A stretch of 64,000 nt of DNA, taken from NCBI GenBank assembly GCA_012517325.1, contig JAAYVF010000009.1:1-64000 (forward strand), read 5' to 3'. Positions 1-64,000 of the stretch are shown piece after piece. The position numbers were made by a program, and so were the translations under genes. Below the pieces are notes generated by a model. The model did not search any database. It was not told where the DNA came from and was given only the letters and a program-made list of their open reading frames with translations. Origin of the DNA: Myxococcales bacterium. GTDB lineage: Bacteria; Lernaellota; Lernaellaia; Lernaellales; Lernaellaceae. Each line of letters opens with the position of its first letter. Within the stretch, counting starts at the first letter, position 1.

Positions 1-89
1 CAAAGCCCGATGCAAAACGGAAAATCGAAAGGGAACAACCAACTGGACGTGGGTCTATCAGGCCTCGGCTCCGAACTCTACGTAACCAA

Positions 90-128
90 GGGGACATTTT
101 TGCTGCACAGTTGAGGGGACATATTGCC
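90..128. repeat. Two 25-bp-spaced GGGGACAT repeats, possible IS end
   Basis: Two near-identical 14-mers, GGGGACATTTTTGC (90-103) and GGGGACATATTGCC (115-128), lie 25 bp apart on the same strand. Multiple short direct repeats of this GGGGACAT type are common at the ends of some insertion sequences, IS21-like ones in my recollection. The 90 bases to the left contain no complete gene and could be the tail of a truncated element. The assignment to an insertion sequence is inference; the repeat itself is visible. Confidence 0.35.
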
Positions 129-278
129 TAAGTATAAACATGGCCGCCGGGCGACGGGGGGCAAGGCGTCGTTCGCGAGCGGTTGCTTTTCGTTTCGGGA
201 GGAATATCATTGGACCCAGGGTTTGTAAAAATAATTATCTGCTGAACGCTGGCGGTCGTTTCTTGTGGGGAGACGGGA

Positions 279-1898
279 ATGAAGGCCAAGCGGGTTTCGC
301 TTCTTTTTCCCATCCTGCTCGGGATACTCGCTTTTTCTGCAACCAGCCGGGCGGCGACGGTCATTTACTACGATCGGCAAACCAACGGCATGGGCGTCAC
401 CCTGGCCAACATGATCTACAACCTGGCCGGGCATTTCGACACGGATTTGACCGAGCGCGACGTGGCCGGTTATCAAGCGGGCGATCTGTCGGCGTTCGAC
501 CGGGCGATCTACCTCGGCACCGTTTATCGGCCGTTGCCGCCGGCGTTTCTGGCCGCCGTGGCCCAGGGCGAGCGGCCGGTTTTCTGGATCGGCGGCAGCA
601 TCGATCAACTAACCGATTTGCCCGGCGTGGCCGATCAACTGGGTTTTCGCTACCGGGATTACACGCTGGGCGCCGGCTTCGACCGCATCCGATACAAGGA
701 TCGCTGGCTGATCCGCCGGCAGCTTTTCGATTTCTATCAACTGGAGTTCACGGACGACGCGGAAGTGTACGCGGTGGTGGCCGACGACGGCGTGCCGCCG
801 GCGACTTACCCGTATTTCCTGCGCGGCGCGAACGTCTGGTATTGGGCCGACATCCCGTTTTTCTCGCAACTGGCCGACGACCGCTATTTCGTCTTCGCCG
901 ACGCGCTGCACGAGTTTTTCGGTCCCGGCGTTCCGGTCCGGCGGACCGCGCTGCTGCGCCTGGAGGACCTGGCGCCCGGAGCGACGCACTGCGACGAGTT
1001 GTACTCGCTGATCGAATCCCTCGCCGCCGAGGGGATTCCATTCGCGTTCGATCTGACGCCCTTTTTCGTGGACCCGATCGGTGTGTTGTATCCGCCGGGC
1101 ACCGTGAAGCGCTTTCCGGACGATCCGGAGTTGGTCGATCTGGTCAACGCCATGCTGAAGAACGGCGGCACGATGGTCATGCACGGCGTTACGCACCAGC
1201 ACGACAACGGCGTGTCGTTGAACGATTGGGAATTCGTGCAGGGCGCCGGCAACGAGCCGTTGCCCGGCGATTCGGCGGCGTGGGCGCGGGGGCGGGTCGA
1301 AAGCGGGCTGGCCGAGTTCGCCGCACAGGGTTGGCGGCCGCTGATCTGGGAAACGCCGCATTACGGCGCCTCGCACGGCGATTACCGCGTTTTCGCCGAA
1401 TACTTCGCCTGGGATTTCGAGCAGCCGCTGATCTTTCCGCTGTCGGTCGATGCGCCCGCGAGTTTCGGCGTCGCCTACTCGCCGCCGAGCCAGGTGTTTC
1501 CCTACGTTTCCCCGGTCGGTTCCAACGGCATGGGCTTCATTCCCGAGAATCTGGGCTACATCAATCCGGCCGTGCCGGGCCAGCGCCCCGCCGACCTGCT
1601 GGAAAGAGCGCGCCGGCTGACGATCGTGCGCGACGCCACGGCGTGCTTTTACGCGCACAACGGCCTGGTGAATCCGGACGACGTCTGGGAGGTCATCGAC
1701 GGGCTGCGCGAGCAGGGCTACGAATTTGTGAGCATCGCGGAATTGATCGGCGACGATGACGACGACGACAATAACGACAATGACAACGACGATAACGACA
1801 ATAACGACAACGACAATGATGACAACGATGATGTCAGCCCGACGCCGGCGCCCGGTGACGATGACGACGACGGCGGCGGTTCGGGCGGGTGCTTTTAA
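279..1898 (+). CDS. Secreted DUF2334 polysaccharide-deacetylase-like protein with D/N-rich C-terminal tail
   Basis: 539 residues. A Sec signal peptide (about 1-25, ending SRA-AT) precedes a DUF2334-type domain of the polysaccharide deacetylase superfamily. Visible family marks are the strand ALLRLEDLAPG (about residue 225) and the metal-site-like MVMHGVTHQHDN (about 303), giving an H-x3-H arrangement, plus WETPHYGASHGDY near 365. From about residue 492 the protein becomes an almost pure Asp/Asn tract with a PTPAPG break and ends GGGSGGCF, so a cysteine sits one residue from the C-terminus. The start is supported by GGGGAG 6-7 bases upstream of the ATG. It probably acts on a carbohydrate outside the cytoplasm. 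The tail is discussed in the findings because other proteins here carry the same kind of tract. Confidence 0.75.
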   Translation: MKAKRVSLLFPILLGILAFSATSRAATVIYYDRQTNGMGVTLANMIYNLAGHFDTDLTERDVAGYQAGDLSAFDRAIYLGTVYRPLPPAFLAAVAQGERPVFWIGGSIDQLTDLPGVADQLGFRYRDYTLGAGFDRIRYKDRWLIRRQLFDFYQLEFTDDAEVYAVVADDGVPPATYPYFLRGANVWYWADIPFFSQLADDRYFVFADALHEFFGPGVPVRRTALLRLEDLAPGATHCDELYSLIESLAAEGIPFAFDLTPFFVDPIGVLYPPGTVKRFPDDPELVDLVNAMLKNGGTMVMHGVTHQHDNGVSLNDWEFVQGAGNEPLPGDSAAWARGRVESGLAEFAAQGWRPLIWETPHYGASHGDYRVFAEYFAWDFEQPLIFPLSVDAPASFGVAYSPPSQVFPYVSPVGSNGMGFIPENLGYINPAVPGQRPADLLERARRLTIVRDATACFYAHNGLVNPDDVWEVIDGLREQGYEFVSIAELIGDDDDDDNNDNDNDDNDNNDNDNDDNDDVSPTPAPGDDDDDGGGSGGCF

Positions 1899-1919
1899 TT
1901 AATTCACGGCGCTTCCGGC

Positions 1920-5168
<3,249 letters not shown>

Positions 5169-5208
5169 GCTTTCGCTCCTTTCGGTCGCCGGCGCCGGGG
5201 CGGCGCGG

Positions 5209-6354
5209 TTACGACCGCTTCCGTTGGTGTTGCTTCATCAGATCGACGAAACGCCCGAACAGGTAGCGCGCGTCGTGCGGTCCCGGCGACGCTTCCGGGT
5301 GGTACTGCACGGCGAAAACCGGCAGCTTCCGGTGGGCCATGCCCTCCACGGTCCGGTCGTTCAGATTCAGGTGGGTGCAGGCCACGTGACCGCCCAGCGA
5401 ATCGATGTCCACCGCGAAACCGTGGTTCTGCGCCGTGATTTCCACCTTGCCGGTCGTCAGATCCATCACCGGCTGGTTGCCGCCGTGGTGGCCGTACTTG
5501 AGCTTGTAGGTGCGCCCGCCGAGCGCCAGGCAGAGAATCTGGTGACCGAGGCAAATGCCGAAAATCGGCTTTTTGCCCAGCAGGCCTTTCGCCGCCTCGA
5601 CGGCGTAAGTCACCGCCGCCGGGTCGCCCGGCCCGTTGGAGAGGAAAACGCCGTCGGGATGATAGGCCAGCACTTCCGCCGCCGTGGTGGTCGCGGGTAC
5701 AATTTCCACCCGGCAGCCGGCCGCGATCAGGTTGCGCAGGATGTTGCGCTTGATGCCGAAGTCGAAGGCGACGACGTGAAACGCGCCTTCCTGGGCCAGC
5801 GCGTTGGTGTAGCCGCGCCGCGGCGACCAGATGCTTTCGTTCCACTGATAAGGCCGCGCGCAGGTCACCTCGCGCACCAGGTCGCGCCCTTCCAGCGGCG
5901 GCGCCGCGGCGGCGATCGCGGCCAGCGCCTTGGGCTGCAGACGTTCGGTGGAGATGACGCCCATTTGCGCGCCCGCCTCGCGCAGGTGCCGGGTCAGCGC
6001 GCGCGTGTCGACTCCGGCGATGCCGACGATGTGGTGTTTCGCCAGGTACTCGTGCAGCGTCAGCTCGCTGCGCCAGTTGCTGGGATGCTCGGCGGCCTCG
6101 CGCACGACGAACCCCTGCAGATAGGGCCGGCCGGCCTCGACGTCCTCGGCGTTGACGCCGTAGTTGCCGATGAGCGGATAGGTCATCGTGACGATCTGGC
6201 CGGCGTAGGACGGGTCGGTGAGGATTTCCTGGTACCCCATCATCGAGGTATTGAAAACGACCTCGCCGATCGCTTCGCCGCGCGCGCCGACCGACCAGCC
6301 GGGAAAGGCCCGGCCGTCGGCCAGCACCAGCATTGCTTTTTGTTTTTCGTTCAT
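5209..6354 (-). CDS. carA: Carbamoyl-phosphate synthase small (glutaminase) subunit
   Basis: 381 residues, typical of CarA. It hydrolyses glutamine and channels ammonia to CarB. The N-terminal CPSase small-chain domain ([37 protein letters not shown]) is followed by a class I glutamine amidotransferase domain with nucleophile elbow [16 protein letters not shown] (Cys near residue 262) and catalytic His-x-Glu in [13 protein letters not shown]. The ATG lies 9 bases after the pyrG stop and its ribosome site (GGGGAA) is in that gap, so translation is likely coupled to pyrG. It is the second gene of a pyrimidine operon. Confidence 0.98.
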
Positions 6355-6363
6355 CCGGTTCCC

Positions 6364-8259
6364 CTAGCAGCCGCCGTTGGCGGACGGATTCTTACGCTGG
6401 AAAGCGGTGCGGATCAAGTCGCGGAACAGCGGCGCCGGCGCCTCGAGCTTGGAGGTCAGTTCGGGGTGGAACTGGCACCCCATAAAATACGGGTGGTCCG
6501 GCAGTTCCATGATCTGTTTGATGCGGCCGTCCTTGTTGTGGCCGGAGAACACCAGGCCGGCCGCCTCGAGCCGCGGCACGTATTCCGGATTGACCTCGAA
6601 GCGGTGGCGGAAACGTTCGCGGATCAGGGCCTTGCCGTCGTAGATCTGCTGGGCGCGGCTGCCGGGAACGACGATCACGTCGTGGCCGCCCAGGCGCATG
6701 GTGCCGCCCTTCTGGGTCACGTTGATCTGCTCGGGCAGGATGCAGACCACCGGGTGCTCGACCGTGTAGCCCTCGGCGGCGGCCTCCATGGTGTGGGCGC
6801 CATTCAGGCCGAGCATGTGGCGCGAGTATTCGACCACGGCGAGTTGCATCCCGTAGCAGATGCCGAGGAACGGAATGCCGTTTTCGCGGCAGCACTGGAT
6901 GACCTTGATCTTGCCCTCGATGCCGCGCGTGCCGAAGCCGCCGGGCACGATCACCGCGTCGATGCCCTGCAGCAGCGGCAACGGGTCGGCGCCGGAGCGC
7001 TCCAGCTCGGAGGTTTCCAGCCAGTCGATCCGCACCCGCCCGTCGATGTGCGCGCCGCTGTGGCGAATCGCCTCGATGATGCTGGCGTAGGAATCGTGCA
7101 GGTCGGTGTACTTGCCGCAGATCGCCACGCGCACCAGCGGGCCGTCGGCGCGGGTCAGCGCGCCGACCAGCGACCGCCATTGGGCCAGGTCGGGCGGCGA
7201 ATAGATTTTCAGTTTCTTGTGCAGGATTTCGGTCAGCCCTTCCTCCTCGAACCCCAGCGGAATGCGGTAGACCGTGTCGACGTCGACGCCGGAGATCACG
7301 GCGCGCTGGTCGATGTTGCAGAACAGGGCGATCTTCTTTTTGATCTTGTCGGTGAGGCGCCGCGGGCTGCGGCCGATGATCACGTCGGGTTGCAGGCCGC
7401 GCTCGTTGAGCAGCTTCACCGCCTGCTGCGTCGGCTTCGATTTCTGTTCCTCGATGCCCGCCGGAATGGGAACGTAGGTCAACAGGACGATCAGCGTGTT
7501 GTCCTCGCCGACTTCCTGGCGCAGTTGGCGCACCGCCTCGATGTACAGTTCGTTCTCCATGTCGCCGATGGTGCCGCCGATCTCGATCAGGCCGATGTCG
7601 GCCTTGGTGCGGCCGGGGATGTTGTAGAACCAATCCTTGATGCAGTCGGTGACGTGGGGAATGAGCTGCACGGTCTGCCCCAGGTAGTCGCCCCGGCGCT
7701 CGCGCTCCATGATCATCTTGTAGACCTTGCCCATCGTCAGATTCCATTCGAACTGGCAGGTGACGCCGAGGTAGCGCTCGTAGTGGCCGAAATCCATGTC
7801 CACTTCGCCGCCGTCGTCCAGAACGAAAACCTCGCCGTGCTCGATCGGGTTCATCGTGCCGGGGTCGGTGTTGAGGTAGCCGTCGCATTTGATCGGCACG
7901 ATTGACAGGCGCGAGGCCAGCAGTTTGCCGATCGAGGCCGCCGCGATGCCCTTGCCTAGGCCCGACAGCACGCCGCCGATAACGATGATGTATTTGGTGT
8001 TGCGCCGGCCGTATTCGACCGATTTGTCCCAATCGGCGTCATGGACGAGCATCCCGCGCTCGTGAACCTCGGGCGCTTTGCCGGTTTCTTCGGCCAGAAA
8101 TGCGTCTAAATCATCGGGATTGATGCGGTATTGGCCACGATTGCCGACCTTGATCGCCTTTAATTCATCGGATTTTACCCAGCGCCTGACAGTGCTGATT
8201 GAAATCTTCAGTCGTTCGGCCACGTCTTCAAGGCTCAGAAAATTACTGAGGTCTTTCAT
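6364..8259 (-). CDS. pyrG: CTP synthase with N-terminal excisionase-type helix-turn-helix domain
   Basis: 631 residues against about 545 for ordinary CTP synthase; the difference is an N-terminal extension. Residues about 5-55 (LSLEDVAERLKISISTVRRW, then KVGNRGQYRINPDDLDAFL) match the excisionase/MerR-like HTH_17 pattern. A linker (about 56-85) leads into the synthetase domain: P-loop IIVIGGVLSGLGKGIAAASI, then DPGTMNPIEHGEVFVLDDGG and ERRGDYLGQTVQLIPH. The C-terminal glutamine amidotransferase has GICYGMQLAVVEYSRHM (nucleophile Cys) and CQFHPELTSKLEAP. The enzyme amidates UTP to CTP. Both enzymatic halves look intact, but several normally invariant positions differ (GGVLSGLGKG for GGVVSSLGKG, KCDGYLNTDPG for KLDPYINVDPG). 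It heads the pyrG-carA-carB operon behind a good promoter and a direct repeat. DNA binding and autoregulation are inferred from the domain only. GGAG lies upstream of the ATG. Confidence 0.95.
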   Translation of the reverse strand: MKDLSNFLSLEDVAERLKISISTVRRWVKSDELKAIKVGNRGQYRINPDDLDAFLAEETGKAPEVHERGMLVHDADWDKSVEYGRRNTKYIIVIGGVLSGLGKGIAAASIGKLLASRLSIVPIKCDGYLNTDPGTMNPIEHGEVFVLDDGGEVDMDFGHYERYLGVTCQFEWNLTMGKVYKMIMERERRGDYLGQTVQLIPHVTDCIKDWFYNIPGRTKADIGLIEIGGTIGDMENELYIEAVRQLRQEVGEDNTLIVLLTYVPIPAGIEEQKSKPTQQAVKLLNERGLQPDVIIGRSPRRLTDKIKKKIALFCNIDQRAVISGVDVDTVYRIPLGFEEEGLTEILHKKLKIYSPPDLAQWRSLVGALTRADGPLVRVAICGKYTDLHDSYASIIEAIRHSGAHIDGRVRIDWLETSELERSGADPLPLLQGIDAVIVPGGFGTRGIEGKIKVIQCCRENGIPFLGICYGMQLAVVEYSRHMLGLNGAHTMEAAAEGYTVEHPVVCILPEQINVTQKGGTMRLGGHDVIVVPGSRAQQIYDGKALIRERFRHRFEVNPEYVPRLEAAGLVFSGHNKDGRIKQIMELPDHPYFMGCQFHPELTSKLEAPAPLFRDLIRTAFQRKNPSANGGC

Positions 8260-8273
8260 TGATAACTAGTCTC

Positions 8274-8288
8274 CAGTGATTGTCAGTG
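8274..8288 (-). promoter_or_regulatory. Direct repeat CACTG-N5-CACTG in the pyrG leader, candidate operator
   Basis: On the minus strand CACTG occurs twice with a 10-bp period (plus-strand CAGTG at 8274-8278 and 8284-8288), between the predicted pyrG promoter and the pyrG start. Excisionase-type HTH domains are known to bind direct repeats about one helical turn apart, and pyrG itself carries such a domain. The link between site and protein is inference. Confidence 0.35.
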
Positions 8289-8311
8289 GTGGTCATTTAG
8301 GCCGGGAGATA

Positions 8312-8340
8312 TGTATAACAGATTTCAACCGAATGGTCAA
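8312..8340 (-). promoter_or_regulatory. Sigma-70-type promoter of pyrG-carA-carB
   Basis: On the minus strand TTGACC (8335-8340) and TATACA (8312-8317) are separated by 17 bp. Transcription should begin near 8305, giving a leader of about 45 bases that contains the CACTG direct repeat. This places an independent promoter between murA and pyrG. Confidence 0.7.
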
Positions 8341-8415
8341 GAAAAGGCTGACAAAGCGCTGATTTTTTCTTGGTCGAATTGCTTAGTAGATTCTAACTAT
8401 TCGATATAAATAAAA

Positions 8416-9681
<1,266 letters not shown>

Positions 9682-10542
9682 CTAATTTTCCCTTCGCCGG
9701 GCGGTCAACACCCGTTCGGTTCCCGCCAGGTCGCGCCACGCGGCCATCGTCGTAAAGGCGCCGGATTCCCGCAACAGCGCCAGCACCGCCGGCGACTGCC
9801 CGGCACCGCATTCCAGCGCCAGCAACCCCCCGGGCCGCAGCCGTTCCGGCGCCGCGGCGATGAGCCGCCGAATCACCGCCAGACCGTCGTCGCCGCCGTC
9901 CAGGGCCGTCGCCGGTTCGTATTGCGCCACTTCCGGCATGGCGGCGCCGCATTCGGCGGTGGTCAGGTACGGCGGATTGCTGAGGACCGCGTCATACGGC
10001 TCCGGGTCCGCGGCGAACAAGTCGGCCTCGTAAAGCGTCACTCGATCCGCCACGCCGTGCCGCCGCAAATTTTCCGCCGCCACGCCGAGCGCCGCCGCCG
10101 AAATGTCGGTGGCCGTGAATCGCCAGAGCGGCCGTTGGGTCGCCAGGGCGATCGTCACGCAACCGCTGCCGACACCGATCTCGCACAGGCGTTGTGGCGC
10201 GTCGGCGGCGAGAGCTTCCAGGGTTTTGTCCACGAGCAATTCGGTTTCCGGCCGCGGCGTCAGCACGCGACCGTCCGACAGAAACGACAAGCTGTAGAAT
10301 TCTTTTGTTCCCAACAAATGCGCCAGGGGTTCGCGCCGGCCGCGCCGGGCCACCAGTTCGTGCAGGGTTTGCAATTCGGCGGCTTCGAGCGGCTGATCGT
10401 AACGCAGATAAAGGCCCAGGCGGTCGGTGCCCAGCACGTGGGCGAGCAGCAGTTCGGCGTCGAGGCGGGCGGTGGCGATGCCTTTGCCGGCGAAAAAATC
10501 CCGGCACCAATTCAGCAGGCTGAGGACCGTCCACCGTTCCAT
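9682..10542 (-). CDS. prmC: Peptide chain release factor N5-glutamine methyltransferase
   Basis: 286 residues. PrmC methylates the GGQ glutamine of release factors RF1 and RF2 with SAM. A helical N-terminal domain (about 1-85) is followed by TPRPETELLVDKTLEAL, the SAM-binding motif CEIGVGSGCVTIALA (about 120-134) and the substrate-binding NPPY motif in AVLSNPPYLTTAE (about 183-195). The usual partner prfA is absent here; the upstream neighbour is a tRNA gene 30 bases away. There is no strong ribosome site before the ATG, so the exact start is less certain than the identity. Confidence 0.94.
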   Translation of the reverse strand: MERWTVLSLLNWCRDFFAGKGIATARLDAELLLAHVLGTDRLGLYLRYDQPLEAAELQTLHELVARRGRREPLAHLLGTKEFYSLSFLSDGRVLTPRPETELLVDKTLEALAADAPQRLCEIGVGSGCVTIALATQRPLWRFTATDISAAALGVAAENLRRHGVADRVTLYEADLFAADPEPYDAVLSNPPYLTTAECGAAMPEVAQYEPATALDGGDDGLAVIRRLIAAAPERLRPGGLLALECGAGQSPAVLALLRESGAFTTMAAWRDLAGTERVLTARRREN

Positions 10543-10572
10543 CTTGACCCATTGTTCGGCCGGAGAATCAAA

Positions 10573-10645
10573 TCGGGGCGGCCGGATTTGAACCGGCGAC
10601 CCCCGGCTCCCAAAACCGGTGCGCTACCAGCTGCGCCACGCCCCG
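10573..10645 (-). tRNA. tRNA-Pro (anticodon TGG)
   Basis: A 73-nt cloverleaf folds cleanly on the minus strand: acceptor CGGGGCG pairs with CGCCCCG, D arm GCGC/GCGC, anticodon stem CCGGT/GCCGG with loop TTTGGGA (anticodon TGG, reads CCA and probably other CCN codons), T arm GCCGG-TTCAAAT-CCGGC, and discriminator A. The CCA end is not encoded, since the sequence continues TTTG. It lies upstream of prmC on the same strand. Confidence 0.96.
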
Positions 10646-10765
10646 ACGAGCGGCCCGCAAAATAGCATGACGACCCGCCGAGCGGCAAGGCGGAAAACGG
10701 CGTTGAAAAAAAAGCGGACCGGACCCTCGAAAGCCGCTCGTCGAGGTCGCCCAACGCTTAAATGC

Positions 10766-10792
10766 GAGGCGGCCCCGGAAAGGGGCCGCCTC
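10766..10792 (-). terminator. Strong GC hairpin downstream of the Asp-box protein gene
   Basis: A perfect 11-bp stem, GAGGCGGCCCC / GGGGCCGCCTC, has a 5-base loop. It lies 40 bases after the stop of the minus-strand gene ending at 10832. On that strand only a weak T stretch (GCATTTAAG) follows, so it is a probable rather than textbook intrinsic terminator. Confidence 0.6.
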
Positions 10793-10831
10793 CGATCAAC
10801 CATTGTCTGCGGCTAGCAGTCTAAAGCCAGA

Positions 10832-12613
10832 TCAACATCCGCAAGAACCGCTGTCGTCGTCATCGTCGTCGTTGTCGTCGTCGCCGTTGTCGTCGTCGGC
10901 ATTGTCGTCGTCGGCCGCGTCGTCGTCGACCACGTCGTCGTCGGCCGCGTCATCGTCGCCCGCGCCGGTGACGGTGATCAGAACATCGTCGCTGGTCGCG
11001 TCCGTGCCGTCGCTGACGGTCAGGGTGAAGGTCAATTCGCCGACCGCGTCGGCCAGGAACGTCGGCTTCACCGCCGCGGCGTCGGAAAGCGTCGCGCCCG
11101 GCCCGCCGGTCAACGCCCAGTCGTAAGTGATCGGGTCGTCATCCGGGTCGTAGGAGCCGCTGCCGTCCAGGGTGACGGTCGTGCCGACCGGCACGGTCTG
11201 GTCGGGACCGGCGTCGGCCACGGGGGCCGAGTTGTTTTGGGTGTAACGATAGGTGCTCAGGTCAAACCCGGCTTGCCAGCCGAGTTTGTTGCTCTGCCAA
11301 TCGAAGGCGATGATCGGGTGCCCCCAGTCGATGACGGAGGAGTCGACCTGCCACGTTTCGCCGCGGTCGTCGGAGTAATACAACAGCGATTTGTAGGCGC
11401 CCAACATGGACTGGCCGGCGCCGCCCAGGAGACCGACCACGCCGCTGGGTTGGAAGGACATCGCGCCGATGGCGAAAGCGGCGATGCTGGGGATGTTCGG
11501 CAGCGGCACGCGCGAGGTGACGTCTTCCCAGGTGGTGCCGCCGTCGGCGGTCTTCCAGAGGCTGAACACGTTGGTCGTCATGATGTGCGGTTCGCCGAGC
11601 ACCCAAAGTTCGTCATCGTTCACTTGTTGAATGATGTAGAAGGTTTGCAGCGGTTCGCTGAGCACCAGTTCCCAGGTCATGCCGCCGTCGGTCGTGCGCC
11701 AGATGCGGCCGTTGGTGCCCTTCGCGGCGCCGGGATTTTCGTTGCGGGATTCCATCCGGTAGATGGGATCGTGCGCGAGGCGCGCTTGATGGGCCAGCTT
11801 GTTGTAAACCTCGCGCATGGTGTTGTAATCGGGCGCCGGCGCGCTGGTATCCCAGGAATCGACGCTCTTGTCCTCGGCCCAGGTGTCGTCGTCATCGTCG
11901 TCGCCTTCCATGTCGCCGGCGATGACGAAGCCGTATTCGGCCGTGGAGAAAGCCACGTCGTTGAAGTAGGTCTGGGTGTCGCCGGGGGCGTTGATCTTGT
12001 TCCAGTTCTTGCCGCCGTCCTGCGTCCGCGCGATGAAGTTCGGGCCGCCGACCACGTAGCCGACCGTTTCGTCGGCGTAGTCGACGTTATTGATTGTCGT
12101 CAGGAAGGTGGTCGGATTGACGACGCCCTGTTCCCAGGTCGCGCCGCCGTCGTCCGAGTATTGGATCATGGGGATCAGTTGCATCATGCAGACGAACATG
12201 CAGGCCGGGAAGGGTACGGTATCCAGGCATTCCTGGTTGACGCCGAAGCCGAACATCTGGACATTGTCGCCGCCTGAGGAAGCCACGGCCAGCATCATGT
12301 TCATGATCTGCCACATGTAGCATTCGTTGGGCATGCTGGAGAAATCCAGCCCGCTGATCGGCGTATAGTAGTAACCGCCGTCGTCGCTGCGCCAGCCGTT
12401 CTGCATGCCGAGCGATGAACTTTGATAAAGGCCGACGGTGTACAGGCGCGTTTCGTTGGCGGAGGCGATCCCCAGGTAACTGGCGTTGGAGAGTCCGGGC
12501 GGGAGTCCGGCCAATTCGGAGGCCAGTTCCCAAGTGCCGTATTCCGCCGCCGCGGTGGTCGCCAGGCCGCAAACCAGCAGCCCGAGAGTCGCCAACCAGA
12601 CGAGTTTCTTCAT
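10832..12613 (-). CDS. Secreted Asp-box (YCF48/BNR-like) propeller protein with PKD domain and Asp-rich Cys-ending tail
   Basis: 593 residues. A signal peptide (about 1-23, ending AAA-E) is followed by a beta-propeller with at least five Asp-box repeats (YSDDGGATWEQ, RTQDGGKNWNK, RTTDGGMTWEL, KTADGGTTWED, YSDDRGETWQV). A PKD-type Ig fold (about 465-550) follows, starting APVADAGPDQTVPVGTTVTL. The last 40 residues are Asp-rich with Ala, Val and Asn and end DDSGSCGC. A second short Asp run (GDDDDDDTWAED) interrupts the propeller near residue 236. It is secreted and presumably surface-associated or extracellular; no enzymatic residues were recognised. A GGGGGA ribosome site precedes the ATG. The Cys-containing terminus resembles that of the protein at 279-1898. 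Confidence 0.75.
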   Translation of the reverse strand: MKKLVWLATLGLLVCGLATTAAAEYGTWELASELAGLPPGLSNASYLGIASANETRLYTVGLYQSSSLGMQNGWRSDDGGYYYTPISGLDFSSMPNECYMWQIMNMMLAVASSGGDNVQMFGFGVNQECLDTVPFPACMFVCMMQLIPMIQYSDDGGATWEQGVVNPTTFLTTINNVDYADETVGYVVGGPNFIARTQDGGKNWNKINAPGDTQTYFNDVAFSTAEYGFVIAGDMEGDDDDDDTWAEDKSVDSWDTSAPAPDYNTMREVYNKLAHQARLAHDPIYRMESRNENPGAAKGTNGRIWRTTDGGMTWELVLSEPLQTFYIIQQVNDDELWVLGEPHIMTTNVFSLWKTADGGTTWEDVTSRVPLPNIPSIAAFAIGAMSFQPSGVVGLLGGAGQSMLGAYKSLLYYSDDRGETWQVDSSVIDWGHPIIAFDWQSNKLGWQAGFDLSTYRYTQNNSAPVADAGPDQTVPVGTTVTLDGSGSYDPDDDPITYDWALTGGPGATLSDAAAVKPTFLADAVGELTFTLTVSDGTDATSDDVLITVTGAGDDDAADDDVVDDDAADDDNADDDNGDDDNDDDDDDSGSCGC

Positions 12614-12895
12614 CTCTGTCCCCCTATTCGCGAAGAGAAATGATCATTTCGGTTGGTTATATCCCAATCGTCAAAAGTATGCCGAGAAACGGGGCATTTT
12701 GTCAATGGAGGATACAGAAAAGAGGAGCCAAGCCTGATCGATCGGGTAAGGGAAAGATGATTAATTCGGTTTGTTTTTGATCGGTGCGGGATATTGCTCG
12801 CATTTTTACCGGGTGCCGATTGATGGCTCGATACAATAATAGACTTGACTATTCGGAGTAACTGAGCAAAAAGAAACACGGGAGGGCACGCGTTC
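12614..12895. other. Divergent intergenic region, no gene seen
   Basis: About 280 AT-richer bases separate the divergent Asp-box gene and asnB, so promoters for both should lie here. I see GGGAGG ahead of asnB and GGGGGA ahead of the minus-strand gene. A TACAAT hexamer near 12832 lacks a convincing -35 partner. No RNA gene was recognised. Confidence 0.5.
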
Positions 12896-14869
12896 GTGTG
12901 TGGCATCGCAGGTCTATTCAACCTGCGTGGGCCTGTCGACGAAACGGATATCCTTGAAATTAAGCGGATGACTTCCGTTCTCCGGCATCGGGGTCCCGAT
13001 GACTGGGGATTGGCAATCGGTTCTCATTTCGTCCTCGGCAACACGCGGCTGATCATTACCGATCTGTCGGCAAACGGGCATATGCCTTTTGCTTCGGCGG
13101 ATCGGTCCGTCTGGATCACCTACAACGGATTTATTTCCAATTATCGCCAATTGATCGAGCCAAACGGGTTGGCTCGCGAGGCGCCGTTGCTTTCCCAAAC
13201 CGATACGGAAGTACTGGTGCGGATGTACCAACGGTTCGGCATCGAGTTCGTCCAAAAACTCACCGGTCAGTTCGCTTTTTGTCTGGTGGATCGGCGGGCG
13301 CAAAAGGCGTTCATTGTCCGGGATTTTTTCGGCATCCGCCCGCTCTTTTATCTCCGGCACGGCGAAAAACTTTATTTTTCCTCCGAGATCAAAGCGTTCC
13401 TCGAGTTGTCCTGTTTTTCCGATGAAATCGATCTCGAGGCAATCTATCATTATCTGTCGCTGGCCTATATTCCCGATACCATGACGCCGTTCAAGCAGGT
13501 CAAGGAACTGTACGGCGGTCGGTTGATCGAAATCGATCTGGCCAAAGGCGAATTCCGCGAAAACGAGTATTACCCGATCCGTTACGACCCCGATTATTCG
13601 CTGACCGAGGAAAGGGCGACGACGGAGCTGCGCGAAATCATGCGCGATAGTGTCAAGCGTAATTTGGTCGCCGATGTGCCGGTCGGCCTGACGCTTTCCG
13701 GAGGAATCGATTCAAGTTCCATGCTGGCGCTGGCTCGCGATCTCGGCCAGTCCCGGCAGATCCACACCTACAGCATCGGCATGGCGGAAAAAAGTTTCGA
13801 CGAAACGCGCTATCAGAACATCATGGTCGATTTCGCCAGGCCCATTCACCATTACGTTCGCGTCGGGCCGCAAGAGGTCGCCGACAATCTGGTCCGGCAG
13901 TTGGCCTACATGGACGAGCCGACCGGGGACGGGGCCGCGGTGCCTTCGTTCTTGTTGGCGGAAGCCGCGCGGCGCGACGGTATCGCGGTCATGCTTTCCG
14001 GCGAGGGCGGCGACGAGACGTTCAACGCCTACGAGACTCATGTCGCCTTCAAGGCCAGGAAACTTTACCGCGCCTGGGTTCCCTCGCCGTTGCGGCGATT
14101 GATTCGGTCGGCGGTTTCCCGGCTGCCGGTGCGTCTGGAAAAGCTGACTTTCGATTTTGTCGCCCGGCGATTTGCCGAGGGCGCCGAATTGGACACCGCC
14201 GCGGCGCACTATTATTGGCGGCATGCGCTGAACGGCGAGGAAAAACGGCGGTTGATGCCGTCGTTTGCGCCGGCGAAACCGACGGAACGGTTTTTCACCG
14301 ATCTGTTCGCGGCGTCCGATTTCAACGAGGACTTGAACAAAATTTCGCTGATCGACCTGAAGTACTATTTCATCGGCGATTTGATGGTCAAAAACGACCG
14401 GACCTTTATGGCCCATTCCATCAGCGGACGATTCCCCTGGATGGATCGATTGCTGCTGGAATACGTCGCGCGGATTCCGCCGAATCTGCGAATCAAGGGC
14501 CTGCGCCGCCGCTATCTCGAAAAACAAGCGATGAAACCGTTGCTGCCGCGCGAGATCTATCGGCGGAAAAACATGGGTTTGGAAATGCCGCATGCCCTGT
14601 GGTTTTTTCACGGGCTGAAACCGCTGGTGAACGAATATTTGACGCCGGCGGCGATCCGGCGATCGGGCGTCTTCGATCCGCGCGCCGTTGAGGAACTGCT
14701 GACCGATCATTTTCAGCAACGCAAGGATCAAGGGCGCTCCCTGTGGTGCGTTTTGAACTTTTTGATTTGGCACGATTTGTTCGTTCACCGGAAGAATTAC
14801 AAGGACTATTTGCAGGCGTGGGGAGGAGAACCGCGAATCGATTTCGTTGAAGAGCCGAATTTCAATTAG
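12896..14869 (+). CDS. asnB: Asparagine synthase (glutamine-hydrolysing), AsnB family
   Basis: 657 residues. The start is GTG, supported by GGGAGG about 10 bases upstream and because it leaves the obligatory Cys at position 2 (MCGIAGLFN). Residues 2-190 form the class II glutamine amidotransferase (RHRGPDDWG); the C-terminal synthetase domain has the PP-loop LSGGIDSSSMLALA near residue 267 and LSGEGGDETFNAYE near 365. The family makes asparagine from aspartate, ATP and glutamine. Long versions of this kind are also found in polysaccharide and exosortase loci, where they may amidate other substrates. Two unknown membrane-propeller genes follow on the same strand at a spacing of 36 bases, so a role in an envelope polymer is as plausible as amino-acid synthesis. 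Confidence 0.9.
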   Translation: MCGIAGLFNLRGPVDETDILEIKRMTSVLRHRGPDDWGLAIGSHFVLGNTRLIITDLSANGHMPFASADRSVWITYNGFISNYRQLIEPNGLAREAPLLSQTDTEVLVRMYQRFGIEFVQKLTGQFAFCLVDRRAQKAFIVRDFFGIRPLFYLRHGEKLYFSSEIKAFLELSCFSDEIDLEAIYHYLSLAYIPDTMTPFKQVKELYGGRLIEIDLAKGEFRENEYYPIRYDPDYSLTEERATTELREIMRDSVKRNLVADVPVGLTLSGGIDSSSMLALARDLGQSRQIHTYSIGMAEKSFDETRYQNIMVDFARPIHHYVRVGPQEVADNLVRQLAYMDEPTGDGAAVPSFLLAEAARRDGIAVMLSGEGGDETFNAYETHVAFKARKLYRAWVPSPLRRLIRSAVSRLPVRLEKLTFDFVARRFAEGAELDTAAAHYYWRHALNGEEKRRLMPSFAPAKPTERFFTDLFAASDFNEDLNKISLIDLKYYFIGDLMVKNDRTFMAHSISGRFPWMDRLLLEYVARIPPNLRIKGLRRRYLEKQAMKPLLPREIYRRKNMGLEMPHALWFFHGLKPLVNEYLTPAAIRRSGVFDPRAVEELLTDHFQQRKDQGRSLWCVLNFLIWHDLFVHRKNYKDYLQAWGGEPRIDFVEEPNFN

Positions 14870-14905
14870 CGAGAGGCGATGCGGCGAAGTTGCGGGGAGG
14901 CAGCG

Positions 14906-16498
14906 ATGTGGGAGGCAGGAAAACCGCTTTTCTACGATGATCTGATTGTACGCCGGAAGGACGGTCAAGAAATCGTTTTCATGCGTAAAATGCGGATCAT
15001 CCTTCCGCTTGCCTTGTCGGTTTATCTTTTTACTATTCCCAGTCGGTATTTGAGTCAATCACGGATATTAAGTAATTCGCTGTTGTTTACCATTGTTTTT
15101 TTATTGATATCATTGGGGATCGGATGTCTTGGTTATAAGAGGTGGAATAGCCGCAATTTTTCACGATATTTCATTTATTTATTTCTGGCTGCGTTGGCGG
15201 TGATAACCGCGTTCCGCCTGATGTTGGCCATTTTCACCACCCAGTCCATGTATTTCCCCATCTCGGCGCTGGTCACTATTCTGATGCTCGCCGGTCATTA
15301 TTGCCGAAACAAAACACTTTATTTTCTGGTTCTCGCCGTCTGGGTTATCTCAATGTGGTGTTTACAAATGTCTCGGATTGAAGCGAAAGAAATCCACGCC
15401 TTGATCGTCTATTTGGGATTGTTGGTGTGGTTGGCGACCGAATGGTTTGCCGGTGAGCAGAAAAAGCCGCCACTTTTTTTCAAAGGTGCGATGGCGTTTG
15501 TTCTGATTGCCTTGCCGATTCAGGAAGGCAAATACCTGCACATGTCGGACCGGGAACAAAAACGGATTTTCTCGCAGCCGGGGGTGGAGGCGATTTTTAT
15601 CGGTAATGATGACGAAAAGATTCCATTTTCGCGCATGGAAATGAAATGCGATCTGGCATCAGGAAATCAGATCGTTTCGCCACATGCTATTTCGAATAAC
15701 ATGTCGATCGTCGATCATGGGGCGGTCACCAACCTGGCGCTAGGAGGTGAATCACCGGATCAATCGACTTTCATTGGGCCGTTCTGGTTAACCACTTCCA
15801 AGGGAAATTTTTTATTGGTCGATGTGGAAAGAAAAGAAATCAAGCGCCGCGTCGCCGCTCCCTTGGGAGATGTTTATTATCTTAATTATAATCCGGAGTG
15901 GAACCTGTTGGTTGTTTCGCAGAGAAATAGAGAGATGTTCGGCACGCGGGAATGCCTGTTTTTCAACGCGGATGAACAGGGAAATATCCATCACATTAGC
16001 GATCGTTACGTAAAGGGGGAACAATGCATCGCCATTGATAAAAAAACAATTCTCATCAGCCGATACAACCAGAAGGACATTATTGCCTTGTATGATCTGG
16101 AAACGAACACTATCTTGAAGAAAATGCCTCGGTTGCCCATCAAGGAATATTATATTCCATTTCACCAATTCGCGGTCGATTACCGGCACCGGGTTTTCTA
16201 TGCGGCGATTATGTATCCGGGAGTCATCGTGGTCAGAAATATGGATACCCTGGAATATATTTCGCAGTTTAAAACCAATCCGGGAGTGCGAAATGTCTTG
16301 GTGGATAATAAAGATCCGCGCCATATATATTCTTGGAATTATGCCACGGGTGAAGTGATCGAACATCGAATTCCCGGTGGGGAAAAAGTGCGTTCCTGGA
16401 CGCTTGGTCCATTGTTGCGCACCTTGAACTGGGACTGCAATGATAAGGATTTGTTGGCGACAACCGTTTTAGGTGGTTTTCGTATTCACTTGGACTGA
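14906..16498 (+). CDS. Membrane protein with C-terminal beta-propeller-like domain, copy 1
   Basis: 530 residues from the ATG at 14906, chosen because GGGGAGG sits 5 bases upstream; an in-frame ATG at 14879 is weaker. After about 30 polar residues come six or so hydrophobic helices (roughly 30-220: IILPLALSVYLF, LLFTIVFLLISLGIG, YFIYLFLAALAVITAF, ALVTILMLAGHY, LYFLVLAVWVISMW, ALIVYLGLLVWLAT, GAMAFVLIALPI). A 300-residue C-terminal region of short beta repeats (LVVSQRNRE, ALYDLETNTILKK, VVRNMDTLEYISQF) has the look of a WD40/NHL-like propeller. No family was recognised. It follows asnB by 36 bases and is followed by a close paralogue, so the three form a probable operon. Codon use is less GC-rich than in the core genes. 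Confidence 0.7.
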   Translation: MWEAGKPLFYDDLIVRRKDGQEIVFMRKMRIILPLALSVYLFTIPSRYLSQSRILSNSLLFTIVFLLISLGIGCLGYKRWNSRNFSRYFIYLFLAALAVITAFRLMLAIFTTQSMYFPISALVTILMLAGHYCRNKTLYFLVLAVWVISMWCLQMSRIEAKEIHALIVYLGLLVWLATEWFAGEQKKPPLFFKGAMAFVLIALPIQEGKYLHMSDREQKRIFSQPGVEAIFIGNDDEKIPFSRMEMKCDLASGNQIVSPHAISNNMSIVDHGAVTNLALGGESPDQSTFIGPFWLTTSKGNFLLVDVERKEIKRRVAAPLGDVYYLNYNPEWNLLVVSQRNREMFGTRECLFFNADEQGNIHHISDRYVKGEQCIAIDKKTILISRYNQKDIIALYDLETNTILKKMPRLPIKEYYIPFHQFAVDYRHRVFYAAIMYPGVIVVRNMDTLEYISQFKTNPGVRNVLVDNKDPRHIYSWNYATGEVIEHRIPGGEKVRSWTLGPLLRTLNWDCNDKDLLATTVLGGFRIHLD

Positions 16499-16576
16499 AT
16501 AAATCGCCATAAAAATATTTTCAATCGGCTTGCGACTTCGTCTTGGAAGTCCTTGTTCACCTGGGAGATAAACCCG

Positions 16577-18220
16577 ATGCAACCCGTTGAATTTATGCGA
16601 GAGACTACGGTGAAGAAGTTAGGGGAACCACCTTTCGGCACAATGGTTGCCGCCGGCCAAGAGGCCGGTCAGGAAATCGCTTTCATGCGGAAAATGCGGA
16701 TCGTATTTCCGCTTGCCCTTTCGGTTTATCTTTTTATTTCTCCATCCCGCTTTTGGAACCATGACTGGTTCCTTAAATATCCGCCGTTGTTGGAGATTGG
16801 TATTTTGTTGATATCAATGGGAGTCGGTTACCTCGGTTATAAAAGATGGACCAGCCATAATATATCCCGGTATTTCGTTCCTTTGTTGCTTGCCGCAATG
16901 GTGGGGGTGACCGCCCCAAGTCTGGCCAATGCTATTTTTACCACTCATTCCTGGTATTTTCCAGCTGCGGCCATGGTCTCCCTCCTGATGCTTGCCGGTC
17001 ATTATTCCAAGAAAAATATCCTTTCGTGCCTCCTGTTGGCGACATGGGTAGTCACGATGTGGTGCCTGCAAATGCCCAGGGCCGACAACAAAGAAATAAC
17101 CGTTTTCATTGCATATTTTTGTTTGTTGGTGTGGTTGGCGGTTACCTGGTATGCCGGTGGACCAAAGAAACCGCCGCTGTTTTTCAAGGGAGCGATGGTT
17201 TTTTTGCTGATTGCCTTGCCGATCCAAGAAGGCAAATACCTGAATTTGACCATCGAGGAACAGGAGAGGATATTTTCACAGTTTGGCGTCGAAGCGATAT
17301 TCGTGGGAAATTACAACAAAAGGATCCCGCGCTCGCGGATGGAAATGCGGTGCAACAAAGCGACGGGGAATACAATCGTCACTCCACATGCGATTTCGCA
17401 AAGCGCCGCAATCATCGACGACGGGATCGTCACCAAACTGAATCTCGACGATGAATCACCGGATAAATCGATCTCCATCGGTCCGCTTTGGGTGACCTGT
17501 TCTAAAGGTAAATTTTTGCTGGTCAATCTCGATACAAAGCAAATTGTCGGATATCGCGACGCACCCTTGGGCGATGTCTATTATCTCAATTATTATCCCG
17601 ATTGGGAGCTGTTGATTGTTTCGCAGAGAAAAGAGGAATTATCTTCGCTGAGCGAATGTCTGTTTTTTAGGGCGAATCGCGAGGGAGACATCAGCCAAAT
17701 CAATCGGCGGGTATACGGCGAACAATGCGTCGCCGTCAGTCCGAAAATGGTGGTGGTCAATCAATACAACCACCGCCATGAAATCGCGCTTTATAACCTG
17801 GAAACAAACACGATCGTGAAAAAACAACCTCTTCTGCCGCTGAAGTTGTATTATTTATCGCCGTTCAATCAATTCGCGGTCGACGAGCAATTGCGAACCA
17901 TTTATCTGGCAAACATGATCGCCGGGATTATAACGGTGAGAAATCTGGACACGCTCGAGTACATTTCACAATTCAAAGCCAATCCGGGAGTGCGAAATGT
18001 TCTCGTGGACAAAAACGACCAGCGACACGTCTTTTCCTGGAATTACGCGACCGGCGAGGTGATCGAACACCGGCTACCCGGCGGTGAAAAAATCCGTTCC
18101 TGGACCCTCGGCCCGTTGCTGCGCACCTTGAATTGGGATTGCGATCAACAAAACCTGCTGGCGACCACCGCCGTCGGCGGCTTTCGCATTCATTTGAACG
18201 AAACCACCGCGCCGCAATAA
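16577..18220 (+). CDS. Membrane protein with C-terminal beta-propeller-like domain, copy 2
   Basis: 547 residues from the ATG at 16577 (GGGAG 9 bases upstream). It is a tandem paralogue of the preceding gene along its whole length. Shared stretches include FMRKMRI..PLALSVYLF, KKPPLFFKGAM, ALPIQEGKYL, GDVYYLNY, LDTLEYISQFKANPGVRNVL and SWTLGPLLRTLNWDC. The layout is the same: about seven membrane helices, then a propeller-like soluble domain, presumably extracytoplasmic. The C-terminal strands (YISQF, PGVRNVLVD, GEVIEHRLPGGEKIRSW) are the best conserved, which suggests the propeller is the functional part. Function unknown; the link to asnB is positional only. Confidence 0.7.
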   Translation: MQPVEFMRETTVKKLGEPPFGTMVAAGQEAGQEIAFMRKMRIVFPLALSVYLFISPSRFWNHDWFLKYPPLLEIGILLISMGVGYLGYKRWTSHNISRYFVPLLLAAMVGVTAPSLANAIFTTHSWYFPAAAMVSLLMLAGHYSKKNILSCLLLATWVVTMWCLQMPRADNKEITVFIAYFCLLVWLAVTWYAGGPKKPPLFFKGAMVFLLIALPIQEGKYLNLTIEEQERIFSQFGVEAIFVGNYNKRIPRSRMEMRCNKATGNTIVTPHAISQSAAIIDDGIVTKLNLDDESPDKSISIGPLWVTCSKGKFLLVNLDTKQIVGYRDAPLGDVYYLNYYPDWELLIVSQRKEELSSLSECLFFRANREGDISQINRRVYGEQCVAVSPKMVVVNQYNHRHEIALYNLETNTIVKKQPLLPLKLYYLSPFNQFAVDEQLRTIYLANMIAGIITVRNLDTLEYISQFKANPGVRNVLVDKNDQRHVFSWNYATGEVIEHRLPGGEKIRSWTLGPLLRTLNWDCDQQNLLATTAVGGFRIHLNETTAPQ

Positions 18221-18238
18221 AACCCCAATCCGCGCCGC

Positions 18239-19123
18239 TTAATATTCGACGCCCGTCGCCAGCATCAGGGTCGTGCCCTGGGCGGCGTTGCGGCCCCAGA
18301 TGGTATGGCTGGCGGTCAGGTCGAGGCGCCAGTGATTGCTCGGCTTGATGCCGAAAGTGATCGCGGTGGTACCCAGGGCGTAATCCGGCCCGTGGAGGAA
18401 ATCGCGCAGCTCGGCGTCGTCCGCGGCGTTGCCCGCCGATGACGCGCCCTCAACGCGCAGTTTGCCGTAAACGATGCTGTAAGCGAAACCGAACTCGCCG
18501 CCGTACACCCACAGGTCGGCCGGATCCTCGTCCCGATAGCGGTAACCGAAATCGAGGCCGGCGTTGAACAGCGAAAATCGCGTCGCGGCCAGCAGCCGGC
18601 CTTCGGCGTCAAGTTGCCCGTCGCCCGGCGGCAATTCGGCGTCCTCATCGTAGAAATAGGGCAGTTTCACCAGGCCGTCGACGGCGATCGCCACCCATTG
18701 GTTGCCGAAAATCCGCCATTGCGCGTCCAGGTCGAGGTCGCCCATTTCGGTGCTTGTGACCTCCTGGAATTCGGAGTCGGGCTCCGGGGTTTCGTACGTC
18801 CAGTATTGATAGCGGAACCGGGGGTGCAAACCCAGTTCGAGCGAATCGAGCACCGCCCAGCGTAGCCAGAGATGGCCGCTGACGTCGCGGTAGTGCAGCT
18901 TGTCGACGTTCTTTTCGACGTCGCCGTGGTTGTCGAAGTAGTTGCTGGTCAGAAAGTAGCTGACGCCCAACCGGCCGAGCAATTGGTTTTCGGCCATGGT
19001 GAAGGCATTGGCACGCGCCGGAACGGCCGAGCCAAAAACCGCGGCCGTCCCGCACAGGATGAACAGACCGGCGACGATGAAAAATCGGCCGCGATCGCTC
19101 AATTGCCGAGTCGTTGCTTTCAC
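18239..19123 (-). CDS. Predicted outer-membrane beta-barrel protein
   Basis: 294 residues from the GTG at 19123, preferred because GGGGAGG lies 4-5 bases upstream; a start at 19180 would overlap the neighbouring stop region and add an unlikely N-terminus. A signal peptide (FFIVAGLFILCGTAAVFGSAVPARANA) is followed by alternating amphipathic strands (LGVSYFLTSNYF, GHLWLRWAVLDSLELGLHPRFRYQYW, QWVAIAVDGLVKLPYF, DFGYRYRDED, LDLTASHTIWGRNA). The C-terminus ends in an aromatic residue (ATGVEY), as in proteins inserted by BamA. The substrate is unknown. It lies 58 bases after the TPR-like lipoprotein gene and is probably co-transcribed with it. Confidence 0.65.
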   Translation of the reverse strand: MKATTRQLSDRGRFFIVAGLFILCGTAAVFGSAVPARANAFTMAENQLLGRLGVSYFLTSNYFDNHGDVEKNVDKLHYRDVSGHLWLRWAVLDSLELGLHPRFRYQYWTYETPEPDSEFQEVTSTEMGDLDLDAQWRIFGNQWVAIAVDGLVKLPYFYDEDAELPPGDGQLDAEGRLLAATRFSLFNAGLDFGYRYRDEDPADLWVYGGEFGFAYSIVYGKLRVEGASSAGNAADDAELRDFLHGPDYALGTTAITFGIKPSNHWRLDLTASHTIWGRNAAQGTTLMLATGVEY

Positions 19124-19181
19124 GTTTCCTCCCCGACGAGTGTTTTTCTTGACGGAAATCAAAGGGACCGGTTCGGACATT

Positions 19182-20513
19182 TCACCCGATGAGGCCGATG
19201 ATGATTTCCGCGATGCGCAAGATGCTCAACAGCAATTGTTTCAAGCCGTCCGAACCCGGATCGGCGTAAAACGCGCCGAAGTCGATTTGCAGAAACGACC
19301 AATCCGGAATCAACGCCGGCAGGCCGAAAGCCTGCAACAACGGGTTGAGATAGGACAGGTGGAACGGATTGGGGTTGTCGGGATCGACGTCGTATTCGGT
19401 GTAATCCCAGAAACTGTCGCGCAGTTTGGTAGCGACGTACCGCAAGGCATAGACGATTTCCATCTGGTCCGCGTCGAGCGAGCCGTAGCCGTTGATGCGA
19501 TAAGGTTCGCCCGCGTCGTACTTCTGGTTGCCGTTCTGATCGTCATAGCCGAACACGTCGGTGGCCTGATCCTCGCCCGCCTCGCCCTCGACCGCCGGGA
19601 AAACCAGGCGGAACTGTTCCATCGCCTCGGCCAGGCGCAATCCCGCGTCCTGGATCTGCGGAATGTTTTCCGCCGGGAAGGTAAAGAAATCGGGATAGGC
19701 CGGGTCTTCGAACAGGTTGATCAGGATCGGGATCGCTTCCTTGAGCGCGTTGAGAATGTCGTCCCAATCCAGTTCGGCCAGCAGATAGGCCTGGGTGTAG
19801 TCGCAATCGAGCGAGACGGCGTCGACGTGCTCCAACAATCCCCACAGGATCAAGGTCGGCACGACCGCCGCGTGCAATTCCGCCTCGTCGAACTGACCGA
19901 AAATGTCGGCCAGGCGTTCGAAGTGGATGATGATCGGAATCGCGAGGTCTTCGTCCTGCTGGAAGACGTAGCCTTCCTCCAGGCAAATCTGGGCGTATTC
20001 GAGCTGTTCCTTGCCGCTCGCGTATTGCAGGCCGTCGAGCGCCTGGGCGAGGAAGTTGTCGAGCAGGTTGTCGGGATCGTCCTTGACCGGGCCGCCGTTG
20101 TCGATCACCGAGTAAACGTAATCGAGGATGATGCCGAACAGATCGAGGTTGTGCATCGCGTTGCCGATGACCAGGCCGTAATTCGCCTCCGGATGCAGGG
20201 GCAGGATGTCGAGCGCCTGGCGGAAGTACAGATCGGCGCGGTCGCCGTCGCCGCGATGCAGCCAGAGTTTGCCTTCGTCGACCAGCTCGTTGGGCGGCCA
20301 GGGCGTGGTGTCGTCGTCGTTGTCGTCATCGTCGTCGTCGTCATCGTCGTCGCCGTTGTCGTCGTCGAGGTTGTCGTCGTCGCCGTTGTCGTTGTCGTCA
20401 TCGACGGCGGCGTTGTCGTCGTCATCGTCGTCGCCGCAGTCGCAACCGGCCAGGGCGAACACCAGGCATAGCAAACACCACCAACCCCACGGCGACAAAC
20501 GTTTGGCCGACAT
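19182..20513 (-). CDS. Lipoprotein with Asp-rich linker and TPR-like helical domain
   Basis: 443 residues from the ATG at 20513, chosen because GGGAGG lies 5 bases upstream. The signal peptide ends in a lipobox (LVFALAGC) and the mature protein begins CDCG followed by about 40 residues of nearly pure Asp/Asn, then TTPWPPNEL. The folded part begins with a TPR-like segment (EGKLWLHRGDGDRADLYFRQALDILPLHPEANYG) and continues helical; residues around VFGYDDQNGNQKYDAGEPY could bind calcium, as in dockerin-like loops. No enzyme was recognised. The Asp at position +2 after the lipid cysteine would be an inner-membrane retention signal in E. coli; whether that applies here is unknown. Confidence 0.7.
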   Translation of the reverse strand: MSAKRLSPWGWWCLLCLVFALAGCDCGDDDDDDNAAVDDDNDNGDDDNLDDDNGDDDDDDDDDDNDDDTTPWPPNELVDEGKLWLHRGDGDRADLYFRQALDILPLHPEANYGLVIGNAMHNLDLFGIILDYVYSVIDNGGPVKDDPDNLLDNFLAQALDGLQYASGKEQLEYAQICLEEGYVFQQDEDLAIPIIIHFERLADIFGQFDEAELHAAVVPTLILWGLLEHVDAVSLDCDYTQAYLLAELDWDDILNALKEAIPILINLFEDPAYPDFFTFPAENIPQIQDAGLRLAEAMEQFRLVFPAVEGEAGEDQATDVFGYDDQNGNQKYDAGEPYRINGYGSLDADQMEIVYALRYVATKLRDSFWDYTEYDVDPDNPNPFHLSYLNPLLQAFGLPALIPDWSFLQIDFGAFYADPGSDGLKQLLLSILRIAEIIIGLIG

Positions 20514-20585
20514 GTGAACCTCCCGCCCGGATAGCAAATGTATCGGCCCGGATTATACATGAAAAACCGGGCCGGCAAATACGGA

Positions 20586-21503
20586 TTATTTGACTCTGGA
20601 ACGCAATCTTTCGTTGATAAATCCCAGGAGGCGGTTCCAGGACGGGCTGGCGGGCAGACGGCCGATCTGCTGCTCGATGCCGTTGTGGCCGCAATGCGGG
20701 ATTTCGGCGATCTGCACCTCGACCCCGGCGTTTTTCAGCGCGTCGTAAAACAGGCGGCTTTGCGCGGCCACCGGAATGAACCAGCGCAGGTCGTGCTCGG
20801 CGTAGAGAATCAGCGTGGGCGGCAGATCGGCGGTGACGTGCCGGATCGGCGAGGCCTCGCGCCAGGTTGCGACCCGGTTGGTGAAGACCAGCCGCAACGG
20901 CTGCCGGATGACCGCGGCGTCGTAGGCGCCCGACATCAGCACCGCGCCCAACAAGTCGCCGGGCTTGTCGCCCCGCGCGGCCAGGTAGCGCGGGTCGGTG
21001 ATCGCCAGCGCCGCCAGATAGGCTCCGGCGCTGTAGCCGATCAGGAACCGGCGATCCGGATCGGCGCCGTAAGCCCGCGTTTCACGCCTGGCCCACGACA
21101 GGCCGGCCGCCACGTCCTCGACCAGCGCCGGATGCCGCGCGCCGGGAAACAGCCGGTAGTTGATGCAGACCGCGGCGATCCCGGCGTCGGCCAGGGCATA
21201 CCCCAGGTTGTCCACGATGTGCTTGTCGTTGACGACGAACGCGCCGCCGTGCACGACCACCGCCACCGGCCAATCCTTGCCCGCGGCGGGCAGGTACAGA
21301 TCGAGCCGATGGCGAAAGGCGTTGTCGGGCAAGTACGAAAGGTCGCGCACGACCTGCACCTGATCCCGACCTGGCAACGGCAGTTCGGCGTACGACGAGC
21401 AGGCCGTCACCAGCGCGAACGATAGAAACGGCAACAGCCAAAGAAAAGGCAAAGGCGATTTTTTCCGCCACGGATTCGGTCGACGGGAAGGCGAGGGTTT
21501 CAT
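20586..21503 (-). CDS. Alpha/beta-hydrolase (esterase/lipase family) lipoprotein
   Basis: 305 residues. The N-terminal signal ends at a lipobox-like LVTACSS. The hydrolase fold resembles the BD-FAE/hormone-sensitive-lipase-like esterases: oxyanion motif VVVHGGAFVV near residue 84, nucleophile elbow LIGYSAGAYLAAL near 155, an acid candidate in YAEHDLRWF (about 235) and the catalytic His in IPHCGHNGIEQQIG (about 270). It probably hydrolyses a carboxyl ester in the periplasm or at the outer membrane; the substrate cannot be told. It stands alone, with an inverted-repeat element just upstream. Confidence 0.85.
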   Translation of the reverse strand: MKPSPSRRPNPWRKKSPLPFLWLLPFLSFALVTACSSYAELPLPGRDQVQVVRDLSYLPDNAFRHRLDLYLPAAGKDWPVAVVVHGGAFVVNDKHIVDNLGYALADAGIAAVCINYRLFPGARHPALVEDVAAGLSWARRETRAYGADPDRRFLIGYSAGAYLAALAITDPRYLAARGDKPGDLLGAVLMSGAYDAAVIRQPLRLVFTNRVATWREASPIRHVTADLPPTLILYAEHDLRWFIPVAAQSRLFYDALKNAGVEVQIAEIPHCGHNGIEQQIGRLPASPSWNRLLGFINERLRSRVK

Positions 21504-21546
21504 CGGTTCGTTTCGGATCGATTCCGGTCAGGGAACGGCTAAAAAA

Positions 21547-21659
21547 GTTCAGGATGGGGATGACTATGAAAAGTCTAAAACCTTACTAAGGGATAGCGGT
21601 AATCCTTTTCGCAGCACGGTCCAACCCGAAGGTTGTTTCAGCATCCCCATCCTGAAACC
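21547..21659. repeat. Inverted-repeat intergenic element
   Basis: TTCAGGATGGGGATG at 21548-21562 is repeated in inverted orientation at 21642-21656, with about 80 bases between. The right arm also forms its own hairpin: GTTTCAG (21635-21641) pairs with CTGAAAC (21652-21658). The core GTTCAGGATG recurs in the repeat element near 29.9 kb, so both look like members of one dispersed intergenic repeat family. No coding sequence lies inside. Confidence 0.6.
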
Positions 21660-21728
21660 GGTGTTTCCAATTCCTTTTATAATACGATTTTTATTCTATT
21701 GACAAGCGGATTCGGTTGCTCGCGCCGT

Positions 21729-22766
21729 TCATTGCAACAAGGTCGTGAATACCTCGATCGCCCGTTCGATGTCATCACGGTCGACGTCCAGGTGCGTCAC
21801 GCCGCGCATGGTGTTGTCGCCGAACGGCACCAGAAACACGTTGTATTCGGCAAGCAGCGCCAGCAGTTCGCCGGAATTGTAGCGGCACTTGTCGGTGCAG
21901 CGGACGACCACGATGTTTGTTTCGGTTTCCGCCGGGCGCACGTCGAGCCCGTGCAGTTCGGTCAGACCCTCGGCCAGCCGCCGCGCGTTCGCATGATCCT
22001 CGGCCAACCGCAGGATATTGTTTTCCAGCGCGAACAGCGCCGCCGCCGCCAGGATGCCGACCTGCCGCATTCCGCCGCCCAGCTTTTTGCGGACCCAGCG
22101 CGCCTTGGCGATGGTCTCGGCGTCACCGGCCAGCAGCGAGCCGATCGGCGCGCCCAGGCCCTTGGACATGCAGACGTTCACCGTGTCGGCGTAGCGGGTC
22201 CATTCGGTCGCCGGAATGCCCCGCGCGACCGCCGCGTTGAAAAGCCGCGCGCCGTCCAGGTGGATCCGCCAGCCGCCGTTGGCCGCCAGTTCGGCGACCT
22301 GCTTCATGGTTTCCACGGGGAACACCCGGCCGCCGGCGCGGTTGTGGGTGTTTTCCAGGCAGAACAGCCGCGTCTGCGGCGCGTGAATGTTGTCGGGCCG
22401 GATGCGCTTTTTGATCATCGGCGCGGTGATCACGCCGTTGTGGCCGTCGATGGTGGCCACCGAGACGTGCGAGATGAACGCCGGTCCGCCCGATTCGTAG
22501 AAAAACAGGTGGGCCGACGATTCGCAAATGATCTCGTCGCCCGGCTGGGTCTGCACTTTAATGGCCGTCTGGTTGGACATCGTGCCGCTGGGAAAGAACA
22601 GCGCGGCCTGCTTGCCCAGCATCGCGGCCACTTTCGCCTCGAGCCGTTGGACGGTCGGGTCGTCGCCGAGCACGTCGTCGCCGACCTCGGCGTTGGCCAT
22701 CGCCTGGCGCATCGCCGGGCTGGGTTTGGTCACGGTATCGGAACGCAAATCGATTCGCTGGTGCAT
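21729..22766 (-). CDS. ltaE: Low-specificity threonine aldolase
   Basis: 345 residues, normal for the family. A PLP-dependent fold-type I enzyme that cleaves L-threonine or allo-threonine to glycine and acetaldehyde. Visible motifs are the N-terminal [32 protein letters not shown], the aspartate that contacts PLP in [15 protein letters not shown] (near residue 170), and the Schiff-base lysine in [19 protein letters not shown] (near 200). AAAGGA lies 8 bases before the ATG. It is a single-gene unit, divergent from the small membrane protein at 22887. Confidence 0.94.
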
Positions 22767-22886
22767 GGTCCGGGTCCTTTGTGGCTGACGATTTTCCGGC
22801 GGGATTATAACACTGAATTTTTTCTACGGCATTGCCCGGCGTATTCTTCCGGCGTACGCTCCGTTGACTTTCAACGAGGTTTTTCC

Positions 22887-23435
22887 GTGCGCCTTTTCTG
22901 GCTGATCGCCATCCTGCCGGCGGCCGTGGGCTTGGCTTGGTTGCTGCTCGCGTCCGCCAAACGTAACGCTCGGCCCAAGCCGACGCCGTTCGCGTCGGCC
23001 GAGGCGAAAGCCCGATTTCTCCAGTACGCGGCGGCGAACAATTACCGGATCGACCATTTGACCGCCGACCAGGCGCTTGCGTTGATGGCCGGGTTTTACC
23101 GCGACGAAAAAGCCGCCAACCTGAACCAATTCTCCAGCGACATGTTGTTTTTCAGTTGGGGTACCGATGATGGCACCGAGTACGGCGAGAACTTCGATTA
23201 CGAAATCGCGCGTCAATGGATGGAAGAGGACAGCACCGACGTCTGGTACCTCAGCCTTAACTTGCGCTTCAAATCGACGGCGACGATGGCCCATTTGGCG
23301 TCGGGCAATCACTGGTGCGAATCGCTCGACGAACTCGATTCGTTTTTGACTTATGTCCGGGCCGCCGATGCGACGCAATTGGCACAGATGAAAACCCCGG
23401 CCGCGGTCATCGTCGATTCCGGCGTCGTCCGGTAA
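22887..23435 (+). CDS. Small membrane-anchored protein of unknown function
   Basis: 182 residues from a GTG at 22887; GAGG lies upstream, and the frame upstream of this codon is only the antisense of ltaE. One N-terminal membrane segment (LFWLIAILPAAVGLAWLLLA) is followed by a soluble domain with no recognised family (YAAANNYRIDHLTADQALALMAGFY, then NFDYEIARQWMEEDSTDVWYLSLNL). The composition, with many aromatics and acidic residues, suggests a real folded domain. It converges with the following lipoprotein gene, with 23 bases between stops. Confidence 0.6.
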   Translation: MRLFWLIAILPAAVGLAWLLLASAKRNARPKPTPFASAEAKARFLQYAAANNYRIDHLTADQALALMAGFYRDEKAANLNQFSSDMLFFSWGTDDGTEYGENFDYEIARQWMEEDSTDVWYLSLNLRFKSTATMAHLASGNHWCESLDELDSFLTYVRAADATQLAQMKTPAAVIVDSGVVR

Positions 23436-23458
23436 CACGGACTCCGAGCGCGCTGTTT

Positions 23459-25786
23459 TTACCGCGCCGGCACGGCGGCGGCAATGCGCCAGAGACCGCC
23501 GGCGCAAGCCGCCGAAAATTGAACCTGTCCGTCGGTCGGCGACAAGGCCAGCGCGCCGTAGATCGGGTAAGCGTATTGCGGCGTCAATGTCCAGGTTCGC
23601 CATTCCCCCGAGGTATTTTCCAGATAGCGATAGTTCGAAAACTTGTCGAAACTCGGACCGCCCGCGATGGTGGGGAGGTCATTTTCAGATTGCCGGAAAG
23701 TGAAGCCGAGGTGGGCGTACCCGGCGTCGTCGATCGCCAAGGAGATACCGTTGTCGACGTAAACCGAAGAGCCGCTCGAGATCGTTCCGGGCAGGCTCGT
23801 GACGACCCATGCGCCGGCTGATCGGATCACGTACTGCACCACACTGGTGGTCGGTTCCAGGCGGACTCCCGCGGCAAGGCACGGTTCTCCCGACCCGTCC
23901 AGCGCAATGTCCACATCGTTGTAGAACCCATCGTCCGGCGACGCCGCGACTTCCTCCACCTCCCAATCGGTGGCCGTCCGATGCCCGTACCACAAACCCT
24001 GCTGTTTGTCCGCTTCGGGTTTGAGATAGGCCAGATGAACATTGCCGGCTGCGTCGATTTCGAGCGCCGCGCACACGCCGGCGTCCACTTTCTCCGTGCT
24101 CCAGCCGCCGTCGTGGACGAGGTAGTGGATTTTTCCGTCGGCGGCGTCGGCGTAGACGAGGTGCGGCGTGCCGGCGCCGTCGAGCGCCAGGTCCAGGTCG
24201 AGCGTGTCCACGTCCGCGACCGGTTCGTTCATCCAGGCGCCGGAAGCGTCGGTCGCGTACCGAACCGCGGCCGAGCCGTCTTCGTAGGCCAGGTGCGAGG
24301 AGCCCGCCGCGTCAAGTCGCAAAGCGACCAGCGAGACCGTCGGCGCCGCGGGCAGCGCTTCCACCGTCTCGATCGCCCAGCCCTTGCTCCCTTCGCGCGC
24401 CACCCGGATTTCCGCGGCCGTCCGATCGTAGTAGGCGATGATGGCACGACCGGCCTGAGTGACCGCGATGGCGTTCGTCTTCCCGACCTGCGACTCTTCG
24501 ACGAGCGTCGTGAATTCGACCCCGTCCTCGGTTCGTTCCGCGTGCGTCAACCATTCGCCCTGGCGGAAGACGCCGTGCGCGTGATGCTCCCGATCCATCG
24601 CCAGGCGCACTCCGGCGCCGGCGCCGTTCGCCAGCAATTCGGTCTGCCACGAGCCGTCTTCCCGTTCGAGGTAATACAGGTTGCTGTTGTAGGCTAGCGC
24701 CGCCGGTTCGTCTTCCGCGGTAAAACCGAGGTCCGCCACGGCAACGTAGCCGAAATTGCCGATGGTCGAAACGGCCGGCAGCAACGGCCCCATCGTGCCG
24801 TAACGGAATTCGTAGGACGTGCCGAATTCTCCGACTATTTTTTTATTGAACAGAAAGTGCGGGGTCGCGGACGCGTCAATGCCGATGGCGGGCGCACTGA
24901 GGGTGCAGTAGGAGATCATCATGTTCATGCACAGATCGAGAATATGCGCCACCCAGTCGCCGCTCGCGTTGGTGGCGTAAGTCGCAGCGTAAATGGTATC
25001 GCTCATGTCCTCCAGAAACAGCAAATGAGCCGCGCCGTCGGCATCCGTCGTCAGCGCAAAATCCATGGGCTCCCGATTGGGGAAAGGTTCCGTCGCTTCC
25101 CAGGCGCCCGTGCGGTTCGTGAAATACCACAGCCGCCGGCTCGGCCAATCGCCGGTGTTGGTCGCCCCGGCTGCGAGATGGGCCGCGCCTTGCGCGTCGA
25201 TCGCCAGCCGGATTCTATTGAGCCAGTCCTCCGGCAGCCACACCTCGACCGTCTCCCAACCTTTTGCTGTCTGCGTCGAATAATTAAGCCGGCCGCTGAC
25301 GTCCTGCCACGCCACGCGCCTGGCGCCATCAGGGCCGAGCGCCATCGCCGATAGGGCTACCGGGTAGGGAAAAACCTCCCCATCCGTCCCCGTCTCGTCG
25401 AAATCGTAGAAGATCAAAGCCATGCCACGTTGCGCCCCGACGCGTTTCACGTCGGTCGGCGAAATGCCCAGAAAAAACGAGGAGAAATCGCCGCCGTCGA
25501 TATAGTCGTACGCGGCGCCATCGAGCGGCGAAATGGAATCGTTGTCGTCATCGTTGTCGTCGTCATTGTCGTCGTCGTTATCGTCGTTGTCGTTATCGTT
25601 GTCGTCATCATCGTCGTCGGTCGAATCGTTATCGTTGTCGTCATCGATATCATTGTCGTCGTTGTCGTCATTGTCATCGTCGTCCGACGTCACATCGCTG
25701 CCGGATCCGCCGTCATCTTCGGGCGAACAGGCGATTAAAAAAAGGACAGCAAGCAGAAAGGCAATCGGAAATGACCGGTGGCGCAT
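23459..25786 (-). CDS. Large Asp/Asn-rich-linker lipoprotein with repeated propeller-like blades
   Basis: 775 residues from the ATG at 25786 (GGAGG 8 bases upstream). The signal ends at a lipobox (LLAVLFLIACSPEDD). About 60 residues follow that are almost only Asp and Asn with rare Ser, Thr and Ile, then SISPLDGAAYDYIDGGD. The rest is built of roughly 50-residue repeats marked by GxxHLxx signatures (GAAHLAAG, GAAHLLFLED, ATPHFLFNK, GSSHLAYEDG, GTPHLVYADA, GNVHLAYLKP, GYAHLGFTF), typical of a multi-blade beta-propeller. It is most likely a surface-exposed binding protein held away from the membrane by the charged linker. No catalytic residues were recognised. Confidence 0.75.
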   Translation of the reverse strand: MRHRSFPIAFLLAVLFLIACSPEDDGGSGSDVTSDDDDNDDNDDNDIDDDNDNDSTDDDDDDNDNDNDDNDDDNDDDNDDDNDSISPLDGAAYDYIDGGDFSSFFLGISPTDVKRVGAQRGMALIFYDFDETGTDGEVFPYPVALSAMALGPDGARRVAWQDVSGRLNYSTQTAKGWETVEVWLPEDWLNRIRLAIDAQGAAHLAAGATNTGDWPSRRLWYFTNRTGAWEATEPFPNREPMDFALTTDADGAAHLLFLEDMSDTIYAATYATNASGDWVAHILDLCMNMMISYCTLSAPAIGIDASATPHFLFNKKIVGEFGTSYEFRYGTMGPLLPAVSTIGNFGYVAVADLGFTAEDEPAALAYNSNLYYLEREDGSWQTELLANGAGAGVRLAMDREHHAHGVFRQGEWLTHAERTEDGVEFTTLVEESQVGKTNAIAVTQAGRAIIAYYDRTAAEIRVAREGSKGWAIETVEALPAAPTVSLVALRLDAAGSSHLAYEDGSAAVRYATDASGAWMNEPVADVDTLDLDLALDGAGTPHLVYADAADGKIHYLVHDGGWSTEKVDAGVCAALEIDAAGNVHLAYLKPEADKQQGLWYGHRTATDWEVEEVAASPDDGFYNDVDIALDGSGEPCLAAGVRLEPTTSVVQYVIRSAGAWVVTSLPGTISSGSSVYVDNGISLAIDDAGYAHLGFTFRQSENDLPTIAGGPSFDKFSNYRYLENTSGEWRTWTLTPQYAYPIYGALALSPTDGQVQFSAACAGGLWRIAAAVPAR

Positions 25787-25885
25787 GGTTTGACCCTCCA
25801 TGTTCTCCTGCTTTTGCTTGATTCGGCGATGAGGCACGCCAATCGTCCACCTGATGAATGGAACTTGATGAGATACGACATGATA

Positions 25886-25914
25886 AATGTAGCAATTCAG
25901 CCGGCGTTGCTCAA
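25886..25914 (-). promoter_or_regulatory. Candidate sigma-70 promoter for the Asp/Asn-linker lipoprotein gene
   Basis: On the minus strand TTGAGC (25909-25914) and TACATT (25886-25891) are 17 bp apart, about 100 bases before the gene start at 25786. The spacing is ideal and both hexamers are good but not perfect. Confidence 0.45.
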
Positions 25915-26021
25915 GGGATGAGAGCCATCACCAATCGGAGAGCGACGAAACGTGGACGGAACGTCTTATCATTCCGATTCGAGTGGATCGGTTGAAAAAA
26001 GATTTTCCGACTCCGCCGCGG

Positions 26022-27590
26022 CTACTCCAGGTCGTATTTCTTCATTTTTTCGTAAAGGGTCGAAAGAGCGATGTCGAGCTTCGCGGCGGCCTCCTTGCGC
26101 GTGGCGCACTCGGCCAGGGCGCGCCGGATCATCGTCTTTTCCGTTTCTTCGAGGGTCCAAACGCCCTGGGCCGGCCAGGCAGGCGCGGCGACGCCGGGCA
26201 GGGTCAGATCGCCGGCGGCGATCGTCGCCCGTTCCCCGCACAGGATCATGCCGCGGGCGAGCACGTTGGCGAGTTCGCGCACGTTGCCCGGCCAGTCGTA
26301 AGCCTGTAGTGCAGCCAGCGCCTCGGGCGACAACCCCGGCGCGGCGCGACGCAGGCGACCGGCTTCGCGCTCCAGCAAATGCGCGGCGAGCGGCGGGATG
26401 TCCTCGCGGCGTTCGCGCAGCGGCGGCAGGGTAAGCGGGATCATCTCCAGCCGGTAGAACAAATCCTCGCGGAAGCGGCCGGCGGCAACGTCGGCCCGCA
26501 GGTCGCGGTGGGTGGCCGCCAGCACGCGCACGTTGACGGTGATGTTCCGGTTCGCGCCGACGCGGCGGACCTCGCGTTCCTCCAGCACCCGCAGCAGGTG
26601 CGGCTGCAATTCGAGGGGCAGTTCGCCGATCTCGTCGAGAAACACCGTGCCGCCGTGGGCCAGCTCGAAGACGCCGGCGCGGTCGGCGGTCGCGCCGGTG
26701 AACGCGCCGCGCGCGTGGCCGAACAATTCGCTCGCCACCAGTTCGCGCACCATCGAGCCGCAATTGACGGCGATGAACGGGCCGTTGGCGCGCGGGCCGC
26801 GGTTGTGCAGGGCGCGGGCGACCAGTTCCTTGCCGCTGCCGGTCGGCCCCTGGATCAGCACCGTGGCGTCGGTCGGCGCGAGGCGTTCGATCAGGCCGTA
26901 CAACCGGCGCATGGCGGGGCTGCCGCCGACGAGGCCGGCGTAGGATTGCGTTGCGACGGGCGCGATCGCTTCGCGGTTTTCCGCTTCCCGCAGTTCCAGT
27001 TCGGTCTTGCCCATCCGCAGGCGTTTGCCGAAGGGCCAGACGGCCTGCGACACGCGAACGCCGTCGAGGAACAGGCCGTTGCGGCTGTCGAGATCGGTGA
27101 CGATCCAGCCGCCCGGGGTCCACTGCAGGCGCGCGTGGCCGCCGGAGACGTAACTGTCGGTCAGCACGATGTCGCAACCGCCGCCGGAGCCGAGGCGGAT
27201 TTCCATTTGTTCCAGGTCGATTTCACGGGGCGCGTCCGGTCCGGCGACGACGGCCAGGACGGCGGAGGTGACATTCAGCGTCTGGGTTTCGCCGTCGTAC
27301 CGCAACCACTTGGTGCGTTCGGCGGCGGCGGGCGGGGCGGCCTGGTCGGCCGGCGTGGGGCGCAGGGTGAAGCGGCCGAAAGGAACGACGGCCGGCGGCT
27401 CGATTTCCTCGGTTTTACCGTCCGCGGAAGTAAAGAAAGCGGTGCGCCGCGCCGGTTCGATCCGGACGGTTTCGGTCACGCCGGGCAGTTGCAGATCGGC
27501 CTGGGGACCGCCGCCGAGCCGCAAACCCGCGGCTGGCAGTTTCAGACGCAGCAAGGTCTGACCATTTTCCAGAATTTCCAAAAACCACAC
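26022..27590 (-). CDS. FHA-domain sigma-54-dependent transcriptional activator
   Basis: 522 residues, start GTG with GGTGGAG upstream. An N-terminal region (about 1-95) is followed by an FHA domain (about 125-205; IRLGSGGGCDIVLTDSYVSG, RNGLFLDGVRV) that would read phosphothreonine. The sigma-54 activator AAA+ domain follows: Walker A QGPTGSGKELVARAL (about 247), the sigma-54-contacting ARGAFTGA loop (about 292), Walker B GGTVFLDEIGEL, and WPGNVRELANVL. A C-terminal Fis-type HTH (KEAAAKLDIALSTLYEKM) ends the protein. There is no response-regulator receiver, so input is probably Ser/Thr phosphorylation, as in myxobacterial-type regulators. The PP2C-like gene near 48 kb could oppose such signalling, but that is only a guess. 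It lies 78 bases after the CPBP protease gene. Confidence 0.92.
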   Translation of the reverse strand: MWFLEILENGQTLLRLKLPAAGLRLGGGPQADLQLPGVTETVRIEPARRTAFFTSADGKTEEIEPPAVVPFGRFTLRPTPADQAAPPAAAERTKWLRYDGETQTLNVTSAVLAVVAGPDAPREIDLEQMEIRLGSGGGCDIVLTDSYVSGGHARLQWTPGGWIVTDLDSRNGLFLDGVRVSQAVWPFGKRLRMGKTELELREAENREAIAPVATQSYAGLVGGSPAMRRLYGLIERLAPTDATVLIQGPTGSGKELVARALHNRGPRANGPFIAVNCGSMVRELVASELFGHARGAFTGATADRAGVFELAHGGTVFLDEIGELPLELQPHLLRVLEEREVRRVGANRNITVNVRVLAATHRDLRADVAAGRFREDLFYRLEMIPLTLPPLRERREDIPPLAAHLLEREAGRLRRAAPGLSPEALAALQAYDWPGNVRELANVLARGMILCGERATIAAGDLTLPGVAAPAWPAQGVWTLEETEKTMIRRALAECATRKEAAAKLDIALSTLYEKMKKYDLE

Positions 27591-27668
27591 GGCGAACTCT
27601 CCACCCCGATTTCGGTCGTTGAAAGGAATGAATCGACGAGCGAGGTTTTGCCCGCCGGTATTTTCGTT

Positions 27669-28421
27669 CTACGGCCGCCCGTTCGACGCGAGCCGCGGCA
27701 ATTTCGCGCCCAGCGGCGCCCACGCCAGGGCCAGGACCAACCAGGCGGCCTGCACCGGCCAGAAGCCCAGCGGATCCGCCTGCCAGACCGGCTTGAGCAG
27801 ACCCGGCCACGACACCCCGTCGAGGCTCAGGCCGAACGCCGGACCGATCAGCAGGTTGAAGATGCAATGAAACGCGATGCAGGAGCCCAGGCCGCTGCGC
27901 AAATACAACCCGCCCATGGCCAGGCCGGCGAAAAAGGCGGCCACGCCCTGGGCGGTTCCGGCGTCGAGGCTCAGCGCGCCCGAAAGCCCCGCCGAGATCA
28001 CCAGCGCCACGCCGAAACCGAAACGCTTGCCCAACGCCGGCAACAGCGAGCCGCGGAACAGCAACTCTTCGCCCAGCGCCATCGCGGCGGCCGCGACAAT
28101 CGCCGCCGGCAGATGGGCGAACGTGCCGGCGATGGCCGGTTTGGAGCCGCCCAGGGCCAGCAGCGCGATCAGCGCCGCGAAGGCCATTGCCGTGCCCTCG
28201 GTGACCGGCCGGGCGTCGGAGCGGACCGCCAGCGCGCCGTAGCGCGTCGCAAAAAAGGCGACCGGCAGCACGAGCAGGTAGGTCAGGGCGTAGGACCAAT
28301 CGCCCGGCAAGCCGCCGAAGATGCGGTCGGCCGCGATCAGCACCAGCAGATAGGCGGCCAGCGCCAGGAAGGCGTTGGCAAGATCGGAGCGGGGACGGTT
28401 CAGGAAATCAAGGTTTGTCAT
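27669..28421 (-). CDS. CPBP family intramembrane metalloprotease
   Basis: 250 residues, about seven hydrophobic helices. The family (CAAX protease and bacteriocin processing) signature is present: EExxxR in MALGEELLFRGSLLPALG (about 115) and the second motif in IAFHCIFNLLIGP (about 190, H-x3-N). Members are membrane-embedded proteases, some of which modify or scaffold other membrane proteins. The ATG lies inside the end of the upstream C25 protease gene (14-base overlap) with no ribosome site of its own, so translation is coupled and the two products probably act together. Confidence 0.88.
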   Translation of the reverse strand: MTNLDFLNRPRSDLANAFLALAAYLLVLIAADRIFGGLPGDWSYALTYLLVLPVAFFATRYGALAVRSDARPVTEGTAMAFAALIALLALGGSKPAIAGTFAHLPAAIVAAAAMALGEELLFRGSLLPALGKRFGFGVALVISAGLSGALSLDAGTAQGVAAFFAGLAMGGLYLRSGLGSCIAFHCIFNLLIGPAFGLSLDGVSWPGLLKPVWQADPLGFWPVQAAWLVLALAWAPLGAKLPRLASNGRP

Positions 28422-29703
28422 GCCAGTACGTCATCGCGGGGTCGCCCATCAGGGTGAATCCGTAGAAGTTCATCCAGTACATGCCGATATCGTAAAAGCC
28501 GGCCGGGTTGAAGTACAGGTCCATGTATTTGCCCCGGGTTTTCGCCAGGGCGATGCCGAGCGGCCGGTTTTTGTTGAGGGTGTTTTCGACCATCATCGGA
28601 AAGATCAGGCTGCCCTCGCCGAAGTAGCCCGGGTTGGTGTAGGTCGTCGAGCCCAGAAACGCCGCCGCGCCCGAGCGCAACATGGCGGCTCCCAGGCTGT
28701 CGAGTTCTTCCAGGTCGCCGTTGCTGCAGCCCGAGCTGAGCATCACCGTTTGCGTCTCGCCGTCGAAATACTGCTCGTCGGTGTTGCACAGCACCGGGTC
28801 GCCCGCGTAGGCGCAGCCGGCGTTGCCGTGCACCGTCATCAGCAGAAAACCGGGCGTGTGCTGGACCAGCCGGTTGAGCAGGGTCTCGCGGGTCAGGTAC
28901 TCGTCGGGCTCGAAGAACGGATTGCAGCACTGGTAGAGGCGGTAGGCGTCGTAGCCGCCCGGATCGAGCACCCACTGGTCGATGGCTTCCTCCACCAGGG
29001 CGCCGTCGCCGTTGACCGCGATGTTCGCCGCCGCGAGCAGCGCCGTCTGTTTGTACGGCGCATCTTCACGCGCGAAGGCGACGATCTTTTCCGCCACGAA
29101 CGCCACCGTTTCGGGGTCGTCATAGGGCAGGCGGCCGACGTACATTTCCTCGGTCCAGTTGATGTCGTCGCCATCCCATTCGCCGTAGCGGCCGTCGCCG
29201 TCTTTGTCGAATTCGCTGTCCAGGTCGCTGTAGTAGGCGTCGGTCAGGCAGGTGTATTCGGTCAGGTAATTGGGATCGGGGCTGACCCAGCGGGCCGGCA
29301 ATTGATCGTTGGCGCCGACGAGCTGCACGAACTGCAGCCGCTCGGGATCGTACGCCTGTTGCAGATAGGCGCGGATTTTTGCCGGCAGGTCCTCGCCGGA
29401 CAAGTCGTCGGCGATGGTTTCGGTATCGGCGTACCAGACGTTCTGGCCGAGCCCCGCGTGGTAGTCCAGCAAGGGGGCGACGGCATCGCGCAAGGCCGCG
29501 CGGCCGACGGCGATGTAGTCGACCGGCATCGCGGTGGAGTCGTTGTCGTCGTCGTCGCCGGGCGAGGCGTCGTCGTTGTCGTCATCTTGAGCCTGCCCCG
29601 GACTTGATCCGGGGTCGTCGCCGGTATTGGCGGCGCTGCACGCCGTCAGCCAGGCGGCTAAGGCCAATCCGAGGATGAGCAACCAGAATTTCACTTGAGC
29701 CAT
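28408..29703 (-). CDS. Gingipain-like (peptidase C25 family) lipoprotein with Asp-rich linker
   Basis: 431 residues. The signal ends in a lipobox (ALAAWLTACSAANTG); then come about 40 residues rich in Asp/Asn/Pro/Ser (QDDDNDDASPGDDDDNDST). The folded part matches the caspase-fold peptidase C25: LVGANDQLPARWV near 125, VGRLPYDDPETVAFVAEKI near 200, catalytic His in LLMTVHGNAGCAYAG (about 290) and catalytic Cys in MLSSGCSNGDL (about 318), then LGSTTYTNPGYFGEG. It should be tethered outside the cytoplasm. C25 enzymes include gingipains and PorU, the type IX secretion sortase; no type IX components are seen here. It is co-transcribed with the CPBP protease, whose start it overlaps. Confidence 0.85.
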   Translation of the reverse strand: MAQVKFWLLILGLALAAWLTACSAANTGDDPGSSPGQAQDDDNDDASPGDDDDNDSTAMPVDYIAVGRAALRDAVAPLLDYHAGLGQNVWYADTETIADDLSGEDLPAKIRAYLQQAYDPERLQFVQLVGANDQLPARWVSPDPNYLTEYTCLTDAYYSDLDSEFDKDGDGRYGEWDGDDINWTEEMYVGRLPYDDPETVAFVAEKIVAFAREDAPYKQTALLAAANIAVNGDGALVEEAIDQWVLDPGGYDAYRLYQCCNPFFEPDEYLTRETLLNRLVQHTPGFLLMTVHGNAGCAYAGDPVLCNTDEQYFDGETQTVMLSSGCSNGDLEELDSLGAAMLRSGAAAFLGSTTYTNPGYFGEGSLIFPMMVENTLNKNRPLGIALAKTRGKYMDLYFNPAGFYDIGMYWMNFYGFTLMGDPAMTYWHDKP

Positions 29704-29750
29704 GGTCCGAGATCCTCAAATGAATGTCGAAAGATCAATCGGCGCAAAAT

Positions 29751-29959
29751 CCAGACCCTGAAACAAGTTCAGGGTGACAGTTAATCATGCGCCAAACAAC
29801 CTGTCATGCCGACGCCAGCCTGTCATACCGACGCCAGCCTGTCATACCGACGCCAGCCTGTCATGCCGACGCCAGCCTGTCATGCCGAACTTGTTTCGGC
29901 ATCTCGAATCCAGACCCTGAAACGAATTCAGGGTGACGAAACAAGTTCAGGATGACGAA
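29751..29959. repeat. Composite intergenic repeat: 19-bp tandem repeats flanked by hairpins
   Basis: Four full 19-bp copies and one partial copy of CCTGTCATRCCGACGCCAG occupy 29800-29888. They are bracketed by two near-identical hairpins: ACCCTGAA-N5-TTCAGGGT at 29755-29775 and at 29914-29934. A third, TGCCGAA-N5-TTCGGCA, lies at 29883-29901. The right end continues with GTTCAGGATGACGAA, related to the element at 21.5 kb. No gene is inside. It separates the C25 gene from the small lipoprotein gene. Confidence 0.85.
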
Positions 29960-30376
29960 TCAATCGGGCGCGATCGTTCCCTTTTCCTCGAGCTTTTCGA
30001 GGGTCTTACTAAACCGTTCGTCTATTTTCTGGTTGGACTTGATCAATTCTTTCACCCGCGCCAGGCGGCTTTGCACCTGCGGATCGGCCAGCGCCGGATT
30101 CAACGCCCGGATGTATTCCAGATAGGTCATGCCGTGCCGGGCGGCCACCATTTCCTGCAGCGAAAGCGCGTACTGCAACTGATCGTAGGGCTTGGCGAAG
30201 GTCTTCATGGCGACCGCGAAACCCGGCTTTTCGTACTCGGCGATCACCTCCTGCAGAATGACGCCGACCTTGGCCTGATCCGCGGCGGACGAGGGAATCG
30301 TGCAGCCCGCGACGCCGCCGCAAAGCAGCACCGTTTGGCACGCCAACACCAGCCAGAATAAGGATATTCGCCGCAC
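29960..30376 (-). CDS. Small predicted lipoprotein of unknown function
   Basis: 138 residues from the GTG at 30376 (GGGAG upstream); an ATG at 30406 would only add ten polar residues. The signal peptide ends at VLLCGGVAGCTIPS, a good lipobox. The mature part is helical and charged (ADQAKVGVILQEVIAEYEKP, DQLQYALSLQEMVAARHGMTYLEYI, KELIKSNQKIDERFSKTLEKLEEKG), probably a short coiled-coil. No family was recognised. The stop codon abuts the repeat element, so the 3' end of its message would carry the hairpins. Confidence 0.65.
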   Translation of the reverse strand: MRRISLFWLVLACQTVLLCGGVAGCTIPSSAADQAKVGVILQEVIAEYEKPGFAVAMKTFAKPYDQLQYALSLQEMVAARHGMTYLEYIRALNPALADPQVQSRLARVKELIKSNQKIDERFSKTLEKLEEKGTIAPD

Positions 30377-30515
30377 CCGTGTCTCCCGTTGACTGGATGA
30401 TATCACAAAATTCGACGAGGAAAACGGTGGTTTTTCAATGCCATGGGGAAGTGTCCTTTTTAGTTTTCATTAGTCTTCTTACATATTTGATCCTCGGATG
30501 TATGGAAAGAGAAAT

Positions 30516-30540
30516 GGCAACTTGTTTTTTACAAGTTGCC
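30516..30540 (-). terminator. Hairpin downstream of the glycosidase-like gene
   Basis: A perfect 10-bp stem, GGCAACTTGT / ACAAGTTGCC, has a T5 loop. It lies 30 bases beyond the stop of the minus-strand gene ending at 30570 and is followed on that strand by the T-rich ATTTCTCTTTCC. Probable terminator. Confidence 0.55.
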
Positions 30541-30569
30541 CAAGGTGTGATCTTGACAATGCTAATGTA

Positions 30570-33500
30570 TTAATAATTGCAATTCGCCGAGCTTTGACAT
30601 ACTAGTATTAGTACGACGCTATGTGCAGGCATGCCATTGATTGACAGATATTTTACCGATCCGGGATTGAAAGTACCGGAGTAAGACACACTCACCGCTG
30701 TAGGATCCTCGTCCTCCGGCGATATCACCTTTACTTTGAAGTATGCCGGATTGGAAAAATTCGTCATGGGGTCCAGGACAAAGATGAAATTCAGCGGATT
30801 GCCGTTATATAGATTGGCGCCGATATGAAGGATTTTCGTCGGCGTACCGCTTGCTTGGTAATCTTGCCAGGATGCGGTTACCACTTTTTCGGCGACAAAT
30901 GGATCACGGTCATTCACGCAGTGTGTTGCCGTTGGATCCAAAGGATCATACTGACCTAGTAATGGATTGGAACAATGCTCCCAGAGGTTATCGTTTTGGC
31001 ATAACTTATGCCCGAGCGAGGTATAGAAATAATACGAATATTCGCCTTGTTGGGTTGAATACGGCTTTATTCCGGTAGTGCGCATATCGCCGGATACTAG
31101 AAAATCCGGTATAACGTAGGAGCGTAAAGCGGCCATTAATCTCAAGAACGCTTCTTTCTTAGGATCGCCGACCGCTCGTTCGATCGAGTCATAGCCATGT
31201 TTTCCCGGTTGAGTATCGGAAGCGGTTAGGGTTTCCGTGGATTCTTGCGTTCTGACCCAATCCAATCGATAACTAGGGGTTTGTGGGTCCATCGATGGTA
31301 AAAAATCGTAATTGGTGTTGTCCGACAATACATCCATCTCCGCGTCCGTGAACCACATGGAGATCGTCGCGCCATACTCGAGGTACTCCCGAGCAAGTAC
31401 CCAATAATAAATATCGCCGCTATTGTATGTTGAACCTTCTCCCCCCGAAAACCAGGCGCCGTCATTGCGGATCGGCATCATCGGATGATAAACGTATTGC
31501 AACATGGGTATTTCTTTTGCATCTCCTTCCATAATCCACCGATCCTGTTGAAAGAAGTTGCGCTGCTGGCAATATTGGCCGAGACTGGAATAACGTCTTA
31601 AAGGCCCCAGACTGTTTTCCCCCGCACCATAATAATCGAACAGATCGATAAAAATCTCGGTCATCTGTTCCGTTCCTAACAGCATATCCTGTTGATTGGA
31701 CCATGGGTTGTGTCTGGTGGCATCAATCATGTCTCGTTGTACTTCCCAAACGAATCCGCCCGAGCCGACTTGGTTTAATCCGAGGTCGGGACGATGAGCT
31801 TTAATAATGTCGTCTGATGGATGTGATCTAAATACCATTGGAACCACGTAACTGACGCCGATATCGTGATAAAGGCCGTCGATACGGTTCTCGGCAGCCG
31901 GAGAATCCGGATTGGGCGGATCGACATCGAACGGATCAAGAACCAAGTGCCGACTGCGCTCGATGAAATGGGTGTAGAAGTCAATCTGCGTCGGGTCCAT
32001 GATACAGGAACCTTCCACTGTTTCAGTGCAATTTAGGTTGAGTGGGTAATTTGTATGTCCCATCCAAGGCGTCCGGGAAGTTTCGCCCACGGCATTTGTC
32101 CATTCGGCCCAGTCGTAAGGCGCAGGATCGCTATCCGAATAATACATATTAAGACTGAATAGGTATGGATTGATGTATCCCAATACCGGTGTCCCGTCGC
32201 CGGACATGATGACATCGCGGTTCATCCGCGGATCGTCCGAATAATTCTGCTCGTTGGTAGGCCCAAACGTCGCTTCCCAATCAGCCCATGGATCGGTGCA
32301 ATTGCCCGCGATGCCACACTTGCCGTTCTGCCGGCCGACAAAACGTACATCCTCTCCACCACTAGCCTCGATTCCATGATGAAAATCCCAGCCCAAGACA
32401 TAGTTGACCATGGCCGGTTTGGTCGGATTGTCCGGGTCGGAAAAGAGGATGTCATGGTATTGGCGGAGAAAATTGTCGTCATCCTGGCTTGGAATATCCG
32501 GATCGTAACCATCGGCTTTTGGATCGGCCAACGCGTATTCGGCGCCGATCTGACCGAAGTTGAAACCGGTATAACGATAGAAATCGGCATACCTTCCCGA
32601 TCGTTGCTTGATGGGCGTGTTGTCAGATAGCCAAGGAATATTGGCGGCTTCGGATCGCACCCAATTACGGTACCATTTCGCGGCTTCCATCCAATTGCCT
32701 TTGATCCGATTGATGGTGCTTTGTCCAGGAGGAATGTAGCTGAAATGTTCCTGCCTGATCTCGTATTCGATAGGTCCAAAGTCTTTTTTATTGCATACGC
32801 GGTAAAATCTCACACCCTGGCCACGGTATTCATCTGGATAATATTCATCACAGACGTCATCGTTGTAGTGGATGAACGAAACCGAGTAATCGGTTGCCGA
32901 GTTTGCCTTGAAGACAAATTGCTTGGCTTTCATATTGGGGTCGGTAGTGTACCAGAGAAACCCACTATAATAATTAGGTCGATAATAGGTGAAAAACTGC
33001 ATCGACATGTCGTATCCCAATGGATAGAACATGGTAATAGTAGAAGCGTCGATTTTTTCGATGGAAACTGGATCAAGATCTCCCAAATGCATTTCGGCTT
33101 CGGTGGATCCTTTATTCAATAAGGTCGTGAGGGGATTGTTCAACAACAAACCATTTCGCATCGGCCAGGCGAGAGCATCCGAATTGAGTTTTTGTAAACC
33201 CGTTAAAATCGGCCATTCAACCGCGAAGATACCGAATTGCTCATCTGTTAAATCAACAGCGTCGGAAAAAGTAACGGAAAAATCCGACCATCTATTCAAA
33301 CCGGCAAAGGGCGCATAGGTTCTTGCTTCAATGGTAAAATAGGTTGAGGGTCTTCACCCAATCCAACCAAATCCTCAAAGACACATTCGTTTCCCACCGC
33401 GCTCGTGCGATTCCCGATTCCCACCATTCTGGGATCTGTGTATTTGTGGATGCCAATCATTTTTTGTACAATCCAAGTTTGGCGCCACCAATTATCAATC

Positions 33501-33967
33501 TCCAGTTTTGTGGAATAACTTTTTATTATAAGGTTTGCTTCGTTGTTTGGAATTACACATATTGTCATTTCTTGTTTACTAAAAGGCATATCATCGGCGC
33601 TATCGACAATACGTTTAAATAAATAGAGTCGAAAAGGCAGCGGTATATCATCGGAAGCGACCATGAATGGGGATTTTTCGTCCGGCGTAACCGATTCATC
33701 GGCCGTGTCCGGACGGTCGCCTTGATTGTAAAGAAGGATGTCGCCATTTGAATCGTACCATTCCATCAATTGGCCCGTGATGGCTGAATACACCATTTCG
33801 TAGCCGCCACTTTCGATACTGACGGTATCGCCATCGTCGTGAATGACCGGTGAGGATTCGTTTTTATCCGCGAAAACAAAATTGGGAATAAAAATAATCG
33901 AAATAATGACCAGGAATAATCCGAGTATTGAAAACCGAGAAAACAACTTGATATTATTCTTACTCAT
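30570..33967 (-). pseudogene. Large secreted DUF6259/glycosidase-like protein, interrupted by a frameshift
   Basis: The reading frame starts at 33967 (MSKNNIKLF, signal peptide FSILGLFLVIISIIFIPNFVFA), runs 223 residues and stops at 33296. The continuation is in the -1 frame and runs to 30570. In that frame sensible protein (STYFTIEARTYAPFAGLNRW) begins right after GACCC at about 33348, so a single-base change there breaks an otherwise continuous product of about 1,130 residues. Homology is suggested to DUF6259-type proteins, with a TIM-barrel glycoside-hydrolase look: GNWMEAAKWYRNWVRSE, NYVLGWDFHHGIEA, IDGLYHDIGVSYVVP. No Asp-rich linker. The second part could initiate at a TTG (33299) overlapping the first stop, but that would split a domain. 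Either a true pseudogene, a programmed shift or an assembly error. The region is AT-richer than the core. Confidence 0.65.
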
Positions 33968-35273
33968 GGCTTTCCCCTTCCAATTTGTAGCGAATAGCTA
34001 CATTAAGGATTTCCGGATCGATATACCAACCGGGTCCAAGCACAGCGACGGCGCCGGTTTCCGACGCGGCAACTTGACTTACCCAAACGTCGTTATTTCC
34101 ACCGCCGCTAAAATATTCGGTGCGAACTCCCTCGGCTTCGTAGCGAAAAAAACAGTTGCTGAAAGGAGCGTCACCAAACAAGGACACTGCCCCATAGGGT
34201 CGGCCTAACGGATCTACATCCATGGCCGAAAAATCCCAATTGTCCCAAACATCAAGACCGGGCCAACGTACGGATACAATTTTATGGCCTTGGTAGGAAA
34301 TCAACCACAGATGCAGATCGATAAACCATGTCGAAAAGGTGACTCGACCGTTTGCATTGATTCCGGCTTGGCCACCGGTTTTGTCAGAGATGCCGCTCAA
34401 GTGATTGGGAACCCGACCGACGAATTTTCTTTGAAATCCGACCAGCGGATTGCCGTAGTCCTCGAAAAGCCAACCATTATCAATAATTACCGGATGGTGA
34501 AAAATTCCCTCACTATCCGGTGTGTAGGTTCCTAGATTAGGATATGCTTTTACAAATTGACCATCCGTCGTCTCCATGATCATCGAGTATTGGTAACCGG
34601 AATCATCGAAGGTGAAAGCAAATCGGCCATCCGGAAGAATAAACAAATGTGTGAAATCGACAAACCAATCGTCAGATACCGGAATCACCTCGACGATCTC
34701 GTTTTTTTGCCAGCGCACAAGGCTGCAATCAGTGCTGAAAAGCTCATTGTATGGATCCCAAAGAACGGTCCATAAGCGACCCTCCGCGTCGGTCGCCGCG
34801 CCAAGGGTATAGGCGTTCGCATCGCCCGGGCCAAAGACTTCCCACTGCTGCCACTCATTGTTTTCCCATTTGCCGATCGAACTGTAGCCCCGGCCCCAAT
34901 CGTCGCGCCCGATGGTCCACACGACAAAAAGCGTGTCACCCGCGAAAGCCATGAATATGTTGTAATAGGTATCCATCGAATAGGTGCCTAAAGTGATGTT
35001 TTTCCATCGCCAACCGGCTTCCGGCGGCAACTGACCCATGTTCAAGCACCACGACGGGGCGTTGATCTCTAAATGAATGCCGACCGGCGCAATCGGCTCT
35101 TCCGGCGCCAGGTCGAATGTCGGAACCATCTCTTCGGCGCGTGTCAATTCTTTTGATTCGTTTTCGGGAATGGGTGTTGTTTTGGATGTTACGAAGTAAG
35201 GCTTTATTCTGTCGCAACAAGGGAAAAGAAAGAGTGCGACACCCAATAAAAGAACCGAAGAAAACCTCCGCAT
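33960..35273 (-). CDS. Lipoprotein of unknown function, propeller-like
   Basis: 437 residues from the ATG at 35273 (GGAAAGG 6 bases upstream). The signal peptide ends LFLFPCCDR, a lipobox with two cysteines. The mature part has repeated beta segments of the type LWTVLWDPYNEL, GRFAFTFDDSGYQYS, GRVTFSTWFIDLHLWLIS and GAVAVLGPGWYI, suggesting a beta-propeller. Family not recognised. Its last 8 bases overlap the start of the frameshifted glycosidase-like gene (ATGAGTAA), so the two are translationally coupled. Base composition is below that of the core genes. Confidence 0.65.
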   Translation of the reverse strand: MRRFSSVLLLGVALFLFPCCDRIKPYFVTSKTTPIPENESKELTRAEEMVPTFDLAPEEPIAPVGIHLEINAPSWCLNMGQLPPEAGWRWKNITLGTYSMDTYYNIFMAFAGDTLFVVWTIGRDDWGRGYSSIGKWENNEWQQWEVFGPGDANAYTLGAATDAEGRLWTVLWDPYNELFSTDCSLVRWQKNEIVEVIPVSDDWFVDFTHLFILPDGRFAFTFDDSGYQYSMIMETTDGQFVKAYPNLGTYTPDSEGIFHHPVIIDNGWLFEDYGNPLVGFQRKFVGRVPNHLSGISDKTGGQAGINANGRVTFSTWFIDLHLWLISYQGHKIVSVRWPGLDVWDNWDFSAMDVDPLGRPYGAVSLFGDAPFSNCFFRYEAEGVRTEYFSGGGNNDVWVSQVAASETGAVAVLGPGWYIDPEILNVAIRYKLEGESHE

Positions 35274-35455
35274 CGCCCGCCTTTCCAAAAATGCGGCAAC
35301 CGTATTGTTACTATTGTTTTCTTAGTAATGAGTGAAAAAACGCCGCAAAATCCCCACAAATTGAATATTTCACCATTCATTTGATTTGTCAAGGTTTATT
35401 GTTGTACGAAAAACAATTAATTTCGATTGAGCATTTCAGGTCGCTTAACGGCTGC

Positions 35456-35483
35456 TTGACAGTCGAGGCGGCATTCGTATACT
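35456..35483 (+). promoter_or_regulatory. Sigma-70 promoter of the yceD-rpmF-fab operon
   Basis: TTGACA (35456-35461) and TATACT (35478-35483) are separated by 16 bp, about 30 bases before the yceD start. This is the best promoter match in the window and would drive the whole yceD to acyltransferase run. Confidence 0.8.
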
Positions 35484-35514
35484 GCCTGCTTCACCGCCGG
35501 TTCTGGGGGTAGCC

Positions 35515-36000
35515 ATGAAATTATTAATTCGTCGGATCCCCGAAACCGAGAGTGTCTTTGAATTCGTGCTGTCGCGGGATCAGATCCGCCCCCGGATGGC
35601 GGGGCGGCCGGACATCACCGGTTTCACCGAGGCGCGCGTCAACGTGCGCTGCGCGCGGGTCGGCCTGACGGTCAACCTGCGCGGCGAAGCGACGCTGAAG
35701 CTACAGTACCTTTGTTCGCGCTGCGGCAACGACAGCGAAGCCGTCTGGTCGCTGCCGATCCGTCACGTCCTGTCGCCGCGCGGCGGCGATCGGCGGGCGT
35801 TTGACGAGGACGAAGGCGTGGGTTACCACAATGGCCAGGACATCGACCTGGACGAAGTGGCCCTCGAGCAGATCGCGGTGGCGATCCCGGAACAATTGTT
35901 GTGCCGGCCGGAATGCAAGGGGATTTGCCCCGTCTGCCTGGCGAACTTGAACGAAGAACCCTGCCGTTGCGGGGTGGAAAAGAACGGAGAGAAGTCATGA
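35515..36000 (+). CDS. yceD: YceD/DUF177 family protein
   Basis: 161 residues. The DUF177 family sits almost invariably directly before rpmF and is linked to rRNA metabolism (23S precursor accumulation); its molecular role is not well settled. Visible are the paired cysteines CSRCGNDSEAVWSLP (about 65), the conserved ending NGQDIDLDEVALEQIAVAIP and CRPECKGICPVCLANLNEEPCRCG, a zinc-ribbon-like Cys cluster near the C-terminus. GGGGG lies 6 bases before the ATG. The stop overlaps the rpmF start (ATGA). Confidence 0.9.
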   Translation: MKLLIRRIPETESVFEFVLSRDQIRPRMAGRPDITGFTEARVNVRCARVGLTVNLRGEATLKLQYLCSRCGNDSEAVWSLPIRHVLSPRGGDRRAFDEDEGVGYHNGQDIDLDEVALEQIAVAIPEQLLCRPECKGICPVCLANLNEEPCRCGVEKNGEKS

Positions 36001-36188
36001 CCGTACCCAAGAGAAAGAATTGCCATGCGCGTTCGGCCGTGCGCAAGGCGGGCTATCGCAAGCTGGCGGTGCCGACGTTGGTTACTTGCCCGAATTGCCA
36101 GGAAATGATGCAGCCGCATCGCATTTGCACTTCCTGTGGCTACTACAACGGCCGGGAAGTCGTGAAACCCGAGGAAAAGGAAGAATAG
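35997..36188 (+). CDS. rpmF: Ribosomal protein L32
   Basis: 63 residues starting MTVPKRKNCHARSAVRKAGY, the classical L32 N-terminus. Two CxxC pairs (CPNCQEMMQPHRICTSCGYY) show the zinc-binding form. A component of the large ribosomal subunit. The start at 35997 overlaps the yceD stop by four bases, and the next gene follows within a few bases. Confidence 0.97.
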   Translation: MTVPKRKNCHARSAVRKAGYRKLAVPTLVTCPNCQEMMQPHRICTSCGYYNGREVVKPEEKEE

Positions 36189-36191
36189 CCC

Positions 36192-37139
36192 ATCGCCACG
36201 AGCCTGCCGATCGCGTTGCTGTTTCCGGGTCAGGGCTCCCAGGTTGTCGGCATGGGAGTCGCCCTGGCGCAGCGGTTCGCCGCGGTCAATTCATGGTTCG
36301 AGCAGGCGGAAGAGGCGAGCGGTCTGCCGTTGCGGCGCATTCTGCGCGAAGGCCCCGAGGAAAAACTCCGCCTGACCGAAATCCTGCAACCGGCCCTCCT
36401 GACCGTCGAAATCGGCGTCTGGCTGGCTTTACGCGAGCTGGCCGAGGTTCGCGTCGTCGCGTCCCTGGGCCATTCGCTGGGCGAGTATGCCGCCCTGGTC
36501 GCCGCCGGCGCGCTGGCGCCCGAGGCGGCGGTGCACCTGGTGCGCCGGCGCGGTTTTTACATGCAGGAAGCGGTGCCCGCCGGCCTGGGCGGCATGAGCG
36601 CCGTGCTGGGGCTGGACGCGCCGATCGTCGAACACCACTGCCGGAACGCTTCCGATGATAGCGCCCGGGTCTGGATCAGCAACGACAACTGCCCCGGGCA
36701 GGTCGTGATCAGCGGTCATCTGGCCGCCATCGAGCGGGTGACGACGCCGCTGCAGCAAGCCGGCGCCCGCCGCGTTTCCCCGTTGAAGGTCAGCGCTCCC
36801 TTCCATTGTCCGCTGATGAAGCCGGTCGCCGATCGGCTGGCGGCCGACCTGGAGGGAGTCCGTTTCGCCGCGCCGGCCTGGCCGGTGATCGCGAATTTCA
36901 ACGCCGCGCCGTATCCGTCCGCCGGCGACATCCGCGACGGCCTGCTGCAACAGGTGGTCGCGCCGGTGCGCTTCCGCGAATCGCTGGCGCTGCTGCCAAG
37001 CCTCGGCGCCGTCAAACTGCTGGAACTGGGTCCGGGCACGGTGTTGACGGGCCTGGCCAAACGGACCGTTCCCGACCGGCCGATTTTCGCGGCCGACAAT
37101 CCCGAAAAACTGAACGACCTCGTGAGGGAGATCGCATGA
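36192..37139 (+). CDS. fabD: Malonyl-CoA:ACP transacylase
   Basis: The family normally begins with a few residues before the first strand, IALLFPGQGSQ. Here no ATG, GTG or TTG precedes that strand: the first such codon is TTG at 36216, which would cut into it. An in-frame ATC at 36192, 8 bases after AGGAAG, would give IATSLPIALLFPGQGSQ (about 315 residues), so I place the start there with reservation; CTG at 36204 is another option. The catalytic Ser is in SLGHSLGEYAALVAAG, the His in KVSAPFHCPLMKP, and the conserved Gln-Gly in FPGQGSQVVGMG. It loads malonyl groups on ACP for fatty-acid elongation. The stop overlaps the fabG start (ATGA). Confidence 0.9.
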   Translation: MATSLPIALLFPGQGSQVVGMGVALAQRFAAVNSWFEQAEEASGLPLRRILREGPEEKLRLTEILQPALLTVEIGVWLALRELAEVRVVASLGHSLGEYAALVAAGALAPEAAVHLVRRRGFYMQEAVPAGLGGMSAVLGLDAPIVEHHCRNASDDSARVWISNDNCPGQVVISGHLAAIERVTTPLQQAGARRVSPLKVSAPFHCPLMKPVADRLAADLEGVRFAAPAWPVIANFNAAPYPSAGDIRDGLLQQVVAPVRFRESLALLPSLGAVKLLELGPGTVLTGLAKRTVPDRPIFAADNPEKLNDLVREIA

Positions 37140-37876
37140 GCGACCGGCGTGTCGCCCTCGTCACCGGAGGTTCCGGCGGCATCGGCGGCGCCGGCGCGGT
37201 GGAACTGGCCCGCCGGGGCTACGACGTCGGTGTGCATTGCCATGCCCATCCCGAGGCGGGCGAGCGCGTGGCCGCGGCGGTGCGCGCGGCCGGCGGGCAG
37301 GCCTGGGTGGTGAACTTCGACGCCGCCGACGGCGCGGCGGTCGAGCGCGGCGTCGCCGCCTTCGCCCGCGAGCGGGGCCGGTTGGACGCGCTGGTCGCGG
37401 CGGCGGGCGTGGTCGCCAACCAGATGCTCGGCTTGACGAGCGCGGACGATTTGGAGAAGTTGTGGGCGGTGAACCTGCGCGGCGCCTACCTGGCGGCCAA
37501 GGCGGCTTCCAAGGCGATGCTGCGCGGGCGTTGGGGGCGCATCGTGCTGCTGGGCAGCGTCGTCGGCCAGCGCGGCAACGCGGGCCAGACGGCGTACGCC
37601 GCCACCAAGGCGGGGCTGGTCGGGCTGGGCAAGAGCCTGGCGCGCGAACTGGCGCCGCGGGCGATCACGGTCAACGTCGTGGCGCCGGGGCTGGTGGAAA
37701 CGGCGATGATCCAAGGCTTGACGAACGAGCAACGGCAAGCCATCTTGCAGACGATACCGTTACGCCGGCTGGCCGCACCGGAGGAAATCGCGGCCGTGAT
37801 CGGCTTTTTATGCGGCGAGGCCGCCGGCTATATCACCGGAGCGGTAATCCAGGTCGATGGGGGCTTGGGTATCTGA
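37136..37876 (+). CDS. fabG: 3-oxoacyl-[ACP] reductase
   Basis: 246 residues, start ATG overlapping the fabD stop. A short-chain dehydrogenase: NADPH-binding VALVTGGSGGIGGAGAVELA at the N-terminus, catalytic Ser in VLLGSVVGQRGNAG, and Tyr-x3-Lys in TAYAATKAGLVG. PGLVETAMIQGL and YITGAVIQVDGGLGI are typical of FabG C-termini. The Gly-rich loop reads GGSGGIGGA rather than the common GASRGIGRA, losing the basic residue often linked to NADPH preference, so cofactor choice may differ. It reduces beta-ketoacyl-ACP in fatty-acid synthesis. Confidence 0.93.
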   Translation: MSDRRVALVTGGSGGIGGAGAVELARRGYDVGVHCHAHPEAGERVAAAVRAAGGQAWVVNFDAADGAAVERGVAAFARERGRLDALVAAAGVVANQMLGLTSADDLEKLWAVNLRGAYLAAKAASKAMLRGRWGRIVLLGSVVGQRGNAGQTAYAATKAGLVGLGKSLARELAPRAITVNVVAPGLVETAMIQGLTNEQRQAILQTIPLRRLAAPEEIAAVIGFLCGEAAGYITGAVIQVDGGLGI

Positions 37877-37910
37877 AGTTCACGTGACCCATTCTGAAAC
37901 GGAGCGATTG

Positions 37911-38156
37911 ATGAGCGAGGAAATCTTTGTCAAGTTGCGGCGGCTGATTGCCGAAAAATTGAACATTGCGGAAGATCAGATCGCCAAGGAAACGGAGTTC
38001 ATCAAGGATTTGGGAGCCGACAGCCTGGATTTGGTGGAGTTGATCGCCGATATCGAAATGTCGTTCAATCTGGATTCGATTCCGGATGACATGGCTCAGA
38101 AAATTAAAACCGTGGGGGATGCCTACGACCGGCTCATGGAAGCCTTGAAGCGATAG
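37911..38156 (+). CDS. acpP: Acyl carrier protein
   Basis: 81 residues from the ATG at 37911 (GGAG 6 bases upstream). The phosphopantetheine attachment motif is intact: IKDLGADSLDLVELIADIEM (Ser in DSL). Helix I (VKLRRLIAEKLNI) and the C-terminal VGDAYDRLMEAL fit a canonical acidic ACP. It carries growing acyl chains for FabD/FabG and for the acyltransferase encoded downstream. A second ACP-like gene lies only 9 bases after its stop. Confidence 0.95.
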   Translation: MSEEIFVKLRRLIAEKLNIAEDQIAKETEFIKDLGADSLDLVELIADIEMSFNLDSIPDDMAQKIKTVGDAYDRLMEALKR

Positions 38157-38165
38157 GGAGGTTTT

Positions 38166-38405
38166 ATGGAGCCCGAAGGGAAAGTACGCCAGATCATCTG
38201 TGATCAGCTTTCCTGCGACGTCGAGGAAATCAGCGACGATGCCTTCTTGTCCGACGATTTGGGAATGACCCCCGACGACCTGGAGGAAATGGTCGCCTTA
38301 TTGGCCGAGGAATTCGAGATCGACATCCCGGATGTCGACGCCGAGGACTGGGAAACCGTCGCCGACGTCATCAACTACGTGGTCGACAGACTGGCCAATG
38401 ACTAA
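38166..38405 (+). CDS. ACP-like protein lacking the phosphopantetheine serine (pseudo-ACP)
   Basis: 79 residues with an obvious ACP fold pattern: KVRQIICDQLSCDVEEI for helix I, LSDDLGMTPDDLEEMVALLA, EEFEIDIPDVDAEDWETV and ADVINYVVDRL. Aligning DLGMTPDDLEEM with the usual DLGADSLDTVEL puts Pro where the modified Ser should be, and the whole Asp-Ser-Leu triplet is lost. It therefore should not carry an acyl chain. AGGAGG lies just before the ATG. The last 8 bases overlap the start of the acyltransferase gene, which makes translational coupling and a complex with that protein plausible. A structural or regulatory partner role is inference. Confidence 0.85.
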   Translation: MEPEGKVRQIICDQLSCDVEEISDDAFLSDDLGMTPDDLEEMVALLAEEFEIDIPDVDAEDWETVADVINYVVDRLAND

Positions 38406-40032
38406 CCGCAGGCGTAAATATTTCCAACGCCTGAAAAACAACCTGATTTTCCATGCCGCGCGCGGCGCGGTAGCCGCCGCCCGGGTCATCCCGCTTTCCA
38501 CCGGGCTTAAAATCGGCGCCGCGATCGGCGCCGCCGCGTGGCGGCTGGCCGGCCACGAACGCCGCCTGACGCTGCTGCACTTGAAAGTCGCCTTTCCCGA
38601 GTGGACCGACGCCGAGCGCCTGGCCGTCGGCCGCGAATCGTTCCGCAACCTGGGCCGCAGCTTTTTCGAGATGTTTCACTTCGAGGACATTTTCGCCACG
38701 CTCGAGACCCCCCATCCCTACGTGACCTTCAGCGGCAAGGAACATCTCGACGCCGCGCGGGCGCGCGGGAACGGCGGCGTGTTCGTCACCGGGCACCTGG
38801 GCAACTGGGAATTAATGGCCGCTACCTACGTGCGGTGCGGCGCCCCCGGCTACGAGATCGTCCGTAAGCTATACGACGAACGCCTCGACCAAATGCTCAA
38901 CGACCACCGCCGCCGTTACGGGTACATCCCGCTGACGCGCGGCGGGCATGAGTTGGTCGCCGATATCATGGCGCTGATCTCGCGCAACGAGTTTCTCGGC
39001 ATTCTGATCGACCAGGACACCAAGGTGCGCGGCGTGTTCGCCGACTGGTTCGGCCACCCGGCCTGGACGCCGTCCGGCGCCGCCTACATCTGCTACCAAC
39101 TCGGCACCGACGCCTTTTTACTGACCACCCATCGCCGGCCCGAGGGCGGTCACGCCGTCGCGGTCAGCGCGCCGCTGCCGCGGCCGCAAACCGGCGACAC
39201 CAAGGCCGACATTCAGGCCTATACCCAGATTCTCAACGACCACCTGACCGCGCACATCCGCCAGTACCCGACGGAATGGGTCTGGATGCACCGGCGCTGG
39301 AAGACCCGGCCGCCTGGCGAACCGCCCGAGAAGCATCCCGCGCCCCTGCCGCCCAAACCCGCGCGGTTCTGGCGGGCCGCCGAAAAAATCGCCGGCCGCC
39401 TGCTGCGGCCGCTGTCGTGGGAAACGGCGGACCGCGCGGGCGCCGCGCTGGGCCGGGCGCTTTACTGGTTCATGCCCAAGCGCCGCCGCGCCGGCCGGCC
39501 GTTGTTCGCCGCGCTCGGCCGCGCGCTGGTCGATTACCTTCGCCACCCGCTGATGAACGCCGGCTTTTTCCACGACCGCGTGACCGTTGAAGGCCTGGAG
39601 ACGCTCGAAACGGCCTACCGCCAAGGCCGGGGCGTGCTGCTCGTCGCGGATCGCTTCGGCGGCCTGGAAGTCGCCCTGTGGAAATTGGCGACCCTCGGTT
39701 TTCCGTTGCACCTGGCCGCCCGCCGGCTGAAAAACCGTTTTCTCAACGATCGCCTGGTCTGGCTGCGGCGCGCGCACGGGGTCGAATCGCTGCCGGAAAA
39801 GGACGCGGCCGCCGCGGCGAATCGCGCCCTGGCGCAGGGACGGATCGTGGCGACGGTCGCCGGCGAAGCGCCGGAAATCGAAAACGAAATGTTCGGGCAG
39901 GCGCTCGAAAGCGCGAGTCTGGCCGCCGCGAGCGGCAGCCCGGTCGTGACCGTCCGGCCGCGGCGCGAAGGCCCGGGGCGTTTTCGCGTGCGGCTCGAGG
40001 AAAATCCGGAACGACGTCCGGCACCCGTTTGA
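38398..40032 (+). CDS. Lipid A acyltransferase (LpxL/HtrB family) with a second, degenerate acyltransferase domain
   Basis: 544 residues against about 300 for ordinary LpxL. The start is the ATG at 38398, overlapping the pseudo-ACP stop (ATGACTAA). Residues 1-300 are a full LpxL domain: catalytic HxxxxE in GGVFVTGHLGNWELMAATYV, then LIDQDTKVRGVFADWFGHPA and WVWMHRRWKTRPPGEPPEKH. After a Pro-rich joint (PAPLPPKPARFW) a second copy runs from about 325 to the end: GLETLETAYRQGRGVLLVAD followed by RFGGLEVALWKL, with Arg where the catalytic His should be, and LKNRFLNDRLVWLRRAHGVE. The N-terminal half should acylate lipid A at the inner membrane from acyl-ACP; the second half is probably non-catalytic. 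The C-terminus may be shortened by a late frameshift, which I could not resolve. Confidence 0.88.
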   Translation: MTNRRRKYFQRLKNNLIFHAARGAVAAARVIPLSTGLKIGAAIGAAAWRLAGHERRLTLLHLKVAFPEWTDAERLAVGRESFRNLGRSFFEMFHFEDIFATLETPHPYVTFSGKEHLDAARARGNGGVFVTGHLGNWELMAATYVRCGAPGYEIVRKLYDERLDQMLNDHRRRYGYIPLTRGGHELVADIMALISRNEFLGILIDQDTKVRGVFADWFGHPAWTPSGAAYICYQLGTDAFLLTTHRRPEGGHAVAVSAPLPRPQTGDTKADIQAYTQILNDHLTAHIRQYPTEWVWMHRRWKTRPPGEPPEKHPAPLPPKPARFWRAAEKIAGRLLRPLSWETADRAGAALGRALYWFMPKRRRAGRPLFAALGRALVDYLRHPLMNAGFFHDRVTVEGLETLETAYRQGRGVLLVADRFGGLEVALWKLATLGFPLHLAARRLKNRFLNDRLVWLRRAHGVESLPEKDAAAAANRALAQGRIVATVAGEAPEIENEMFGQALESASLAAASGSPVVTVRPRREGPGRFRVRLEENPERRPAPV

Positions 40033-40074
40033 CGCCGGCGATCGCCTGGTGAAACGCCGGAATGGCCTGAACCG

Positions 40075-41556
40075 ATGAACCGCCCGCAAACCATCCTGGC
40101 GCTGGAAATCCTCTCCCTGGTCGCCGTGACGTTGCTCATTTACGCGCGCGGCGCGGCCGGGCCGTTCCTGTATGACGACATCGCCTTCGTCGTGGACAAC
40201 CCGGCGGCGGCCGATTTCTCGCTGGCCCTGCAAACCTTCGGTAGCCCGGCGGCGACTTCCACCCGCGATTTTCCCAAGCAGGTCTATCGCCCGCTCATCC
40301 CGCCCCTCTATGCGCTCGTGCACGCGATCGGGGGAATGAGGCCGTTTTTCTTTCATTGGCTCAATTATCTCGTTCATGCCGGCGGCGCGATTTTGCTGTT
40401 TCTGCTGCTGCTCAAGCTGACCGCCGCGCGCGACGCTTCCTTCGCCGCCGCCGTCTGGTGGGCGGTTCATCCGGCGCACGTCGAGGCGGTGCAATGGATC
40501 AGCGGGCTGGACGACGTGCTTTGCCCGCTGCTGCTCTTGCTGACCTTTTTGCTTTTCCTGTCGGGGAGACGGCTCGGCGCCGGGCTGGCGTACCTCGCGG
40601 CGCTGTTGACCAAGGAAGTCGCGGTGATGGCGCCGCCCCTGTTGTTCGTTCTGGCGTTCCGGGAGGCCGCGGGCGACGGCCGGCCGCGGGCGCGCGCGGC
40701 GGCGCTCCGCACGGTTTTCTATTTTCTGGCCGCCGGTGCTTACGTGCTGCTGCGCCAGTCGTTGATCGGCCTGCAACAGGACTCTCAATATTGGGGCCAC
40801 TCGCTGGCCGCCACGCTGCTGACGATGTCCCATTCCTTTTTGATTTACCTGCGCCTGATTTTCTTTCCGCTGTCACTGCGCATCAATTACCTGTTCGACA
40901 TCGTGCGCGGGTTTTCCCCCCTGGTCCTGGCCGCGGCGGTCGTGCTGGCGCTGCTGGCGATCGTGATGATCGCCTGCGCCCGGCGCCGGTTTCCGGTTTC
41001 TTTCGGCATCGGGTGGTTTTTCGTTTTCATGTTCCCCGCCAGCAACGTGCTGCCGATTCTGGCCCTGGTCGGCGAGCGATTCCTCTACTTGCCCCTGGCG
41101 GGCGTGGCCATGCTCATTGCCGCCGTGGGCGCCGGCCTCAAAACCCGCCGGCGCTGGTTCGCCCTGGCCTGGTGCTTGTTGATTTTCTGGCTGGCGGTCG
41201 GTTCCTATCAGCGGGTCGGGGTGTGGCTCGACGAGGAAGTTTTCTGGCGGGACATCCTGCGAAAAGAGCCGGAAATCCTGGGTTACCGCAATAGTCTGGG
41301 TTCCTATTACGCGCGGCAGGGACGGTTTGCCGAGGCCGAGGCGCTTTTTATGGAAGTGCTGCAAAAACGGCCGGCGGATTTCCTGGCGGCGGAAAATCTG
41401 GCGCTGTTGTACCTGGACACCGGCCGCCCGGCGCAATCGCTGTCGATGTACCGGCAGCTTCAGGCGTTCCGGCCGAACGAGCCGCGCTACCGGCAAGGCC
41501 TGGAAAAGGCCGAAAAGGCGCTTGCCGCCGCCGCGCCGCAAAACGCGGAGCCCTGA
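40075..41556 (+). CDS. Polytopic GT-C-type glycosyltransferase-like protein with C-terminal TPRs
   Basis: 493 residues. About ten hydrophobic helices (from ILALEILSLVAVTLLIYARG to WFALAWCLLIFWLAVGSY) precede a C-terminal TPR region (about 395-480: LGYRNSLGSYYARQGRFAEAEALFMEVLQ, AENLALLYLDTGRPAQSLSMYRQL). The first extracytoplasmic loop carries LYDDIAFVVDNP, an acidic motif like that of lipid-linked-sugar GT-C enzymes and TMTC-type proteins. This architecture is common in deltaproteobacteria and is usually assigned to glycosylation of secreted proteins or lipids. The gene follows the acyltransferase by 42 bases and ends at a strong terminator, so it is the last gene of the fab-lipid A operon. 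Confidence 0.75.
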   Translation: MNRPQTILALEILSLVAVTLLIYARGAAGPFLYDDIAFVVDNPAAADFSLALQTFGSPAATSTRDFPKQVYRPLIPPLYALVHAIGGMRPFFFHWLNYLVHAGGAILLFLLLLKLTAARDASFAAAVWWAVHPAHVEAVQWISGLDDVLCPLLLLLTFLLFLSGRRLGAGLAYLAALLTKEVAVMAPPLLFVLAFREAAGDGRPRARAAALRTVFYFLAAGAYVLLRQSLIGLQQDSQYWGHSLAATLLTMSHSFLIYLRLIFFPLSLRINYLFDIVRGFSPLVLAAAVVLALLAIVMIACARRRFPVSFGIGWFFVFMFPASNVLPILALVGERFLYLPLAGVAMLIAAVGAGLKTRRRWFALAWCLLIFWLAVGSYQRVGVWLDEEVFWRDILRKEPEILGYRNSLGSYYARQGRFAEAEALFMEVLQKRPADFLAAENLALLYLDTGRPAQSLSMYRQLQAFRPNEPRYRQGLEKAEKALAAAAPQNAEP

Positions 41557-41636
41557 ATTTTATCTGCGCGGATGAAAAAAACGGTTGGCTGATTCCGGCC
41601 GGCGCACGCAATGAAAGCGGTGACCGATCATTAAAC

Positions 41637-41666
41637 GGCGAAAGGGCGCCGGAGCGCCCTTTCGCC
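41637..41666 (+). terminator. Rho-independent terminator of the fab/lipid operon
   Basis: A perfect 13-bp stem, GGCGAAAGGGCGC / GCGCCCTTTCGCC, has a CGGA tetraloop and is followed by TGGTTTTTGTTTT. It lies 80 bases after the GT-C/TPR gene and directly before the stop of the convergent VIT/vWA gene. Confidence 0.85.
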
Positions 41667-41682
41667 TCGATGGTTTTTGTTT

Positions 41683-44082
41683 TCAGAACCGGATGTAGAA
41701 GACCAGCATCGCCTCGTGGCCGGGCGCCGCGAACTTTTCTTTCTCCAGCACTACGCGGAGCTTGCTCGCCAGGTCGGTGTTGCCGGTGTTGTCTTTCAGC
41801 ATTTCCACTTTTTTCACCTTGCCGTCGGCCCCCAGCGTCAGGCGAACCATCATTTCCTTGCCCGCCGGTTTGGCCAGGCTTTTGACGGCTTCGTAGAGCC
41901 GCTTGGCGACCTCGCCACCCAGCGCGTTGCGGTAGGGCGCTTCGTTGGCGATGCCGAGGAACGCCACCGGATCGACGACCAGGCCCTGGACGCCGCCGAC
42001 CGCCATTTCGTCGGCCGCGATGTTTTTACCGGGTCCGGGCGACGGCTTGTAGGAACGCATCGCCACGGAAGGCGAAGGGGGCGGTGGGGGCGCCATCGGG
42101 CCGTTGCTGGAGCCGGTCATCGCGCCGCTGCCGGCGCCGTACCCCTGGGCTTCCTCCAATTTGCCGAAGACGCCGTCATAGGAAACGCCCTCGGGCATTT
42201 CGACCGGCACTTGCACGGTCTGCGGCTGGCCGTTGACGTTGCGCACCTGCTCCTCGACCGCGACGAAGGAGGTGAACTGGGTCATCAGCCGGTAGTTCAA
42301 GCCCAGATCGGTGATGTCCTTTTCGAGCTGGTCTTTCGATCCGGCGTTGACCTCGAGCTGGTTCATCAACCGCTCGATGCGCATCCGCGCCCACAGCGAG
42401 GCGAGCTGGTCCGAGCCGCCCTTGGCGTTGGGCAGGTTGACGGCGTAGGAAAAGCTCTTGGCGCCCGCCGCGTCCTTGCCGGTCAAACGGATCGTCGCCG
42501 CGCCCGGCTTGGTGTAACGGCCCAGCACAACCAGCGGCTGGTCGGCGTACAGGTCGGGGATCTGTTCCGGGTACAGGTCGGTCGTCTGCAGGCCGCCCCA
42601 TTCGAGGGCCAGATCGCGCAGGACCGGCGCGTCGAGCCGCTGATGGAATTTCTCGACCACCTGTTCGGCCGGTTCGTCCTGCCGCAGGTACGAGGCGAAG
42701 CCCCGGCCTTCCTCGGCCATGCGGTCGATGAGGTAGCGGTTGACCGAACTGCCGACGCCGAAGAGGAACAGCCGCGCGTCGCCCAGGTTCTGGTGGATCT
42801 CGGCGAGGATTTCCGTTTCGTTGCCGATGTAGCCGTCGGTGGTCATCACCACGAGGCGCAGGCGCTTGGGATCGGCCGGCCAGTTGAGCGCGGCCTGGAT
42901 CGCCGGCAACATGCGCGTCCCGCTGGTCGATTCGATCTGGTCGATGAACCGCTTGGCCTGGTTGATGTTCTCGGCGGTGGCCGGCACCGGCCCGGCGGCC
43001 ATCGAGGTGATGATGTCGTTGAAGTTGAACACCTGGAAGGTGTCGTCGGCGCGCAGGCCCTTGAGGGCCCGCTTCACCACGTCTTTCGATTTGGCGAGCG
43101 GATCGCCCTGCTGGCTGCCGGACGAATCGACGACGAAGAGGATCTCGCGCGGCAGAATCTCCTGCTTCGCATATTGGCCCTTGGGGGCCAGCAGCAGCAG
43201 GAAGAAGCCCTTGCCGCCCTCGCTGTAGGTCAGCGCGCCGAACGCCGGCGCTTTGCCGCGCACGTTGTAGCGCAGGATGAAATCCTTGTTGGGAATCGCG
43301 TCGCGCGGATCGAGCTTCACCACGGCCTTGGCCGGACCCTGGTTGGCGGTGGTGATCCAGTGCGAGGTCGAACGCACGTCGGTCACCGGCACGCCGGCGT
43401 CGAGGTTGACGGTCACGCTGATGTCGTGGCCCGAGCGTTCGCCGGGTTTGAGCACCGGCGGGGTGATGCGCGAGGCGTCGGGCACCTTGTCGGTATCCGG
43501 CGCCCAGCCGCCGCCCTGCTTGCCGACGATTTTTTCTCCGGGTATGTAACGCGGCCCGACGACCATCGGAAAGACGAATTCGTACTCGCCTTTTTCGTAC
43601 TTCAGGACGGCCACGTAGCTGATGCGGATTTCGATGTTGTCGCCGGGCAGGATGTTGGCCACCGACTGCGTGAAGATGTTCGGCCGCTCCTGCTCGAGCA
43701 GCGACGCCGTCTTGCCGGCCGCCTTGGCCGCTTCGTAAATCTGCTTCGCCTCCTCGCGCTTTTTAATGACGCCCTTGATGACCCGCTGGCCGATCGTCAT
43801 CGTCATGTCGTCCACCGCCGCCTTGTGGGGCAGCGGAAAAACGTAGACGGCCTCGATCGGCTGCTTGAACGGGTTGACGAACGTTTGCGTGACGGTGACG
43901 CGCGACACGAAGCCCGCGATGTCCGCCTGCACGTCGGTGTGCTTCAGGGGCACCTCGACGACCTTCTGATCGGCCGACACCACCCGCAACTGGCCGGTGC
44001 CGATTTCTTCCTGCTCCGCCCGTGCCGCCAGCGGCAGGGCGAGAACCAACAACATCATCAGAATGACGATACGCTCCCACAT
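41683..44082 (-). CDS. Secreted VIT and von Willebrand A domain protein with TonB-like C-terminal domain
   Basis: 799 residues from the ATG at 44082 (GGGGAG 7 bases upstream), preferred over an upstream ATG at 44259 because it leaves a clean signal peptide (IVILMMLLVLALPLAARA-E). Order of domains: VIT (about 30-160; SRVTVTQTFVNPFKQPIEAV, PLPHKAAVDDMTM), vWA with MIDAS DxSxS in ILFVVDSSGSQQGDPLAKS (about 305) and VVMTTDGYIGNETE, then a beta region, a Pro/Ser-rich linker (PMAPPPPPSPSV), and a C-terminal TonB-like fold (MMVRLTLGADGKVKKVEML to MLVFYIRF). Such proteins are periplasmic or surface-bound and bind partners through metal at the MIDAS. The function in this organism is unknown. Confidence 0.82.
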   Translation of the reverse strand: MWERIVILMMLLVLALPLAARAEQEEIGTGQLRVVSADQKVVEVPLKHTDVQADIAGFVSRVTVTQTFVNPFKQPIEAVYVFPLPHKAAVDDMTMTIGQRVIKGVIKKREEAKQIYEAAKAAGKTASLLEQERPNIFTQSVANILPGDNIEIRISYVAVLKYEKGEYEFVFPMVVGPRYIPGEKIVGKQGGGWAPDTDKVPDASRITPPVLKPGERSGHDISVTVNLDAGVPVTDVRSTSHWITTANQGPAKAVVKLDPRDAIPNKDFILRYNVRGKAPAFGALTYSEGGKGFFLLLLAPKGQYAKQEILPREILFVVDSSGSQQGDPLAKSKDVVKRALKGLRADDTFQVFNFNDIITSMAAGPVPATAENINQAKRFIDQIESTSGTRMLPAIQAALNWPADPKRLRLVVMTTDGYIGNETEILAEIHQNLGDARLFLFGVGSSVNRYLIDRMAEEGRGFASYLRQDEPAEQVVEKFHQRLDAPVLRDLALEWGGLQTTDLYPEQIPDLYADQPLVVLGRYTKPGAATIRLTGKDAAGAKSFSYAVNLPNAKGGSDQLASLWARMRIERLMNQLEVNAGSKDQLEKDITDLGLNYRLMTQFTSFVAVEEQVRNVNGQPQTVQVPVEMPEGVSYDGVFGKLEEAQGYGAGSGAMTGSSNGPMAPPPPPSPSVAMRSYKPSPGPGKNIAADEMAVGGVQGLVVDPVAFLGIANEAPYRNALGGEVAKRLYEAVKSLAKPAGKEMMVRLTLGADGKVKKVEMLKDNTGNTDLASKLRVVLEKEKFAAPGHEAMLVFYIRF

Positions 44083-44229
44083 GATCGTGCTCCCCAGCGG
44101 ATTTTCAGTTGTTTCCTTGATACCACACGGCGGCCGGCCGGTCGAACAACCCGCCCCGCCGTATATTTTCCTTTGACCTTCGCGGCAGCGATTGGTTCCC
44201 CGGGCGGCGGAATGAGCGAATATCGAGGC

Positions 44230-44271
44230 GGACAATATTATGGACAACAAAATGGACAATATGCAGGATAT
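44230..44271. promoter_or_regulatory. 12-bp iterons GGACAA upstream of the Fic gene
   Basis: GGACAA begins at 44230, 44242 and 44254, exactly 12 bp apart, and a degenerate fourth copy, GGATAT, begins at 44266. The intervening bases are A/T. Regular direct repeats like these usually bind a regulator cooperatively. They lie about 95 bases before the Fic start in an AT-rich gap. No protein binding can be shown from sequence. Confidence 0.5.
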
Positions 44272-44315
44272 TTTGGCAAATTATCTGAAATGATCATCGG
44301 CTTGTATTTCATTCA

Positions 44316-44333
44316 ATTGTTTTATAAAACAAT
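44316..44333. promoter_or_regulatory. 18-bp perfect palindrome upstream of the Fic gene
   Basis: ATTGTTTTATAAAACAAT is a perfect dyad, 30 bases before the Fic ATG and just ahead of a TATAT stretch. The position suits an operator, and the gene product ends in a likely winged-helix domain, so autoregulation is possible but unproven. Confidence 0.5.
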
Positions 44334-44362
44334 GAATTACAATAGTATATGAGGTTCCTGAA

Positions 44363-45544
44363 ATGAGGAAATACGAGCGGACACATCAATGGCTTAAATT
44401 TCAAGTCAATCTTCAGGATGCCAGCCCTCGTTTGTGGCTGATGCTTGGCGAGGCGCAGTCGAAATGCGCGCATATCGCGGGCGTGCCGCTCGACCGCCCA
44501 ACGGCCGAGAAAATTCATTATCTTTATTTGGCGAAAGGCGTTTTGGCGACGACCGCCATCGAGGGAAATACCCTTTCGGAGGAGGAAGTCCGGCGGCGGA
44601 TCGAGGGATCGTTGAAATTGCCGCCGTCGAAGGAATACCTCGGGCAGGAGATCGACAACATCGTCGCGACCTGCAACCGGATTCTCGGCGAGATGCTTTC
44701 GGGAAAGGCGACGGAACTGACGGTCGACCTTCTTTGCGATTTAAATCGTTCCGTGCTGGCGAATTTGCCCTTGGAGTCGCACGTGGTTCCGGGCCGGATT
44801 CGCCAGGTCGGCGAGGAAGTGGTCGTCGGCGCTTATCGAGGCGCGCCGGGTGAAGATTGCCGGTATCTCCTGGAGCGATTGTGCGGTTTGCTCAACGACG
44901 GCAAAAAAACGGCCCCGGCCGACGAAGGCTTGGCAGCGGCGATCGTTCGCGCGATCGTGGCGCACCTTTATCTGGCCTGGATTCATCCGTTCGCCGACGG
45001 CAACGGCCGCACGGCTCGGTTGGTCGAATTCCTGATTTTGCTGGACGCCGGCATGCCGACCCCGGCGGCGCATCTCCTCAGCAATCACTACAATCAGACG
45101 CGACAGATTTATTACCGGCAATTGCACGGTGCGAGTGCCTCGGGCGGCGATATCCTGCCCTTTATCGAATACGCGGTCCGGGGTTTGGTGGACAGCCTCC
45201 AGGAACAACTCGCGACGATCCGTGACTACCAGTGGCGGGTGATCTGGCGCGATTACGTTTATCGAATTTTTCGCGACTCGGCGCACCGGGTTTCCGGCGC
45301 CGTTCGGGGGAGGGAACGCGATCTGGTTTTGGCTCTTTCCGATCAATTGGGCTTCGTTCCCTTGTCGAAAATTCCGCATCTGACGCCGGAATTGGCCGCG
45401 ACTTACGCCACGAAAACGCGTAAAACCGTCAGCCGCGACGTGAATACCGCGGTGGAACTCGGACTTTTGGAAAAAACCGCCGACGGTGTCCGCGCCCGGA
45501 CGGAAACGATTCTGGCGTTTTTGCCCGCGCGAAAAATGAAGTGA
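44363..45544 (+). CDS. Fic family protein (class II, with N-terminal inhibitory helix and C-terminal winged helix)
   Basis: 393 residues, GAGG upstream of the ATG. A Fic_N segment (about 1-105) carries the auto-inhibitory motif TTAIEGNTLSEEE (about 62-74, S/T-x3-E-G). The Fic core has the complete active-site motif HPFADGNGRTARLVEFLIL (about 210) with flap region VPGRIRQVGEEVVVGAYRG. The C-terminal 70 residues look like a winged HTH (ATYATKTRKTVSRDVNTAVELGLLEK). Fic enzymes transfer AMP or related groups to protein hydroxyls; class II members are held inactive by the Glu until relieved. The target is unknown. It is a single gene preceded by iterons and a palindrome. Confidence 0.92.
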   Translation: MRKYERTHQWLKFQVNLQDASPRLWLMLGEAQSKCAHIAGVPLDRPTAEKIHYLYLAKGVLATTAIEGNTLSEEEVRRRIEGSLKLPPSKEYLGQEIDNIVATCNRILGEMLSGKATELTVDLLCDLNRSVLANLPLESHVVPGRIRQVGEEVVVGAYRGAPGEDCRYLLERLCGLLNDGKKTAPADEGLAAAIVRAIVAHLYLAWIHPFADGNGRTARLVEFLILLDAGMPTPAAHLLSNHYNQTRQIYYRQLHGASASGGDILPFIEYAVRGLVDSLQEQLATIRDYQWRVIWRDYVYRIFRDSAHRVSGAVRGRERDLVLALSDQLGFVPLSKIPHLTPELAATYATKTRKTVSRDVNTAVELGLLEKTADGVRARTETILAFLPARKMK

Positions 45545-45573
45545 TCGCCGCACCCGCGCACCCGTGCGATAAC

Positions 45574-45603
45574 TTGACACTTTCGCGAGGCGCGTGCTAG
45601 TTT
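45574..45603 (+). promoter_or_regulatory. Sigma-70 promoter of the porin-like gene
   Basis: TTGACA (45574-45579) and TAGTTT (45598-45603) are 18 bp apart, about 100 bases before the ATG at 45704. Confidence 0.6.
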
Positions 45604-45703
45604 GCCGCTTTGATTTTGCCCTGATTTTACTTTGAGTTATCAGGCTCCCGCGAGGGAGCGGCGCGCCCGGGACGCCACGCGCGGCCCGGCGGCGGAGGAA
45701 CGC

Positions 45704-47329
45704 ATGAAAAAAACCCTGCTTTGGTTGGTGCTCGCGGCGCTGGTCGCGGCGGCTTTTCCGCCGGCGGCGACCGCCGAGGAAAGCCAGCTCGCCGCGGTGG
45801 GTTTTAATGTACACGGCTATTACCGCGTCCGTTACGACAACTACTTCGATCTTTCCTGGGCCGCCACCCAAAAGGGCGACGATTCCGACTGGTGGAGCTG
45901 GGTCGACCAGCGGATGCTGTTGCAGCCGACGCTGATCATCAGCGACCCGATCGAGATCAATTCGGAACTCGACATCCTGCATAACGTGATGTGGGGCGAC
46001 AACGCGCTGATCGAGGAGCCGGCGGTGGTCACCGAACGGCAGCCGAACGATCCGGCGTCGATCGGCCGCGTCCGCTACGGCACGATGACCTTCCGCTCCG
46101 GCAACCTGCTGACCCACTCGACCAGCGACACCGACCGCGATCTGAACGAGGTCGATCCGATCGCGGTGCGCCAGTTATACATGCGCGTCACGCTGCCGAT
46201 CGGCTATTTGAAAATCGGCCGCCAGGCCGACCAATGGGGCATGGGTGTCTACGCCAACTCCGGCTCGCCGTTCCTGCGTTTCCTGGAAACGCCGGGCGAT
46301 GTCAACGACCGCAACCACGGCTACGACGCGGACAGCGGCGACGTTTACGACCGGTTCCAGTTCGGCACGCGGGTGGCGGGCTTCTACTTCCCGTCGATCA
46401 TGTACGACCGCATCGCCGAAGACAGCTTCAAGACCGGCGACAACGACGTGCACGCCTTCACCCTGGCCAACCAGTTCCGCGACATCCGGTTCGCGGATTC
46501 GGGCGTTTTCGACGCCGGCTTCTTCATTCAGGGCCGCACCCAGCAGGCCACCTCGGCCTCGCTCTGGCTGTACGACCTGTGGCTGCGCCTGGGCTACGCC
46601 GGCTTCAAGTGGGAACTCGAAGGCCTGGGCGTGCAGGGCAAGGCGACGTTCGTCGATCGCCAGACCGTGCGCAACCTCGAGGACGAGGGCCTGCCGACCG
46701 GCGAACGCGGCGGTGAGGTCAGCATCGGCGCCTACCTCGGCGCGGCGCGCTTTTTGTACGACTCCGGCCGCTGGAGCGCGGGGCTCGAATGGGGCTTCTC
46801 CTCGCCCGAGGCCGCCAATCCGGACAACGAATTCGACGCCACGGCCGCCGACAATCTGATCGCGGCGCGGCAGGAATTGAAAAACGATCCGCAAAACGCC
46901 AACGCCCGGATCGACTTCACCAACGCGGTGATCGACAACCAGGCCGCGTTCGGCCGCCGGATCAACACCTACGCCTTCGACCCCGACTACAAGATCGACC
47001 TGATCACCTGGGATCGCCTGATGGGCGGCGCGCTGAAAAACGGCATGTACCTCAAGGCGGGCGGCTACCTGCGGCCGCTCGACGGCATGCACATCGGACT
47101 CAACGTCCTCAACAGCTACCTCAACGAATCGGGCAAGAAGCTCAACGGCAAGGACGCTTCGCACGACCTGGGTTGGGAAACCGACCTCAACTTCGCCTAC
47201 ACGTTCCACAAGCAATTCACGGCGGACACCTCGATGGGCTACATGATTCCGGGCATGTATTTCCGGGACATGTACGACGACGTCAGCAACGTCTACACCT
47301 TCCAGATCCGCACGATCGTGAATTTTTAG
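45704..47329 (+). CDS. Outer-membrane porin-like beta-barrel protein
   Basis: 541 residues from the ATG at 45704 (GGAGGA upstream). The signal peptide is MKKTLLWLVLAALVAAAFPPAATA-E. The mature protein alternates polar and aromatic/hydrophobic residues in strand-sized segments (VNVHGYYRVRYDNYFDLSW-like N-terminus, QLYMRVTLPIGYLKIGRQADQWGMGVYA, AGFFIQGRTQQ, WLRLGYAGFKWELEGLGVQG, YLKAGGYLRPLDGMHIGLNV) and ends with a terminal Phe (TFQIRTIVNF), as BamA substrates do. IGRQADQWGMG resembles alginate-export or DUF1302-like barrels. The substrate is unknown. It stands alone and is strongly expressed if the promoter and ribosome site are taken at face value. Confidence 0.75.
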   Translation: MKKTLLWLVLAALVAAAFPPAATAEESQLAAVGFNVHGYYRVRYDNYFDLSWAATQKGDDSDWWSWVDQRMLLQPTLIISDPIEINSELDILHNVMWGDNALIEEPAVVTERQPNDPASIGRVRYGTMTFRSGNLLTHSTSDTDRDLNEVDPIAVRQLYMRVTLPIGYLKIGRQADQWGMGVYANSGSPFLRFLETPGDVNDRNHGYDADSGDVYDRFQFGTRVAGFYFPSIMYDRIAEDSFKTGDNDVHAFTLANQFRDIRFADSGVFDAGFFIQGRTQQATSASLWLYDLWLRLGYAGFKWELEGLGVQGKATFVDRQTVRNLEDEGLPTGERGGEVSIGAYLGAARFLYDSGRWSAGLEWGFSSPEAANPDNEFDATAADNLIAARQELKNDPQNANARIDFTNAVIDNQAAFGRRINTYAFDPDYKIDLITWDRLMGGALKNGMYLKAGGYLRPLDGMHIGLNVLNSYLNESGKKLNGKDASHDLGWETDLNFAYTFHKQFTADTSMGYMIPGMYFRDMYDDVSNVYTFQIRTIVNF

Positions 47330-47392
47330 GCGGGAAATGACGACTGCGGGCAACCGGGGGCGCGGCCGCAGCGGCGGCCGCCCGCCGCGCGC

Positions 47393-48010
47393 CTATTCCT
47401 TCGGCTTCGCGGCGCTGCCGTCCCAGTTGACGGTCACCCACGCGTTGCCCTTCTTTTCCCAGTCGACGCGGCCCTTCCAGGTTTGCGGCGCGCCGCCCTT
47501 GTCCAGCGAGATTTCCACGTAGACCGAGCCCTTCGTGCGGCTGATGCGCGGGTAGGCGACGATCGATTTCAAGGTCATCGACTTGACCTGTTTGAGCTTG
47601 TCGGTCGAGGGGACGCTCGGATCGGCGCGCATGGCCCGCGCCTGGTCGATGTCGCCCTGGTTGATGTAATTGACGTAGTCGCTCATCGCGGCCAGCAGAT
47701 CCTCGCTGGCGGGCTTGGCCGCCGCCGCGGTTTCGGGCGTCGGCGCGACCGGATCGAAGGGTGCCGGCGTCGGCGACGAACCGCCGACCACCACCGGCTC
47801 GGGAGTCGGCGAGGCGGCGGCGACGATCACCGGCGTAGGCGAGGCCGCAGGCGGCGGCGTGGGCGTGTCGCGGTCGCCGGTGAACAGGACGTAGGTCAGG
47901 ACGCCGCAGGCGATGTAACCGGCGACCAACAGCAGATCGAACAGCCGCGTCAGCGTGGTCGTGCGGAACTGGTGCGGCGATTCGGCTTCGAACATGCTCT
48001 TGCGGCTCAT
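47393..48010 (-). CDS. Single-pass membrane protein with Pro/Thr-rich linker
   Basis: 205 residues. A cytoplasmic N-terminus (about 1-22) is followed by one membrane helix (LFDLLLVAGYIACGVLTYVLF), a long low-complexity Pro/Thr/Ala linker with three SPTP motifs (about 50-95) and a small folded domain (EDLLAAMSDYVNYINQGDID, then MTLKSIVAYPRIS and SVYVEISLDKGG..WKGRVDWEKKGNAWVTVNWDG). The fold resembles NTF2/DUF4440-like lipid or ligand modules but was not identified. The start overlaps the stop of the PP2C-like gene by four bases, so the two form a coupled pair. Confidence 0.65.
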   Translation of the reverse strand: MSRKSMFEAESPHQFRTTTLTRLFDLLLVAGYIACGVLTYVLFTGDRDTPTPPPAASPTPVIVAAASPTPEPVVVGGSSPTPAPFDPVAPTPETAAAAKPASEDLLAAMSDYVNYINQGDIDQARAMRADPSVPSTDKLKQVKSMTLKSIVAYPRISRTKGSVYVEISLDKGGAPQTWKGRVDWEKKGNAWVTVNWDGSAAKPKE

Positions 48011-49008
48011 GATGCGGCCTCGTCATCCGGCGGCGGCGCGCCGCGCTCGAGCCGGCCGGCGATCGCCGCCCCCGCCGTCGCGAGCGGGCCCGCCGGCGCG
48101 GCCAGGGCCAGGCCGCCCCAGCCGAAACCCCACCACAGAATCAGCAAAACGATGAACCACGCCGCCAGCACGCCGAGCGCCGCCAGCCGCACCTTCCACC
48201 AGAATCCGAGATCCCGCCAGGGGATCGGCGTCCAGGGGATGCGGCCGTGGGCGTGCTCGATCGTCGGCGTCGGGGTGACGGCGGCGCTGAGCTTCTGCCC
48301 TTGCGGTTGGGTGAACTTGATCATCGCCAGCGAAACGCTGGCCGGGCCGGAACGGGCGATCGCCTGGCGGACCAGGGTCTCGCCGGCTGCTTCCGGTTCG
48401 CCGTTCATCGCCTGGCGGCCGATTTCGATGTCGCTCAGGCTGCGGTAGAGGCCGTCGGTGCACAGCAGGTACGTTTCGCCCGGTTGAATGAAATGGGCGT
48501 CGGACACGTCGACCTCGATGATCGGGTACAGGCCGACCGCGCGGGTGGGGAATCCGTCATCCGGCTGATCGGGCGCGACGTGATCCTCGGTGAGCTGGTC
48601 GATGACGTAATTCCGCTGGCGGTAGGCGCGGCACCGGCCGGCGTGGGCGATGCGGACCATGCCTTCCTGATAATGCAGCAGCACGAGGCTGACGGCGGGC
48701 GTGCCGAGTTGTTGCTCGGCGGCCGCCTGGCGCAGCGCCGCGTTGGCCAGTCCGAACGCGTCGACCAACATCTTGCGCGGGCCCTGGCCGTTCCAGGCAT
48801 GATAGTGTTTGTCGACCGCGTCGACGACCAGCCGCGCCGTCCGGCCGCCCTGGCCCGAGAGGTCGTGACCGTCGGCGGCGACGAGCAGAATGCCGTGCGT
48901 GGTTTTGATCACCACGGCGCAATCCTGCCGCCGGGCCTCGCCGCCCGCTCCGGGCGCCGAGCTGACCGCGGGCTGAATCTTCAGCGTCTGGTGATCGTAC
49001 AAACTCAT
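48007..49008 (-). CDS. PP2C-like Ser/Thr protein phosphatase with C-terminal membrane anchor
   Basis: 333 residues from the ATG at 49008 (GGGGAATC upstream). A PP2C/SpoIIE-like domain occupies about 1-235: ILLVAADGHDLSGQGGRTA has the metal-binding Asp-Gly, SLVLLHYQEGMVRIAHAGRCRAYRQ the RxG strand, and TYLLCTDGLYRSLSDIEI the second Asp-Gly. A hydrophobic segment (LAALGVLAAWFIVLLILWWGFGWGGLAL) near 285 anchors it. It probably dephosphorylates Ser/Thr phosphoproteins or reads a signal from its coupled membrane partner. No kinase is in the window, but the FHA/sigma-54 regulator at 26-27.6 kb would be a logical kind of client elsewhere in the network. Confidence 0.83.
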   Translation of the reverse strand: MSLYDHQTLKIQPAVSSAPGAGGEARRQDCAVVIKTTHGILLVAADGHDLSGQGGRTARLVVDAVDKHYHAWNGQGPRKMLVDAFGLANAALRQAAAEQQLGTPAVSLVLLHYQEGMVRIAHAGRCRAYRQRNYVIDQLTEDHVAPDQPDDGFPTRAVGLYPIIEVDVSDAHFIQPGETYLLCTDGLYRSLSDIEIGRQAMNGEPEAAGETLVRQAIARSGPASVSLAMIKFTQPQGQKLSAAVTPTPTIEHAHGRIPWTPIPWRDLGFWWKVRLAALGVLAAWFIVLLILWWGFGWGGLALAAPAGPLATAGAAIAGRLERGAPPPDDEAAS

Positions 49009-49290
49009 GATTCCCCGATAAAATCCGCCGCCGGCATGAAAAAATCTCAATTCCGCGCCGGCGGATCGCTAAAAATAATTCGGAAACGCCGTTTTCCGAC
49101 TGATGGGCCATTATAATCCAATTTCGACCGATCGGCAAATTGTTTGGCGGACTTGGCGCGGCGCGCCGTCGCGGCCGGAACCCGGCGCTATACCGCGCCC
49201 CGCGACGGGCTTGCCCCTCGCCGCCGAATGGTGGCAAATGAATTAAATGCCGTTCGCCCCGCTTACCCGATCGGCGCAAGGAGGGCCGCC

Positions 49291-50565
49291 ATGGCGCGCA
49301 ATAAAAAAGCCAACCACCGCAACTTACTCGTCGGTTTCGCCAAGCGGGACCTCACCCCGCCCCTGCCGTTTCCGCTGGCCGGAATGGCCACCAAGCAGGA
49401 ACGGCTGGCCGAGCGCGTCCGCGACCCGCTTTACGCCCGCGCCATGGCCTTCGGCAACGGCCGCCGCACCGTGCTGGTCATCGCCGGCGACCTGTTGATG
49501 ATCACCGCGCCGCTGCGCGAGGCGGTCGAGCGGCGGCTGGCCGAACGGCAGGTTCAATACGCCGGCCTGATGCTGTCGGCCACCCATTCGCACTCATCGA
49601 CCGGCGGTTATTGGGATGCGCCCTCGGCCCGGTTGTTCATGGGCGCGTACCGGCCCGAAATCTTCACCCGGCTGGCCGAGGGCATCGCCGCGGCGGCCGA
49701 GGCGGCGGTGGACGATCTGCGGCCGGCCTCGCTCGATTACGGCGAGACGCAGACCAGCTACCTCAATTACAACCGCCGCTTCAAGGAAGGCGCCATCGAC
49801 CGCACCCTGGGCGTGCTGACGGTGCGGCGCGAGGACGACACTTTGCGCGTGTTGACCTTCGGCGCGCATCCGGTGGTCGTGGGCTTTCGCGATTACCACG
49901 CGGCGTCGGCCGATTACCCCGGCGAACTGCTCAAGACCTTCGCGGGCGAGGACGGGCTGTTTCTCGTCGGGCCGGTCGGTGGCGTCAACGTGCTGTACCC
50001 GGAAGGGCCGCTGGACGGCGACGTGCACCTGCATTTGCTCGCCCGCCTGCTGCGCGAGGAGGCCGACAAGGCGATCGCCGTCGCCCAACCGGTCCACGGC
50101 GACGCGGTGGCCTTCGCCGCCGGCGAGATGACCGTGCGGATCGTCGCCCCGCCGCTGCTGCCCGACCGCCTGCGCTGGCTGGACGCGGCGCTTTACCCCG
50201 TGCGGCTGTACGTGCGGCACTTCGGCCGCGGCGGCCTGCGCGACGGCATGCCCGCGCGCGTGCCGGTGGTGCGGGTCGGCGACCTGGTGTTCACCGGATT
50301 TCCGGCCGACCTGGGCGCGAGCGTGGGCCTCGCGGCGCGGGTGAAGATCGCGGCGCGCGGCCTGCGCCCGGCGGCGGTGGCGTCGCACACCGACGATTAC
50401 GTCGGCTACGTGCATCTGCCGGAGGACTATCAGCAATTCGCGTCCGCCGACAAGGGCGAGATGTGGATGAATATCTACGAAAACGCGATGGGCTTCGGCG
50501 GCCGCCACGTCGGCATTGAATTGCTGGACGCTTTCGAGGGCGCGCTGGCCGAGGTGTGCCGGTAA
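49291..50565 (+). CDS. Neutral/alkaline ceramidase-like hydrolase
   Basis: 424 residues from the ATG at 49291 (AAGGAGG 6 bases upstream). It matches the N-terminal catalytic domain of neutral/alkaline non-lysosomal ceramidases: LVGFAKRDLTPPLPFPLAG, DPLYARAMAF, VIAGDLLMI, the metal/active-site SATHSHSSTGGYWDA (about 95-110), and VLTFGAHPVVVG (second His). There is no signal peptide, so it is cytoplasmic or exported by another route. It should hydrolyse an amide bond in a lipid or similar amide; in bacteria lacking ceramide the substrate is usually unknown. It lacks the C-terminal Ig-like domain of full ceramidases. Confidence 0.85.
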   Translation: MARNKKANHRNLLVGFAKRDLTPPLPFPLAGMATKQERLAERVRDPLYARAMAFGNGRRTVLVIAGDLLMITAPLREAVERRLAERQVQYAGLMLSATHSHSSTGGYWDAPSARLFMGAYRPEIFTRLAEGIAAAAEAAVDDLRPASLDYGETQTSYLNYNRRFKEGAIDRTLGVLTVRREDDTLRVLTFGAHPVVVGFRDYHAASADYPGELLKTFAGEDGLFLVGPVGGVNVLYPEGPLDGDVHLHLLARLLREEADKAIAVAQPVHGDAVAFAAGEMTVRIVAPPLLPDRLRWLDAALYPVRLYVRHFGRGGLRDGMPARVPVVRVGDLVFTGFPADLGASVGLAARVKIAARGLRPAAVASHTDDYVGYVHLPEDYQQFASADKGEMWMNIYENAMGFGGRHVGIELLDAFEGALAEVCR

Positions 50566-50912
50566 CCGCGGCGGGAAAAATCGATTCATCCGTTTTACGA
50601 GCGACAAATCCGCGCGGCCATCCTTCATCCGTGTGAAGTAATTATCCATCAAGCTTTTCTCGCTTGTTCAATGAAGCATCGCTTATCAAATGAGACACTT
50701 AGTGTCAGGATATCTAACATTAGCCGATTATTTTTATTGACAAATCGACTGCATGGGGAGAAGATATATCCAGTTGTTGGATAACCATGAACTTCATGGC
50801 GGCGCCGAAAGGCTTGGAAATTGCGAATTCTCGTCGGTAAATTTTCCCTTTCTCGTTATCTTTTTGCGATATCCGCGATACTGAAAACTTGTTCCCCGAT
50901 CAGGAGATCCTA
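50566..50912. other. AT-rich intergenic stretch with a palindrome, no gene
   Basis: About 350 AT-rich bases without a plausible gene. It contains the dyad GACACT-T-AGTGTC (50694-50706) and a TTGACA at 50737-50742, with only weak -10 candidates (AAGATA or GATATA) behind it. AGGAG lies 6 bases before the start at 50913. It marks the left edge of a lower-GC segment. Confidence 0.5.
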
Positions 50913-51587
50913 ATGATCAGGAAAATTGGCCTGTTTCTTTTGATTTCAGTCTTTTTGGCAGGGATCTTTGTTGCGTTATCCAAGCAAGATCGTTCGGAAG
51001 CCCGGGAACCCATGAGCGACAGTTCCGATTTGCTGGATGAGGATCCTTACCTGGGCGACGGCGCTTATGCCGAATGGGCCGCCGACGGATCGGAAGCGAT
51101 CGGTCCCGATGGCGGCGCTTCCCTGGCGACGCTGATCGTCCACGGACGCGAAACCGAGGACATCGTGGTTCGGTTGACGTTGGTCGCCAATATCGGTGCG
51201 CTGCGTACGACCATTTTGGACGACGAGGTCGCGGTAGGCCAAAACGCCGAAACGGCAATCTCTTTGGATGTGCGGCCGGCGTTTTCCTTGCACTCGAAAC
51301 AACAAATGTACCCGACGAAGATCTCCGGAACCGTACAAGTCGTTTCATCGCCGCACCGCTATTTCAAGGGGCAGACGGTGCCCTATCGATACTTCGCGCT
51401 CAAAGGCGAACAAGCATCGATCTACGATGCTCAAACGTTTTTCGAAACCTATCCCCGTGGCGTGACCGACGAGTCCGAACTGGCGCGGGTGCAAAAACTC
51501 ATCGAATCCAACGAGGATCGCGGCGAGTTCGCACAAGGCGGCATCATTCCAGCGGGCGTGTATGAATCCGAGCCGTTGGAGAAGTAA
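50913..51587 (+). CDS. Secreted or membrane-anchored protein of unknown function
   Basis: 224 residues from the ATG at 50913. An N-terminal hydrophobic segment (IGLFLLISVFLAGIFVAL) could be an uncleaved anchor or signal. A polar, acidic stretch (SDSSDLLDEDPYLGDGAYAEWAADG) follows, then an Ig-like beta region (LATLIVHGRETEDIVVRLTLVANIGALRTTI, PTKISGTVQVVSSPHRYFKG) and a helical end. Family not recognised. The metalloprotease gene begins 36 bases downstream, so this may be its partner, for example a propeptide-like inhibitor or adaptor; that is inference from position. Confidence 0.6.
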   Translation: MIRKIGLFLLISVFLAGIFVALSKQDRSEAREPMSDSSDLLDEDPYLGDGAYAEWAADGSEAIGPDGGASLATLIVHGRETEDIVVRLTLVANIGALRTTILDDEVAVGQNAETAISLDVRPAFSLHSKQQMYPTKISGTVQVVSSPHRYFKGQTVPYRYFALKGEQASIYDAQTFFETYPRGVTDESELARVQKLIESNEDRGEFAQGGIIPAGVYESEPLEK

Positions 51588-51622
51588 GTAAAAACGAGTA
51601 ATGGTGGAAGGGGAAAGCGAAG

Positions 51623-52825
51623 ATGCCGCACAAGAAACTGGTGCCGATAGGTGCTTTGGTCATTTTAATGCTGATGACTTCATCCGCCTATGCGTTGAGC
51701 GTGAAAATCTGTTTTAAAATAGATTTGAATCTATATGATGCAATGGATGAGGCAGGTGATTACATCAATAGCAACATCCCAATCACTGGATATGGGATAA
51801 AAGCGAAGGTTGGCGAGAATGGTAACGGGCCGGTTCTTTTCGAGACGTGGACCGATAGTGATACGGGTTGTACGCCTTACCTGACCATGTCCTCCGCGAA
51901 ATCCTATTATATTCGAGCTTACAGCATGTCGAAATCGGTCGATACCAATTATGTCAAGGTGTATACGAGCAGTACGGAAGAGTATTATTTTACGAATACG
52001 CTCGACGCCGATTTTACTCCGGCTGCTTCCGGCACGTATACGTTCAATTATGATAATTTCCCGGATATCCTGGATGGTTTCAACGAAGGTAATGTCCTGG
52101 CGGTCGCCAGCTATGCCATTCGCCGTAAACCGGCGGGTTTGACTGCCGAATGGTTCAAGTTCTATCGCGAAACCTGCAGTGGTGACGGGCTCGGCAACGC
52201 CTGTTTTAAAAACGGCGCGATTTATATCGACGATGAAAATAATATCGCACAGAATAACAAAACCGGCATCACCCATGAAATGGGTCATGCGGTCGGGTAT
52301 AAATCCAATAATTACCAGAATGCGCTGCATGATTACACAGACACGGGTGATGATGACATATATGAAGGTGATGATGACAGTTCACCAACCCCAACTCCAT
52401 GGCCATGCTATTCAACCTCCGAAGGCCATCACGAGAATAGTCGTGAATTACAAAGGGGGGCTGCCGTGGAGGGTATTGCTCACTTTTATGCCGCTTCTAT
52501 TTGGAATATCAAAAATGATGGAGATTGTTGGTTTAGGGGTTTAGATTGCCAGGATGACGAAGACTATATGCATGATATATGCGATCCACCTTTCACAAAT
52601 CGAGCGGTCGAATCTGACTGGTTGCGGTTCTGGTGGGACGTGTACGAGGATATGGATCTGACGGTGGCCGAAATATTTGAATTGTGGGACTTGGCTAATC
52701 CGAACAATTGGACAAATGCATCTGTATTCGAACGGCTTCGCAATGCCGCCGATGCGATGAATCTGTCATTAACCCTTTGGGATAATCTGGCGGATGCCAA
52801 TGGCGTTGACCAGGGCGTATGGTAA
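51623..52825 (+). CDS. Secreted HExxH zinc metalloprotease-like protein
   Basis: 400 residues, with GGGGAAAGCG upstream of the ATG. The signal peptide is LVPIGALVILMLMTSSAYA-L. A beta N-terminal domain (VKICFKIDLNLYD, TDSDTGCTPYLTM) is followed by the zinc motif GITHEMGHAVGY (about 217). The position three after the conserved Gly is Ser rather than His/Asp of metzincins; a downstream AVEGIAHFYAASIW (about 285) could supply a glutamate third ligand, as in gluzincins. Between them sits an Asp-rich insertion (TGDDDIYEGDDDSSPTPTP). It is probably an extracellular protease; calcium binding by the insertion is possible. Confidence 0.72.
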   Translation: MPHKKLVPIGALVILMLMTSSAYALSVKICFKIDLNLYDAMDEAGDYINSNIPITGYGIKAKVGENGNGPVLFETWTDSDTGCTPYLTMSSAKSYYIRAYSMSKSVDTNYVKVYTSSTEEYYFTNTLDADFTPAASGTYTFNYDNFPDILDGFNEGNVLAVASYAIRRKPAGLTAEWFKFYRETCSGDGLGNACFKNGAIYIDDENNIAQNNKTGITHEMGHAVGYKSNNYQNALHDYTDTGDDDIYEGDDDSSPTPTPWPCYSTSEGHHENSRELQRGAAVEGIAHFYAASIWNIKNDGDCWFRGLDCQDDEDYMHDICDPPFTNRAVESDWLRFWWDVYEDMDLTVAEIFELWDLANPNNWTNASVFERLRNAADAMNLSLTLWDNLADANGVDQGVW

Positions 52826-52852
52826 ATATCCATTTGACAGAAGGGGTGTAAA

Positions 52853-53488
52853 ATGAATAAGACTATGACTAATAATCTTGTAATTGGAGTTATTTTATCT
52901 TTTCTTGTCCTTTTACTGCTTTCTTTCGTTTCATGCCAAAACGAAAACAATGATTCCGATGATGATAACGATTCGGAAGATACAACCCCCGAGCCGCCCG
53001 CCGGCACTTGGATCGACTACGACACCGATTTGATGTGGCAGAAAGAGATCGTCGATAATTGCTATGGCCTTTATTACACCTGGGATCTGGCGGTTGGATA
53101 TTGCGATTCGCTGGAGTTGGCCGGTTTTTCGGATTGGCGGTTGCCAACGATTTCCGAGTTGCGCTCGCTCGTGCGCGGGTGCGAAGTGACGATGACCGGC
53201 GGCGCTTGCGATATAACAGTTGATTGTACAAATTTGGGTTGTTTAAACAAAGCGTGTGACGGATGCCAATTGAAAACAAAGGCCGATGACCGATATTATT
53301 GGCCCGATAAATTGGAAGGAGAAGATAATACGGATAATATTTATTGGTCGGTCACCGAACAAGAGGAAAACAATTCGCTTGTTTGGACATTGGGTTTTAA
53401 AACAGCTCATATTGGAATAGAGGATAAGGAAAATATACTGGGATATGCGCTGACGACCCGTTGCGTGCGAACCATGACCGCGGAGTAG
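52853..53488 (+). CDS. DUF1566 lipoprotein, copy 1
   Basis: 211 residues. The signal ends at a lipobox (LLLSFVSCQNEN); a short acidic linker (NDSDDDNDSEDTTPEPPAG) leads to a DUF1566 (Lcl C-terminal-like) domain: GTWIDYDTDLMWQKEI, YCDSLELAGFSDWRLPTISE, LRSLVRGCEVTMTGGAC, then a Cys-rich variable part (CTNLGCLNKACDGC), YYWPDKL, IYWSVTEQ and LTTRCVRTM. The domain is thought to bind ligands at the cell surface. It is the first of three tandem copies; its DNA over the WIDYDT to TGGAC part is nearly identical to copy 2. AAGGGG precedes the ATG. Confidence 0.85.
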   Translation: MNKTMTNNLVIGVILSFLVLLLLSFVSCQNENNDSDDDNDSEDTTPEPPAGTWIDYDTDLMWQKEIVDNCYGLYYTWDLAVGYCDSLELAGFSDWRLPTISELRSLVRGCEVTMTGGACDITVDCTNLGCLNKACDGCQLKTKADDRYYWPDKLEGEDNTDNIYWSVTEQEENNSLVWTLGFKTAHIGIEDKENILGYALTTRCVRTMTAE

Positions 53489-53523
53489 TGGATAATCGAA
53501 AGCAAGGGAAAAACGGGAAAGAA

Positions 53524-54138
53524 ATGGGAAAGCGGCGCTTCCAGTTATTGCTGATATTGCTGTTCATTCTTTTTACAGTGATTTCGTGCAAGAATGATGA
53601 TGACGACGATTCCGGCTCCGATGAAGACCCAACCCCCGAACCTCCCGTCGGCACCTGGATCGACTACGACACCGGCCTGATGTGGCAGAAAGAGATCGTC
53701 GATAATTGTTATGGCCTTTATTACACCTGGGATCTGGCGGTTGGATATTGCGATTCGTTGGAGTTGGCCGGTTTTTCGGATTGGCGGTTGCCGACGATTT
53801 CCGAGTTGCGCTCGCTGGTGCGCGGTTGCGAAGTGACGATGACCGGCGGCGCGTGTGGCGTGATGGACGAGTGCGCCGACTATGATTGCCGAGATGATGC
53901 ATGTAGTGGTTGCAATTTAAAAAACGATACAGAGAATAAATATTATTGGCCAAATGATTTAAAAGGGGAGTCATTCACTGATAATGTATATTGGTCAATC
54001 ACCGAGGAAATCAATAATGCATCGTTTGTTTGGACGCTAGGTTTTATCATCGCTAATATTGAATCGGAAGAAAAAGAAAATACTCTGGGATATGCGCTGA
54101 CGACGCGTTGTGTACGAACCACAACTGACGAAATATAG
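53524..54138 (+). CDS. DUF1566 lipoprotein, copy 2
   Basis: 204 residues from the ATG at 53524 (weak GGGAAAG site upstream); a farther ATG at 53461 lies inside copy 1 and adds only polar residues. The lipobox is FTVISCKND, followed by DDDDDSGSDEDPTPEPPVG and the DUF1566 domain. The first half of the domain is almost identical at DNA level to copy 1, whereas the Cys-rich segment (CGVMDECADYDCRDDACSGC) and what follows differ strongly. It begins about 35 bases after copy 1 ends. Likely a surface-exposed ligand-binding lipoprotein. Confidence 0.84.
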   Translation: MGKRRFQLLLILLFILFTVISCKNDDDDDSGSDEDPTPEPPVGTWIDYDTGLMWQKEIVDNCYGLYYTWDLAVGYCDSLELAGFSDWRLPTISELRSLVRGCEVTMTGGACGVMDECADYDCRDDACSGCNLKNDTENKYYWPNDLKGESFTDNVYWSITEEINNASFVWTLGFIIANIESEEKENTLGYALTTRCVRTTTDEI

Positions 54139-54160
54139 ATAGATAGATGGAATAGGTATA

Positions 54161-54781
54161 ATGATCATATTTCTTAAAAAGTATTCTCCATTATTAACGA
54201 TGGGGGTTTTATTTCTTCTGCTCTTCTTTTCGTGCCACGATGATGGCGACGATTCCTCCAACTCCGACAATGATCCAACCCCCGAACCTCCCGCCGGCAC
54301 CTGGATCGACTATAACACAAACCTGATGTGGGAAAAGGAAATTGCCGAGAATTCGTCGATTCTTTATTACCAATGGGAAAAAGCTATTGGATATTGCGAT
54401 TCGTTGGAGTTGGCCGGCTTTTCGGATTGGCGATTGCCGACGATTTCCGAACTGCGTTCACTGGTGCGCGGGTGCGAAGCGACAATGACCGGCGGCGCTT
54501 GCGGCGTGACGGACGAATGCACCGTCACCGATTGTCAAAACGAAGCATGTGTCGGTTGCGATTTATTAACCGATGCTGATAACGAATTCTTTTGGCCGAA
54601 GGAACTCGAGCGGGAATCTTCAACCGGCAATGAATATTGGTCATTTACTGAATTGGAAGATCACAAGGCCATGGTTTGGACATTGGGATTCATGATTGCC
54701 AACATCGAGAAACGAGATAAGGAAAATATTTTGGATTCGGCGACAACAACTCGTTGCGTGCGCACGATGGCCGCCGAGTAA
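54161..54781 (+). CDS. DUF1566 lipoprotein, copy 3
   Basis: 206 residues. The lipobox is LLFFSCHDD, then GDDSSNSDNDPTPEPPAG and a DUF1566 domain. The WRLPTISELRSLVRGCEATM core is shared with copies 1 and 2. The stretch after WIDYNTNLMWEKEI (AENSSILYYQWEKAIG) differs, while CGVTDECTVTDCQNEACVGC resembles copy 2 more than copy 1. This mosaic pattern suggests exchange between copies. It is the last gene before the convergent sulfatase-fold lipoprotein gene (about 35 bases between stops). Confidence 0.84.
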   Translation: MIIFLKKYSPLLTMGVLFLLLFFSCHDDGDDSSNSDNDPTPEPPAGTWIDYNTNLMWEKEIAENSSILYYQWEKAIGYCDSLELAGFSDWRLPTISELRSLVRGCEATMTGGACGVTDECTVTDCQNEACVGCDLLTDADNEFFWPKELERESSTGNEYWSFTELEDHKAMVWTLGFMIANIEKRDKENILDSATTTRCVRTMAAE

Positions 54782-54814
54782 GAAAGTCGATCGAGGGCCA
54801 GCCGCCAACCGTTT

Positions 54815-56581
54815 TTAAAAATACCCCAGCGTCCGCAACTTTTTCAGCATGTCGGGTTGAATGACGTCCTGCATCTGCTTGCTGGCCAGCGGCGGCGGGT
54901 CGGCGAAGGTCAGGATCGGCTCGGTGTAGACGCGGAAGGCGCCGTTTTCGAAGAGCCGGGGCTTGGCCGGATCGATTTCGCCGGACAACTCCGTTTCGCG
55001 CTCGTCTTCCGGATGCGCCTCGTTTTGCAGGCAGTCGCGGCAGGCGAAGGCGACGGTGACCGGCGCGTCGTCGGGATCGACCACGGCCAGCACGCCGTTC
55101 TCGCGCCCATGATCCTTCGCGTCGAACGACAGTTTGTTCGGCGAGCGTTGCAGCTCGTAGTCGGCCAGGTCGTGCATGCCGCCCTTGAACGGCAGTTCCT
55201 GCACCACGTCGGCGAACGAGCTGTAGCCGAGGTACTTGAAGGCGTAGATGAACCGCGCCCCGGTCGACAGCGAGCCGCGCCGCGTCTCCTCGCTGCCGGC
55301 GCCGCCCCACAGCAGCTTCCAACTCTTGCGCCACTTGTAGCCGGTTTCGGCGATCAGCGCCGCCTGCAGTTTTTTCGCCAGCTCGGGCTTTTCGGCCAGC
55401 AGGTTCGTCTTTTCCTGCGGGTCGGCGGCCAGGTCGAACAGCTTTTCCTCCATCGGCTGCATGAAAATGTGGGCGCGCGGCGAGTAGATGTACTTGTAAT
55501 GGCCGGAAATGATCGACATGCGGTTGGGCCCGACGTCGCAGGTTTCGGCGATGGCGTCGCGGTCGGCCGTTTCGCGGCCGTCGAAGAACGGCGTCAGGCT
55601 GGCGGCCTGCAGCGCGATCTTCGGCGTCAGGTGCTCCAGTTCCAGGACGGTCGGCAAGACGTCCTGCAGCCGGACCTGCGCGGCGATCCGTTTGCCGCGC
55701 GGAATGCCGGCGCCCAGCAGGATCAGCGGCACGTGCAACTGCTCCTGGTAAAGCGTGATGCCGTGCAGCACGCCCTGGTGTTCCAGAAATTCCTCGCCGT
55801 GGTCGGCCACGATGATCACCACGGTTTTGTCGAGCAGTTTTTCGGTTTCGAGGTAACGGACCAGGCGGCCGACCTGCCGGTCGGTGTAGCGGATTTCGTC
55901 GTCGTAGCGGCGCAGCAGGCAGGTCAGGGCCCGCTGGCTGACGGCCTTGTCGTCCGACATCAGAAAGTTGAGCGTGCCGCGGTCGCCGCCGGTCTGCCGG
56001 CAGAATTCGTCGTACTCGTCGACGTATTCCTTCGGCGGCTGGTAGGGCATGTGCGGGTCGAAGAGGTGCACGAAGGCGAAGAACGGCTTTTTGCCGTTCG
56101 CGCCGAGCCACTGGATGGCCTCGTCGACCGGCTTGTCGGCCGGCGCGTCCTCCTCCATCCAGAACGAATCGAATTTGCGGGCGAAGCCGAGGCTCTTGCC
56201 GACGTATTGGTGGGTGACGAACGCCGCGGACGCGAGGCCGGCTTCCTTCAGGTATTCGGGCAGGGTCGGCGTTTCGGGATGGATCGGCACGCCGACCAGC
56301 GCGGCGCCGTGCTGCGAACTGAGCAGGCCCGTGAACAGCGAGGCGTGCGACGGCGTCGTCCACGAGGACGGCGCCATGGCGTGCTCGAACAGCACGCCGC
56401 GGGCGGCCAGGGCGTCGATTTCGGGCGTCGTTTTCTTGGCGTAGCCGTAGCAGCTCAGGTGATCGGCCCGCAGGGTGTCGATCGAGATCAGCAGCACGTT
56501 CTTGGGCTTCGCCGACCCGGAACAATGCCAGCCGGCGAGGGCGGCGGCGAGGACGAGCAGCGGGAGCAGCAGCTTTTTCAT
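54815..56581 (-). CDS. Sulfatase-fold (alkaline phosphatase superfamily) lipoprotein, Thr-type, copy 1
   Basis: 588 residues, AAGGA upstream. The N-terminal signal ends near ALAGWHCSGS, an imperfect lipobox. The fold is shown by NVLLISIDTLRADHLSCYGY (metal-binding Asp) and VVIIVADHGEEFLEHQG (metal Asp-His). The nucleophile position reads SSWTTPSHASLFTGL, so Thr replaces the Cys/Ser that is converted to formylglycine in true sulfatases, and His replaces Arg. It is therefore more likely a phosphodiesterase or phosphotransferase type enzyme of the same superfamily than a sulfatase. The C-terminus ends LKKLRTLGYF, echoed in the second copy at 60.7-62.4 kb. Substrate unknown. Confidence 0.85.
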   Translation of the reverse strand: MKKLLLPLLVLAAALAGWHCSGSAKPKNVLLISIDTLRADHLSCYGYAKKTTPEIDALAARGVLFEHAMAPSSWTTPSHASLFTGLLSSQHGAALVGVPIHPETPTLPEYLKEAGLASAAFVTHQYVGKSLGFARKFDSFWMEEDAPADKPVDEAIQWLGANGKKPFFAFVHLFDPHMPYQPPKEYVDEYDEFCRQTGGDRGTLNFLMSDDKAVSQRALTCLLRRYDDEIRYTDRQVGRLVRYLETEKLLDKTVVIIVADHGEEFLEHQGVLHGITLYQEQLHVPLILLGAGIPRGKRIAAQVRLQDVLPTVLELEHLTPKIALQAASLTPFFDGRETADRDAIAETCDVGPNRMSIISGHYKYIYSPRAHIFMQPMEEKLFDLAADPQEKTNLLAEKPELAKKLQAALIAETGYKWRKSWKLLWGGAGSEETRRGSLSTGARFIYAFKYLGYSSFADVVQELPFKGGMHDLADYELQRSPNKLSFDAKDHGRENGVLAVVDPDDAPVTVAFACRDCLQNEAHPEDERETELSGEIDPAKPRLFENGAFRVYTEPILTFADPPPLASKQMQDVIQPDMLKKLRTLGYF

Positions 56582-56705
56582 GTCGGTCCATCCTTCGGAA
56601 CCAAGGGAGGCGCCATGTTAACGGTGGCCCGCCCCGGCGGCAAGGTCGGTCGGGGGCGCGACAATCCGAGCCGAACCGGCCGGTTTTTGCCACGTTTTTG
56701 ACTAG

Positions 56706-56733
56706 TTGCGGGGCCTTTGAAAATCGGTAATCT
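56706..56733 (+). promoter_or_regulatory. Candidate promoter of asnA
   Basis: TTGCGG (56706-56711) and TAATCT (56728-56733) are 16 bp apart, about 40 bases before the asnA start. The match is moderate. Confidence 0.45.
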
Positions 56734-56771
56734 AGAGGGCAAACGTGCCAACAATCCATGAGGTAACGGTC

Positions 56772-57902
56772 ATGACGGACAAACGAGCGGATTTAGCGGG
56801 ACCTGGTATCGGTACGTATGAAGAAATCGAACGCGTTTTACCCACCGATTATCGTTCACTGTTGTCTCCGAAGGATACGCAGAAGGCGATTTACGCCGTC
56901 AAGCAGTACATCGAACGGAACCTCTGCAAGAAACTCGGCCTGATGATGGTGGAAGTGCCGCTGATCGTCGACGCCGAGAGCGGCGTCAACGATTACCTGG
57001 ACCGCGACGGTTCGCGCGGGCCGGTGCAGTTCCACATCAACAACGACTACAACAAGAACCCGATCGAGGCGCAGGTCGTCCAGGCGGCGACCAAGTGGAA
57101 GCGCGTCGCGCTCAAACAATTCGACTGCAAGGTCGGCGAGGGCATCAACACCGATATGCGCGCCGTGCGCAAGGATTATTTCCTCGATCACGATCACAGC
57201 GCCTACGTCGATCAGTGGGACTGGGAGCGGGTCGTCACCGCCAAGCAGCGGAACCTCAAGTTCCTTAAGGAAATCGTTGGCAAGATCTGGAAGGTGATCG
57301 TCGGCGCCGAACGGTACGCGCAGCGGCTGTATCCGCAGTTGAAGGACCCGCGCTATCCGAACCTGCCCAAGGAACTGACGTTCCTGCACGCCGAGGAAAT
57401 TCTGGCGATGTATCCCGACCTGCCGCGCAAGCAGCGCGAGACGGCGATCCTGCAGAAATACCCGGCGGTGTTCATCATCGGCATCGGCTGGACGCTGGAG
57501 GACGGCTATCCGCATGAGATGCGGGCCGCCGATTACGACGATTGGGTCACGCCGACGGCGAAGATCAAAGGCAAACAGATGCACGGCCTCAACGGCGACA
57601 TCCTGGTCTGGAACCCGGTGACCAAGCGGCGGCACGAGCTGTCGTCGATGGGCATCCGCGTCACGGCGGATACGCTGCGGCAGCAGTTGGAAATCACCAA
57701 CCAGCTCGACTTTCTCAAGCTGCCGTACCACCAGGCGATCGTGAACGGCGAAATCCCGCTGTCGATCGGCGGCGGCATCGGCCAGTCGCGCACGCTGATG
57801 TACCTCCTGCGCAAAGCCCATCTGGGCGAAGTCAGCGTGACCGTGTGGCCGAAAATCCTGAAGAAGATCTGCGCCGAGAAGAAGATCTTCGTGCTCGAAT
57901 AA
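56772..57902 (+). CDS. asnA: Aspartate-ammonia ligase (asparagine synthetase A)
   Basis: 376 residues from the ATG at 56772 (GAGGT upstream); E. coli AsnA has 330. A class II aminoacyl-tRNA-synthetase-like fold that makes asparagine from aspartate, ATP and free ammonia. Conserved pieces are LGLMMVEVPLIVDAESGVND, PVQFHINNDYNKNPIEAQVV, ALKQFDCKVGEGINTDMRAV, SAYVDQWDWERVV and the motif-3-like SIGGGIGQSRTLMYLLRKAHLGEV. It is unrelated to the AsnB type encoded at 12.9 kb. The extra length lies partly in the insertion around YPQLKDPRYPNLPKELTFLH. Confidence 0.95.
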   Translation: MTDKRADLAGPGIGTYEEIERVLPTDYRSLLSPKDTQKAIYAVKQYIERNLCKKLGLMMVEVPLIVDAESGVNDYLDRDGSRGPVQFHINNDYNKNPIEAQVVQAATKWKRVALKQFDCKVGEGINTDMRAVRKDYFLDHDHSAYVDQWDWERVVTAKQRNLKFLKEIVGKIWKVIVGAERYAQRLYPQLKDPRYPNLPKELTFLHAEEILAMYPDLPRKQRETAILQKYPAVFIIGIGWTLEDGYPHEMRAADYDDWVTPTAKIKGKQMHGLNGDILVWNPVTKRRHELSSMGIRVTADTLRQQLEITNQLDFLKLPYHQAIVNGEIPLSIGGGIGQSRTLMYLLRKAHLGEVSVTVWPKILKKICAEKKIFVLE

Positions 57903-57982
57903 ACAAACCGCGTTCCGGCCGGCGAGGGGCGACGCGCCCGTGCCGCCGTCCGGCCGCGATCGGTTCGGGACAGCGCACGAAC

Positions 57983-59578
57983 ATGACCGAAACCGCAACG
58001 ACCGGACGGCCGCCGAGCCGCCCGGTTTCCTTCGCCGGCCGACTCGCCGGGCCCGCCCTGGTCGCCGCCCTCTGGCTGGTGCAGGGCAGTATTCTGTGGG
58101 GCAATTTCTACCTCGACGACTATTTTTATCTGCACCTGGCGCGCGCCGGCGCCGGCCCGTTCGCGCTGTTCGCCAAGGATTTGTGGTTCGGTATTTATTT
58201 CCGCCCTGGGTTTTTCCCGCTCTTCTGGCTGATTCACGCCTTTTTCGAGTGGAACGCCGCCGCCTATCTGGCGGTCAACCTGGCGCTGGTCACCGGCACC
58301 GTTCTGGCGTTTTTTGCGCTGGTCCGCCGCTGGTTCGACTCGACCGGTGTCGCCTTCTGGGCCGCGCTGCTGTTCGCGATTTCGCCGACCACGGCCGTCG
58401 GCGCGCACTTCGTCTGGAACATGACCGAGGTGCTCGGCCTGTTTCTGGCGATGCTCTCGCTGTTGCTGTTCTGGCATTGGTTGGAGAACAAGCGGCCCGG
58501 CTGGTTCGCCGCCGCGCTGGCGACGGCGCTCTGGGCGATGCTCTGCAAGGAAAATCTCGCGATCCTGCCGGCGGTCGCCTGGCTGGCGGCCCGGACGTTC
58601 CAGCGCCGCCGCGATCCGGCGGGCCGGGCCGGCCGCATGGCGTGGCGCTCGACCTGGCCGCTGTGGGCGGTGCTGGCGGTGTATCTCGTCTGGCGCACGG
58701 TCATGCTCAAAGGCTTCGGCGGCTACCTGCCGCTCGGCGACAAACTGATCGAACCGCGCGTGTTCGGCCCGCTCGCCCGGTTGCTGGCCCCCAATTTCCC
58801 GCTCGTGCCTTGGCTGCCGGCGTTGTGCCTGCTCGCGCTGATCGTTCTGCTCGGCGCGGCGCGTGAAAAACATCCATGGCGGATCTTCGGGCTGGGAGTG
58901 CTGGTCGCCGCGCTGGCCGCGGCCCCGATGGCGATCAACCTGCGCAACCCCGTCATGGCCTTGTTTCTGCCGCTGCGCTTCTTCTACGCGGTGATGCCCG
59001 GCTTGGCGATCGCGCTGGGTGCGGCGGCGGCGGTTTCGGGCCGGAAGAAGGTCGCGGCGGTCGTCCTGCTGGCGGCGCTCTGCGGCGGGCTGGCGGCGAA
59101 CGCGGGCAAGCTCGCCTGGGATTTTTCGGCTTGGCAGAATCGGCGCGTCGCGGCGCTGCGCCTGCTGGGCTGGGTGGTCCGCAGCCAATACGGCGACGCT
59201 CCGGACGGCACCCTGTTCTATTATTGCCGCCCGCCCAACGATCATGCCCTGGATGCCGGGATCAAGTATTATTTCCCCGAGTACCGGGATCGCTACCTGT
59301 TCCTGTACTGCGCCGACCGCACGGAGGTGGTGGCGACGCCCGAGACCCTGGAAGCGACCGGCGTGCCGACCTATTTCGACCGGATGCTGCGCCGCAACCC
59401 GATCGAATACCGCGAGTGGCAATACGGCGTGGCGGGCGCCGACGAGAAAAAAGTCGCGCGCGACCAGGAGCGGGGCGAGAACGTCGTGCTGATCCAGTCG
59501 CCGTTTCCGGATGACGATCCGCTGAACCGGCAGTTTTTCCTGCAGGGCCGCCAGTTGCCTTTTGCGGCGCGGCGTTAG
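57983..59578 (+). CDS. Polytopic GT-C-type glycosyltransferase-like membrane protein
   Basis: 531 residues from the ATG at 57983. About ten to twelve hydrophobic helices, with the N-terminal acidic motif FYLDDYFYLHLARAG in the first loop (the Asp-Asp of GT-C enzymes), FRPGFFPLFWLIHAFF, and FVWNMTEVLGLFLAMLSLLLFWHW typical of the PMT/TMTC-like deltaproteobacterial group. A soluble C-terminal domain (about 405-531) has no TPRs, unlike the relative at 40.1-41.6 kb. It presumably transfers a sugar from a lipid carrier on the periplasmic side. The next gene starts 16 bases after its stop. Confidence 0.7.
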   Translation: MTETATTGRPPSRPVSFAGRLAGPALVAALWLVQGSILWGNFYLDDYFYLHLARAGAGPFALFAKDLWFGIYFRPGFFPLFWLIHAFFEWNAAAYLAVNLALVTGTVLAFFALVRRWFDSTGVAFWAALLFAISPTTAVGAHFVWNMTEVLGLFLAMLSLLLFWHWLENKRPGWFAAALATALWAMLCKENLAILPAVAWLAARTFQRRRDPAGRAGRMAWRSTWPLWAVLAVYLVWRTVMLKGFGGYLPLGDKLIEPRVFGPLARLLAPNFPLVPWLPALCLLALIVLLGAAREKHPWRIFGLGVLVAALAAAPMAINLRNPVMALFLPLRFFYAVMPGLAIALGAAAAVSGRKKVAAVVLLAALCGGLAANAGKLAWDFSAWQNRRVAALRLLGWVVRSQYGDAPDGTLFYYCRPPNDHALDAGIKYYFPEYRDRYLFLYCADRTEVVATPETLEATGVPTYFDRMLRRNPIEYREWQYGVAGADEKKVARDQERGENVVLIQSPFPDDDPLNRQFFLQGRQLPFAARR

Positions 59579-59594
59579 GACGCGCGGAGGAAAA

Positions 59595-60656
59595 ATGAGG
59601 TCGATGCCGAAACGATTCGCCGCGATCGGGCTGCTGCTGATCGCGCTCGGCCTGGCCGGCGCGTGCGCGCCGAAAATCGCGCCGGTCGACGCCGCTGACG
59701 ATCTGGCGGCCTACGCCGAAATCCTGCCGGAACAGGCGCCGGAGTCGGATCCGGCGGCGGTTTCGGCCGAGGCGCTGGCGGCGTTCGATTTTTCGCGTTC
59801 GCCGTTTCCGGGGGGCCAGGGCTGGTATTATTTCAACGGCCACCTGCTCGACCAGGAAAGCCGGCGGTGGACGATCATGTTCGCCATCCTGCCCGATTGG
59901 CAGGTGTTCGGCATCGTCGAACTGCCCGACCGACAGATCACCCTGCCGATCTACCGGCGGCAGCCCACGGTGACGCTGCTGGATGACCGTTCGCTGTCGG
60001 CCCGCGACCTGGCGACGTTGCGGCAACCGGAGGCGGGGCGGCTGCGGTACGAGTTCAAATTCGAGGACGCGCGCCTGCAACTCAACCTGACGCTGAGCGC
60101 GCTCAAGGCTCCGATCCGCGTCAACGGTCACGGCGAAATCACCATGGGCCACACGGGCACGAGCAGCTATTACCTGATCCCGTCGATGCGGATCGCGGGC
60201 GACGCCTTCTTCGGGAACCAGACCTACGAATTATCCGGCTTGGGCTGGATGGACCACCAGTGGGGTAAGTGGGATCTGCCGCAAATCCGGCGCTGGCACT
60301 GGCACGCCATCCATCTGTCCAACGGCGGCGAACTGATGGTATTCGAAATCCTCAACCGGGATCCGGCGAAAAACGAAATGCTGTGCGATTACATCAAACC
60401 CGACGGCGGGTTGCTCGCGCGTGAGCCCTGCAAAACCAAAATCCTGCAAACCTGGGCGAGCCCACGCACCGGCAAGACCTGGGCGGCGGCCTGGCGGATC
60501 GAAATGCCGATGGAAAAAGCCGAACTGACGCTGATCCCCGATTCGCTCGATCGCGAAATCAACCCGGTGATTTACGAGGGCGGCTGCCACGTCCGCGGCA
60601 CGTTCCGGGGCGAGCCGGTCGTCGGCCGCTCGTTCTACGAGGAATACCAGAAATAG
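59595..60656 (+). CDS. AttH/CrtC-like lipocalin-fold lipoprotein
   Basis: 353 residues from the ATG at 59595 (GGAGG 5 bases upstream). The lipobox is ALGLAGACAPK. The body matches the AttH/hydroxyneurosporene-hydratase (CrtC) family of paired lipocalin-like barrels: GGQGWYYFNGHLLD, SSYYLIPSMRIAG, YELSGLGWMDHQWGKWD (family hallmark) and WHWHAIHLSNGGELMVFEI. CrtC members hydrate carotenoids, but most relatives are uncharacterised lipid-related proteins. Here it is likely anchored in an envelope membrane. It forms a pair with the GT-C gene upstream and converges with the second sulfatase-fold gene, whose stop lies one base away. Confidence 0.78.
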   Translation: MRSMPKRFAAIGLLLIALGLAGACAPKIAPVDAADDLAAYAEILPEQAPESDPAAVSAEALAAFDFSRSPFPGGQGWYYFNGHLLDQESRRWTIMFAILPDWQVFGIVELPDRQITLPIYRRQPTVTLLDDRSLSARDLATLRQPEAGRLRYEFKFEDARLQLNLTLSALKAPIRVNGHGEITMGHTGTSSYYLIPSMRIAGDAFFGNQTYELSGLGWMDHQWGKWDLPQIRRWHWHAIHLSNGGELMVFEILNRDPAKNEMLCDYIKPDGGLLAREPCKTKILQTWASPRTGKTWAAAWRIEMPMEKAELTLIPDSLDREINPVIYEGGCHVRGTFRGEPVVGRSFYEEYQK

Positions 60657-60657
60657 C

Positions 60658-62436
60658 TTACATCGACAGGTAACCGAGGCTGCGCAGCACCCGCTGCTGC
60701 TCCGGCGTCATCACCGCCGCTTCGGTCGACAGGCCCGCGCCGGGCCGGTTCAGGTGCAGCACCGGATAGGCGCGAATCCAGACGTAATCGCCCGCCGGCG
60801 GCTCGGCCGGCTGCCAGCGATCCTCGAACGCCTCGAATTCGAACGGCGAATCGGACCAGGCCTCGCGGTCGGGACCGGCCAGCAGCTTGACCGCGCCGCG
60901 GTTCTCGTTTCCTTCCACGTCGAAGCGCAGCGCCGGGTCGGGCTTTTCCACGATGATCAGAAAACCCTCGCCCTTTTTCGTCGGATCCAGGCGGATGTCG
61001 ATGCCGTCCGCCTGCTGCTTGAACGCCTCGGGAACCTGGACCAGGCGGCCGCCGGAAAGCTCGAACTGCCGGTTGATCGGCCGCACCTGGACCACCTTGG
61101 CGCCCGGCGGCAACTCGGCGTGCAGAAACAGCGGCCGGGCGCTTTTTGTCAGGGAATAGTCGATTTCGTAGGCCGTGCCGCGGCCGTACCAGCCGCTCTT
61201 TTCCGCCAGCGCCAGCAGGTCCGCGACCACCTCCGGGTTTTTCGTCCAGAGATCGATGGTTTCGCCTTTTTTGATGTTGACCAGCTTCGGCGTCATTTTC
61301 ATATCGATGATGCGGTACGGCGGCGGCAGGATCAGCTTGTCGTCGCCGCGGATGATCGCGATTTCCTGGTAACCCATGTTGCCGGTTTCGCAGCCCACCC
61401 AAGACACGCCCGGTTTGCCGGCCAGCAGCGGTTGCAGGCTCGGCAGATCGGTGGGGAAGGAATTCAGGCCGACCGCTTCCAGGATCGTCGCCGGCAGCTG
61501 AATCGTGTTGACCACCTGGGCGACCGTGGTGTTCCGGCCGGCGCTTCGCGGCCATTTCAGCAGCAGCGGCACGCGGATTTCCGCCTCCTGCATCGAGATG
61601 CCGTGCGTGGCGCCTTCGCCCTTGCCCAGCAGTTCGCCGTGATCGGCGGTCACCACGATCAACGTGTCGTCGTAGCGCCCGCTTTGCTTCATGGCGTCGA
61701 AGAGGCGGCCCAATTCGCGGTCGACCAGCGCGATGCCGCTGTCGTAAAGGTCCTTGTAGCACTCGAACTTTTTCCAATCCTGTTGCAGGCCGGCGGTGAG
61801 CAGTTGGCCGACGTTGACCGGACCGCGGCAATCGGGTTTGGCGAATTGTTCGACGGGCGCGTCGGGGCGGCCGTAGGGATAGTGCACGTCGAAGTAGTGC
61901 AGGAACAGGAACGTCGGCTTTTCGGCCGGTTGCCGGTTCAGCCAGTCGATCGCCTTGCCGGTGACCTTGGGCGCGGGGCTTTCCTGCTCGTAGTCAAAGG
62001 TGTCGAAGCCGCGGCTCATGCCGTGGGTCTGGCTCAGGAAGGAATGGGTGGTGAAGGCGGCGGTGGCGAAGCCGTTGGCCTGCAGGGATTCGGAGACGAA
62101 GGGCATTTCGGCGCGCACGACGCTGCCCAGCAGGATCGCGCCGTGGGCCGAGGACATGCGGCCGGTCAGCAGGCCGGCGTGGGCGGGGAGGGTCCAGTTG
62201 GCCGAGCTGTAAACGCGGTCGAAACGGATGGCGTCCTGCGCGAAGGCGTCCAGGCGCGGCGAGGTCGGGCGCGGATAGCCGTAAACGCCGAGGTGATCCG
62301 GCCGCAGCGAGTCGATGCTGATCAGCACGACGTGGCGCACCGGCGGCAACGGCACCGGCCGGTAGGCCTGCTGTTTGGCGCAGGCCGGGCCGAGCAGGGA
62401 AAGCAGCAGGACGATCCAGAGTCGATTCAGGCGCAT
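60658..62436 (-). CDS. Sulfatase-fold lipoprotein, Thr-type, copy 2
   Basis: 592 residues. The lipobox is LLLSLLGPACAKQ. Superfamily motifs: HVVLISIDSLRPDHLGVYGY, TLIVVTADHGELLGKGEGAT and HYFDVHYPYG. The nucleophile position is Thr in SANWTLPAHAGLLTGRMSS, not Cys/Ser, so formylglycine chemistry is not expected. A beta-rich C-terminal domain (about 400-560) precedes the ending QQRVLRSLGYLSM, which resembles the LRTLGYF ending of copy 1 and is common in this subgroup. The two genes bracket asnA, the GT-C protein and the AttH-like lipoprotein. Modification of an envelope glycan or phospholipid is a reasonable guess only. Confidence 0.85.
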   Translation of the reverse strand: MRLNRLWIVLLLSLLGPACAKQQAYRPVPLPPVRHVVLISIDSLRPDHLGVYGYPRPTSPRLDAFAQDAIRFDRVYSSANWTLPAHAGLLTGRMSSAHGAILLGSVVRAEMPFVSESLQANGFATAAFTTHSFLSQTHGMSRGFDTFDYEQESPAPKVTGKAIDWLNRQPAEKPTFLFLHYFDVHYPYGRPDAPVEQFAKPDCRGPVNVGQLLTAGLQQDWKKFECYKDLYDSGIALVDRELGRLFDAMKQSGRYDDTLIVVTADHGELLGKGEGATHGISMQEAEIRVPLLLKWPRSAGRNTTVAQVVNTIQLPATILEAVGLNSFPTDLPSLQPLLAGKPGVSWVGCETGNMGYQEIAIIRGDDKLILPPPYRIIDMKMTPKLVNIKKGETIDLWTKNPEVVADLLALAEKSGWYGRGTAYEIDYSLTKSARPLFLHAELPPGAKVVQVRPINRQFELSGGRLVQVPEAFKQQADGIDIRLDPTKKGEGFLIIVEKPDPALRFDVEGNENRGAVKLLAGPDREAWSDSPFEFEAFEDRWQPAEPPAGDYVWIRAYPVLHLNRPGAGLSTEAAVMTPEQQRVLRSLGYLSM

Positions 62437-62528
62437 GTCGATATCCCGGTACGTCGTTGAACCAAGGGCCCTATACTAGACTAATCATTTCCCGGTGAAA
62501 AACGCCCCGGCGTGAATATTCGCGAGTG

Positions 62529-63218
62529 TCAGGTTTTGGAACCGCGACCACGAGGGATTTCTAGTAAACGCAATTGTGGGTCAGCATGGCCATTGCGTTT
62601 GGCCACACCATAATAGGAATTTTCCTCCACATCTTCATTGCCCCATTGGCTCCATCCTTGGCGACGAAAACGTGCGAATAGCTCCAAATACGGACCGGGA
62701 GAACAAGATTCGATTAGATCGTAGATTTCATCCGGCTTGCGGGAGTGTTCCCGCTTTTTGGTGCAAAAAAGATTGACTTGAGTCCGGCCTGGGGGAAGGG
62801 TTCGCATTCTACCACGGACGCCAAAAAGTACCAATTCGGTGACATTCCTGAAATAAAATCCGACCCCACGCCCGTCAGGTCCACCATCCTTGCGAATTTT
62901 ATACCAAACCAAATTGGATTTATATGTAAAACCCCAGGCTTCCATAACTTTCAAACCCTCTTGAAGTAGCGCGTTGGGTACCCATAAATATAAATGTGAT
63001 TTTGCCGCCGCCAATTTGGCGACAGGCAATTCCAGAATTTCTTTCAACTCCATTGTCGGATATCTTAATAATCTTCTGTGTTCGGGCGCCATTTTCCCGG
63101 TTCGATTTTGAAACTGCCATGGCGGATCGGCTAAAATTGTCGAATATTGTCCAGTTCTTTTTGCAAGAAGATCTTCCGAGGGATTTGGGGTGGTGAGATT
63201 ATAAATTTTCGGTGCCAT
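62529..63218 (-). CDS. MT-A70 family adenine-N6 DNA methyltransferase of a type II R-M system
   Basis: 229 residues, GGGAGAG upstream. The MT-A70 catalytic motif is in YSTILADPPWQFQN (DPPW, about 28-35), followed by YPTMELKEILELPV, HLYLWVPNALL, TYKSNLVWYKI and a SAM-binding end VNLFCTKKREHSRKPDEIYD. The family methylates adenine N6; here it should protect the host from the endonuclease encoded 17 bases upstream on the same strand. The coding sequence is clearly AT-richer than most of the window, as expected for a mobile restriction-modification module. Confidence 0.9.
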   Translation of the reverse strand: MAPKIYNLTTPNPSEDLLAKRTGQYSTILADPPWQFQNRTGKMAPEHRRLLRYPTMELKEILELPVAKLAAAKSHLYLWVPNALLQEGLKVMEAWGFTYKSNLVWYKIRKDGGPDGRGVGFYFRNVTELVLFGVRGRMRTLPPGRTQVNLFCTKKREHSRKPDEIYDLIESCSPGPYLELFARFRRQGWSQWGNEDVEENSYYGVAKRNGHADPQLRLLEIPRGRGSKT

Positions 63219-63235
63219 TTATCTCTCCCTAGCGT

Positions 63236-63967
63236 CTAAGCAATAATGACATTTCTTGGAATGCCTATTAACAGCAAGGGGCATGGATTGCCAACACCGC
63301 GTTGAACCCGATCCTCTAGTTTTCGCCAATGTGTTGTTGCTTCCCCGAATTTGTCCGAAACAAATGCATGTGCCCATCCAGCTTCGAAAGAACCTTCTGC
63401 CTGTTCTTTCTGTTTGATAATCTTTTTTTGACGATCGGTGGGAGTGTAATATTGAGAAAGATCATTTATTTTAGAAATTTTTTTCTGTATAGCGAATCTT
63501 TTGACAACTTCACGTAGAGAATCCTGAAGTGTAGAACCTCTTGTGATAATGGCTCCAATTGATATGGCACCATCGGCATGAAGACGTTTGAAATTTTCTA
63601 AATCGCGGTCGAAAAATGGATCTTTATTATTCCACTCAATCTCCAGAGCAAAGGTGCCAGTCTCAAAATGTTTGACATGATCAATTTGATGCGAAATCGA
63701 CTCCCTTTCTTTTCCGTCAATAATTTTCTTAATCTCGAAATTATGTTTCATCCAGCCAGATGCGGCCAATTCATGTCTCATTCGTTGTGTTAATTCACCC
63801 TCACCGCCTCCTCCCCGGATTAACTCCTCTGGTGGTATTTTTATTCCAAGAAGCACTTTTTCTATTTCTGTCACAGCAGCGGCCATATCATGCATCAGAA
63901 TCGCTTCTGCATGGTGAAGTGTTACAATTTGAAAACCTTTGCTTCTTGCCTTTTCAAACATTTCCAT
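63236..63967 (-). CDS. BglII/BstYI-family type II restriction endonuclease
   Basis: 243 residues. The start ATG at 63967 is bounded by an in-frame stop at 63998-64000, so the gene is complete; an ATG at 63961 is an alternative. The core SISHQIDHVKHFETGTFALE, then IEWNNKDPFFDRDLENFKRL and HADGAISIGAIITRG is the signature of the BglII/BstYI family, with acidic residues (Asp in QIDHVKH, Glu-x-Glu in ALEIEW) suited to metal-dependent cleavage. Relatives cut at sites with a GATC core (AGATCT, RGATCY); the exact site here is inferred, not shown. It is followed directly by its methyltransferase. Low GC relative to neighbours suggests recent transfer. Confidence 0.85.
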   Translation of the reverse strand: MEMFEKARSKGFQIVTLHHAEAILMHDMAAAVTEIEKVLLGIKIPPEELIRGGGGEGELTQRMRHELAASGWMKHNFEIKKIIDGKERESISHQIDHVKHFETGTFALEIEWNNKDPFFDRDLENFKRLHADGAISIGAIITRGSTLQDSLREVVKRFAIQKKISKINDLSQYYTPTDRQKKIIKQKEQAEGSFEAGWAHAFVSDKFGEATTHWRKLEDRVQRGVGNPCPLLLIGIPRNVIIA

Positions 63968-64000
63968 TTTCCCAAAAGGGTTTAATGACTTTTTACCTCA

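Follow-up and report, generated by a model that had tools for sequence, protein, structure and literature searches.

Several metabolic enzymes carry a DNA-binding head and control the genes of their own pathway, i.e., BirA, NadR, PutA and the archaeal RbkR (5TRD). To our knowledge, none of these enzyme-repressors is a CTP synthase, none has a head of the BldC/Xis type, and their enzymatic cores are unrelated to that of CTP synthase. In Gram-positive bacteria pyrG is controlled by reiterative transcription; elsewhere the control of CTP synthase relies on enzyme feedback or on filaments. PyrR attenuation is a pyrimidine-responsive control by an enzyme-like protein, which binds RNA. Classical MerR regulators have a palindromic operator, a coiled-coil dimer and an effector domain.

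BldC of Streptomyces is a free pleiotropic regulator of 68 residues with many targets. It binds 9-bp direct repeats head-to-tail, with about one helical turn per subunit; its Arg30 reads 5'-YpG-3', Trp31 kinks the DNA and Gly44 is placed where two subunits touch (PMC5859096). RdfS and Xis build comparable head-to-tail arrays on DNA (PMC11963761). As for the enzyme, the CTP synthase tetramer has a 2-2-2 symmetry, and the polymerisation of E. coli CtpS is promoted by CTP and disrupted by UTP/ATP (PMC4126345).

The locus described here is part of a window, i.e., the whole stretch of 64,000 nucleotides that was analysed (Table 1). The original prediction described a PyrG of 631 residues with an N-terminal excisionase-type HTH, complete synthetase and glutaminase domains, and the gene order pyrG-carA-carB. 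All these points hold. The coordinates then given for the frame, 6364-8259, are exact; the strand, which was left unstated, is minus. The frame starts with an ATG at 8259, stops at 6364-6366 and counts 631 codons with no internal stop. The head (residues 7-57) matches HTH_17 (Pfam PF12728) with E 2e-14 in the whole protein (54 bits vs. a curated cut-off of 27) and TIGR01764 «excise» of NCBIfam (45.6 bits vs. a curated cut-off of 28.8). CTP_synth_N (Pfam PF06418) is matched by residues 89-352 with E 2e-105, and the PyrG profile TIGR00337 of NCBIfam covers residues 87-617 with E 1.7e-210 (700 bits vs. a cut-off of 463). The catalytic residues are retained, i.e., K103 of the P-loop and the GATase triad C468, H598 and E600. 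Both carA and carB were matched by NCBIfam, and 9 bp separate pyrG from carA.

Table 1. Position of the fused pyrG gene, its domains, its neighbours and its upstream elements in the window.
Feature	Position	Strand	Evidence
pyrG, HTH-CTP synthase fusion gene	6364..8259	-	ORF, PF12728 + PF06418 + PF00117, TIGR00337
Excisionase/BldC-type winged HTH, N-terminal, residues 7-57	8089..8241	-	HTH_17, TIGR01764, AF2 model
Linker, residues 58-85 (disordered 58-67, then helix 77-87)	8005..8088	-	AF2 pLDDT, low identity
CTP synthase synthetase domain, residues 89-352	7204..7995	-	PF06418, invariant P-loop K103, PyrG fold
Glutaminase (class I GATase), residues 387-616, triad C468/H598/E600	6412..7101	-	PF00117, triad conserved
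carA, carbamoyl-phosphate synthase small subunit	5209..6354	-	TIGR01368 8e-152
carB, carbamoyl-phosphate synthase large subunit	1920..5168	-	NF003671
murA, upstream neighbour outside the proposed system	8416..9681	-	TIGR01072
Candidate operator AATGACCACCACTGACAATCACTG, 10-bp direct repeats, -38 to -15 from ATG	8274..8297	-	6/6 fused genes
Tentative promoter TTGACC-17-TATACA, upstream of the operator	8312..8340	-	read by eye

The whole protein was modelled with AF2 as a single chain (monomer). Head and enzyme are both ordered (pLDDT 87, pTM 0.82), and residues 58-67, with a pLDDT of about 40, form a disordered tether. No long coiled-coil helix directly follows the winged HTH in the AF2 secondary structure. 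The core superimposes on solved full-length CTP synthases with TM (by target) of 0.86-0.95. For residues 1-73, the nearest solved structures are the BldC-DNA complexes 6AMA and 6AMK (TM by target 0.79-0.87); Pukovnik Xis is also among the nearest structures (Foldseek). The Foldseek E-values are modest (2.6e-3), since the head has only 50 residues. The equivalents of Arg30, Trp31 and Gly44 of BldC are Arg26, Trp27 and Gly39, invariant in the six fused proteins, while the wing residue His46 of BldC is replaced by Arg41.

The HTH-PyrG fusion is present, always in one frame, in six genomes belonging to two distant lineages; these genomes are mostly or all MAG-quality data. Besides the window, five further genomes carry it: the two remaining genomes of the family of the window (G001, and G002 where the gene is cut at the contig end) and three MAGs labelled Acidobacteria (L034/G116, L035/G117 and L036/G118). 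The MAG fen_1099 (L041) contains the C-terminal part of pyrG followed by carAB, on a contig that starts inside the gene. Among 396 genomes drawn from the phylum of G116, only G116-G118 are fused; G436, G476 and other longer matches in this phylum correspond to upstream genes or stop-closed frames and were rejected as fusions. The HTH is absent from the PyrG matches in the phylum of G009 (16 of 17 genomes) and in three genomes of the phylum of G030. The DNA-binding head is absent from all the unfused PyrG relatives checked, and no fusion was found among the best three plasmid-record matches listed.

Compared in pairs, the six fused proteins are on average 80% identical in the head and 86% in the synthetase domain; the GATase domain reaches 75%, the linker only 40%. 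Synonymous differences among the fused genes are near saturation (pS about 0.6). An identity of 80% at such a distance indicates, from these alignments, that purifying selection maintains the head as part of the enzyme. Close to the core, W77 and the helix 77-87 are also conserved among the fused proteins. Because the one-frame fusion recurs in five other genomes and its HTH is under purifying selection, the HTH-CTP synthase is genuine, i.e., neither an assembly nor a start-codon artefact. GC3 is lower in the head-coding part (8005-8259 and its equivalents in the six genes) than in the remainder of the gene (0.61 vs. 0.91 in the window); possible causes are the origin of the head or a constraint at the DNA level.

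In the PyrG tree, the fused cores, six in all, group in a single clade with an SH-aLRT of 99, whose neighbours are unfused enzymes of UBP14, Fibrobacteres and DPANN type. The phylum-mates of the window in other families have an ordinary PyrG, distant from the fused clade. In the RpoB tree, G000-G002 group with their phylum-mates and G116/G118 are far away; a single clade of fused genomes is rejected by RpoB (AU p 6.5e-6). Set against the single PyrG clade, this value leads to the rejection of vertical inheritance within one phylum. Most simply, the two trees can be read as a single fusion event in a PyrG of an already unusual type, followed by horizontal transfer between phyla. Consequently, any tie between head and operator counts as one evolutionary event plus its maintenance in two lineages, and not as six independent events.

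The new observation is a 10-bp direct repeat located before all six fused genes and before none of 27 unfused ones. The repeat has the consensus AnTGACnAnC in 2.4 units, with TpG as a conserved, recurring step. The pattern ANTGACNANCANTGACNATCANTG starts at -38 in five of the six genes and at -39 in L036, with 0-3 mismatches. The register from the start codon is fixed: 14 of 26 columns are common to at least five of the six genes, while 20,000 trials with random registers gave 5 at most. No conserved column was found in windows starting at -62 or farther upstream of the six genes. The self-match of the element at lag 10 is 0.69, whereas the other lags between 4 and 15 do not exceed 0.33, and none of 5,000 shuffles reaches 0.69.

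The best match in the upstream regions of the 27 unfused pyrG genes has 6-9 mismatches to the element in every case. In the 64-kb window, the pyrG site is the sole match at up to 3 mismatches (0.01 expected). At the genome scale, four genomes have 0-2 mismatches at the pyrG site, and none of these four has a second match of that quality; in the six whole genomes, the pyrG site is the best match or is tied with a few others at 3 mismatches. The extra matches that were inspected lie mostly inside open reading frames or show no sign of an operator.

Other readings of this upstream region were rejected: (i) a palindromic MerR-type operator, the best dyad axis being 52% complementary; (ii) a coding sequence, since in the window a TAG stands in frame at -9; (iii) a control at the RNA level, no Rfam match that counts being found and the leaders folding no better than shuffles (z from -1.4 to 1.2); (iv) a wider regulon, the genome-wide search at up to 3 mismatches having returned only the pyrG site and a few weak matches, most of them within open reading frames.

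In the window, murA and pyrG are separated by 156 bp of AT-rich DNA (37% GC vs. 60% in the window). The upstream gene varies among the fused loci. It is murA in the window and an asparagine synthase-like gene in L034; in L050 an inserted element comes first and glnN lies behind it, and in L036 a divergent glnN is found. Since these genes differ, the element goes with the fused gene and not with a conserved neighbourhood. Purines resembling a ribosome site precede the ATG in most fused genes.

The promoter of Table 1 is tentative; a sigma-70 scan of the upstream region returned none at its stricter rule. If this promoter is used, the operator of the window would lie just downstream of the transcription start. 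In G002, L034 and L035, a TTGAC(A/C)/TA-rich pair, also read by eye and tentative, would put the -10 box in contact with the operator. The TTGACC of the tentative -35 box (8332-8341, minus strand; 4796-4805 in L034) resembles one operator unit (CTTGACCATT; ATTGACCATC), possibly as an extra upstream half-site or a promoter overlap.

In two fused genomes, carAB is not beside pyrG in the stretch examined. In L036, the order is glnN-like (599-2791), pyrG (3091-5001), amtB-like (5070-6560) and glutamate-synthase-like (7237-9885), and a glnN-like gene is also near the fused pyrG in L034 and L050. These nitrogen-assimilation neighbours (GSIII-type glutamine synthetase, ammonium transporter) were named by eye from the sequence. 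Their proximity in several genomes suggests that glutamine supply may be tied to CTP synthesis. Elsewhere in the window, predicted exported proteins at 279-1898 (+), 10832-12613 (-) and 19182-20537 (-) have long stretches of Asp/Asn beside short motifs with Cys (...GGGSGGCF and ...SGSCGC at the C-terminus; LAGCDCGDDDDDD, lipobox-like, at the N-terminus). This looks like a lineage-specific signal for surface anchoring or sorting. Two tandem paralogues at 14879-16498 and 16553-18220 (+) adjoin an asparagine-synthase-like gene at 12896-14869; judged by eye, both proteins are likely to have membrane segments, and their C-terminal half resembles a propeller.

The comparison with the known systems leads to the following points: (i) the fusion shares with BldC the closest solved fold, the equivalents of Arg30, Trp31 and Gly44, and a candidate target of direct repeats with TpG at about one helical turn per unit, but its head is borne by an enzyme, its repeat is 10 bp long instead of 9 and one target was found. 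By its sequence it lies outside the BldC family in the strict sense, as it is not stand-alone and differs at the wing residue; (ii) it shares the HTH_17 domain with the excisionases of phages and ICEs (Xis, RdfS; TIGR01764), whose arrays are cooperative and head-to-tail, but lacks a recombination context, the head being on a metabolic enzyme and the site being promoter-proximal; (iii) nor is it a classical MerR regulator, its element having no good dyad; (iv) the enzyme has the complete synthetase and glutaminase domains, catalytic residues and fold of canonical PyrG, and differs by a head that is found at no unfused locus read out; (v) like the enzyme-repressors, it is a metabolic enzyme with its own DNA-binding domain. 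The fusion thus belongs to the CTP synthase family, with a head of BldC/Xis type, and would work like an enzyme-repressor.

The preferred reading, to which we give a probability of about three in four, is that this CTP synthase doubles as a transcriptional autoregulator of its own gene, i.e., a «trigger enzyme» of the enzyme-repressor kind. In a PyrG oligomer, the heads on their flexible tethers would bind the 10-bp repeats head-to-tail a short way upstream of the start codon and would block the transcription of pyrG, as well as that of carAB in the window genome. Without a flexible tether, the symmetry of a D2 tetramer would count against such an arrangement, as the heads would not be presented head-to-tail; with the disordered tether, a 2-2-2 tetramer could lay neighbouring heads in one direction. 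As CTP promotes and UTP and ATP disrupt the polymers of CtpS, CTP is a natural guess for the corepressor: the CTP-inhibited tetramer or filament would be the likeliest signal, and the substrates UTP/ATP would relieve repression.

That the head would read DNA and control its own operon directly, as originally proposed, is well supported by these comparisons: a conserved repeat, present only before fused genes, was found within the suggested segment 8260-8340. The companion idea, that UTP/CTP would be sensed through the ligand or filament state, stays conjectural. The scope of that proposal, «the pyrimidine operon», was too broad given the separate PyrR, the two genomes without adjacent carAB and the sole site at pyrG. 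PyrR-like genes persist in all 11 genomes tested (with a weak match in G117), and a replacement of PyrR by the fusion was rejected. As the window genome encodes its PyrR homologue separately from the fusion, general pyrimidine control would be separate, and the fusion would be a dedicated CTP-level loop. Control thus looks dedicated to pyrG and the genes co-transcribed with it.

The head could also bind the operator with no nucleotide sensing, as a ligand-independent thermostat in which the amount of protein alone ensures negative autoregulation. This is a possible, though less likely, reading; it agrees with the single dedicated site before the enzyme's own gene and with a long, poorly conserved and disordered tether that decouples head from core. 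However, W77 and the helix by the core are conserved, and the oligomeric state of the enzyme is set by UTP/ATP/CTP (PMC4126345), so that some nucleotide effect is likely for a DNA-binding head placed on such an oligomer.

As the promoter is tentative, the choice of repression over activation is a guess from position. An activator, or an architectural factor of MerR/BldC kind, is unlikely: the operator is not set against a proven promoter, and BldC, a protein that bends DNA, acts as a repressor of whiI from an upstream position that is unusual (PMC5859096), but the tentative -10 boxes in contact with the operator in G002, L034 and L035, and the operator just downstream of the tentative start in the window, rather suit blocking.

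The pairing of head and operator is inferred from sequence, and another regulator could read the element. HTH domains sometimes mediate interactions other than with DNA, and that of PyrG could serve protein contact or localisation on DNA. This seems improbable, since element and head go together in two lineages that are distant and differ in their upstream genes, are jointly missing from unfused relatives, and the geometry of the element is that expected for this class of HTH. Finally, the fusion could be a relic with no function, in which an HTH gene is merely read through and the true start of translation lies further in, e.g., at M69. The lower GC3 (0.61 vs. 0.91) and the mobility of many winged HTH genes would fit this reading. 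It is very improbable, as the head is conserved at the level of the enzyme across a phylum-scale distance at which synonymous sites are saturated, most genes have ribosome-site-like purines before the ATG, and M69 is not conserved.

The view that no standard pyrimidine regulator has this design agrees with a literature search, in which subscription journals were thinly covered and no description of an HTH-CTP synthase was found. If the preferred reading is true, this would be, as far as found, the first CTP synthase that reads DNA, and a ligand-controlled polymerising enzyme would be linked directly to transcription. A bolder version, which we hold to be rather doubtful, is that the transcription factor is the oligomer or filament as such: the tetramer or filament inhibited by CTP would present an array of BldC-type heads, which would assemble cooperatively on the phased repeats, the polymerisation that shuts the enzyme off would also shut the operon off, and enzyme and operator would have crossed phyla as a self-contained cassette. 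The fused PyrG would be a concrete system for asking whether the filament state carries regulatory information, and would offer a ready operator and a mutable arginine. Enzyme and operator seem to have passed between phyla as one unit, and would illustrate how a housekeeping gene can bring its own regulation along.
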